This document shows, one piece after another, positions 1 through 41,826 of a stretch of 41,826 bases of DNA. Numbering within the stretch: the stretch's first letter is position 1; the number at the start of each line of letters is the position of its first letter. The translations under genes and the position numbers were made by a program. The DNA is from an uncultured Holophagaceae bacterium (GTDB lineage Bacteria; Acidobacteriota; Holophagae; Holophagales; Holophagaceae), in assembly GCA_903857495.1 (NCBI GenBank), contig CAIOFF010000050.1, positions 1-41,826 on the forward strand. Direction: 5' to 3'. The notes beneath the pieces were generated by a model, which ran no database searches, had not been told where the DNA came from, and worked only from the letters and a program-made list of their open reading frames with translations.

Positions 1-111
1 CTGATCCAGGCCGCCAAGGCCAAGGCCCGAGGCTATCGAACCACCCACAACCTCCTCAATATCGCCTACCTCATTGCCGGCAAACTCGACTTCGCTCTGC
101 CGGCCAGGTAG
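1..111 (+). CDS. C-terminal fragment of ISL3-like transposase
   Basis: The frame is open from the first base and ends at TAG 109-111, giving the last 36 residues of a protein whose start lies outside the window. The residues (AKARGYRTTHNLLNIAYLIAGKL in part) are basic and then hydrophobic. They resemble the C-terminus of DDE transposases of the ISL3 family, judged from memory of the family. A terminal-repeat-like sequence follows seven bases later, which supports an insertion-sequence origin. Whether the rest of the transposase is intact cannot be told from this window. Confidence 0.6.
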   Translation: MIQAAKAKARGYRTTHNLLNIAYLIAGKLDFALPAR

Positions 112-117
112 TCCCTT

Positions 118-141
118 ACCCACACGATTCAGCGAGGAACC
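118..141. mobile_element. Putative right terminal inverted repeat of ISL3-like element
   Basis: The 24 bases here read, on the minus strand, GGTTCCTCGCTGAATCGTGT followed by GGGT. That form resembles ISL3-family ends as I recall them. The position directly downstream of the transposase stop is right for an IS end. The left end and any target duplication are outside the window, so the boundary is provisional. Confidence 0.5.
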
Positions 142-262
142 GTTTTTAGGCGGAGGCGGCCTGATGACCGAGGGTGCCAAGCCGCCACGCACGGGAAAGT
201 GCCTATACCTCCCCCGGCGGCGCTGGGTCTAAACTGAGAATCAGTCGCCCCAAGGAGCACCC

Positions 263-1306
263 GTGACCCTCGCCAAAGCCTATGCCGTCTCCTCCCCCAC
301 CGCCGCCCTGGCGCCCTTCCAGATCGAGCGCCGCGCCGTGGGCGCCCATGACGTGCAGATCGAGATCGCCTTCTGCGGCATCTGCCACTCGGACATCCAC
401 CAGGTCCGCGACGAGTGGGGCGGCGCCAAGTATCCGATGGTGCCGGGCCACGAGATCGTGGGCCGCGTCACCGCCGTGGGCGCGCACGTGAAGAAGTTCC
501 AGGTCGGCGATCTGGCGGGCGTGGGCTGCATGGTGGATTCCTGCCGCACCTGTCCCAGCTGCCAGCGCCAGCTGGAGCAGTTCTGCGAGAAGGGATCGGC
601 CTTCACCTACAACGGCACCGAGATGGACCGGAAGACGCCCACCTACGGCGGCTACTCCTCCAGTGTCGTGGTGGACGAGGCCTTCACCCTGAAGGTGTCG
701 CCCAAGCTCGACCTGGCCGCGGTGGCGCCGCTGCTCTGCGCGGGCATCACCACCTACTCCCCGCTGCGCCGCTTCCACACCAAGGCGGGCGACAAGGTGG
801 GCGTGGTGGGCCTCGGTGGCCTGGGCCACATGGCCGTCAAGCTCGCAGCCGCCATGGGCGCGGAAGTCACCATGCTCAGCACGTCCAACTCCAAGGAGGC
901 GGATGCCCGCAAGCTGGGGGCGCAGCACTTCGGGCTGACCTCCGACCCGGCCACCTTCAAGGCCCTGGCGGGAACGTTCGACCTGATCATCGACACCATC
1001 TCCGCGTCCCACGACTACAACAAGTATCTGGGCCTGCTCCGCCTCGAGGGCGCCATGGTGCTGCTGGGCGTGCCCCCGGAGCCCGCCCCCGTGGCCGCCG
1101 GCTCACTGATCTTCGGCCACAAGGTGCTGACGGGCTCCCTCATCGGCGGCATCGCCGAGACCCAGGAGATGCTCGACTTCTGCGCCGAGCACAACATCGT
1201 CTCCGAGATCGAGCTCATCCCCGTCCAGCAGGTCAACGAGGCCTACGACCGGATGATGAAGAACGACGTCCGCTACCGCTTCGTGCTGGACATGAAGACG
1301 CTGTAG
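263..1306 (+). CDS. Zinc-dependent NAD(P) alcohol dehydrogenase (YahK/CAD-like)
   Basis: This is a 347-residue medium-chain dehydrogenase/reductase, the usual length for the cinnamyl-alcohol-dehydrogenase/YahK group, which interconverts aldehydes and alcohols with NADP(H). Catalytic zinc ligands appear as C41 (CGICHSD) and H63 (PGHE), with a third Cys in the LLCAG segment. Structural-zinc cysteines are C94, C97, C100 and C108. The Rossmann motif GLGGLGHMAVKLAAAMG sits in the middle third. Start: GTG at 263 with AAGGAG at 252-257 gives a well-spaced ribosome site. The gene is single; the next gene is convergent with only 2 bases between the stops. The exact substrate cannot be read from the sequence. 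Confidence 0.9.
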   Translation: MTLAKAYAVSSPTAALAPFQIERRAVGAHDVQIEIAFCGICHSDIHQVRDEWGGAKYPMVPGHEIVGRVTAVGAHVKKFQVGDLAGVGCMVDSCRTCPSCQRQLEQFCEKGSAFTYNGTEMDRKTPTYGGYSSSVVVDEAFTLKVSPKLDLAAVAPLLCAGITTYSPLRRFHTKAGDKVGVVGLGGLGHMAVKLAAAMGAEVTMLSTSNSKEADARKLGAQHFGLTSDPATFKALAGTFDLIIDTISASHDYNKYLGLLRLEGAMVLLGVPPEPAPVAAGSLIFGHKVLTGSLIGGIAETQEMLDFCAEHNIVSEIELIPVQQVNEAYDRMMKNDVRYRFVLDMKTL

Positions 1307-1308
1307 GC

Positions 1309-1722
1309 TCAGACCCTGCTGCCAGAGGGAATGGCGTAGGTGCCCACGGCGTGGGCGACAGGATCTGGGTTGCCTTCGGAGTAGATCGACACTTCGCCGA
1401 TGGCCAGGGTCCGGCCCACCTTCAGGAGGGTGCAGACGCCCAAGATGTCGGCGTCCGCCGAGGGCTTGCGCAGGAAGTTGATGGTCAGGCTGGTGGTCAC
1501 GGCCAGGGGTACGATGCCGATGCGGCCGAGGATCGCCACATACAGCGCCACATCCGCCACAAAGACCATGACCGGCCCTGAGACGGTCCCGCCCGGCCGC
1601 AATTCCGCGACGCCGACGGGGTGCCGGACCGTGGCCGAGTCCTTCCCCACCGCCTCGATGGTGCACTTGTTCTGGGGGAACTCGCTGGCCAGAAAGGCGG
1701 CCAGTGCTTCTTTGGTGACCAT
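1309..1722 (-). CDS. PaaI-family hotdog thioesterase
   Basis: A 137-residue single-domain hotdog protein of the PaaI/acyl-CoA thioesterase type. The segment HPVGVAELRPGGTVSGPVMV with the helix FVADVALYVAI matches the family pattern in which a Gly-rich strand precedes the central hotdog helix. The C-terminal part (LLKVGRTLAIGEVSIY) is the typical last sheet. Family members hydrolyse acyl-CoA thioesters; the substrate is unknown. I chose ATG 1722 over a longer frame because AGGAG lies 8 bases upstream and the upstream residues do not look coding. It converges with the alcohol dehydrogenase. Confidence 0.8.
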   Translation of the reverse strand: MVTKEALAAFLASEFPQNKCTIEAVGKDSATVRHPVGVAELRPGGTVSGPVMVFVADVALYVAILGRIGIVPLAVTTSLTINFLRKPSADADILGVCTLLKVGRTLAIGEVSIYSEGNPDPVAHAVGTYAIPSGSRV

Positions 1723-2044
1723 GGGTGAGCTCCTGAGGGGGCGATGTTGCGTCGGGGCTGAAGGGGCGGGTGGGGTTCCTGAGAGTCTGCCCTGAAGGCC
1801 CGGCACCCTGCACGGAGATGTTCAGCGCTGCCCTCATCCCTGGGGCCACTGGGTCCGTGGTCCCTGTCACCGGGACGCGAAAGGCCCGGTCCAGGAGGTG
1901 GTGTTGTTGATTTAATAAATGATATATTCATAGAATCTTCATACATTATAAATAAATAAAATGTAAAAAAACGGCTAGAAATATCTTCAGGCGACGGTAC
2001 ACTCTGGGCGGTTCCACCCCGGAGGCGCTGGAGAAGGAGGCCTC
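1723..2044. promoter_or_regulatory. Intergenic region with AT-rich island between divergent genes
   Basis: This 322-base gap lies between the minus-strand thioesterase and the plus-strand kinase. About 1905-1990 is markedly AT-rich in a GC-rich genome and holds several -10-like hexamers (TATATT at 1923, TAGAAT at 1931, TATAAA near 1948). A possible pair is TTGATT 1907-1912 with TAGAAT 1931-1936, 18 bases apart. I see no gene here. The island most likely carries divergent promoters, but I cannot assign a start site. Confidence 0.4.
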
Positions 2045-4570
2045 ATGACTGTCGACCTCGGCAGCGCCATCGGTCCCTACCGGATCCTGGGCCACTTGGG
2101 CGTTGGGGGGATGGGCGAGGTCTACCGGGCCTGGGATCCCAAGCTGGGCCGGGAGGTCGCCATCAAGGTGATCCCGGAGACGCTCGCCGGAGACCCGGTC
2201 CGGCTCGAGCGGTTCGAGCGGGAGTCCCGCACCCTGGCGGTCCTGTCCCACCCCAACATTGTGCAGGTCTTCGACGCGGGCGAGCAGGCGGGGCAGCCCT
2301 ACCTGGTGATGGAGCTGGTGGAAGGGGAGACCCTGCGGGAGCGCCTGGCGCGGGGTCCCATTCCCTGGCGCCAGGCCGCAGAACTGGCTGCGGACACCGC
2401 CGAGGGGCTGGCGGCCGCCCACCGCAAGGGTTTCGTGCACCGGGACCTCAAGCCCGAGAACCTGATGGTCACGGTGCATGACCACGTGAAGATTCTGGAC
2501 TTCGGGCTGGCCTCCCTGCGGGTGGAGACCCCCGTGCCGGTGCCTACGGACTGTTCCAGCGGCGTCACGGAAGCGGGCACCGTCATGGGCACGGCGGACT
2601 ACATGAGCCCGGAGCAGCTGGAGGGGCGGGACGTGGGCGCCGGGAGCGACGTGTTCAGCCTGGGCATCATCCTGTTCGAGATGGTCACGGGCTCCCACCC
2701 CTTCCACCGGGACACGCCCGCCGGGACTCATGCTGCGATCCTGGATGGCTGGCCTGCCGCCGCTGCGGGGGGAGCAGGGCTGCTCCCCCCGGCTCTGGGC
2801 AGCATCCTGCGGGTCTGCCTGGCCCGGGAGCCCGCCCTGCGCTTCCCCTCGGCCCGGGACCTGACCCTGGTGCTGCGCTACACCGCCTGGCGAGCGGCGG
2901 AGGAGCGCCCGGTCTGGAACCTGCCGACCCGGGTGCTGAAGCGCCTGCCCACCTCGGTCTTCGGGGTGTCTCTGGCCCTCCTGGCTGCGGGTGGCGGCCT
3001 GCTCTCCTGGCAGCGGAGGGGAGTAGCGCCCCCACCGCCCGCAGCGGCCGTGGCGCCGGGGCGCCCCAGCGTCCTGGCGCTGCCCACCCGGGTGCTGGGG
3101 GCCGGGAGCGAGGCCTACCTGACCGATGCGGTCCCGACCACCCTCTCCACCCTGCTGGCCGGCGTTGAGGGGATCGAGACCAAGGCGCCTCCCTCCAGCG
3201 TGGAGGTGGACAAGTGGCAGGGGGATCTGGCCCAGATCACCGAGGCCTACCGCACCGATCACCTGGTGGTGACCACCATCTCCAAGCAGGGCCGCCTCTT
3301 GGTGCTGAATGTCCAGCTGGTGGACACGCGGACCTGGAAGGTGCGCTGGGGGCACCAGTACGAGGGCCCCCCATCCGCCTACAACACCTTCGTGCGGCAG
3401 GCGGCGGAAGCCGTCGCCCGGACCCTGACGCGTGAGGAAGGCGGCAGTCGGATGCCCACCGCGTCCCGCACCAGCTCCGAGGTGGAGCTCGCCATGGGGG
3501 AGGGCCGGCACTTCCTTTACCGCTACCGGGCGTCCTACCGCGATGAGGACTTCGACGTCGCCAAGGGCGCCTTTGAGCGTGCGCTGCAGCTAGATGGCCG
3601 CCACGCGGAGGCCGCCGCGGAGCTGGCGTCGCTCCATGGCTGGCATTCCTTCGAGCATGGCGACAGCCAGGCTGGCAGGGATGGGCGCCGCCTGGCGGAG
3701 AGCTGGGCGCGCCGGGCCCTGGAGCTCGATCCCGCCTGCGGTCTGGCCTGGAGCTCGCTGGCCATCGCGGCGGTCCACGGGCGCCGGGAGGATACGGAGC
3801 TTGCGGCTGCGTATGCAGTGAAGGGTGTCTGTCTGGCGCCGGGGAAGGCTCAGGTCCACATCGCCCTGGGCTCGGTCCTGTCGGGGCCGGGCTCCGTGGG
3901 CCTCTTCATCGCCGGGGGACGACGCTCCATGGAGCTGGACCCCCTGGACCTCTGGGGCCCGGGCTTTGTGGCCCTGGGCCTGGCCTGGCTCGGGCGGGCC
4001 GAGGAAGGCCTGCCCCTGGTGCAGCGGGCCCTCTTGCGCGATCCAGGACACGTCTTCCTCAACCGGGTCGTGCGGGTCTATGGCCTGATCCGCCTGGGCC
4101 GCCTGGAAGAGGCCGAGCGGATCCTGGCACAGTCCCCGCGGCCCGTCATGCCGGAGGTCCGGTTCTGGCTGGCCGCCAACCGGGGGCAGAGCAAGGAGGC
4201 CAGGACCCTCGCGGCACCCCTCCTGGCGGAATGGCTGGGACCCCGGATGCGGGCCATCGACATCAGCAACGCCGTGATCTACAACGCCCCCTTCCTGGTG
4301 CGGGTGGGGCTCAAGGATGACGCCATCCGCCTGCTGCAGCGGAGCCTCGACATGGGCTCCCCCCCGCCGCTGGACTGGCTGCTGGCGGACCCGGATCTGC
4401 AGGGCCTGCGGCGAGATCCCCGCTTTGCCCCGATCCTGAAGGCCACCCAGGACGGCGCGGCCATGGTGGTCCGGCAGCTCGACCAGGGCCGAACCCGAGG
4501 GGAGCTGCCGGAGTATCTCGCCGAGCCCCTGGAAGCGCTGCGGGCCCTGCTGGCGAATCCGGGAAAATAG
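2045..4570 (+). CDS. Membrane Ser/Thr protein kinase with TolB-N-like and TPR domains
   Basis: An 841-residue Pkn2-type kinase. The N-terminal kinase domain (about 11-285) has an intact glycine loop (GVGGMGEVY, 19-27), ATP lysine K41, catalytic HRDLKPEN (132-139), metal-binding DFG (152-154) and the SPE form of the APE motif (188-190), so it should be active. A hydrophobic segment at about 305-322 is a likely transmembrane helix. Outside it, about 340-470 resembles the TolB-N/FlgO-like domain common in CadC-like regulators, and about 500-800 is TPR-like helical repeat. Start ATG 2045 follows GGAGAAGGAGG. The winged-helix regulator at 5453 carries a similar extracytoplasmic domain, which suggests a related signalling theme. 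The ligand is unknown. Confidence 0.88.
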   Translation: MTVDLGSAIGPYRILGHLGVGGMGEVYRAWDPKLGREVAIKVIPETLAGDPVRLERFERESRTLAVLSHPNIVQVFDAGEQAGQPYLVMELVEGETLRERLARGPIPWRQAAELAADTAEGLAAAHRKGFVHRDLKPENLMVTVHDHVKILDFGLASLRVETPVPVPTDCSSGVTEAGTVMGTADYMSPEQLEGRDVGAGSDVFSLGIILFEMVTGSHPFHRDTPAGTHAAILDGWPAAAAGGAGLLPPALGSILRVCLAREPALRFPSARDLTLVLRYTAWRAAEERPVWNLPTRVLKRLPTSVFGVSLALLAAGGGLLSWQRRGVAPPPPAAAVAPGRPSVLALPTRVLGAGSEAYLTDAVPTTLSTLLAGVEGIETKAPPSSVEVDKWQGDLAQITEAYRTDHLVVTTISKQGRLLVLNVQLVDTRTWKVRWGHQYEGPPSAYNTFVRQAAEAVARTLTREEGGSRMPTASRTSSEVELAMGEGRHFLYRYRASYRDEDFDVAKGAFERALQLDGRHAEAAAELASLHGWHSFEHGDSQAGRDGRRLAESWARRALELDPACGLAWSSLAIAAVHGRREDTELAAAYAVKGVCLAPGKAQVHIALGSVLSGPGSVGLFIAGGRRSMELDPLDLWGPGFVALGLAWLGRAEEGLPLVQRALLRDPGHVFLNRVVRVYGLIRLGRLEEAERILAQSPRPVMPEVRFWLAANRGQSKEARTLAAPLLAEWLGPRMRAIDISNAVIYNAPFLVRVGLKDDAIRLLQRSLDMGSPPPLDWLLADPDLQGLRRDPRFAPILKATQDGAAMVVRQLDQGRTRGELPEYLAEPLEALRALLANPGK

Positions 4571-4580
4571 GGCGAAAACA

Positions 4581-4608
4581 AAGCGCCCCGCCGATCGGCG
4601 GGGCGCTT
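4581..4608. terminator. Hairpin terminator between convergent genes
   Basis: A perfect palindrome with 12-bp arms (AAGCGCCCCGCC) and a GATC centre lies just after the kinase stop. On the minus strand the stem is followed by TGTTTTC, so it best serves the gene ending at 4625; it may act on both strands. Confidence 0.75.
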
Positions 4609-4624
4609 ACCGAGGTGGACGAAC

Positions 4625-5182
4625 CTAGTTCCGGGGGATCCAGGTGAGGTTGGAAGGCCCCTTCGGCGTCTCCCACGGTGCGCGGGTGATCTCCACGGGG
4701 CCGACGGTGCCGAGGATGGAGGGGTCGAGCAGCTTGGGGTTGATCGCCAGCTCCCAGTTGGTGCCGGCGCCCAGGGCGAAGGCACAGCCGTTCTTCAGGG
4801 CCGCCGAGGTGGTTCCGAAGGCCGGAATGTTGCTGCGCTGGACCTGGTTCACCAGGACAGTCGCGTGGAAGGAACCATCCCGGATCAGGGGGTCATGCGG
4901 CAGCAGGGCCATCAGCTCCACGCCACGCATGACCATCACGGACGCGGCGCCGCCCACATGGGCGGGGTGGCGGACATCTACCACGGTGAGCGTGGTCCCA
5001 TCGGGAAGCGCCCGCTGCAAGTCGGCCACATCCTTCTGACTGTAGCGGGTATCGCAGGCGACGCCGAAGTGCGTACGGCCCTGGTAGATCTGGTTCGCGG
5101 CCTTCACGGCGGGACCGAAGTCCTCGGCGGCGAGGGTCAGGGTGCAGGCTGCCAAGGCGAGGGCGGTGAGGATACGACTCAT
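4625..5182 (-). CDS. Secreted protein of unknown function
   Basis: A 185-residue protein that I do not recognise. It begins with a clear signal peptide (MSRILTALALAACTLTLAA), so the mature protein is probably periplasmic. The rest looks like a compact alpha/beta domain with no metal or catalytic motif I can name; one stretch (DVRHPAHVGGAASVMVMRGV) is glycine- and valine-rich. Start ATG 5182 has GGAGG 7 bases upstream and puts the signal peptide at the N-terminus; a longer frame exists but its extra residues look non-coding. It is divergent from a winged-helix membrane regulator across an AT-rich spacer, which could mean that regulator controls it. The function is open. Confidence 0.7.
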   Translation of the reverse strand: MSRILTALALAACTLTLAAEDFGPAVKAANQIYQGRTHFGVACDTRYSQKDVADLQRALPDGTTLTVVDVRHPAHVGGAASVMVMRGVELMALLPHDPLIRDGSFHATVLVNQVQRSNIPAFGTTSAALKNGCAFALGAGTNWELAINPKLLDPSILGTVGPVEITRAPWETPKGPSNLTWIPRN

Positions 5183-5452
5183 GGAACACCTCCAACAAAA
5201 GGGACCCGGCGGGTCCAGTGGTTGCCGAGCCGAAAGCTGCGGCAGGGAAAAGGTCTGCCGGACGACCTCTCCGGGCCATGAGGGGTGTCTAACGGGTTTG
5301 TTGAGTAAAAATTTTGAAGATGGCAATAAAACAATTATTTTTTCTTGCTGACTCGTTTAGCCGAATGGCCACTTGTTAGGGATTCGTTAGGTCCAGGCCT
5401 TGAGAGATGACCCCGTGGTCCCCATACTTCCTTCGCTCCCCTGAGGCATGCC
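5183..5452. promoter_or_regulatory. Divergent promoter region, AT-rich core
   Basis: This spacer separates the secreted protein from the membrane regulator. Bases about 5303-5350 are strongly AT-rich, with A and T runs on both strands, unlike the surrounding sequence. This is the expected place for two divergent promoters and for regulator binding. No clear operator palindrome was found and no gene fits. Confidence 0.4.
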
Positions 5453-6337
5453 ATGAGCCGACTAGCCTTTGGCGGATTTGAGCTGGATCCCACCTCCGGC
5501 GAGCTCTGGAAGGGGGGGGAGCGGGTGCCGCTCCAGGACCAGCCTCTGCGGCTGCTGCTCTGCCTCCTGGAGCGACCCGGCCAGCTGGTGGGTCGGGAGG
5601 AACTGCAGAAGCGGGTCTGGCCGGGGGACATCCATGTGGGCTTTGACGATGGCCTCAATGCCGCAGCGTGGCGGTTGCGCCAGGCTCTGGGGGAGTCTTC
5701 GGAGCAGCCCCGCTACATCGAGACCGTGCCCCGGAAGGGCTACCGGTTCATGGCCGAGGTAACGCCCCTCCCCGGCCGCCCCCCTCAGCCCCAGGTCTCG
5801 TTTCCCCTGCCCGTGTTCCGGCCCCTCTCCGGTGTCCTTCCGCTCCCACCGGCGGTGGCCCTCGGCCGCCGCCGGTGGGTGCCCTGGGTGACGTCCCTCA
5901 CGGTGATGGCCCTCCTCGGCGTGCTGGCGACCCGAGTCCTCGCCACGCGCCCCCCAGTGCCGGTGGTGGCTGTCTCTCCGTTGCGCAATGAGACCGGGGA
6001 CCCCGCCGTCGACTACTTCGCGGCGGCCCTGACCCGCCAGGTGGAGCAGGATCTGGCCGCCGTCAAGGGAGTGACGCTCCTGCCTCCGGAGCGGCTCCAC
6101 CGGCCTGGCGGCGGGGATGGCTCCCAGCCCAGGGCAGATCGGGTGCTCACCTGGGGGCTCGCCCGGGAGGGAACGTTCTATCTGCTCTCCCTGAGACTGG
6201 CCGACGCTCGAGGCCAGCCACCGAGGGAGCAGCTCCTGGAACTCAGTCCCGAGGCGCTGCGTGAGGTTCACCACCAGGTGACGGCCTTTGTCGTGGGGCA
6301 GACCCAGCCCAGTTCCCCAGGGCCCAAGGCCCGGTGA
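5453..6337 (+). CDS. Membrane-anchored winged-helix regulator (CadC/ToxR-like)
   Basis: A 294-residue one-component transmembrane regulator. Residues about 3-103 form an OmpR/PhoB-type winged helix; conserved pieces are the R-LLLCLLERPGQLV-REEL helices and IETVPRKGYRF, the recognition-wing signature. A transmembrane helix follows at about 143-163. The C-terminal domain starts VVAVSPLRNETGDPAVDYFA, which matches the TolB-N-like sensor domain usual in CadC-like proteins. DNA binding would be cytoplasmic and sensing periplasmic. There is no receiver domain, so it needs no phosphorelay. It is divergent from the secreted unknown at 4625, which is its most likely neighbouring target (inference). 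The ribosome site before ATG 5453 is weak (GAGG). Confidence 0.85.
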   Translation: MSRLAFGGFELDPTSGELWKGGERVPLQDQPLRLLLCLLERPGQLVGREELQKRVWPGDIHVGFDDGLNAAAWRLRQALGESSEQPRYIETVPRKGYRFMAEVTPLPGRPPQPQVSFPLPVFRPLSGVLPLPPAVALGRRRWVPWVTSLTVMALLGVLATRVLATRPPVPVVAVSPLRNETGDPAVDYFAAALTRQVEQDLAAVKGVTLLPPERLHRPGGGDGSQPRADRVLTWGLAREGTFYLLSLRLADARGQPPREQLLELSPEALREVHHQVTAFVVGQTQPSSPGPKAR

Positions 6338-6367
6338 GCAGACGGACGCTGGCGCTCGGAGGGGGCC

Positions 6368-7660
6368 TCAGCCCCAGACTTTCCGGCCCCCGACCCAGGT
6401 GCTCAGCACCTTGCCCGGCAGGCTCCAGCCCTTGAACGGGGTGTTGTAGGAGCGGGATTGGATGAAGGCACGGTCCACCTGCACCCGGCCTTCGGGATCG
6501 AAGAGGACGAAGTCCGCCGGGGCGCCGGGCTTGAGGCTGCCGAGTCCCTTGCGGTCTAGGTGGAAGGCCTTGGCGGGGCCGCTGGTGAGCAGGGCGATGG
6601 CCCGGGGCAGGGAGAGGACGCCGCGGTTCACCAGGACCTCGATGGCCAGGGGCAGGGCGGTCTCCAGGCCGATGACGCCGAAGGCGGCCACGGGCAGCTC
6701 CACTTCCTTGTCATCCCAGCCGTGGGGGGCATGGTCCGTGGCGATGGCGTCCACGGTGCCATCCGCCAGGGCCTCCAGGATCGCCTGGATGTCGCTCTCG
6801 GTGCGCAGGGGCGGGTTCATCTTGAAGTCGGCGTCGAACTTCATCAGCTCCTTGTCCGACAGCGCGAAGTGGTGCGGCGTCACCTCGCAGGTGACGTTCA
6901 GGCCCCGGGCCTTGGCCTCCCGGACCATGCGGAGCGAGCCCCGGGTGCTGAGGTGGGCCAGGTGCAGGTGGCCGCCCGTGTGTTCCGCCAGCACGATGTC
7001 CCGGGCCACCATGGCCTCCTCGGCCGCGGCCGGAATGCCCAGGCACCCCAGGGAGGCGCTGACGGCGCCTTCGTGCATGTAGCCCTTGCCGGCCAGGTCC
7101 CGGTCCTCCTCGTGGGCCACCACGGGCACCTCGAGCCAGCGGGTGTATTCCAGCGCCCGGCGCATGAGGGCCGAGTTGGAGATGGGCAGGCCGTCATCCG
7201 AGAAGGCCACGCAGCCCGCGGCCTTGAGGGTGCCCATGTCCGCCAGCTCCTCGCCCTTCATCTCGCGGCTCACGGTCCCGATGGGGAAGTAGCGGCAGAG
7301 CCCGGCCTTGGCAGCGCGATCCAGCATCAGCTCCGTGATGGCGACGGTGTCGTTCACGGGCTTGGTGTTGGCCATGGCGCACACGGAGCTGAACCCGCCG
7401 GCCACCGCGGCCCGACTGCCCGTCTCGATGCACTCCTTGCGGGTCTGACCCGGCTCGCGGAAGTGCACGTGCAGATCGATGAAGCCCGGCGTCAGAACCG
7501 CCCCGCCGCCGTCCAGGACTTCGGCCTCCTCGGCCCGTGGGTGGGATGCGGCCCCGGCACCGATGGCGGCCACCGCCCCGTCCGCCACCAGCAGTGAGCC
7601 CGGCCCATCGAGACCCTGCGCAGGATCGATCAGGCGGACATTCTTCACGAGGAGGGACAT
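6368..7660 (-). CDS. pyrC: Dihydroorotase
   Basis: A 430-residue class I-type dihydroorotase, which cyclises carbamoyl-aspartate to dihydroorotate in pyrimidine synthesis. Visible family signatures are DLHVHFREPGQTRKE (62-76) with the metal ligands H64 and H66 and substrate-binding R68, the AMANTKP segment (95-101), and the C-terminal DHAPH motif bearing the catalytic Asp. Start ATG 7660 is preceded by AGGAG at 5 bases; a longer frame to 7729 runs into repeat-like sequence and is rejected. Length is normal. It lies downstream, on the same strand, of guaB and of the repeat-bounded GxxExxY gene, so a purine and a pyrimidine gene are separated by that insert. Confidence 0.93.
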   Translation of the reverse strand: MSLLVKNVRLIDPAQGLDGPGSLLVADGAVAAIGAGAASHPRAEEAEVLDGGGAVLTPGFIDLHVHFREPGQTRKECIETGSRAAVAGGFSSVCAMANTKPVNDTVAITELMLDRAAKAGLCRYFPIGTVSREMKGEELADMGTLKAAGCVAFSDDGLPISNSALMRRALEYTRWLEVPVVAHEEDRDLAGKGYMHEGAVSASLGCLGIPAAAEEAMVARDIVLAEHTGGHLHLAHLSTRGSLRMVREAKARGLNVTCEVTPHHFALSDKELMKFDADFKMNPPLRTESDIQAILEALADGTVDAIATDHAPHGWDDKEVELPVAAFGVIGLETALPLAIEVLVNRGVLSLPRAIALLTSGPAKAFHLDRKGLGSLKPGAPADFVLFDPEGRVQVDRAFIQSRSYNTPFKGWSLPGKVLSTWVGGRKVWG

Positions 7661-7715
7661 GGGGACTCCTGGCAATAGATCACGAACGAGTCTACCTGCT
7701 TCAAAGGCAGAAGAA

Positions 7716-7755
7716 GAACACCGATGCACTCCGATAACTGCTGATGAACGCCGAA
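7716..7755 (+). repeat. Left 40-bp inverted repeat of GxxExxY module 1
   Basis: This 40-base block, starting GAACACCGATG and ending AACGCCGAA, matches the reverse complement of 8156-8195 at 36 of 40 positions, including a 15-base perfect core (CCGATAACTGCTGAT). It lies 56 bases before the pyrC start and brackets the GxxExxY gene with its partner. Confidence 0.85.
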
Positions 7756-7774
7756 AAATGGGACGGGTGGAGGG

Positions 7775-8146
7775 CTAACGGGAAAGCCGCTTGATCTGAG
7801 GTCTGGTTGTGCCGAAGTTGATCAGGAGGCAGGTCGGCAGATGGGTGGCCTTGAGGTAGTTAAGACACTGGGCCGAGTGGACCTCTTCCAGTGCCTTGCA
7901 GGCCTTTAGCTCGATTAGCAGGCGACCCTCGACGATCAGGTCTGCGACATAGGTGCCGATGACCTGACCTCCGTAGTTCACGGAGATGGGGGCCTGCTGC
8001 TGGAAATCAAGACCCACTTCATTGAGTTCCAAGGCCAAGGCGTTCTCATAGACCTTTTCCAGGAAACCTGAACCGAGGGTGTTGGAGATCTTGTAAACCA
8101 GTCGAATCACAACCTCCGTCAGGGGGTCGTGATCAGCGCGAGGCAT
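7775..8146 (-). CDS. GxxExxY protein (PD-(D/E)XK-like family)
   Basis: A 123-residue protein of the GxxExxY family. The name-giving motif is G-SGFLEKVYENAL (residues about 25-38). A downstream block has DLIVEGRLLIELKA, where D, E and K fall as in a PD-(D/E)XK nuclease fold, then QCLNYLKAT and GLLINFG-type (LLINFGTT) ending. The biochemical role of the family is not established; nuclease activity is an inference from the motif. ATG 8146 directly follows GGGAAGG, which is closer than ideal. The gene sits alone inside a 40-bp inverted-repeat pair between guaB and pyrC and is colinear with both. A second family member is at 26937. Confidence 0.85.
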   Translation of the reverse strand: MPRADHDPLTEVVIRLVYKISNTLGSGFLEKVYENALALELNEVGLDFQQQAPISVNYGGQVIGTYVADLIVEGRLLIELKACKALEEVHSAQCLNYLKATHLPTCLLINFGTTRPQIKRLSR

Positions 8147-8155
8147 CCTTCCCTG

Positions 8156-8195
8156 TTCGGTGTTTATCAGCAGTTATCGGTGTTCATCGGTGTTC
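8156..8195 (-). repeat. Right 40-bp inverted repeat of GxxExxY module 1
   Basis: Its reverse complement matches 7716-7755 at 36 of 40 positions. The block itself contains a partial internal repetition (TTATCGGTGTTCATCGGTGT). It ends 11 bases before the last base of guaB, so the module fills nearly the whole guaB-pyrC gap. Confidence 0.85.
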
Positions 8196-8206
8196 CAGTT
8201 CTTGCC

Positions 8207-9667
<1,461 letters not shown>

Positions 9668-9718
9668 GGTTAGCCCTTTTTCGGACCCGCAGCCTGCGGG
9701 ACCTTGCATGCCATGGTC

Positions 9719-10657
9719 TCACGGCCCGCTGCCCCCAGCCAGCGGCCGCTGGCAGCGCAGACCGTCCACCGGGGTTCCGCGCCAGGGCGCCCAATCGAGG
9801 CAGCTGGTCTGCGCCCGGGGGCACCGGGGCCCGAAGGGGCAGCCCCGAGGCCGATCCTGGGGGGCGGGCAGGAAGCCGGTCTCCCAGGAGGGCTCCCGCC
9901 GGGACGCTGCCAGGAGGCGGGCGGTGGTGGGATGGCGGGGTGTTTTCAGCAGCCTTGCCACGGGGCCGGCCTCCACGCGCTCGCCGCCGTAGAGCACCAG
10001 CAGGCGGTCGCAGACGTCTGCTGCCAAGGCCAGGTCATGGGTGACCCAGAGAAAGCCCAGGCCGCGCTCCCGGTGCAACTCCAGGGCCAGGTCCCGGAAG
10101 TCCTGGCGCACCGTCGCATCCAGGGCCGCCGTGGGCTCGTCCAGCACCAGCAGCTCCGGATCGCAGGAGAGGGCCATGGCCAGGCAGAGCCGTTGGCGCT
10201 GGCCGCCGCTGAGCTGGTGGGGGAACCGCGCCAGAAAGGCAGGGTCCGGGGGCAGGCGCAGCCGGGCCAGCACGGGTGTCAGCCGTGCCACGGCGGCCTG
10301 GGGCGACTCCTGGCGGTGGAGGCCTGGCAGCAGGGTCAAGTGCTCGGCCAGGGTGAGGAGGGGGTTCAGGGCCTGGCCCGGCTGCTGGGGCACCCAGGCC
10401 AGCCGGGCGCCGCGGAGCTGGTCCCGGGCAGGCCCTGGCTGGTCCATGACCACGCCGAAGGCACGGACCTGACCGGCGGTCTGCAGCACCCCCGGCGGCA
10501 GCGCCCCGAACAGGGCCTGCACCAGCAGGCTCTTGCCGGAGCCGCTCTCCCCCACCAGGCCCAGGCGGTCGCCCGGGGCCAGGGTCAGGTCCAGGGGTCC
10601 CAGCAGGCGGACCCCGTCCCTCCGCTCCAGAACCAGACCCTCCAAGGCCAGAACCAT
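9719..10657 (-). CDS. Peptide/nickel-type ABC transporter ATP-binding protein (DppD/OppD-like)
   Basis: A 312-residue ABC ATPase. Walker A is GESGSGKS (36-43), the Q-loop lies near WVPQQPGQALNP, the signature is LSGGQRQRLCLAMAL, Walker B is LLVLDEPTAALD, and the switch His is in WVTHDLALA. The C-terminal extension with CPFGPRCPRAQTSC is the cysteine-containing oligopeptide-transporter tail (oligo_HPY), which assigns it to the DppD/OppD group. No permease, binding protein or second ATPase lies next to it, so this is an orphan subunit in the window. It is upstream of guaB on the same strand with a 51-base gap. No good ribosome site is visible before ATG 10657. Confidence 0.88.
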   Translation of the reverse strand: MVLALEGLVLERRDGVRLLGPLDLTLAPGDRLGLVGESGSGKSLLVQALFGALPPGVLQTAGQVRAFGVVMDQPGPARDQLRGARLAWVPQQPGQALNPLLTLAEHLTLLPGLHRQESPQAAVARLTPVLARLRLPPDPAFLARFPHQLSGGQRQRLCLAMALSCDPELLVLDEPTAALDATVRQDFRDLALELHRERGLGFLWVTHDLALAADVCDRLLVLYGGERVEAGPVARLLKTPRHPTTARLLAASRREPSWETGFLPAPQDRPRGCPFGPRCPRAQTSCLDWAPWRGTPVDGLRCQRPLAGGSGP

Positions 10658-10720
10658 GGGCCTACGATCGCAGGGAAGGTGTGGATGTCAAACGAGTTCC
10701 AAAGATCCCCCGAATAGCCC

Positions 10721-10748
10721 TTGACGCCCCGCCGGGTGGTCCTACCCT
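10721..10748 (+). promoter_or_regulatory. Putative sigma-70 promoter
   Basis: TTGACG at 10721-10726 and TACCCT at 10743-10748 are separated by 16 bases and lie about 58 bases before the ATG at 10807. The -35 is near consensus and the -10 is weak. Confidence 0.45.
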
Positions 10749-10806
10749 TGGGCAACCCACTCACCCTGCGGAGCCTGGATTGGTCCCGCCCTGGCATGGA
10801 GGATTC

Positions 10807-11040
10807 ATGGATTTCCTGCGCCCAGAAATTCAGGAGCGCCTGATGAAAGATCATTTTGAATTCCGCAAGCTCATGGAAGAACACAAGTCCGCCGACACGC
10901 GGCTCGGTGATCTCCAGAAGAAGCCCAGCCTCTCCGCCAAGGAGTCCCTGGAAGAGGTCGAGCTGAAGAAGATCAAACTCCGGGCCAAGGAGCGCATCTA
11001 TCACATCGTGCAGGAGGCCTCGAAGCGGCCCGAGCAGTAG
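10807..11040 (+). CDS. Small helical YdcH/DUF465-like protein
   Basis: A 77-residue, highly charged, helical protein. The pattern of an N-terminal helix (FEFRKLMEEHKSADTRLGDL) followed by ELKKIKLRAKERIYHIVQ resembles the YdcH/DUF465 family, short coiled-coil hairpins of unknown function. ATG 10807 is preceded by GGAGGA with a 3-base spacing; an upstream in-frame start at 10681 is rejected because the extra residues are proline-rich and the promoter lies within them. It is a single gene with its own promoter candidate and a strong terminator at 11053, which suggests independent, possibly high, expression. Confidence 0.75.
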   Translation: MDFLRPEIQERLMKDHFEFRKLMEEHKSADTRLGDLQKKPSLSAKESLEEVELKKIKLRAKERIYHIVQEASKRPEQ

Positions 11041-11052
11041 GCCGCACCCTGC

Positions 11053-11090
11053 TAAAAACAAAGCCCCGGAAAACCGGGGCTTTGTTTTTA
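11053..11090 (+). terminator. Strong intrinsic terminator after the YdcH-like gene
   Basis: Perfect 17-bp arms (TAAAAACAAAGCCCCGG and its complement) enclose an AAAA loop, and the descending arm ends in GTTTTTA. It starts 12 bases after the stop. Confidence 0.9.
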
Positions 11091-11104
11091 GATGAAAAAA
11101 ATAT

Positions 11105-11137
11105 CTAAATTCACCGCGCTCTCTGCGGTGAATTTAG
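11105..11137 (-). terminator. Intrinsic terminator of hutI
   Basis: A perfect 13-bp stem (CTAAATTCACCGC) with a 7-base loop lies just after the hutI stop. On the minus strand it is followed by ATATTTTTTTC. Together with 11053-11090 it makes a back-to-back terminator pair between convergent genes. Confidence 0.85.
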
Positions 11138-11143
11138 GGGGCT

Positions 11144-12352
11144 TCAGCCTGGGAGATACCGCGGCCTGAACGGCTCGCCGACCCAGTAGACGAGCTCGAG
11201 CAGGTCGTCCACGTCCCAGAGCAGCACCTCGGCGCGGGCGCCGGGGTGGAGGTGGCCGAGGTCGGCGTGGCGCAGGCTGCGGGCGGCGTGGAGGGTCATG
11301 GCTGTGAGGGCCTCCTCGAAGGTCAGGCGCAGCTGCAGGCAGCCCAGGCGCAGGATGGTAAGGGGATCGGCACAGGGGCAGGAGCCGGGGTTGAAGTCCG
11401 TGGCCAGGGCCACCCGGCAGCCGGCCTCGATCAGGCGGCGGGCCGGAGCCCATTCGCGCATGCCCAGGAACAGCGTGGTGCCCGGCAGCAGCACCGGCGT
11501 GACATCGGCCGCGGCCATGGCCGCCATGCCCGCCTCGCTGCAGAACATCAGGTGATCCGCGCTGGCGGCGCCCAGCTCCGCGGCCAGCTCCGCGCCGCCG
11601 GTCCAGGACAGCTCATCGGCGTGGACCCGGGGGACGAGGCCGAGCGCCATGCCCGCCGCGAAGATGCGCCGACCCTGGGCGGCACTGAACACGCCGGTCT
11701 CCACGAACACGTCGCAGAACCGCGCCACGCCCGGGTTCCCCGCGACCAGCGCCGGCAGCCAGTCTTCGGCCACGGCGCGGGCGTTGGCCTCCGCATCGCC
11801 GCCGAACTCCGGGGCCAGGTCGTGGGCGGGCAGCAGGGTGACATCGAGGCTCCAGCCGCGGCGGCGCAGCTCGGCGTAGGCCGCCAGCAGGCGACCCTCC
11901 GTGGCCGGCTCGAGGCCGTAGCCGGTCTTGGCCTCCAGGTGCACCACGCCGCGCTCCCGGAAGCCGCGCAGGCGGGCTTCTCCCGCCGCAACCAGCTCGG
12001 CCAGGGAGGCCTCGCGCGTGGCCCGCACGGTCTCGCGGATGCCGCCGCCCTCGGCAGAAATCTGCTGATAGCTGACGCCCTGCAGGCGCCGGTTGAACTC
12101 GCCGGTGCGGTTGCCGCCGAAGAGCAGGTGCGTGTGGGGATCCACGAAGCCCGGTGTGGCCCAGGCCCCGCCGCCATCCACCCGGGGCGCGTCCGCCCAG
12201 GTGGCGGGCAGATCCGCGGCGCGGCCCACCCAGGCGACGCGACCGTCCACCAGCGCCAGGGCCGCGTCCGGAATGCGGTCCACCGCCCAGGTCCGGGTGG
12301 GATCAGGGGTCCACAGGCCCCGGAGGTTCACGAGCACACGGCGGTCCGACAT
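11144..12352 (-). CDS. hutI: Imidazolonepropionase
   Basis: A 402-residue amidohydrolase that opens imidazolonepropionate to N-formimino-glutamate in histidine degradation. The family signatures are the N-terminal metal site DPHTHLLFGGNRTGEF, with the HutI-specific continuation RRLQGVSYQQISAEGGGI, the HADE motif (VHADELSWTGG), and the late block ALATDFNPGSCPCADPLTIL with the metal Asp. Start ATG 12352 gives a normal-length protein; the frame stays open well upstream but reads antisense to the next gene. No good ribosome site is visible. No other hut gene is present here, so the pathway must be completed elsewhere. It is divergent from the PBP-like gene. Confidence 0.93.
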   Translation of the reverse strand: MSDRRVLVNLRGLWTPDPTRTWAVDRIPDAALALVDGRVAWVGRAADLPATWADAPRVDGGGAWATPGFVDPHTHLLFGGNRTGEFNRRLQGVSYQQISAEGGGIRETVRATREASLAELVAAGEARLRGFRERGVVHLEAKTGYGLEPATEGRLLAAYAELRRRGWSLDVTLLPAHDLAPEFGGDAEANARAVAEDWLPALVAGNPGVARFCDVFVETGVFSAAQGRRIFAAGMALGLVPRVHADELSWTGGAELAAELGAASADHLMFCSEAGMAAMAAADVTPVLLPGTTLFLGMREWAPARRLIEAGCRVALATDFNPGSCPCADPLTILRLGCLQLRLTFEEALTAMTLHAARSLRHADLGHLHPGARAEVLLWDVDDLLELVYWVGEPFRPRYLPG

Positions 12353-12443
12353 GGCACCAGTCTGCCAGGGAGGACCGTTGGCGCCGCGGATTCTTGGTAG
12401 CATCGGCCCAGCGCGGAGGTTCGATGGGGGCACGGTGGGTGGC

Positions 12444-13280
12444 ATGAGCGGACCGGGTCCGAGGTTCTTCCGCCAAGTGCTGCTCTGCGCCTGCTGCGCG
12501 GCGCTGCCGCTGGACGCGCAACCCGCCAGCGCCCAGCCCGAGGCTGGGATGCCCGCGCCGGTGCTGAAGTCAGGCGAGGGCCTGGCCCTGGCGCTCGAGG
12601 GTGGGGACATCCAGACCTTCGGCGAGGGCCGCGCAGTGTCGCCCATGGGCGGCCTCGCCAAGCTGGTGTGGCTGCGCGTCGAGGGCTCCAGCTGGTCTTC
12701 GGGGAACGTGAAGACGCGCTGCCAGGGCGCTGCTGGCTCCCTGACCTGCGGGACCCCGCCGGGGCACGGCACCGTCACCCTGGCGAAGGCTCTGCAGGAG
12801 GACTGCGACCAGGCCTTCCTGGCCTGGATCACCGAGACGCGGGTTCGCTGGCTAAAGGACTACGGACCCGAGGTGGCCTGGTATCGCGTGGCGGAAGTCT
12901 TCGAGCCCTTCCTGGGTCGCCGCCTCCCGGCCAACGCCAGCCTGCCCGAGTTCTCGATGCCCTGGGTGGGCGACGGGGACCTGCTGCGCACCAGCCCCGA
13001 GGCCTTTCTCCAGTGGCTGCAGCAGCCCGAGAACGCCGAGGTGGCCGCCTTCGGACGGCGCATGCTGGCGGGCTATTGGGCCGAAGTGAGCGCGCTGTTC
13101 GGCAAGGAGAACTGGTGGTTCAAGACCGCCACCGCCAGCGTGCCTGGGGTGCCCGGGGCCACCAGCGCCTGGGTGGCGGGCGGGCGGGGCTCCACCCTGG
13201 TGGTGCTCCACATCCCCCGGGGCAAGGGCAAGCCCGAGGCCCTGGCCCGCATGCGGGAGATCCTGGGGCTGAAGCGTTGA
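12444..13280 (+). CDS. Secreted PBP transpeptidase-like protein with altered active-site motifs
   Basis: A 278-residue protein with an N-terminal signal segment (about 9-30). The layout resembles the transpeptidase domain of penicillin-binding proteins or class D beta-lactamases, but each catalytic motif differs: GLAK (70-73) sits where SxxK is expected, DCD (120-122) where SxN is expected in the context GHGTVTLAKALQEDCDQAF, and KTAT (227-230) where KTGT is expected. The paired cysteines C93 and C102 before GHG also occur in canonical PBPs. The nucleophilic serine is therefore missing, so I infer a pseudoenzyme. The start is ATG 12444; the ribosome site is GGTGGGTGG-like. The next gene starts at its stop codon. 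Confidence 0.6.
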   Translation: MSGPGPRFFRQVLLCACCAALPLDAQPASAQPEAGMPAPVLKSGEGLALALEGGDIQTFGEGRAVSPMGGLAKLVWLRVEGSSWSSGNVKTRCQGAAGSLTCGTPPGHGTVTLAKALQEDCDQAFLAWITETRVRWLKDYGPEVAWYRVAEVFEPFLGRRLPANASLPEFSMPWVGDGDLLRTSPEAFLQWLQQPENAEVAAFGRRMLAGYWAEVSALFGKENWWFKTATASVPGVPGATSAWVAGGRGSTLVVLHIPRGKGKPEALARMREILGLKR

Positions 13281-13543
13281 CCTCGCGCGGAGTCTGGGCG
13301 GTGTATTTGCTGCGCTGCGGCGACGGCACCCTCTACTGCGGCATCGCCCTGGACGTGGAAGCCCGGCTGGCGCAGCACCAGGCAGGCAAGGGCGCCAAAT
13401 ACACCCGGGGCCGGGCCCCGCTGGAGCTGGTTTTCCAGGAGGTCTGTGCCAGCAAGGGCGAGGCCCTCCGTCGCGAGCGGCAGCTCAAGCGCCTGCGCCG
13501 GGCCGACAAGCTCAGGCTGTGCGGCCTGCCGCCATCGCGCTGA
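13277..13543 (+). CDS. GIY-YIG domain protein (UPF0213/YhbQ-like)
   Basis: An 88-residue single-domain GIY-YIG protein. The core is VYLLRCGDGTLYCGIALDVE (9-28) with the tyrosine pair spaced as in the YhbQ group, followed by R30, H34 and the basic tail ERQLKRLRRADK that contains the conserved Glu (E68) and Lys. YhbQ-like proteins are thought to be small nucleases. No ATG is available; TTG 13277 overlaps the preceding stop as TTGA, which implies translational coupling to the PBP-like gene. Its 3' end overlaps the end of rpe on the other strand by 32 bases. Confidence 0.8.
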   Translation: MTSRGVWAVYLLRCGDGTLYCGIALDVEARLAQHQAGKGAKYTRGRAPLELVFQEVCASKGEALRRERQLKRLRRADKLRLCGLPPSR

Positions 13544-14198
13544 GCAGGTCCGCGGCGGCCTGCTTGGGCAGCTCGGCCTTGAACACGGCGTTGCCCGCCA
13601 CCAGGCAGTCGGCGCCCGCGCGGACCAGGTCCCCGGCGTTCTTCAGGCTCACGCCGCCGTCCACCTGGATGAAGAAGGGCACGCCGCGCTCGCTTCGCAG
13701 GGCGTCCAGGCGCCGGACCTTGTCCAGCACCCGGGGGATGAAGCTCTGGCCCCCGAAGCCCGGGTTCACGCTCATGAGCAGCACGAAGTCGAAGTCGCCG
13801 ACGAGGTCCACGAGGACCTCCACGGGGGTGCCGGGGTTCAGCACCACGCCGGCCTTGCCGCCGGCCTGGCGGATGGAGGCCAGGGTGCGGTGCAGGTGGG
13901 GATCCGCCTCCTGGTGGATGCTCACCCAGTCCGCGCCGGCCTTCACGAAGTCCGCGGCGTAGCGCAGGGGCTCCACGATCATCAGGTGGCAGTCCAGGGG
14001 CAAGGTGGTGGCCTTGCGGAGGCTCTCCACCACGGGCAGGCCGATGGTGATGTTGGGCACGAAGCGGCCGTCCATGACGTCCACGTGCACCACCTGGGCG
14101 CCGGAGGCCTCGATGAAGCGCAGTTCCTCGCCCAGCCGCGTGAAGTCCGCCGACAGCAGGGACGGGGCCAGGAGGGGAGTGGCGGGGCGGAGGCTCAT
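13512..14198 (-). CDS. rpe: Ribulose-phosphate 3-epimerase
   Basis: A 228-residue TIM-barrel epimerase that interconverts ribulose-5-phosphate and xylulose-5-phosphate. Diagnostic pieces are [15 protein letters not shown] (11-25), [17 protein letters not shown] with the metal His and Asp, [23 protein letters not shown] and the phosphate-binding [10 protein letters not shown]. Length is normal. ATG 14198 gives the standard N-terminus, although no clear ribosome site is seen. The last 32 bases overlap the GIY-YIG gene tail to tail. A long palindrome lies just upstream (14252-14366). Confidence 0.95.
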
Positions 14199-14251
14199 GC
14201 CATCAGTATCCCAGAGGGGACGGCTCTCTCGCCATGGCTTTACTGATAACC

Positions 14252-14366
14252 ACTCTCGCGGAGAAGGGACGAGGGAAGCGGAGGGGCGCGGAGGAAAGCA
14301 GAGGACTGATCCTCAGAGGCTCTTTCTCCGCGCACCTCTGCCATCTCGTCCCTTCTCTGCGAGAGT
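14252..14366. repeat. 115-bp imperfect palindrome
   Basis: The outer arms 14252-14273 and 14345-14366 are complementary at 21 of 22 positions (ACTCTCGCGGAGAAGGGACG...). The inner parts, about 14286-14304 and 14313-14332 (GCGCGGAGGAAAGCAGAGG against its near complement), also pair. The centre is about CTGATC. It lies between the rpe start and the stop of the YtcJ-type gene, both on the minus strand. It could form a very long hairpin and terminate transcription of the latter, but its length is unusual for a terminator. Confidence 0.8.
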
Positions 14367-14376
14367 TTTTGCCTTT

Positions 14377-15981
14377 TCATTTAACCAAATTGACCTCGAC
14401 ACCGTTCACCCACAGCCTGCCGGGGCGCAGCTTGCGGAGGGCTTCGGGGCTGAGGTCGGCGAGGGGGGCCTGCACCCAGAGCAGGTCGGCCACGGCGCCC
14501 TTCTGGAGGGTGCCCAGGTCCTTGGCTCTGCCCAGGGCCGCAGCATTGCCCGCGGTGTAGGCCCGGATGGCCTCGACGCGGGACAGGCGCTGGTCCGGCA
14601 GGAAGCCGCCGGGGGGATTGCCTTCAGGATCCTGCCGCGTCTCGGCGGCGGCCAGGCTCACGAAGGGGTTGGGATCCTCCACCGGGGCGTCGCTGCCGAA
14701 GGCCAGCAGGGCGCCCCCGGCGGCGAAGCGGCGCCAGGGGAAGGCTTCGCCCAGGCGCTCGGGCCCCAGGCGGGCGGGGGTCCAGCTGTGGTCCGAGGTG
14801 CAGTGCACGGGCTGCAAGCTGGCCACCACGCCCGCCTTGCCGAAGCGGGCCGCGTCCTCGGCGGTGACAATCTGGGCGTGCTCGATGCGCGGGGGCGGGG
14901 CGCCCTTGGCCCGCGTCGTGACCTTGGCCAGCAGGTCCAGGGCCGCCCGGTTGGCGGCGTCGCCGATGGCGTGGATGGCGGGCTGATAGCCCGCGCGGAG
15001 GGTGATGGCCACGTCGGCAGCGACCTTGCGGGGTTCCGTGACCCAGAGGCCCCGGGTACTGGGCTCGTCGGCATAGGGCGCCAGCAGGCGGGCGCCGCGG
15101 CTGCCCAGGGCGCCGTCCAGGTAGAACTTCACGCCCTGCACCTGGAAGAAGGACACCTGCTTCGGGCGGCTCGGCTTGAGCTCCCGGAGCATGAGGTCGT
15201 GGTCGTGGCTCAGGTAGGCGAAGACCCGGATGGGCAGGGTGCCGGCGGCCGCGAGGCGCCGGTAGGCGGCCAGCTCGGGGCCGTCCACGCCCATGTCCGC
15301 CACGGCGGTGAAGCCCTCGGACTGCAGGGCGGTCAGGCCCGCCTTCAGCTGGGCCTCGCGCTCAGCTCCCGTGAGCGCGGGGAGGTGCTTCCGCACCAGC
15401 TCCACGGCGGCGTCCAGGAGGATGCCGCTGGGCCGGCCGGCGGCGTCCTTGAGGATGCGGCCGCCATCGGGATCCGGCGTGTTGGGGCTGATACCGGCCA
15501 CGGCGAGGGCCGCGGTGTTCACCCAGGCGGCGTGGCCGTCCACCCGCTCCAGGAGGGTCGGCCGCGAGCCCGTGAAGGCGTCCAGGTCCTGGGCCCGGGG
15601 GTAGGCTCCGGCTGGCCAGCGATTCTGGTCCCAGCCTCGGCCCTGGAGCCAGCCCTGGGGGTGGGCCGCGGACCAGTCCTGGATGCGGCGGAGGGTCTCC
15701 GGCAGGCTGGTCAACCCCGTGAGGTCCACCTGGCGGCTCAGGGCACCCAGGCCGCCCACGTGGGCATGGCCCTCGATGAGTCCCGGCAGCAGGGTGCCGC
15801 CGGGAAATTCCACGCGCCTTGCCGTGGAGTGCTTCTTTGCGAGGGCTTCGATAGCGCCCACCGCCAGGATGCGGCCCTTCTGGATCACCACGCCCTGGCC
15901 CTTCAGGAGGCTCTGGCCCAGCCAGAGGTCGGCCCCCGAGAGCAGCTGGACCTGGGGGGGAGGCGCGGGCGGCAGGGGCAT
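14377..15981 (-). CDS. YtcJ-type metal-dependent amidohydrolase
   Basis: A 534-residue amidohydrolase of the Amidohydro_3/YtcJ group. The metal site appears as [16 protein letters not shown], with later [14 protein letters not shown] and the conserved [21 protein letters not shown] block, and the C-terminal beta-sandwich closes with GAVADLLWV...LWVNGVEV. The first strands ([21 protein letters not shown]) are the N-terminal half of that sandwich. The substrate of this family is rarely known and nothing here settles it. No secretion signal is evident. ATG 15981 has GGAG 6 bases upstream. It is divergent from the acyl-CoA mutase gene across 75 bases. Confidence 0.87.
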
Positions 15982-16056
15982 GGCGGGCTCCGGGGAAGCG
16001 GCCAGTGTAGCGTTGGGACCACCCGGGGCGATAAGGTGGAAAGATTGGGAGGTTCC

Positions 16057-17712
<1,656 letters not shown>

Positions 17713-17912
17713 GCCTTCTTCGGGCCCTGAAGAAAAAATCTAGATCCAAAAATTAGTTTGAGAGCCCCCCTGATCTGCCGATGAGCGGGAGATCAAGCCC
17801 AAGGCCTTCCAAACAGGACGATCCGGTGCAGAACCCCGGGGAAATCCGGTATCATTGTTGCAACCCCATTCCCAACCCCTCCCGCACGGCGGGAACTGTT
17901 CCAGGAGACACC

Positions 17913-18167
17913 ATGCGCATTGCCACCCTCATCACCGCCGCCGCGCTGATCCTCGCCATCCCCGCCCAGGCGAAGATGCCCTTCGTGAAGAAGGCCCAGG
18001 AAGCCGGCTTCGCGGAAGTCAAGGACTGCAAGGCCTGCCACGCCGCCCTCCCCGTCAAGAAGGACGGCGAGATGACCGAGCGCGGCAAGTTCCTCAAGGC
18101 CACCAAGGCCGAGAAGAAGGCCGCCGAGGTCGATGTCAACTGGCTGAAGGATTACAAGGGCAAGTGA
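17913..18167 (+). CDS. Small periplasmic monoheme c-type cytochrome
   Basis: An 84-residue protein with a signal peptide (about 1-21, ending PAQA-K) and one CKACH heme-binding motif. The mature chain is only about 64 residues and lysine-rich, and no distal Met in the usual cytochrome c context is obvious, so the second heme ligand is uncertain. It is the first gene of the electron-transfer island and may act as a soluble carrier (inference). AGGAG lies 5 bases before ATG 17913. A terminator follows at 18190, so it is transcribed separately from the next cytochrome. Confidence 0.8.
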   Translation: MRIATLITAAALILAIPAQAKMPFVKKAQEAGFAEVKDCKACHAALPVKKDGEMTERGKFLKATKAEKKAAEVDVNWLKDYKGK

Positions 18168-18189
18168 ACCGCTGACGCGGTTTCAGCGC

Positions 18190-18224
18190 AGGCGCCGGGC
18201 GGGTCACTCCCCCGGCGCCTTTCT
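18190..18224 (+). terminator. Intrinsic terminator after monoheme cytochrome
   Basis: The stem AGGCGCCGGG (18190-18199) pairs with CCCGGCGCCT (18211-18220) across an 11-base loop and runs into TTCT. Confidence 0.75.
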
Positions 18225-18241
18225 GTACCTGGCTGGCGGCG

Positions 18242-18255
18242 GTGATCCAGATCAC
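18242..18255. promoter_or_regulatory. CRP/FNR-type palindrome upstream of first 11-heme gene
   Basis: GTGATCCAGATCAC is a perfect palindrome of 5-base arms with a 4-base centre, and fits the CRP/FNR-superfamily layout TGTGA-N6-TCACA at 8 of 10 arm positions. It is 58 bases before the ATG at 18314. A TATAGA -10-like hexamer is at 18291-18296. Confidence 0.55.
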
Positions 18256-18313
18256 TGGCCTGTCACAGGTTTGTCCGAACTCGGGTAGGGTATAGAGGAC
18301 TTGTGAGGTAGCT

Positions 18314-20194
18314 ATGCGCCTGCTTTTTGCTGGATTGCTCTCCGTCGTGCTTGCCGCGGCGCCGCCCAGCGCCAAGGATTGCGCCGGCTGCCACGAGGTG
18401 AACATCACCCAGTTCGAGGCGTCGAAGCACGCCAGCATGGGCTGCACGGGGTGCCACACCAGCATCACGCGGCTGCCCCACGCTGAGAAGCCGGCCAAGG
18501 TGAAGTGCGACACCTGCCACGACGACCAGATGAAGGCCTACCAGAAGAGCGTCCACGGCATGGCCATGAAGAGCGGCATGACCGATGCGGCCACCTGCTC
18601 CTCCTGCCACGGTACGCCCCACGCAATCATGGGCGGCCCGGGCTCAAAAGTGGCCAAGAAGAACCTCGCCGACACCTGCGGCTCCTGCCACTCGAACCCC
18701 GAGTTCCTCTCCCGGCACCACAACATCCCCTTCGCCAAGCCGGTGGAGGCCTACAAGCTGAGCCTGCATGGCCGGGAAGTGGCCAAGGGCAATGACAGCG
18801 CGGCCTCCTGCTCGGACTGCCACGGCAGCCACGACATCCTGGCCTCCAAGGATCCCGCCGCCAAGGTGAACCGGGCCCGGGTGGCCGAGACCTGCGGCGT
18901 CTGCCATCCGGACGTGCAGACCATCTACTCGGACAGCGTCCACGGCCTGGCGGTGAAGCGGGGGTCCAAGGACTCTCCCACCTGCACGGGCTGCCACGGC
19001 GAGCACAACATCCAGGCGCCCTCCGAGGCCGGTTCCCTCGTGAATCCCTCCCGGGTGTCCACCGTTACCTGCGGGCGCTGCCATGGGGACGAGCGGCTGG
19101 ACTCCCGCTACAGCTTCGGCGACAAGGTGCCCGCCTACCAGGACAGCTTCCACGGCCTGGCCGTGCGGGGCGGCCAGAAGCGCGCCGCCAACTGTGCCTC
19201 CTGCCACGGCATCCACAACATCCTGCCCTCCGCCGACATCCGCTCCACCATCAACCCTGCCAACCTGCAGAAGACCTGCGGCGTCTGCCATCCCGGCGTG
19301 GGCGAGAAGATCGCCAAGGGCCAGGTGCACGTGCGGACCGCCGGCGGCATCGAGCACCCCAGCGTGCGCTGGATCCGCCTCGCCTACTACGCCCTGATCC
19401 CCATGACCATCGGCTTCATGCTGTTCCACAACGGCCTGGACTGGCTGGCCAAGCTCCGGCGCCACAAGCCCCACCACGGCACTGGCGAGCTGCTGCCCCG
19501 CATGAACCGGAAGTTCCGGATCACGCATGGCCTGGTGATGGTCAGCTTCATCTCCCTGGTCATCACGGGCTTCGCCCTCAAGTTCCCCGAGTCGGGCTGG
19601 CTGCAGGCCTTCGGTCTCGGCGGGGCCGGACAGGTGCGCGGCATCATCCACCGCATCTCGGGCGCCGTGATCATGGGGGCCACCGTCCTCCACATCCTCC
19701 ACCTGGTGCTGGTCAAGAAGGACCGGGTCATGGTCTGGGAGCTGCTGCCCAGTTGGCAGGACGCCAAGGACATCGCCAACATGCTGCGCTACAACCTGGG
19801 GCTGACGCCCAAGCGGCCCACCTTTGGCATGTTCGGCTACGCCGAGAAGATGGAGTACTGGGCCTTCATGTGGGGCACCATCGTCATGGCCGTCACGGGC
19901 GTGCTGCTCTGGGCCAAGGACACCAGCCTCCACTTCTTCCCCGTCTGGGTCATGGACGCCGCCACCGCCGCCCACTGGTATGAGGCCATCCTGGCCACCC
20001 TGTCCATCCTGGTCTGGCACTGGTACCTGGTGATCTTCGACCCCGATGTCTATCCCATGGACCTGGCCTGGCTCACGGGCAAGGCCTCCGCGGACCACAT
20101 CCGCGAGACCCGCCCCGAATACTACCGGGAGCTCATGGAGCAGCAGGCGGCCAAGGACGCCAAGCAGACGCCTGGCGATGGGAGCAGCCACTGA
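18314..20194 (+). CDS. 11-heme cytochrome c / cytochrome b fusion, CbcL-like
   Basis: A 626-residue protein with a signal peptide, a periplasmic domain with eleven CxxCH motifs (first Cys at 23, last near 325), then a C-terminal membrane domain of about five helices resembling the cytochrome b561/HydB type. Histidines within the helices (for example THGLVM, IHRISG, HILHLV, WHWYLV) are candidate b-heme ligands. The arrangement is like Geobacter CbcL, a menaquinol-oxidising inner-membrane protein of metal respiration, though CbcL is recalled as having fewer c-hemes. Inferred role: electrons from menaquinol to periplasmic carriers. GAGG precedes ATG 18314. A paralogue follows immediately and a CRP/FNR-type site lies upstream. 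Confidence 0.85.
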   Translation: MRLLFAGLLSVVLAAAPPSAKDCAGCHEVNITQFEASKHASMGCTGCHTSITRLPHAEKPAKVKCDTCHDDQMKAYQKSVHGMAMKSGMTDAATCSSCHGTPHAIMGGPGSKVAKKNLADTCGSCHSNPEFLSRHHNIPFAKPVEAYKLSLHGREVAKGNDSAASCSDCHGSHDILASKDPAAKVNRARVAETCGVCHPDVQTIYSDSVHGLAVKRGSKDSPTCTGCHGEHNIQAPSEAGSLVNPSRVSTVTCGRCHGDERLDSRYSFGDKVPAYQDSFHGLAVRGGQKRAANCASCHGIHNILPSADIRSTINPANLQKTCGVCHPGVGEKIAKGQVHVRTAGGIEHPSVRWIRLAYYALIPMTIGFMLFHNGLDWLAKLRRHKPHHGTGELLPRMNRKFRITHGLVMVSFISLVITGFALKFPESGWLQAFGLGGAGQVRGIIHRISGAVIMGATVLHILHLVLVKKDRVMVWELLPSWQDAKDIANMLRYNLGLTPKRPTFGMFGYAEKMEYWAFMWGTIVMAVTGVLLWAKDTSLHFFPVWVMDAATAAHWYEAILATLSILVWHWYLVIFDPDVYPMDLAWLTGKASADHIRETRPEYYRELMEQQAAKDAKQTPGDGSSH

Positions 20195-20204
20195 CCGGGA
20201 TTTT

Positions 20205-20218
20205 GTGATCTGGATCGG
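20205..20218. promoter_or_regulatory. CRP/FNR-like site upstream of second 11-heme gene
   Basis: GTGATCTGGATCGG has the same left arm as the site at 18242 and a degraded right arm. With the preceding T it reads TGTGA-N6-TCggg. It begins 10 bases after the previous stop and lies about 32 bases before an AATAAT -10-like hexamer (20243-20248), close to a class II activator position. Confidence 0.4.
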
Positions 20219-20301
20219 GGTCCATAAAACAACCTTTGAGTGAATAATAGGGACAGCCCCCTGGGTTGCCTGTTACCTGTTTCTTCACCAAAGGACCTCC
20301 C

Positions 20302-22485
20302 ATGATCCTGGATACCCGTCCAACCCTCGACGCAGCGCCGCGCTCCAGCCGCCGCCGGACCGGTGCCGGCTGGCTGCTCTCCCTGGCCCTCCTGGCGGGC
20401 CTGCTGCTGGGCGCCGCCCCGGCCCAGGCTGCAGGTCCCAAGGCCGCCAAGGAAAACTGCTTCGACTGCCACAGCGACAAGGACATGACCAAGGATGGGC
20501 CCGGGGGCAAGCCCCGGTCCCTGTTCGTGGACGAGGAGAAGTTCGGCGGGTCCATGCACAAGGGCATGGGCTGCCGGAGCTGCCACTCGGACCTGAAGGA
20601 TCATCCCAACGACGGCGCGACCCCCAAGCCCGTGTTCTGCGGCAGCTGCCACGCCGGGGAAGACAAGATCTACCAGACCAGCATCCACGGCATGAGCAAG
20701 TCCCTGGGCGCCTCGGGCGCCGCCAACTGCGTAGACTGCCACGGGAACCACTACATCCTGCCGGCCAGGGACGTGAAGTCGCCAGTCTACAAGATGAACC
20801 TGCCCAAGACCTGCGCCCGGTGCCATGCCAACAAGAACATCACCGATGAATACAAGATGCAGTATCCCTCCGTGGGCTCCCAGTACCAGGAGAGCATCCA
20901 CGGCATGGCGCTGCTGCAGAAGGGCCTCATCGTGGCCCCCAGCTGCAACGACTGCCACGGCGTGCACGACATCAAGCGCAGCGTCGACCGCACCTCGCCC
21001 ATCAACCACGCCAATGTGGCCAAGACCTGCGGCAAGTGCCACGTCACCGTGGAGGAGATCTACAACAAGAGCATCCACGGGCAGCTGCTGGCCAAGGGCG
21101 ATCCCCGCGGCCCCGTCTGCATCCAGTGCCACTCGGCCCACCAGATCGAGACACCCGCCGGCAGCCACTTCAAGGCCGGCAGCGACATGGTCTGCGGCAA
21201 GTGCCACACGGACCGGCTGGAGCACTATCGCGACACCTACCACGGCAAGGCCATGGCCCTGGGCAAGGCCAACACCGCCAGCAACGTCGCCGCCTGCTAT
21301 GACTGCCACGGCCACCACGATGTGCTGCGCACCTCGGACCCCAACTCCCGCCTGTCCCCCGGCAACATCGTCAACACCTGCAAGCAGTGCCACCCCAAGG
21401 CGAACCCCAGCTTCGCCCGCTATGCGCCCCATGCCAACCCGATGGACCGCAAGAACTTCCCCCAGCTGCACTACGTCTTCATCGTCATGACCACGCTGCT
21501 GGTGTTCACCTTCACCCTGTTCGGCGGCCATACCCTCTTCTGGCTCTTCCGCTCCATCTGGCTCTACCGGCATGACTCCAAGCAGTTCCGGGAAGCCAAG
21601 CTCAAGATCCAGGCGGATGACGAGCAGTTCACCCGCTTCCAGCCCTTCGAGCGGTTCCTGCACATCCTGGTGGTCACGAGCTTCCTGCTGCTGACCATCA
21701 CCGGCATGCCGCTGAAGTTCTACTACGCCGACTGGGCCAAGGCCATCTTCAGCCTCTTCGGCGGCGCCGAAGTGGCGCGGACCCTCCACCACTTCGGGGC
21801 GGTCATCACCTTCGTCTACTTCGTCCTGCACGTCAGTGCGACCGTCAGCCACCTCTGGAAGCGCCGCCGCTTCCTCTGGAACCCGGAGACCAACGTCTTC
21901 GAGCCCAAGCGCATCTTCCAGGCCATGGCCCACCCGGACTCCATGATCCCCACCAAGCAGGATCTGAAGGACTTCGTGGACCACAACCGCTGGTTCTTCG
22001 GCAAGGGCCCCCGGCCCGAGTTCGACCGCTGGACCTACTTCGAGAAGTTCGACTACCTCGCCGTGTTCTGGGGCGTGTTCGCCATCGGCGTCTCGGGCCT
22101 GATCATGTGGTTCCCGGTCTTCTTCAGCAAGTTCATGCCGGGCTGGATGATCAACGTGTCCCTCATCATCCACTCGGACGAGGCCCTGCTCGCCTCGGGC
22201 TTCATTTTCACGGTGCACTTCTTCAACACCCACTTCCGGCTGGAGAAGTTCCCCATGGACACCGTGATCTTCTCAGGCCGCATCTCCAAGGCCGAGATGC
22301 TCCACGAGCGCAAGCGCTGGTATGACCGCCTGGTCGCCGAAGGCCGCCTGGATGAATACCGCGTGAAGGACGAGTGGGAAGCCTGGAAGGGCATCGCCCG
22401 CGCCGCCGGCTACATCTTCTTCGGTGTCGGCCTCATGCTCCTCGTCCTCATCATCTACGCCATGGTCTCCCGCCTCGGCCACTAG
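20302..22485 (+). CDS. Second 11-heme cytochrome c / cytochrome b fusion
   Basis: A 727-residue paralogue of the preceding protein. It has a twin-arginine-like basic N-terminus (SSRRRTG) before a hydrophobic signal segment ending PAQA, eleven CxxCH motifs, then a membrane domain with helices around YVFIVMTTLLVFTFTLF, ILVVTSFLLLTITGMPL, FGAVITFVYFVLHVSATV, FWGVFAIGVSGLIMWF and a last hydrophobic anchor (YIFFGVGLMLLVLIIYAMV) absent from the first protein. Several motif pairs are followed by GxHxI/V (for example CVDCHGNHYI), a pattern also in the first copy. Start ATG 20302 follows AAAGGA; an upstream ATG at 20266 is less likely. Inferred role as for its neighbour, perhaps tuned to a different redox potential. 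Confidence 0.85.
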   Translation: MILDTRPTLDAAPRSSRRRTGAGWLLSLALLAGLLLGAAPAQAAGPKAAKENCFDCHSDKDMTKDGPGGKPRSLFVDEEKFGGSMHKGMGCRSCHSDLKDHPNDGATPKPVFCGSCHAGEDKIYQTSIHGMSKSLGASGAANCVDCHGNHYILPARDVKSPVYKMNLPKTCARCHANKNITDEYKMQYPSVGSQYQESIHGMALLQKGLIVAPSCNDCHGVHDIKRSVDRTSPINHANVAKTCGKCHVTVEEIYNKSIHGQLLAKGDPRGPVCIQCHSAHQIETPAGSHFKAGSDMVCGKCHTDRLEHYRDTYHGKAMALGKANTASNVAACYDCHGHHDVLRTSDPNSRLSPGNIVNTCKQCHPKANPSFARYAPHANPMDRKNFPQLHYVFIVMTTLLVFTFTLFGGHTLFWLFRSIWLYRHDSKQFREAKLKIQADDEQFTRFQPFERFLHILVVTSFLLLTITGMPLKFYYADWAKAIFSLFGGAEVARTLHHFGAVITFVYFVLHVSATVSHLWKRRRFLWNPETNVFEPKRIFQAMAHPDSMIPTKQDLKDFVDHNRWFFGKGPRPEFDRWTYFEKFDYLAVFWGVFAIGVSGLIMWFPVFFSKFMPGWMINVSLIIHSDEALLASGFIFTVHFFNTHFRLEKFPMDTVIFSGRISKAEMLHERKRWYDRLVAEGRLDEYRVKDEWEAWKGIARAAGYIFFGVGLMLLVLIIYAMVSRLGH

Positions 22486-22498
22486 ACCCGCAGGACCC

Positions 22499-22546
22499 CG
22501 GGCCGCCCGGTCACCCAGGAACCTCTGGGGACGGGCGGCCCGATTT
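22499..22546 (+). terminator. Hairpin after the second 11-heme gene
   Basis: CGGGCCGCCCG (22499-22509) pairs with CGGGCGGCCCG (22532-22542), 10 of 11 positions, followed by ATTT. The T-run is short, so efficiency is uncertain. Confidence 0.6.
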
Positions 22547-22782
22547 ATGCAACGGGATACCTTACCGGTCGTTGGGAAGGGAATACCGGACCTCTGTGAC
22601 TCGAATCACCGACAATTCAGGGGACTCCAAGAGACAATTCGATGACAAACTTTTCCGGTCCTGTCATCGTCCTCCAGGCGAACTCCTCAGGTGCCGATGC
22701 CGCCCATTCGGGGCAAACCTCTTTCAACCCCCTCTCCGCTTTCCAGGACGTTGCCTGGGAGCCCTAACCACAAGGACACACC
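22547..22782 (+). promoter_or_regulatory. Leader/promoter region of the diheme cytochrome
   Basis: This stretch before the diheme cytochrome holds no gene I can support. It contains the CRP/FNR-like site at 22596-22609 and two copies of GACAATTC (22611 and 22634). The site is about 174 bases before the ATG, so a long leader or an upstream promoter is implied. Confidence 0.35.
22596..22609. promoter_or_regulatory. CRP/FNR-type site upstream of diheme cytochrome
   Basis: GTGACTCGAATCAC, with the preceding T, reads TGTGA-N6-TCACc and fits the CRP half-sites at 9 of 10 positions. It resembles the sites at 18242 and 20205. Confidence 0.5.
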
Positions 22783-23013
22783 ATGCGCCGCATCACCCTC
22801 CTGACCGCCGCCCTCATGCTTCTCCTGGCCCCTGCCGCCATGGCCAAGCCCACCACCGTCAAGGGTGCCAAGTGCACCGTCTGCCATGACGGCGCCCCCA
22901 AGGACAAGAAGTTCAACGCCGCCACCGCCAAGATGTTTCCCAAGTACAAGGAAGACAAGTGCAAGGACTGCCACGGCTGGGCCGATGGCAAGCTGACCAC
23001 CACCAAGAAGTAG
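22783..23013 (+). CDS. Small periplasmic diheme c-type cytochrome
   Basis: A 76-residue protein with a signal peptide (about 1-21, ending AAMA-K) and two heme motifs, CTVCH and CKDCH. The mature chain is about 55 residues, very lysine-rich, and would be a compact, positively charged electron carrier. It resembles the monoheme protein at 17913 in size and lysine content, and the pair bracket the two large cytochromes. AAGGA precedes ATG 22783. A strong terminator follows. The physiological partner is inferred, not shown. Confidence 0.82.
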   Translation: MRRITLLTAALMLLLAPAAMAKPTTVKGAKCTVCHDGAPKDKKFNAATAKMFPKYKEDKCKDCHGWADGKLTTTKK

Positions 23014-23030
23014 CTTTCTCCCCTCAGGGG

Positions 23031-23072
23031 ATCGAAAAAGGGCGCCGGAGTGATCCGGCGCCCTTTTTCGAT
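23031..23072. terminator. Strong bidirectional intrinsic terminator
   Basis: Perfect 18-bp arms (ATCGAAAAAGGGCGCCGG) enclose the loop AGTGAT, with A and T runs on the outer stem, so it can work on both strands. It closes the cytochrome island. Confidence 0.92.
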
Positions 23073-23100
23073 TTGTTGAGAGTCCGTTCACGGAAATTTA

Positions 23101-23128
23101 TTGCTCTGGTCTGGTTCAAGGATATATT
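23101..23128 (+). promoter_or_regulatory. Putative sigma-70 promoter of hemerythrin gene
   Basis: TTGCTC (23101-23106) and TATATT (23123-23128) are 16 bases apart, about 32 bases before the ATG at 23160. Confidence 0.5.
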
Positions 23129-23159
23129 GAGACCCAGAATCCTAGGAACGGAGGCGCCG

Positions 23160-23654
23160 ATGCTGTACTGGCGCAAAGCTTTCCACTCCACCGTGCACGT
23201 GATCGACGCCGAGCATGCGCACCTGTTTGAGCTCTTCAACCGCCTGGAAGTCCAGGGCGGGCTGCAGCGGGCAGGGGATCTGGACCAGGCAAACCGCGGT
23301 ATTGATGAGCTGCTGGAGTATGTCCTCGACCACTGCGCCCGGGAGGAGCAGGTCATGCGCGAGGCCGGCTATCCCAGTCTGGAGCAGCACGCGCTCCATC
23401 ACGCCTACATCCGGGAGACGTTCATCGAGATTCTCCGGTCCCTGACCGCTGGGCAGATCTCCGTCTCCACCTTTGTGCGGCTCATCCGGGGCCAGTTCAT
23501 CAAGCACTTCATGCGGGACGATTTCCGCTTTGTGAAGTGGGAGCGGCTGCAGGACAGGCGTGGCCCAATGGATTCCAGGGCCGAGCGGAGGCACTTCGGG
23601 GAGATCCTCCTGCGGGCCCGCGCCGCCCAGCCCGGGGCCGGTCCGCAGCAGTAG
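23160..23654 (+). CDS. Bacteriohemerythrin-like protein
   Basis: A 164-residue protein whose first 130 residues form a hemerythrin four-helix bundle. Candidate diiron ligands follow the family pattern: a His in the first helix (VHVIDAEHAHLF), H..REEQ in the second (DHCAREEQVM), H..HH in the third (LEQHALHHAYI), and H...D in the fourth (FIKHFMRDD). Such proteins bind O2 reversibly and serve in oxygen sensing or delivery. There is no signalling domain, so it is probably a soluble cytoplasmic protein. GGAGG precedes ATG 23160. Its position beside the cytochrome island is consistent with oxygen protection in a respiratory anaerobe (inference). The stop is 5 bases from the convergent mutase stop. 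Confidence 0.82.
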   Translation: MLYWRKAFHSTVHVIDAEHAHLFELFNRLEVQGGLQRAGDLDQANRGIDELLEYVLDHCAREEQVMREAGYPSLEQHALHHAYIRETFIEILRSLTAGQISVSTFVRLIRGQFIKHFMRDDFRFVKWERLQDRRGPMDSRAERRHFGEILLRARAAQPGAGPQQ

Positions 23655-23659
23655 CCGTT

Positions 23660-25360
23660 CTACAGCCCCAGCAATGCTCGGGCCTCGGCTTCCATCTGGT
23701 CGAGCTGGGCCTTGCCGGTCCGGGACTGCAGGTAGACCTTGAGCTTGGGCTCGGTGCCGCTGGGCCGGAAGGCGGCGAAGGCGCCGCTCGGGAGGCGGAA
23801 CTTCAGCGCATTGCTGGGGGGGATGGGCAGGGCGGCGCCGCGGTTGTCGGGCCGGTCCAGGATGGGCTCCGTGCGTCCCTCGCCATGCCACTGGCAGCCC
23901 TGGAAGTCCTCCCAGCTGGCGACGGGCTCGCCACCCAGCGTGGCCAGGCCGGCGGTGCGGATGCGGCCCATGGCCTCGGCAAAGCGCTTGGCGCCACCGG
24001 GGCGAGGATCCTCGAGGTTCACCAGGCGGTTGTGGAAGCTGCCAACCCGGCCCTGGAGCGCCTCCACAGCTTCGAAGAGGGTCATCCCCTTGGCCTTGAA
24101 GTGCCCGGCCATCTCGCCCACGACCAGCGCCGCGGTGACGCCGTCCTTGTCGCGGAGGCTGGGGGGCAGCAGCATGCCATAGCTCTCCTCGGCGCCGAAG
24201 GCATAGGCTTCGCCCAGGGCCTCGAGCCGGTCCATGCACACGGCGATGTACTTGAAGCCCGTGAGCGTCCAGACGACCGGCAGGCCGTGGTGGCGGGCCA
24301 CAGTGGCCATGAAGTCCGAGGTGACCACGGTGCTCACCACGGCGCCCAGGCGACCCTTCTGGCCGCAGAGGTAGTCCAGGGTGAGGGCGGCGAGGTCGTT
24401 GCCGCTCATGAGCTCCCAGACCCCGTTGCGCTTCGCCACCACGCCGATGCGATCCGCATCAGGGTCGTTGGCGAGGACCACGTCGGCGCCCATGGCCTCA
24501 GCTTCCTTCAGGGGCGCGGCATAGGCCGCCAGCTCCTCGGGGTTGGGGCGCGGCGCCGTGGGGAAGGTGCCATCCTGGATGCCCTGGCTGGGGCTCACCG
24601 TGAGGGGAAGGCCCGCCGCTTCAAACAGGGCGGGCACGAAGGCGACGCCGGTGCCGTGGAAGGGCGTGTAGAGGATGGACGCCGGGGTGAACGGCTGGGG
24701 GTGCTGCAGCAGCTCCAGGCCCATGGCCACGTAGGCCGCCTCCACCTCAGCGGGGATGGGCAGGATGCTGCCGGGGGGCGCCACCGGCGGCACCGGCACC
24801 AGGGGCAGGGTGGCCATGTGGGCCTCGATCTCCGCGTCCCAGGGCTCCACCACCTGGCCGCCCAGGTCGTTGTAGGCCTTGTAGCCGTTGTATTCCTTTG
24901 GATTGTGGCTGGCGGTCACAATGGCCCCGCAGCCGGAGCCCAGGGCCTTCATGGCGAAGCACAGGAAGGGCGTGGGCAGGGGCCGGTCGCCCAGATACAC
25001 CGTGTAGCCCGCCGCCGCCAGCACCGCCGCCGTCTCGGCGCTGAAGACATCGGAGTTCAGACGTGTGTCGGAGCCCACCACGGCGATCTTCTTGTCCGGT
25101 GCGTGGCGCTGGGCCACTGCCGCCAGGGCCAGGGTCACCCGACGCACGTTGGGCTGGTTCATGCGGCGCAGGCCTGCGGCCATGAAGCCGCGCAGGCCGC
25201 CCGTGCCGAAGGCCAGGGGCTCGAAGAAGCGGTCCTCCAGCTCGGCAAGGGCGCCGGCCTCGCCAGCTTCCGCCGCAGTGAGGAGAGGCACCAACTCCTT
25301 CCGCAGCTCAGCTTCCAGGTGGGGGAAAGAAAGGTACTTTTTCGCCGCGTCGAGGCTCAT
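23660..25360 (-). CDS. Phosphoglucomutase/phosphomannomutase-family phosphosugar mutase
   Basis: A 566-residue alpha-D-phosphohexomutase. The active-site serine loop is TASHNPKEYNGYK, the metal loop is DPDADR, the sugar-binding loop is GAEESYG, and the phosphate-binding loop is FRPSGTEPKLKVY. The N-terminus FGTGGLRGFMAAG is typical. The length of about 570 and the GFKYIA context match the PGM2/PgcA-like branch, which interconverts glucose-1-phosphate and glucose-6-phosphate, but substrate choice cannot be fixed from the sequence. ATG 25360 has AGGA 6 bases upstream. It lies downstream of pmbA on the same strand, 80 bases apart. Confidence 0.92.
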   Translation of the reverse strand: MSLDAAKKYLSFPHLEAELRKELVPLLTAAEAGEAGALAELEDRFFEPLAFGTGGLRGFMAAGLRRMNQPNVRRVTLALAAVAQRHAPDKKIAVVGSDTRLNSDVFSAETAAVLAAAGYTVYLGDRPLPTPFLCFAMKALGSGCGAIVTASHNPKEYNGYKAYNDLGGQVVEPWDAEIEAHMATLPLVPVPPVAPPGSILPIPAEVEAAYVAMGLELLQHPQPFTPASILYTPFHGTGVAFVPALFEAAGLPLTVSPSQGIQDGTFPTAPRPNPEELAAYAAPLKEAEAMGADVVLANDPDADRIGVVAKRNGVWELMSGNDLAALTLDYLCGQKGRLGAVVSTVVTSDFMATVARHHGLPVVWTLTGFKYIAVCMDRLEALGEAYAFGAEESYGMLLPPSLRDKDGVTAALVVGEMAGHFKAKGMTLFEAVEALQGRVGSFHNRLVNLEDPRPGGAKRFAEAMGRIRTAGLATLGGEPVASWEDFQGCQWHGEGRTEPILDRPDNRGAALPIPPSNALKFRLPSGAFAAFRPSGTEPKLKVYLQSRTGKAQLDQMEAEARALLGL

Positions 25361-25440
25361 GGGGAATCCTGGGTGAAGCCCCAGATTACCTCCAACTGGG
25401 CCCGGATTCAGCGCTTCGTGATAGGCGGGGTCGAGATCCC

Positions 25441-26829
25441 CTACGCACCACCCAGAGAGATGTCCTCCAGCAGAATGCTCAGCCCGGCACTGCTGCCGTA
25501 CCAGCGGAGGTCGCTGCCCAGGGCCACGATGCGCGTGAGGAAGTCACGCAGGTTGCCGGCGAAGGTGAGCTTGTCCACGGGCTCGGCCAGCTCGCCGTTG
25601 CGGATGCGGATGCCGCTGGCGCCCACGCTGAGGTCGCCGCTGACGGGATCCACCGTGTGCAGGCCCATGATCTCAGTGATGAGCACGCCGTTGCCCGCCA
25701 TGCGGTAGAGGGCCTCGGCGGAGTCCTTCCCGGCCAGGGGGAAGAGGTTGAAGGTGGTGGCCCCGGGCTGGCTGCCGAAGCCCCGCCCCGCGCTGGCCGT
25801 GGGGGCCATGCCCATCTCGGCGGCGGTCTTGAGGGTGTGGAGGTAGGTCTGCAGCACACCGTCCTGCAGCAGCACGTTCCGGCGGGTGGGCAGACCCTCC
25901 GCGTCCCAGGGCTCCGTGCCCAGGGCCGGGCAGCCCGGGGCCTCGGCCAGGCGGCCGTCATCGATGAGGGTCAGCAGGGGCGAGGCGATGACCTGGCCCA
26001 GCTTGCCGGCGAAGAGGCTGCGCTGCTTCAGCACCGACTCGGCGTCCAGCATGCCCGCCACGATGCCCAGCAGGTCCACGGCCACTTCCGGATGCAGGAC
26101 CACGGGATACTTCCCGGCGGGCAGCCGCTGGGGGTTCAGCTTGCGCTCGCCCTTGAGGGCCGCCTCGGCGCCGATGGCCGCGAGGTCCAGGTCGGGTCGC
26201 CGCGAGACGCCCCAGTGCCAGGAGGCCTGGCGGTCTTCGCCCTCGGCCACGGCCAGCTCGATGCTGGCGGAACAGCTGGAGCCGGTGTCCGGGGTGCGCA
26301 CGCCCTTCTGGGTGAGCAGCAGGCTGGCGCCGGTGCCGTCGCCCCAGGCGGACTCGCGCACGGCGGCAACCTTGGTCGAGGTCCGCCGGGACTGGGCTTC
26401 CAGCTCCAGGGCCCAGGCGATGCGCTGCTCGGGGGTGATGGCCTCCACCGCCGCGTCGTAGCGGCTGGGCAGGTCGTCGGTGCCGGAAGGCTCCGCCTGG
26501 CGCAGCCAGGGGTCCTCGTCACCCAGGGCGCTCAGCTCCCAGGCCTGGGCGAAGAGGCCGCGGAAGTCCGCCGCCGCCAGGTCCGTCGTAGTGGCGAGGC
26601 CCGCCCGCAGGCCCTGGGTGCCGCCGCGCAGCACCCGCACGCCGAGCCCGCCGCGCTTGCTCACGGTAAGGTCCTGCAGCGCGCCGTTCTGGACCTTGGC
26701 CTTGCGGCTGTGGGACACGGAGATGAACGCCTCCGCCCCCTCCGCACCCAGGCTCATCGCATGAGCCAGGCCGTCCTGGAGACGGGCTTCGAGGGCTTGC
26801 GGAATAAACGACTCGAACGGGTTGGACAT
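25441..26829 (-). CDS. pmbA: PmbA/TldE subunit of TldD-TldE metalloprotease
   Basis: A 462-residue TldD/PmbA-family protein. It lacks the HExxxH zinc motif, has KRGGLGVRVLRGGTQG and the C-terminal GNLRDFLTRIVALGSDLRW block, and so is the non-catalytic TldE/PmbA partner. In E. coli TldD and TldE form a heterodimeric protease that processes microcins and CcdA. The catalytic partner TldD is encoded upstream on the same strand, but 770 bases of repeat-bounded DNA with a GxxExxY gene separate them. AGGA lies 9 bases before ATG 26829. Length and motifs look normal. Confidence 0.92.
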   Translation of the reverse strand: MSNPFESFIPQALEARLQDGLAHAMSLGAEGAEAFISVSHSRKAKVQNGALQDLTVSKRGGLGVRVLRGGTQGLRAGLATTTDLAAADFRGLFAQAWELSALGDEDPWLRQAEPSGTDDLPSRYDAAVEAITPEQRIAWALELEAQSRRTSTKVAAVRESAWGDGTGASLLLTQKGVRTPDTGSSCSASIELAVAEGEDRQASWHWGVSRRPDLDLAAIGAEAALKGERKLNPQRLPAGKYPVVLHPEVAVDLLGIVAGMLDAESVLKQRSLFAGKLGQVIASPLLTLIDDGRLAEAPGCPALGTEPWDAEGLPTRRNVLLQDGVLQTYLHTLKTAAEMGMAPTASAGRGFGSQPGATTFNLFPLAGKDSAEALYRMAGNGVLITEIMGLHTVDPVSGDLSVGASGIRIRNGELAEPVDKLTFAGNLRDFLTRIVALGSDLRWYGSSAGLSILLEDISLGGA

Positions 26830-26855
26830 TGAGTTGGGTCCTGGAAAAGAAGAAA

Positions 26856-26895
26856 ACTGATCACCACGAAGACACTAAGGCACGAAGAAAAGCGA
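26856..26895 (+). repeat. Copy A of the CACGAAGA repeat family (module 2)
   Basis: A block starting AACTGATCACCACGAAGACA contains three octamer units (CACGAAGA, a degenerate CACTAAGG, CACGAAGA; 26865-26888). It matches copy B at 27342-27381 in direct orientation over about 40 bases with only a few differences. It begins 27 bases before the pmbA start. Confidence 0.8.
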
Positions 26896-26936
26896 AAAGA
26901 GCAATAAGGTGAAGGAAAATGCTGGGCAAAATGGGG

Positions 26937-27323
26937 CTAACGAACCAGGCGGTGGAGGCCTTCTTTATACGTCGGGACGTTGAAGTTCATGAGGAACCCA
27001 AGACGGCGGCCTGAGAGTTTCAGGTAGCTCAGTAGTTGCGCTTTGTGGAGGGCCAGGATGACATCAACCGCCTTGACTTCCAGGATGATGGAACCCTCCA
27101 CCAGGAGGTCCAGGCGCAGTGGATCCTGGAGAAGGATTCCCTTGTAGCAGAGGGGAACCATTACCTGGCGCTCGACCCTGAGGCCCTTGGCCTCAAGCTC
27201 ATAGACAAGAGCGGTTTCGTAGATGCGTTCCAAAAGTCCTGGCCCAAGCTCCCGGTGGACCTGGAACCCAGCGTCTACAACCTCGCGGGCCATCGCTTCT
27301 AAATCATCCCCAAGATCCAGCAC
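26937..27323 (-). CDS. GxxExxY protein, second copy
   Basis: A 128-residue GxxExxY-family protein. The motif is ELGPGLLERIYETAL (about 25-39), followed by PLRLDLLVEGSIILEVKAVD, where D, E and K are in PD-(D/E)XK-like order, then LLSYLKLSGRRLGFLMNFN, the conserved C-terminal block. It differs strongly from the copy at 7775, so the two are not recent duplicates. The start is taken as GTG 27323 with GAGG upstream; ATG 27293 is an alternative. The gene lies between copy A and copies B and C of a CACGAAGA repeat family and between pmbA and the tldD region, colinear with both. Function is unknown. Confidence 0.85.
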   Translation of the reverse strand: MLDLGDDLEAMAREVVDAGFQVHRELGPGLLERIYETALVYELEAKGLRVERQVMVPLCYKGILLQDPLRLDLLVEGSIILEVKAVDVILALHKAQLLSYLKLSGRRLGFLMNFNVPTYKEGLHRLVR

Positions 27324-27341
27324 GTTTAGACCTCAAAAATT

Positions 27342-27381
27342 AACTGATCACCACGAAGACACGAAGACACGAAGAAAAGCA
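27342..27381 (+). repeat. Copy B of the CACGAAGA repeat family (module 2)
   Basis: Starts AACTGATCACCACGAAGACA and has three perfect octamer units at 27352-27375, then GAAAAGC-like sequence as in copy A. It is direct to copy A and inverted to copy C. Confidence 0.85.
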
Positions 27382-27514
27382 AAAAACAAGAAGCAGGTAA
27401 AAATTACGAATGAATAGGTTGTGCCACGATGCTGTTGGGTTGTATTCAGGGGATAGGCTGAGATCGTAAGTACCCAAGTTGTTGCACTCCAACCTGTTCG
27501 TTTTTTATACATAT

Positions 27515-27577
27515 ATTCTTTGTTTTTGCAGTTCTTCGTGTCTTCGTGTCTTCGTGTCTTCGTGTCTTCGTGGTGAC
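27515..27577 (-). repeat. Copy C of the repeat family, five tandem octamers (module 2)
   Basis: TCTTCGTG is repeated five times without interruption at 27533-27572 (CACGAAGA on the minus strand), followed by GTGAC. On the minus strand the block reads GTCACCACGAAGA... and ends in a GCAAAAACAAAGAA stretch similar to the tail of copy B. It is inverted to A and B and ends 23 bases before the last base of the coaE-tldD frame. Confidence 0.88.
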
Positions 27578-27599
27578 TCTTTTTATCTATTAATTCTCG

Positions 27600-29684
27600 T
27601 TACAGCACACTCGGCAGGGCCTCGGCGGTGCCGCCGACGACGAGGGCGGGGCAGAGGATGGTGGGGAGGGCGTCGCTGACGGGGACGCCCTGGCCGTCCT
27701 TGCCGCAGGTGCCGATGTCGAAGTGGTGGAGGTCGCTGCCGATGCGGGTGAGCTGCTTCAGCACGTCGGGGCCGCAGCCGCTTAGGGTGGCATTCTTGAC
27801 GGGGTAGCGGGCCACGCCGTTCTCCACCCAGTAGCCTTCGGTGACCTGGAAGACGAAGTTGCCCGTGACGGTGTCCACCTGGCCGCCGCCCATGTGCTTC
27901 ACGAGCAGGCCGCGGTCCAGGTCGCGCAGGATGGCCTCGGGGGCCTCGCTGCCCGCGGCCAGGAAGGTGTTCCGCATGCGGGGGATGGGCAGGTGCCGGT
28001 AGCTCTCGCGGCGGCCGTTGCCCGTGGCCTCCGTGCCCATCTGCCGCGAGGTCTTGCGGGACTGGAGGAAGGCCTTGAGGATGCCGTTCTCGATGAGCAC
28101 GACCCGACTCACCGGGTTGCCCTCGTCGTCGATGGCCTGGCTGCCGCGCTTGTGGGGCAGGGTGCCGTCATCGATGATCGTCACGCCCTCGGCGGCCACC
28201 TGCTGGCCCAGCTTGCCCGCGAAGGAGCTCATGCCGGCCAGGGCCAGGTCGGCCTCGAGGCCGTGGCCGCAGGCCTCGTGGATCATGGTGCCCCCGGCGC
28301 TGCTGCTGAGCACCACGGGGAAGGTGCCGGCGGGGGCGGGCTGGGCCTCCAGGGCCTGCAGGGCCAGGCGCACCGCCTCGTGCACCATGCGCCGGACGGC
28401 CTCGGCCGTGAACAGCTCGAAGCCCCGCGTCTCGCCCAGGGCCTGATAGCCGGTCTGGAGCTGCACGCCGTCCCCGGCGGTGGCATTGAGGCGCAGCACC
28501 ACCTGGGTGCGGTGGTCCTCGGTGAGCCGGGCGGTCCAGGCGCCTTCGGCCAGTTCCGCCGCGGCGATCCAGACCCGCTGGGTGCTGTCGCCGTAGCCCA
28601 CGGAGACCTGCTTGAGGGCGCCGGGGCGCAGGCCCTCGGCGTGCTCCCGGGCCAGGGCCTCGGCGCGGCGCACCAGGGCCACCTTGTCCGCCAGGGGCAC
28701 GGCGCCCGGATCCTGGGCCACGGGGCTGGGCGTGGGGAAGGTCCGCACCGTCAGCACTGGCACTGAGGCGGCGGAGCCCTGGCCCGGAGCGGCGAGCGTC
28801 GCCGCGGAAGTCAGCAGCTCCTCGTGGGAAGGGGAGATCAGATCGGCGAAGCGGGTGGTCTCACCGTCCACCAGCCGGAGGCTGACGCCGAAGGTCTCCG
28901 AGGCCAGCACATCCTCCATGCGGCCGTCATCCATGCCCAGGGCGTGGGCGCGACGGCGCTCCACGAACACCTCGCCGTAGCCGCCGCCGCGCCGGAGCAG
29001 GGCGGACAGGACATCTCGGAGCTGGTCGGCGGTGAAGGGTGCGGGCATCGGGGCTCTCCAGGTCCGCGCGCGGCGGACCTTCCAGTCTGCCAGAAGGGCT
29101 GCTTCGGCTTGAGCGAGAAGCTCCGCCAGGTCCCTCCCGTCGTTGTTGATGATGAGGTCCGCATGGAGGGCCCGCTCGGGCGCTGTGGCCTGGGCGCGCA
29201 GCCGGGCCTCGGCGGCTTCGGGGGTCAGGCCGTCCCGGGCCATGAGGCGCTCCACCCGCAGGGCCTCTGGGGCGTCCACGGTCCAGAAAGCGTCGAAGTG
29301 GTGCGCCCGGGCCCGCTCGACCCAGAGCGCCGCGTCCAGCACCGCGCCGCGGGTGTCCGCAGGCAGGGCCCGCAGCCGGGCATCCCGCAGGGCCTCGATG
29401 CGCGGGTGGAGGATGGCGTTGATCTGGGTCCGGGCGGCGGGGTTGGCGAAGATGTGGCTCCCGACCCAGGCCCGGTCCAAGGTGCCGTCCGCCTTGAGGG
29501 CCTCCGGCCCAAAGGTCAGGGCCACTTCCTGGAGCCCCTCGCTGCCCGGGGCCACGGCCTCCCGGGCCAGGGCGTCGGCATCGATCACCACCCAGCCCCG
29601 CTCCACCAGGCACCGTGCGACGAAGCTCTTGCCGGCGGCGATGCCGCCGCTGAGACCGAGGAGGGGGAAGGGAAGGGCATGCAC
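27600..29684 (-). CDS. Dephospho-CoA kinase fused in frame to TldD metalloprotease
   Basis: A single uninterrupted frame encodes two proteins that are normally separate. The N-terminal about 200 residues are dephospho-CoA kinase: P-loop GLSGGIAAGKS, then VVIDADALAREAV, a lid region with HPRIEALRDARLRAL and the closing DLIINNDGRDLAEL. A short linker (WKVRRARTWRAP) leads into complete TldD of about 482 residues, with the zinc motif HEACGH (in MIHEACGHGLEAD) and the GMGT/GRRESYRHLP and C-terminal GTCGKDGQGVPVSD blocks. No stop lies between them. GTG 29684 with GAGAGG is preferred; ATG 29729 is possible but has no ribosome site. An internal start at 29048 could release TldD alone. The PmbA partner is downstream. 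Confidence 0.85.
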   Translation of the reverse strand: MHALPFPLLGLSGGIAAGKSFVARCLVERGWVVIDADALAREAVAPGSEGLQEVALTFGPEALKADGTLDRAWVGSHIFANPAARTQINAILHPRIEALRDARLRALPADTRGAVLDAALWVERARAHHFDAFWTVDAPEALRVERLMARDGLTPEAAEARLRAQATAPERALHADLIINNDGRDLAELLAQAEAALLADWKVRRARTWRAPMPAPFTADQLRDVLSALLRRGGGYGEVFVERRRAHALGMDDGRMEDVLASETFGVSLRLVDGETTRFADLISPSHEELLTSAATLAAPGQGSAASVPVLTVRTFPTPSPVAQDPGAVPLADKVALVRRAEALAREHAEGLRPGALKQVSVGYGDSTQRVWIAAAELAEGAWTARLTEDHRTQVVLRLNATAGDGVQLQTGYQALGETRGFELFTAEAVRRMVHEAVRLALQALEAQPAPAGTFPVVLSSSAGGTMIHEACGHGLEADLALAGMSSFAGKLGQQVAAEGVTIIDDGTLPHKRGSQAIDDEGNPVSRVVLIENGILKAFLQSRKTSRQMGTEATGNGRRESYRHLPIPRMRNTFLAAGSEAPEAILRDLDRGLLVKHMGGGQVDTVTGNFVFQVTEGYWVENGVARYPVKNATLSGCGPDVLKQLTRIGSDLHHFDIGTCGKDGQGVPVSDALPTILCPALVVGGTAEALPSVL
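29046..29062 (-). promoter_or_regulatory. Internal ribosome site and ATG for stand-alone TldD
   Basis: On the minus strand GGAGAG is followed at about 6 bases by ATG 29048-29046 (MPAPFTADQL). Translation from here gives a 482-residue TldD of normal length, so the fused frame may yield both long and short products. Confidence 0.5.
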
Positions 29685-29838
29685 GGTTAGGACCTCTCTG
29701 GGAAATTGTGCCAACAGCGCTCGCCCCATGGGGTGTTTGTTGCGGCCGGGGCGGCAGACTACCCCGGGTCAGGGGTCCCTGGTCATTCGTTCCCTGGCCT
29801 CCTACACTGAACCTTCGAACATACCGCCTCGAGGTTCC

Positions 29839-30798
29839 ATGAAAGACACATCCCCCGAACAGGTCATGGATTTCTCGCAGCTGGAAAAGCCGGTGCTTGA
29901 GATGGAGGCCCAGATCCGGGCCATGGAGATGGACCCCTCCCAGAACAAGGAGCGGGAGAAGCTGATCAAGAAGCTCGACAAGCTCAAGGCTGACCTGTTC
30001 TCGCACCTCACGGACTGGCAGCGGGCCCAGCTGGCGCGCCATCCCAAGCGGCCCTACACCCTGGACTACCTGGAGCGCGTCTGCGAGCGCTTCGACGAGC
30101 TGCACGGGGACCGCCGCTTCGGCGACGATGCCGCCATCGTGGCGGGCATGGGGTGGATCGAGGGCAATCCCGTCATGGTCATCGGCCAGCAGAAGGGCCG
30201 CGACACCAAGATGAAGATCCTCCGGAACTTCGGCATGCCCAAGCCCGAGGGCTACCGGAAGGCCCTGCGCCTCATGAAGCTGGCCGAGAAGTTCCAGCGC
30301 CCCATCCTCTGCCTCATCGACACCCCCGGTGCCTACCCCGGCGTGGACGCGGAAGAGCGCGGCCAGGCCGAAGCCATCGCCCGGAACCTGCTGGAGATGG
30401 CCAAGCTCCAGGTGCCTGTGGTGGCGGTGGTGCTGGGCGAAGGCGGCAGCGGCGGGGCCCTGGCCCTGGGCGTGGCCGACCGCGTGCTCATGATGGAGAA
30501 CGCCATCTACTCGGTGATCTCGCCCGAGGGCTGCGCCTCCATCCTGTGGAAAGACTCCACCCAGGCCCCCAAGGCCGCGGCGGCCCTGAAGCTCACGGCC
30601 CCGCACCTGCTGGAGCTGGGCATCATCGACGGCATCATCAAGGAGCCCCTTGGCGGCGCCCACTCGGACTACGACGCCGCGGCGATCGCGCTGAAGGAGG
30701 CCATCATCGAGGCCTTCTCCGAGCTCTCGGAGCTCACGGCCGAGCAGCTGGTGGAGGAGCGCTACCAGAAGTTCGCCCGCATGGGCAGCGTGGGCTGA
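29839..30798 (+). CDS. accA: Acetyl-CoA carboxylase carboxyltransferase subunit alpha
   Basis: A 319-residue AccA. It pairs with AccD to transfer carboxyl from biotin to acetyl-CoA, making malonyl-CoA for fatty acids. Diagnostic parts are LEKPVLEMEAQI near the N-terminus, HPKRPYTLDYLERVCERFDELHGDRRFGDDAAIVAG, the GRDTKMKILRNFGMPKPEGYRKALRLM block, CLIDTPGAYPGVDAEERGQAEAIARN, and GEGGSGGALALGVADRVLM with the oxyanion-hole glycines. ATG 29839 has GAGG 5 bases upstream. It heads a tightly packed plus-strand run to hpf; recJ starts 1 base after its stop. accD is not in the window. Confidence 0.95.
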   Translation: MKDTSPEQVMDFSQLEKPVLEMEAQIRAMEMDPSQNKEREKLIKKLDKLKADLFSHLTDWQRAQLARHPKRPYTLDYLERVCERFDELHGDRRFGDDAAIVAGMGWIEGNPVMVIGQQKGRDTKMKILRNFGMPKPEGYRKALRLMKLAEKFQRPILCLIDTPGAYPGVDAEERGQAEAIARNLLEMAKLQVPVVAVVLGEGGSGGALALGVADRVLMMENAIYSVISPEGCASILWKDSTQAPKAAAALKLTAPHLLELGIIDGIIKEPLGGAHSDYDAAAIALKEAIIEAFSELSELTAEQLVEERYQKFARMGSVG

Positions 30799-30799
30799 G

Positions 30800-32467
30800 A
30801 TGGACGCGAAGCTCTGGCGCCTTCGCCGGGAGCTTCCGGCGGGACTGGCGCCCTGGAAAGCCCTGGCCGAGGCATGCGGCCTGGACCCACGTCTGGCCCG
30901 GCTGGCCTGGCTGCGGGGCGTCGATCGGCCGGAGGCCCTGGCCTGGCGGCTGGATCCCGCCTGGTCCCGCAGCACCGATCCCCACCTGCTGCCGGGCGTG
31001 GACGCGGCTGTGGCGCGCATCCGCCGGGCCCTCGCGGCCCGGGAGCGCATCGTGGTCTACGGCGACTACGACGTGGACGGCGTCACCGCCACGGCCCTGC
31101 TGGTGCGCACCCTGGAGAAGCTGGGGGCGGAGGCCTCGTTCTTCATCCCCAACCGCTTCTCGGACGGCTACGGCCTGCACCTGGACTGCATCCAGGAGCT
31201 GAAGGCCAGCCGCGACCCGGGCCTGCTCATCTCCGTGGACTGCGGCGGGCGCAGCGTCGAGGAGGTCCGGGCCAGCGCGGAGCTGGGCCTGGACTGGGTC
31301 ATCACGGATCACCACGCCCTGGGGCCAGAGCTGCCGCCGGCCTGCGCCGTGGTGCATCCCCACCTGGACGGCTATGCGAACCCCCACCTCGCAGGGGTGG
31401 GCGTGGCCTTCAAGCTGGCCCAGGCCCTGCTCGGGGCAGTGCCCACGCCCGAGGGCACCGACGCGGCCTTCCTGGATGGCCTGCTCAAGCTGGTGGCCAT
31501 CGGCACGGTGTCCGACATGATGCCGCTGGTGGAGGAGAATGCCCTGCTGGTGCGCCGGGGCCTGGAGGCCCTGGCCCAGCGGAACGGCCCCGGGCTGGCG
31601 GCGCTGCTGCGGGCCGCGAAGAAGGAGGGCGCCCTCGGCGCCCAGGACATCGCCTTCGGCCTGGGGCCGCGGCTCAACGCCGTGGGCCGCATGGGTGGGG
31701 CCGAGGATGCGGTGCGCCTGCTGCTCACCCGGGATGCCGACGAAGCCACGACCCTGATGGTGCGGGTGGAAGCCCTGAACGCCGAGCGCCGCGCCACCCA
31801 GCAGGCTCTGACCCGCCAGCTGCCGCCCCCGGGCGATGAGCCCTTCGACCTGATTCTGGAGCCCACGGCCCACAAGGGCGTCATCGGCATCGTGGCGGGC
31901 CACCGCATGCGCGCCAGTGGCCGGCCCGCCGGGGTCTGCACGGTGGTGGACGGCGTGGCCCACTGCAGCCTCCGGGCCCCGGAAGGCTATGACCTGGGCG
32001 CCCTGCTGGCTCTGGCGCAGCCCTTCACCCTGGGCGGCGGCGGCCACAAGGTGGCGGCGGGCCTGAGCTTCGAGGCCAACCGGTTCCCCTTCGTACGCTC
32101 AGCGCTCCAGCGGGGTGCCGCCGAGCAGGCCGTGGGCCGCGAGCTGCCACCCCTGCTGCTGGACGGGGATCCCATGGACCTGGCGGCGGACGGCTCACTG
32201 GCCCGGCTGGAACCCTTCGGCCAGGGCTTCGCCCCGGTGCTGGCGCGGCTGGAAGGCGTCGTCGAGAAGTCGGTGATATTCAGCGCGGATCACTGGCGGC
32301 TGGGGCTGTCGGGCGTGAAGGGTTCCGTCACCTGGTTCGCGGGCGAAGGCCGCCCCGCGCAGCCCCGTCTGGGCGACCGCCTGTGTCTGGCCGCCACGCC
32401 CCAGGACAGTGACCGCTGGGGTCGCTCCTGGCTGGTGGACGCACCCCTGGCGGAGGCGGTGCCGTGA
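30800..32467 (+). CDS. recJ: Single-stranded-DNA-specific exonuclease RecJ
   Basis: A 555-residue RecJ of the DHH/DHHA1 phosphoesterase family, a 5'-3' exonuclease in recombination and mismatch repair. Motifs seen in order are I (VVYGDYDVDGVTATALL), II (LLISVDCGGRS), III (WVITDHHALG) and IV near the LVAIGTVSDMMPL block, then the DHHA1 GGGGHKVAAGLSFE element and a C-terminal OB-like domain. Metal ligands in DYDVD and DHH are intact. Length is normal. It begins 1 base after accA and overlaps the next gene by 4 bases (GTGA), which points to translational coupling. Confidence 0.94.
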   Translation: MDAKLWRLRRELPAGLAPWKALAEACGLDPRLARLAWLRGVDRPEALAWRLDPAWSRSTDPHLLPGVDAAVARIRRALAARERIVVYGDYDVDGVTATALLVRTLEKLGAEASFFIPNRFSDGYGLHLDCIQELKASRDPGLLISVDCGGRSVEEVRASAELGLDWVITDHHALGPELPPACAVVHPHLDGYANPHLAGVGVAFKLAQALLGAVPTPEGTDAAFLDGLLKLVAIGTVSDMMPLVEENALLVRRGLEALAQRNGPGLAALLRAAKKEGALGAQDIAFGLGPRLNAVGRMGGAEDAVRLLLTRDADEATTLMVRVEALNAERRATQQALTRQLPPPGDEPFDLILEPTAHKGVIGIVAGHRMRASGRPAGVCTVVDGVAHCSLRAPEGYDLGALLALAQPFTLGGGGHKVAAGLSFEANRFPFVRSALQRGAAEQAVGRELPPLLLDGDPMDLAADGSLARLEPFGQGFAPVLARLEGVVEKSVIFSADHWRLGLSGVKGSVTWFAGEGRPAQPRLGDRLCLAATPQDSDRWGRSWLVDAPLAEAVP

Positions 32468-34212
32468 GCCTCTACAGCCTGCTCCAGGCGGTCCCGCCCG
32501 CACGGCATCCCCTGTGGCGGGGGCTGGGCTGGGCCCTGGTCGCGGGCACCCTGGTCCTCACCGCCCGGTTCCTGGTGCAGGGCGTGGATGGCATGCCGGG
32601 CCGCACCAGTGGCGGCGATCCCCTCTTTGGCGAGGGCACCCTGGGCAGCATCGGCACCCTCACGGAGCAGCTCGGGCCGAACCGCATGGTGCTCTCCTAC
32701 AAGACCATCACGGGCACGGAGGATGACCTGCGCTTGGACCAGGTGAGGGGCAGCCTCGACGAGCCGGCGGGCCAATGGCGCCTGCTCTCGCCCAAGGCCC
32801 GGCGCCAGGCGGGCGTCTGGACGCTGCAGGCCCCCATGGAGCTGGGTGTGGCCCAGCCCGGGACCACCACGCCCCTCGGCAAGGGCCGCATCGAAGGTGA
32901 GGGCCCGGCGCTGCGGTGGACCGGCGGTGAGTGGGAGGGGCTGGCGCCGCTGCGCTGGGAGTCGCTCGAGGGCTCGGCGCAGGGCGTCTGGAACCTGCCC
33001 ACGGGCTGGCGGCGCGAAGTGGACGGCCGCCTCCGGGTGGAGCGCGGTCCCGTGCGCTGGCAGGCGCCTCCGGATCGCGCCGCCCCGGCCACCCTCCGCA
33101 GCATGGACGCCGACCGCCTCTGGGCCACGCCCGGCTTCCTCACGGGCCACCTGGAGGGTGTGAAGGCCACCCTGAGCGAGGGCTCGCTCCAGGCCAGCGT
33201 GGCGGATCTCACACCGGAGCAGGTGAGCTGGCCCGGGCCCCTGGCCTTCCAGCGCAGCGATGGCTGGCGCGGCGACGCCCAGGGCGGCGTGGCCCCCCGG
33301 CCCGCACCCGGCGCGACGTTTCAGCAGGTGGAGTTCCGGCGCTTCCGGGCCCGCCGCACCCTGCCCACCGGCGAAGAGCAGCTCAGCACCGAGGGCGCGC
33401 GCTGGACCCCCGCGGGTCTGCGCCTCGAAGGCAGTGTGGTCTGGGACCAGCCCGTGGAGGGCCAGCGCCTGGTCCTGCGGGCCCCCCGGGTGCTGATGCG
33501 GGAGGCGGCGGGGCGGGACCTGCCGGACCACCTGGCCGTGGGTCATGCGGTGGCCGAGGGCCAGGCCGTGCTGACCTGGGGGCGCCGCAGCCTCTCTTCC
33601 CCGCGCATCGAGGTGGAGCGCGCCACCCGCCGCTGGAAGCTCCAGAGCCCGGTGCTCGGGCGCGGTGAGGATGGCACCTTCACGGGCGGCGCGGGGCAGG
33701 GCGATCCCCGCGGCTGGGCCATCGAGGGGCCCGTGCAGGTGAACCTGTTCACCGGCGGCAGTGTGCGCGGCGCCCGGCTGGTCTGGGAGGACGCGCTCTG
33801 GACGCTCACCGGCCGTCCGGCGGCCTGGAGCCGCCTGCGGGAGCGGCTCTCAGGTCCGCGCATCGTGCGCCGGGGCGAGGTGGTCACCTTCCCCGAGGGC
33901 CTCAGCGGCACCCTGGCCGCCGCGGACGGGGACCTGGTCCTGCGAGCGGAGCGGGGCCAGAGCGAGGCCCAGAAGGTCGTCCTCAGCGGCAACGTGGAGT
34001 GCCAGGGCCAGGGCTGGCGGCTGGCGGCGGACACCGTGACCGTCACGGTCGGCGCGGACCGCTCGGTGAAGTTCGTGCAGGCCCAGGGCGCGGTGACGCT
34101 GCGCGGCCGGCTGGGCGAGGGGCAGGGCGAGGCGCTGGAGCTGGAGCCCGGTCCCCAGACCGTGAAGTGGCAGGGGCGGGTGCGCGGCAAGGGCACCGGT
34201 TCCGGTTGGTGA
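32464..34212 (+). CDS. LptC/LptA-like LPS-transport periplasmic protein (OstA domain)
   Basis: A 582-residue protein with an N-terminal membrane anchor (about 20-38) and a long beta-rich periplasmic part. Residues 70-115 (LSYKTITGTEDDLRLDQVRG...WRLLSPKA) resemble LptC. The C-terminal about 130 residues, with the LSGNVECQGQGWRLAADTVTV and VTLRGRLGEGQGEALELEPG repeats, are OstA/LptA-like. This suggests a merged LptC-LptA bridge component carrying lipopolysaccharide across the periplasm. Genuine LptC and LptA are each about 190 residues, so the middle of about 300 residues is extra. GTG 32464 overlaps recJ. lptB follows after one intervening gene. Confidence 0.7.
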   Translation: MSLYSLLQAVPPARHPLWRGLGWALVAGTLVLTARFLVQGVDGMPGRTSGGDPLFGEGTLGSIGTLTEQLGPNRMVLSYKTITGTEDDLRLDQVRGSLDEPAGQWRLLSPKARRQAGVWTLQAPMELGVAQPGTTTPLGKGRIEGEGPALRWTGGEWEGLAPLRWESLEGSAQGVWNLPTGWRREVDGRLRVERGPVRWQAPPDRAAPATLRSMDADRLWATPGFLTGHLEGVKATLSEGSLQASVADLTPEQVSWPGPLAFQRSDGWRGDAQGGVAPRPAPGATFQQVEFRRFRARRTLPTGEEQLSTEGARWTPAGLRLEGSVVWDQPVEGQRLVLRAPRVLMREAAGRDLPDHLAVGHAVAEGQAVLTWGRRSLSSPRIEVERATRRWKLQSPVLGRGEDGTFTGGAGQGDPRGWAIEGPVQVNLFTGGSVRGARLVWEDALWTLTGRPAAWSRLRERLSGPRIVRRGEVVTFPEGLSGTLAAADGDLVLRAERGQSEAQKVVLSGNVECQGQGWRLAADTVTVTVGADRSVKFVQAQGAVTLRGRLGEGQGEALELEPGPQTVKWQGRVRGKGTGSGW

Positions 34213-34284
34213 AGCCCCGCAGAGTTGTCTTGAAGGGGCATTCATCTCAGGCATGATGGTGATTCCATCGTAATAGGAGGCACC

Positions 34285-37200
34285 ATGCCCCGGTTCCGCT
34301 CGCTCCCGCTCCTGGCCCTGCTCCTGGCTGTCGCGCCCCTGGTCGCCGCGGCGCCCGGCGACAAGGACGAGGCCGCGGCCAAGGGCTCGCCCCTGGCGGC
34401 GCTGCCCCTGCGCAGCATCGGCCCCGCCGTCACCTCGGGCCGGGTGGGGGACATCGCCGTGGATCCCCGCAAGACGGACACCTGGTTCGTGGCCGCGGCC
34501 TCGGGGGGCCTCTGGAAGACCGTGAACGCGGGCACCACCTGGAAGCCCGTCTTCGACAAGGAGGCGTCGTTTTCCATCGGCTGCGTCACCGTCGATCCCC
34601 GGGACTCCAATGTGGTCTGGGTGGGCACCGGCGAGAACAACAGCCAGCGCTCCGTGGCCTACGGCGACGGCGTCTACCGCAGCCTGGACGGCGGCCAGCA
34701 CTGGGAGAACCTGGGCCTCAAGGCCAGCGAGCACATCGCCAAGATCCTGGTGGACCCGCGGGACAGCAAGGTGGTCTACGTGGCCGCCCAGGGACCGCTC
34801 TGGAAGGAGGGCGGCGACCGCGGCCTCTACAAGACCACCGACGGAGGCAAGACCTGGAAGGCCGTGCTCACGGTCGATGCCCACACGGGCGTCACGGACG
34901 TGGTTCTGGATCCCCGGAATCCGGAGGTCCTCTACGCGGCCACCTACCAGCGCCGCCGCCACGTGTGGGGCATGGTGGACGGCGGCCCCGGCAGCGGCAT
35001 CCACAAGAGCACGGACGGCGGCCTGACCTGGACCCGCCTGAAGGAGGGATTGCCCAAGGATGACCTGGGTCGCATCGGCCTGGCTGTCCCGGCTGGGGCG
35101 CCGGACACGGTCTACGCCACCATCGAGGCCGCTAACAAGGCCGGGGGCTTCTTCCGCAGCGTGGACGGGGGACGGAACTGGGAGCGGCGCAATGAGCAGG
35201 TGAGCGGCAGCGCCCAGTACTACCAGGAGCTCATCTGCGACCCGAAGGAGCCCCAGCGGGTCTACAGCATGGACACCTGGATGCAGGTGACCGAGGACGG
35301 CGGCAAGACCTGGCGGCGGGTGGGCGAGAAATACAAGCACGTGGACAACCACGCCCTGTGGATCGACCCCGCGAACACCGACCACCTGGTCTCGGGCTGT
35401 GACGGCGGCGTCTACGAGAGCCGAGACCGGGGCGCGACCTGGGAATACAAGGCCAACCTGCCGATCATCCAGTACTACCGGGTGGCCGTGGACGAGTCCC
35501 GGCCCTTCTACACCATCTATGGCGGCACCCAGGACAACTTCACCATGGGCGGCCCCAGCCGCACCCGGAACCTGCATGGCGCCACGGGCTTCGACTGGTT
35601 CGTGACCCGGGGCGGGGACGGCTTCTACACCCAGGTGGACCCCACGGACCCCAGCACGGTCTACTCCGAGAGCCAGTATGGCGGCCTGGTCCGCTTCGAC
35701 CGGCGCACGGGCGAAGGGGTGTCGATCGTGCCGCAGCCGGCCCCCGGCGAGGCGCCCTACAAGTGGAACTGGGACGCCCCGCTCCTGCTGAGCCCCCACA
35801 GCAGCAAGCGGCTCTACTTCGCCGCGCAGCAGCTCTTCCGCACCGATGACCGGGGTGACAGCTGGAAGGCCGTGAGCCCGGACCTGACCCGGGGCCTCGA
35901 CCGGAGTCGCATGAAGCTCATGGACAAAGTCCAAAGCGTGGATGCAGTAGCGCGCAATACCTCCACCAGCTTCTTCGGCAACATCGTGGCCCTGGCGGAG
36001 AGCCCCAAGGCCGAGGGACTGCTCTACGTGGGCACCGACGACGGCCTGCTGCAGACCAGCGAGGACGGCGGGCAGGCTTGGCGCAAGCTCGACCGCTTCC
36101 CCGGCGTGCCGGACCAGACCTATGTCTCCTGCCTCGCCACCAGCCCGCACCAGGCCGGCACGGTCTACGCCGCCTTGGACAACCACAAGGCCGGGGACTT
36201 CAAGCCCTACTTGCTGCGCTCCCGGGACCGCGGTCGCAGCTGGGAGTCCCTCGGGGCCGGCCTGCCCGAGCGCGGCAGCGTCTACACCGTCCGGGAGGAC
36301 CCGGCCCGGGAGGGGTTGCTCTACTGTGGCACGGAGTTCGGCCTCTACTTCAGCCTCGACGCGGGCAAGGTCTGGTCCCGGTTCAAGGACCTGCCGACTA
36401 TCGCCGTGAAGGACCTGGCCATCCAGGCCCGGGAAGGGGACCTGGTGGTGGCGACCTTCGGCCGCGGCTTCTATGTTCTGGATGACCTGACGCCCCTCCG
36501 GGAGGCGAAGGCCGAGGACCTGGACCGCGAGGCCCACCTCTTCGGCCTGCGGCCCGCCTTGGCCTACGTGCCCGCCGTGCCCTTCGGCGGCCCCGGGAAG
36601 TCCTTCCAGGGGGACTCGCTCTTCCTGTCGCCCAACCCGCCCTTCGGCGCGGTGTTCACCTACCACGTGAAGACCGAGCCCAAGACGAAGAAGGAGCAGC
36701 GCCAGGCCCAGGAGAAGGAGGCCGTCAAGGCGGGCCAGGATCCGGTCATGCCGTCCTGGGATGCCCTGCGGGCCGAGGACCGGGAGCAGAAGCCCGCTGC
36801 CGTGCTGACCATCAGCGCCGCAGACGGCCAGGTCCTCCGCCGCATCAGCGGCAAGGCCGGGGCGGGTCTGCATCGGCTGGCCTGGGACCTGCGCCTCCCC
36901 AACCCCGCGCCCATCCGCCTGAAGGTGGCCGACGATCGGGATCCCTGGGACTACGGCGCTCACGGCGCCCTGGCCGTCCCCGGCCGCTACCAGGCCAGCC
37001 TGGCCCTCCAGGTCGATGGCGTGCTGAAGCCTGTGGCGGGTCCCGTGGCCTTCGAGGTCAAGCCCTTGGACGCGGACCGGCTCACGCCCGCCCAGTGGGC
37101 GGAGTTCAGCGCCTTCTGCGCCCGCATGGGCGAGGCCCAGCGCCGGGCCCAGGGCACCGGCGAGAGCCTGGGAGAAGCCCGGAACCGGGTGGACCACGTG

Positions 37201-37554
37201 CGCAAGGCGCTCCTGGAGACCCCGGCCGCCGATGTGAGCCTGCTGGAGAAAGCGCGCCTGCTGAGCTTTGAGCTGAAGGACCTGGGCGATCTGCTGAAGG
37301 GTGACGCCACCATCGCGGCGCGCCAGGAACCCACGGGCCCCGGCATCCTCGGCCGGATCCAGGATGTCACCGAGAGCGTCTGGGGCACCACCCAGCTGCC
37401 CACGGCTTCTCAGCGCCAGAATCTGGCCTGGGCAGAGGCGGGCCTGAAGGCCCTTGGCGGCCGGTTCGACGCGGCCCTGGCGACCCTCAAGAGCCTGGAG
37501 GACGCCCTCGAGGCCGCCCATGCCCCCTACACTCCGGGCCGGGCGGTCCGGTAG
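34285..37554 (+). CDS. Secreted VPS10/BNR-repeat beta-propeller protein
   Basis: A 1089-residue secreted protein. After a signal peptide (about 1-23) come many Asp-box-type units with the pattern S/T-x-D-x-G-x-x-W, for example SLDGGQHWENL, TTDGGKTWKAV, STDGGLTWTRL, SVDGGRNWERR and TEDGGKTWRRV. This is the sialidase/sortilin (VPS10)-type propeller architecture. The last about 330 residues are a different domain, beta then helical (an ending rich in Q, E and K helices), common in the large family often labelled glycosyl hydrolase in Acidobacteria and Bacteroidetes. No catalytic residues can be named, so the substrate is unknown. AGGAGG precedes ATG 34285. It interrupts the lpt genes. Confidence 0.85.
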   Translation: MPRFRSLPLLALLLAVAPLVAAAPGDKDEAAAKGSPLAALPLRSIGPAVTSGRVGDIAVDPRKTDTWFVAAASGGLWKTVNAGTTWKPVFDKEASFSIGCVTVDPRDSNVVWVGTGENNSQRSVAYGDGVYRSLDGGQHWENLGLKASEHIAKILVDPRDSKVVYVAAQGPLWKEGGDRGLYKTTDGGKTWKAVLTVDAHTGVTDVVLDPRNPEVLYAATYQRRRHVWGMVDGGPGSGIHKSTDGGLTWTRLKEGLPKDDLGRIGLAVPAGAPDTVYATIEAANKAGGFFRSVDGGRNWERRNEQVSGSAQYYQELICDPKEPQRVYSMDTWMQVTEDGGKTWRRVGEKYKHVDNHALWIDPANTDHLVSGCDGGVYESRDRGATWEYKANLPIIQYYRVAVDESRPFYTIYGGTQDNFTMGGPSRTRNLHGATGFDWFVTRGGDGFYTQVDPTDPSTVYSESQYGGLVRFDRRTGEGVSIVPQPAPGEAPYKWNWDAPLLLSPHSSKRLYFAAQQLFRTDDRGDSWKAVSPDLTRGLDRSRMKLMDKVQSVDAVARNTSTSFFGNIVALAESPKAEGLLYVGTDDGLLQTSEDGGQAWRKLDRFPGVPDQTYVSCLATSPHQAGTVYAALDNHKAGDFKPYLLRSRDRGRSWESLGAGLPERGSVYTVREDPAREGLLYCGTEFGLYFSLDAGKVWSRFKDLPTIAVKDLAIQAREGDLVVATFGRGFYVLDDLTPLREAKAEDLDREAHLFGLRPALAYVPAVPFGGPGKSFQGDSLFLSPNPPFGAVFTYHVKTEPKTKKEQRQAQEKEAVKAGQDPVMPSWDALRAEDREQKPAAVLTISAADGQVLRRISGKAGAGLHRLAWDLRLPNPAPIRLKVADDRDPWDYGAHGALAVPGRYQASLALQVDGVLKPVAGPVAFEVKPLDADRLTPAQWAEFSAFCARMGEAQRRAQGTGESLGEARNRVDHVRKALLETPAADVSLLEKARLLSFELKDLGDLLKGDATIAARQEPTGPGILGRIQDVTESVWGTTQLPTASQRQNLAWAEAGLKALGGRFDAALATLKSLEDALEAAHAPYTPGRAVR

Positions 37555-37589
37555 GGGCCATCCACCGGGCAGTGTGTTCTGATAGAGCC

Positions 37590-38327
37590 ATGACCGATCA
37601 ACCTCCGTGTCTCGAGGCCGTGAACCTCAAGAAGCGCTATGGCGACCGCACCGTGGTGCGGGACGTCAGCCTCTGCGTGGGCACGGGCGAGGTGGTGGGC
37701 CTGCTCGGTCCCAACGGCGCCGGCAAGACCACGACGTTCTACATGGTGGTCGGCGTGGAGGCCCCGGACCGGGGGGGCATCCGGTGGCTCGGCCAGGATG
37801 TGACGGCCCTGCCCATGCACCGCCGGGCGCGCCTCGGGATCGGCTACCTGGCCCAGGAGTCGAGCGTCTTCCGGGGGCTCACCGTGTGGGAGAACCTCAT
37901 GGCCCTGGGCGAGCTGCAGCCCATCCCCAAGGCCGAGCAGAAGGCCCGCTGCGAGCGGCTGCTGGCGGACTTCCACCTCGAGCAGGTCGGCTACACGCTG
38001 GGCATGAGCCTCTCCGGCGGCGAGCGGCGGCGCTGCGAGCTGGCGCGGGCGCTGGTGACCGAGCCCCGCATCATGTTGCTGGACGAGCCTTTTGCCGGCG
38101 TGGACCCCAAATCGGTGCTCGAAATCCAGGGCCTCATCGGGGACCTGAAGGCCCGGGGCATCGGCGTACTTATCACGGATCACAATGTCCGGGAGACCTT
38201 GCAGATCGCCGACCGGGCCTATATCTTGGCGGACGGGATGATCATGAAGAACGGCTTGCCCAGTGAGATCGCAGAAGACCCCGACATCCGTCGGGTCTAC
38301 CTGGGCGATCGGTTCAGGTTGGACTGA
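37590..38327 (+). CDS. lptB: LPS export ABC transporter ATP-binding protein
   Basis: A 245-residue LptB, the ATPase that powers LPS extraction with LptFG. Walker A is GPNGAGKTT, the Q-loop is in GIGYLAQESSVFRGLTV, the signature is LSGGERRRCELARAL, Walker B is IMLLDEPFAGVDP, and the switch His is in LITDHNVRETL, all characteristic of LptB. ATG 37590 gives the typical N-terminus; a GTG at 37572 in the same frame is possible. rpoN overlaps its stop by 1 base (TGATG). LptF and LptG are not in this window. Confidence 0.95.
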   Translation: MTDQPPCLEAVNLKKRYGDRTVVRDVSLCVGTGEVVGLLGPNGAGKTTTFYMVVGVEAPDRGGIRWLGQDVTALPMHRRARLGIGYLAQESSVFRGLTVWENLMALGELQPIPKAEQKARCERLLADFHLEQVGYTLGMSLSGGERRRCELARALVTEPRIMLLDEPFAGVDPKSVLEIQGLIGDLKARGIGVLITDHNVRETLQIADRAYILADGMIMKNGLPSEIAEDPDIRRVYLGDRFRLD

Positions 38328-39892
38328 TGGCAGGCCCCTTCCTTTCCCAGCGGCTGGCCCAGAGCCAGACCCTCGCCCTCACCCCGGCCATGCAGCTGAA
38401 GCTGAAGCTCTGGCAGATGAACCTGCAGGAGCTGTCGCAGACCATCGAGCGGGAGCTGGAGGAGAACCCCCTCCTGGAGCTGGCCGAGGACGCCGACGAC
38501 ATCCCGACCCTGGAGGCCATCGAAGAGGGGCGCGACTCGGACTTGACCGAGTCCCCGGTGGATCAGGTCTCCGACGGCGGGGATCTGCCCGAGGGGGTGG
38601 ACATCAGCGACCTGGGACCGATGCTGGACTCGGCAGGCGAGATGAACCCCGAAAGCGATCTGGAAAAATTCACTGAGGAAGGCGTGGCCCAGGTCCAGGA
38701 GACGGAACTGGGCGCCGAGAACAGCTGGGACCAGGACCTGCCGCGCACCAGCAACCTGCCGGACGAGGACCGGCTCTCCTGGGAGGACCGGCTCAGCGCC
38801 TTCGAGTCCCTGCAGGACCACCTGGTGGGTCAGCTCTACGAGACCCTGGAGCATGAGGATCCCCGGGCGCCCCTGGTGGAGCGCCTCATCGACCGGCTGG
38901 ATCCCAAGGGGTTCCTCCGCATCGATCCCGACCAGCCCTCCGTGGAGGCCACTCCGGCGACCCTGGCCGCGGATCTGGGCGTCTGCCTGGAGGACCTGCT
39001 CGCCGCGGTGGAGGTGCTGCAGGAGTTCGATCCCTCCGGAGTGGGCTGCTACACCGTGCAGGAGTCCCTGCTGCTGCAGCTGCGCCACGCGGGGGCGGAG
39101 CCCGACGACCTGGCCGTGCGCATCATCCAGGACTACTCCGTGCTGCTGTCCCAGCGCGACAGCGGGAAGCTCCGCAAGGCCCTCGGTTGCACCGAGGAGG
39201 AGCTGGCCCATGCCATGGACCAGCTGAAGCACCTGAACCCCTCGCCGGGCCGGGCCTTCGACCCCGAGGGCGAGCGGGTGGTCAAGCCGGATGTGGTGGT
39301 GCTGAAGGGCGAGGACGGCAACTGGAAGGTCTACCTCAACGACGAGGGGCTGCCCCGGCTCCGGGTGAACGGCGAGTATCCGCGCTTCATGGCCTCCAGC
39401 GAGGCCAAGTCGGACAAGGACTTCATCCGCGAGCGCTTCCGCAGCGCCCGGGACTTCATCCGCGGCGTGGAGGACCGGAACCGCACCGTCCTGCGCGTCT
39501 CCGCCCAGATCGTGGACCTGCAGAAGGAGTTCATCGAGCACGGCATCGAGTACCTGCGGCCCATGGTGCTGCGGGACGTCGCCGAGGCCACCGGCTTCCA
39601 CGAGAGCACCATCAGCCGCGTGGTGAAGGCCAAGACCATCCACACCCCCCAGGGCCTCTTCGACCTGAACTACTTCTTCTCGGCCCGGCCCAAGGACACA
39701 GATATCTCGGCCACCGTGGTCAAGCACCGCATCAAGGCCCTCGTGCAGGCTGAGGATCCTGCCAAGCCCCTGTCCGACGAGGCCATCGCCGGACTGTTGG
39801 AGCGGGACGCCATCAAGGTGGCCCGCCGCACCGTCAACAAATACCGGGAGGAGCTCAAGATTCCTCCAGCTTCCCAGCGCCGGCGCCGATAA
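38327..39892 (+). CDS. rpoN: RNA polymerase sigma-54 factor
   Basis: A 521-residue sigma-54. Region I (SQTLALTPAMQLKLKLWQMNLQEL) is the activator-interacting N-terminus, followed by an acidic region II, the core-binding region, the helix-turn-helix segment (LRDVAEATGFHESTISRVVKAKTI), and the RpoN box ARRTVNKYRE (499-508), which recognises the -24 element. All are intact. It overlaps lptB by one base and is followed at 52 bases by hpf, the classic lptB-rpoN-hpf order. No bacterial enhancer-binding protein is in the window. Confidence 0.96.
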   Translation: MAGPFLSQRLAQSQTLALTPAMQLKLKLWQMNLQELSQTIERELEENPLLELAEDADDIPTLEAIEEGRDSDLTESPVDQVSDGGDLPEGVDISDLGPMLDSAGEMNPESDLEKFTEEGVAQVQETELGAENSWDQDLPRTSNLPDEDRLSWEDRLSAFESLQDHLVGQLYETLEHEDPRAPLVERLIDRLDPKGFLRIDPDQPSVEATPATLAADLGVCLEDLLAAVEVLQEFDPSGVGCYTVQESLLLQLRHAGAEPDDLAVRIIQDYSVLLSQRDSGKLRKALGCTEEELAHAMDQLKHLNPSPGRAFDPEGERVVKPDVVVLKGEDGNWKVYLNDEGLPRLRVNGEYPRFMASSEAKSDKDFIRERFRSARDFIRGVEDRNRTVLRVSAQIVDLQKEFIEHGIEYLRPMVLRDVAEATGFHESTISRVVKAKTIHTPQGLFDLNYFFSARPKDTDISATVVKHRIKALVQAEDPAKPLSDEAIAGLLERDAIKVARRTVNKYREELKIPPASQRRRR

Positions 39893-39944
39893 GACGGCCG
39901 GAGTTCTCAGTTCCGGGCCACCCGGCCCCTTTCAGGAGTGTCCC

Positions 39945-40268
39945 ATGAAGGTCCACTACACCGGCCGCCACGTGGAGCTCACCGAGCCCCTGAAGCAGTT
40001 CACCAAAGAGCGGTTGGACAAGCTGGCTACCTATCTGGACGACATCATCGACGTCCACGTGATCCTCGGCGTGGAGAAGCACCGGCACGAGGCCGAGATC
40101 ACCCTCAAGACCCGCGCCAGCGCCTTCGTGGCCTCGGCCACCACCGCCGACATGTATGCCAGCATCACCCAGGCCATCGAGAAGCTCGACGTCCAGGCCC
40201 ACAAGCACCAGGGCAAGCGCAACACCCATCCCCACGAGAGCGCCAAGGCGGTGACCGCAGAGGAATAG
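39945..40268 (+). CDS. hpf: Ribosome hibernation promoting factor
   Basis: A 107-residue short-form HPF/RaiA. The start MKVHYTGRHVELTEPLKQFTKERLDKL matches the family, with the HRHEAEITL strand and the ADMYASITQAIEKLDVQAHKHQGK helix whose basic face contacts the 30S subunit. It lacks the C-terminal dimerisation domain of long HPF, so it would stall 70S ribosomes rather than link them directly. AGGAG precedes ATG 39945. It is the last gene of the accA-to-hpf run and is followed by a strong terminator. Confidence 0.94.
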   Translation: MKVHYTGRHVELTEPLKQFTKERLDKLATYLDDIIDVHVILGVEKHRHEAEITLKTRASAFVASATTADMYASITQAIEKLDVQAHKHQGKRNTHPHESAKAVTAEE

Positions 40269-40292
40269 CCTGAAACCTGCGGTTTTCAGATC

Positions 40293-40321
40293 AAAAAGAC
40301 CCCGCGACGCGGGGTCTTTTT
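40293..40321 (+). terminator. Intrinsic terminator closing the accA-hpf block
   Basis: AAAAAGACCCCGC and its perfect complement flank a GAC loop, and the right arm ends in TTTTT. Confidence 0.92.
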
Positions 40322-40392
40322 GTGGATGGATCGGGTTTGGTCTTCCTGGCGCCGACCTTGATCACGTTATCCTCTAGGATCTGGAGTCTCCC

Positions 40393-40557
40393 ATGCCCGA
40401 TCCCACGCATCTCTACGCGCCCAAGACCTGCACCGATCCGACCCAGATCTGCGAGAAGTGCCGCTGCGCCTACACCCTTGAGCACTTCCAGCACGGTGTG
40501 GAAGGCCAGGAGTGCGTGTGCCAGCGCTGCCTCCAGGTGATGGGCTACAAGGTCTAG
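40393..40557 (+). CDS. 54-residue zinc-ribbon-like protein
   Basis: A very small protein with seven cysteines, at positions 13, 20, 23, 25, 41, 43 and 46, spaced as CxxC (20-23) and CxxC (43-46), the layout of a treble-clef or zinc ribbon. Codon use and GC pattern are coding-like. GGAG lies 7 bases before ATG 40393, and mqnC starts 2 bases after its stop, so it is probably co-transcribed and coupled to mqnC. I do not recognise a family. It could be a metal or nucleic-acid binding accessory, or a structural remnant. No annotation beyond the zinc-ribbon pattern is justified. Confidence 0.65.
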   Translation: MPDPTHLYAPKTCTDPTQICEKCRCAYTLEHFQHGVEGQECVCQRCLQVMGYKV

Positions 40558-40559
40558 GC

Positions 40560-41660
40560 GTGACCGCGAGTCTGGCGCCGTCTGAAGCGATCCTGGAAGA
40601 GGTGATCCGGGGCCGGCGGGTCTCCGCGGCCGAGGCTCTGGCCCTGCTGGAGCAGGCCGAGCTGCCCGATCTCGCCGTGGCCGCCACCGCGGTCCGCGAT
40701 CGCCACAATGACCCGGCGCGCGCCAGCTACGTCATCGACCGGAACGTGAACTACACGGACGTCTGCAACGTCTACTGCACCTTCTGCGCCTTCTACCACA
40801 AGCCCGGCGACAGCCGCGGCTATGTCCTGACCAAGGACCAGCTGAAGCAGAAGGCCGAGGAAACCCAGGCCCTCGGCGGCACTGGCTTCCTCCTGCAGGG
40901 CGGCGTGAACCCGGACCTGCCCTGGGGCTACTACCTGGACCTGGTGCACTACCTCCATGAGGACCTGGGCATCTGGGTCCACGGCTTCTCGCCCGTCGAG
41001 ATCCAGATGATGGCGAAGCTCAGCGGCCAGAGCCTGCGCAAGACCATCTCCGACTTGCGGGACGCGGGGCTGGGTTCCATCCCCGGTGGCGGGGCCGAGA
41101 TCCTGGTGGACCGCATCCGCAAGAAGATTGCGCCCCTGAAGGGCAACCGCGAGAAGTGGCTGGAGGTCATGGAAGCGGCCCACGAAGAGGGCGTGAAGAC
41201 CACGGGCACCATGATGTTCGGCATCACCGAGACCCTGGCCGAGCGCATCGAGCACCTGCAGGCCCTGCGGGACCAGCAGGACCGGGCCCTGGCCCGGGGC
41301 AACGGCGGCAGCTACACGGCCTTCGCGGCCTGGCCCTTCCAGAGCGGCCACACCCCCTGGGAGGGCAAGGTGCCCAAGCCCACGGACGTGGAGTATCTGC
41401 GCACCATCGCCGTGGCGCGGATCTTCCTCGACAACTTCACGCACCTGCAGAGCAGCTGGGTCACCATGGGCCGCAAGACCGGCCAGCTGGCCCTGCACTA
41501 TGGCTGCGATGACATGGGCAGCCTCATGCTCGAAGAGAACGTCGTCAGCGCCGCCGGCACCTGCTACAGCGTGAACCGCGACGAGATGGAGCGCATGATC
41601 CGCGCCGCCGGCTACCAGCCCTGGCAGCGCGACAACGTGTATGGCACAGTCCCGGCCTGA
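40560..41660 (+). CDS. mqnC: Cyclic dehypoxanthine futalosine synthase
   Basis: A 366-residue radical SAM enzyme of the futalosine menaquinone pathway, which cyclises dehypoxanthine futalosine. The cluster motif is C-x3-C-x2-C in CNVYCTFCAFY, preceded by RNVNYTDV, as in MqnC. Other family features are LLQGGVNPDLPWGYYLDLVHYL, GAGLGSIPGGGAEIL-like (GLGSIPGGGAEIL), GVKTTGTMMFGI, the ESFAAWPFQSG-like FAAWPFQSGHTPWEG, and the SSWVTMGRKTGQLAL block. Start is GTG 40560, 2 bases after the zinc-ribbon stop. The presence of mqnC means menaquinone is made by the futalosine route. It would feed the quinol-oxidising cytochromes at 18314 and 20302. Confidence 0.93.
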   Translation: MTASLAPSEAILEEVIRGRRVSAAEALALLEQAELPDLAVAATAVRDRHNDPARASYVIDRNVNYTDVCNVYCTFCAFYHKPGDSRGYVLTKDQLKQKAEETQALGGTGFLLQGGVNPDLPWGYYLDLVHYLHEDLGIWVHGFSPVEIQMMAKLSGQSLRKTISDLRDAGLGSIPGGGAEILVDRIRKKIAPLKGNREKWLEVMEAAHEEGVKTTGTMMFGITETLAERIEHLQALRDQQDRALARGNGGSYTAFAAWPFQSGHTPWEGKVPKPTDVEYLRTIAVARIFLDNFTHLQSSWVTMGRKTGQLALHYGCDDMGSLMLEENVVSAAGTCYSVNRDEMERMIRAAGYQPWQRDNVYGTVPA

Positions 41661-41826
41661 ACCTGGCCAAGCAACCACAGAACACTGCAGGAAAGAATAA
41701 AAAGAATAACACTAGTGTCCGGTTGAGCGAAGTAGGTAAGGTTGTAAGATCCCTTTTTTCAAGTCTTTTCAATCAATATTCCTTGGTGGCGATTTGAACG
41801 GCGGGAACGGGATTTCGGGTGGTTTC
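41661..41826. other. AT-rich unassigned tail of the window
   Basis: The 166 bases after mqnC are much more AT-rich than the rest. A stretch at 41672-41697 (AACCACAGAACACTGCAGGA) looks like the readable repeat style seen elsewhere. A CACTAGTG palindrome at 41711-41718 is followed by TCCGGTTGAGCG. I see no gene; the sequence may be the edge of an inserted element. Confidence 0.35.

Follow-up and report, generated by a model that had tools for sequence, protein, structure and literature searches.

At the guaB-pyrC locus of an uncultured Holophagaceae bacterium, a small gene of the GxxExxY family is enclosed by a long inverted repeat. This raises the question of whether gene and repeat belong together and, if so, whether they move together. 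The window analyzed here is the whole stretch of 41,826 nucleotides around the locus. The upstream neighbor guaB (IMP dehydrogenase, positions 8207 to 9667) and the downstream neighbor pyrC (dihydroorotase, positions 6368 to 7661) are colinear on the minus strand; the pyrC start at 7661 was set by a conserved ATG in an alignment of relatives. A sequence-only reading had described a 40-bp inverted pair that encloses only the GxxExxY gene and fills with it most of the gap, and had proposed a nuclease-dependent mobile unit ending at the repeats. The description was borne out. Positions 7716 to 7755 (GAACACCGATGCACTCCGATAACTGCTGATGAACGCCGAA) match the reverse complement of positions 8156 to 8195 (GAACACCGATGAACACCGATAACTGCTGATAAACACCGAA) at 36 of 40 positions, the GxxExxY gene (positions 7775 to 8146, minus strand, 123 aa) is the one open reading frame between both arms, and the module occupies most of the interval from 7663 to 8206. 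The guaB-side arm (8156 to 8195, plus strand) consists of the units TTCGGTGTTT, ATCAGCAGTT, ATCGGTGTTC and ATCGGTGTTC, and the pyrC-side arm (7716 to 7755, minus strand) is its mirror image, with the 10-bp units GAACACCGAT, GCACTCCGAT, AACTGCTGAT and GAACGCCGAA. A repeat search extended the inverted pair to 7709–7755 and 8156–8202 at 85%.

When all ungapped pairs of inverted 40-mers at most 700 bp apart were scanned in the 41.8 kb window, the top pairs were found in the guaB-pyrC module (36/40) and beside a second GxxExxY gene (36/40, 27352/27517), while the best unrelated pair reached 28/40. The second gene (26946 to 27290, minus strand) belongs to another lineage of the family. Its left arm (26861 to 26888, plus strand) is built from the unit CACGAAG (TCACCACGAAGACACTAAGGCACGAAGA) and pairs with positions 27549 to 27576. 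An extra complete palindrome, with CACGAAG units face to face, lies beside the gene at 27345 to 27576.

The product of 7775 to 8146 matched TIGR04256 (E 7.4e-40) and PF13366 (PDDEXK_3; E 1.6e-39) over the full models and above the curated cut-offs (135.9 bits with a cut-off of 35, and 135.3 bits with a cut-off of 22). These were the only families matched by the window protein, and no HuH family was among them. Across 20 diverse family members that differ in their arms, G25, G27, E30, Y33, D69, K81, Q93, and N110 were invariant and E79 and Y97 nearly so, and all ten residues are present in the window protein. D69, E79, K81, and Q93 make up the PD-(D/E)XK active-site set, and a QxxxY motif is conserved as well. 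The combination of this motif with the PD-(D/E)XK set is known from RecB and Cas4. The structure model of the window protein (pLDDT 94.9) had the Cas4-like nuclease SSO0001 and lambda exonuclease as its closest solved folds (best TM 0.59 on the query); no sequence relative was found among solved structures. The window protein is therefore predicted to have a PD-(D/E)XK nuclease fold with the active-site residues in place, in line with the motif set that the sequence-only reading had given for the family. PADLOC defense models and PHROGs phage families gave no match, and no relative was found on viral contigs or among 50,697 phage records. Relatives were rare on plasmids (8/72,556).

The arm is a multi-copy sequence in its own genome. 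In the 3.7 Mb assembly that contains the window, the guaB-side arm has about 70 matches, nearly all of them in head-to-head palindromes without a gene, and a 23-bp arm core has 35 matches with at most three mismatches, compared to none for the reversed control. At the 35 loci inspected the matches were nearly all facing pairs, with the constant side outward and 60–450 bp apart. The arms consist of a variable number of 10-bp units ACCGATGAAC and an inner unit of the AAAAGCTGAT type. The palindromes start with CCACCGATG or CACCACCAAG, and the foot of the stem lacks GTAG. Most pairs have a short A/T-rich loop as their sole content and form strong hairpins (folding z -8.6 to -14 in six examples from two unit families); no Rfam match reached the gathering score in five element-bearing loci. 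A GxxExxY gene of the window kind is enclosed at two loci only, the window module and a variant locus on contig 63. A module search of the assembly at the DNA level returned two more GxxExxY genes, and the genome has eight in total. Further arm copies with and without a gene are thus present, and the feature extends far beyond the single module that had been described.

A guaB orthologue was found in 47/47 genomes of the genus, and the guaB-pyrC gaps of relatives occur both with and without the module. Eight species (G000, G029, G060, G062, G063, G036, G067, and G016) have the module in the gap; all eight GxxExxY copies are intact, and the relatives with the gene at this site also carry the arms. 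In G026 the gap is bare (31 bp), and in G028, G001, G020, G068, and G023 it contains gene-less CACCAAG palindromes. In three genomes CACCAAG arms surround an SRA-HNH gene (L153/L329 in G008, L167/L330 in G032, and L180/L331 in G012), which is of a modification-dependent restriction type. Between orthologues at the guaB site the mean pairwise identity was 0.95 for the pyrC-side arm and 0.92 for the guaB-side arm, compared to 0.82, 0.89, and 0.56 for codon positions 1, 2, and 3 and 0.42–0.65 for the spacers. The arms must therefore be kept by selection or homogenization, and the repeat is neither absent elsewhere nor drifting freely. The presence of the module is scattered on the guaB tree. This suggests repeated loss, gain or local recombination, between which a single-gene tree is too weak to choose. 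In G066 (L178) a scar-like remnant, GAAGAGCAGCGTGTTCC, matches the outer flanks of the module of G016 (L183) and looks like a module deletion.

Two other palindrome families, AGCTGTCAGC and GGAGTCTGGAGTC, were observed in the guaB-pyrC gaps of two further groups of genomes, one consisting of G069, G003, G030, G035, G015, G009, G025, G006, G018, G007, G022, and G005, and the other of G002, G024, G064, G017, G033, G031, and G004. No GxxExxY lineage with either of these words was seen.

Relatives of the window genome have 0 to 10 GxxExxY genes. For each gene the upstream flank was aligned locally to the reverse-complemented downstream flank, and a score of at least 16.5 was taken as an inverted repeat. 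Flanking inverted repeats were found for 56/64 genes, a handful of which were other nested palindromes without unit arms, compared to 3/238 shifted positions in the same loci; the remaining 8/64 had no inverted repeat detectable by this score. The arm words differ between genes (CACCAAG, CGCCAAG, CACGAAG, CACGGAG, CCGCAGAG, GCGGAGGA, CACGGAAGA, CACAGATT, GCGAATGG, ACAGGATTA, CACGGATGAAC, ATCACCGTTC, ATCCCCGTTC, ACCGATGAAC, and others) and are ordered by protein clade in a tree of 84 proteins. Between different genomes the median arm similarity was 0.79 at 70–90% protein identity, 0.11 at 55–70%, and 0.04–0.05 below 55%, while between GxxExxY genes within one genome it was 0.05. The rank correlation between protein and arm exceeded that of 2000/2000 permutations, and in 49/53 cases an arm was more similar to that of the nearest protein from another genome than to the arm of any other GxxExxY gene in its own genome. 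GxxExxY genes are thus strongly associated with inverted arms, and the pairing is specific to the protein lineage. Genes of the same type are nearly always found at one genomic site in related species, and the GxxExxY gene thus behaves as a long-resident locus. The association within the genus may for the same reason be partly due to co-inheritance, which the lineage-arm test alone does not separate from recognition.

A profile of one GxxExxY subfamily was considered across phyla, in 84,980 species genomes. At least 586 relatives were found, and the best 80 of these span more than 20 phyla, with Methanothrix, Methanophagales, Methanosarcinales, cyanobacteria, Chloroflexota, Planctomycetota, Verrucomicrobiota, and Pseudomonadota among them. 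Within the best 80 of the at least 586, an inverted repeat with a score of at least 16 flanks 51/77 genes compared to 3/516 controls, and inward-facing tandem CRCNRAG units were found on both sides of 58/75 genes compared to 0/522 controls. A reversed pattern is unsuitable as a control for CACRGAG arrays, since a tandem array matches its own shifted reverse, and the counts of that array search were left out of the statistics. The unit of the subfamily, C[AG]C[AG]GAG, is kept across more than 20 phyla, methanogenic archaea included. Co-inheritance at one site is insufficient to account for a subfamily that retains a single DNA word although its hosts and genomic contexts are unrelated, while joint horizontal transfer can contribute to the constancy of the word.

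To find empty sites of the gene-less palindromes, their joined flanks were searched in four close relatives. Empty sites were found for five elements (L056, L008, L042, L034, and L052), and six loci in all gave clear filled and empty pairs. The missing stretch was broader than the arms and often reached the neighboring stop codons, with 20–60 bp outside the arms gone as well, so that insertion has the same appearance as intergenic deletion; loss and gain are in such a search separable only with a robust species tree. The junctions do not coincide exactly with the arms, at which the proposed mobile unit would end. Short direct repeats were found at two elements, E1 (GGCTTTTTTT) and E6 (CACCCGC..GCCG), and the filled and empty alignments of gene-less palindromes contained no target-site duplication that was consistent or constant in length. 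Insertion of these palindromes with target-site duplication is possible.

The CACCGATRAACACCGAT word is present in 0 to 91 copies per genome. Its median was 15.5 where the genome encodes a protein of at least 64% identity to that of the window and 1 elsewhere (p 4e-4, uncorrected for kinship), and the ACAGGATT word was also more common with the matching protein (p 6e-5, likewise uncorrected for kinship). Many copies were found in genomes without the matching protein, 51 in G017 and 10 in G012, and copies can therefore persist or spread without it. Altogether the short gene-less palindromes behave as the dispersed element, and the gene-bearing locus behaves as a long-resident one with patchy presence.

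Based on these observations GxxExxY is probably a PD-(D/E)XK nuclease that is specific for its cognate arms and has a dispersed palindromic repeat as its partner. The protein would be a small nuclease of the RecB/Cas4 type, with the tandem-unit arm around its own gene as cognate DNA. Facing arms would form palindromes able to fold into hairpins; the gene-bearing module would be one of these, its loop taken up by the nuclease gene, and its non-autonomous partners would be the gene-less palindromes. The nuclease might bind the arms as duplex or as extruded or single-stranded hairpins and might cut at or beside them. Repair of the break could then copy, remove or homogenize palindromes, which would keep the repeat family alive and its units uniform. 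Recognition of the arms by the protein is likely, and it is plausible that the palindromes are spread or kept up by the nuclease. The presence of CACCAAG arms around the unrelated SRA-HNH gene counts against this reading, as do the many copies in some genomes without a matching protein, the constant site of the gene within the genus, the empty sites that do not coincide with the arm ends, and the eight genes for which no inverted repeat was detected.

The arms could instead be only operators or processing sites of the nuclease itself, serving autoregulation or transcript ends. In that case replication slippage, an unrelated transposase or another route would have spread the palindromes, and the protein would do no more than exploit or police them. 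The arms do adjoin the gene, often at 10–50 bp from the domain, palindromes at gene ends would serve as hairpin terminators, and copies occur where the matching gene is missing. We nevertheless find this explanation rather unlikely, since it leaves the dozens of gene-less copies of the gene's own arm unit unexplained, copy number rises with the matching protein, and no known RNA family matches. The mobile unit that was originally proposed, in which the gene and both arms move autonomously with the nuclease as the enzyme, in the style of a homing endonuclease or transposon, would fit the gap that is bare in G026 and filled in eight species scattered on the guaB tree, the scar in G066, and the filled and empty sites of non-autonomous palindromes. 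The constancy of the site of same-type genes in relatives, the near absence from plasmids and absence from phage records, and the fact that no target-site duplication was seen for the gene-bearing unit make it quite improbable. What stands of that proposal is that the gene and the multi-copy repeats belong together; there is so far no support for the gene-bearing unit of the window jumping autonomously. Pure hitchhiking, where a gene once landed in old intergenic repeats and was inherited or transferred jointly with them without recognition, would agree with the genomic context shared by most same-type genes in the genus. It is highly improbable, as the arms outlast neutral drift at third codon positions, members of one subfamily in more than 20 phyla share a single unit despite unrelated contexts, and lineages within one genome have different units.

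Among known systems the pairing of nuclease and palindrome most resembles REP/TnpA_REP, in which a resident, single-copy, housekeeping-like nuclease gene is bracketed by palindromes that are also dispersed in the genome and whose recognition has co-evolved (PMC8266576). Shared with the REPtron (TnpA_REP/RAYT with REP/BIME; PMC8266576, PMC2817692) are intergenic palindromes that are scattered over the genome as inverted pairs and also lie on both sides of the nuclease gene, a copy number that correlates with the gene, a single-copy, chromosomal and housekeeping-like gene, and enzyme groups that have co-evolved with the repeats. The REPtron enzyme is an HuH tyrosine nuclease (Y1 transposase), whereas GxxExxY belongs to PD-(D/E)XK; the GxxExxY repeats are two to four tandem units of 8–10 bp without a GTAG tag, several GxxExxY lineages with different units coexist per genome, and archaea are included. 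The system thus resembles a REPtron in how it works, yet falls outside that class, as it has neither an HuH enzyme nor GTAG. MITEs of insertion sequences are likewise short elements with inverted repeats that carry no gene and have a gene-bearing relative, but the only product encoded between GxxExxY arms is a PD-(D/E)XK nuclease, not a transposase of the DDE, HuH, serine or tyrosine type, and no consistent target-site duplication was seen for the palindromes. Nucleases of the Cas4/RecB type (SSO0001, 4ic1) share the fold and the active-site motifs including QxxxY, whereas GxxExxY has 123 aa, no iron-sulfur domain was seen, the context contains no CRISPR or helicase, and the gene is bracketed by its own repeat. 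Multicopy sequences of Geobacter include palindromic and short direct-repeat families in intergenic regions (PMC2996986, PMC2700814); compared by description, these differ in that no partner gene is reported there. In the literature searched, which excluded subscription papers and preprints, GxxExxY was mentioned in two of 5.39 million papers, only in passing and never with repeats, and none of the repeat words was found in a relevant context. Relative to that scope, the partnership of nuclease and repeat looks undescribed.

More tentatively, GxxExxY proteins could serve as the enzymes in a class of nuclease plus cognate palindrome that is widespread in bacteria and archaea and non-homologous to REP/TnpA-REP. 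In this class a minimal PD-(D/E)XK nuclease would read the short tandem word through a lineage-specific code and would be the cause of the spread and upkeep of gene-less palindromes, hundreds of them in a genome. Beside REP/TnpA-REP this would be a second, independent case in which dispersed palindromes coexist with a resident nuclease, and it would offer an origin for the intergenic palindrome families of environmental bacteria and archaea. For PF13366/TIGR04256, a very widespread family without established function, the link between lineage and word gives a testable substrate. The paired sets of proteins and words are a ready data set for the DNA-recognition code of a 110-residue nuclease.

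Two minor observations concern the structure of the palindromes. A second dispersed repeat (AAGGATCTCCACGAAGGACACGAAG ... GGCATCCGGGCC) was found inside ACCGATGAAC palindromes, within their loops, at L056, L030, L052, L021, and L034. At L058 and its orthologues L242 and L243 the number of tandem units per arm was about seven in G000 and two to three in G069 and G022, and this variation among close relatives indicates that the arms expand and contract.
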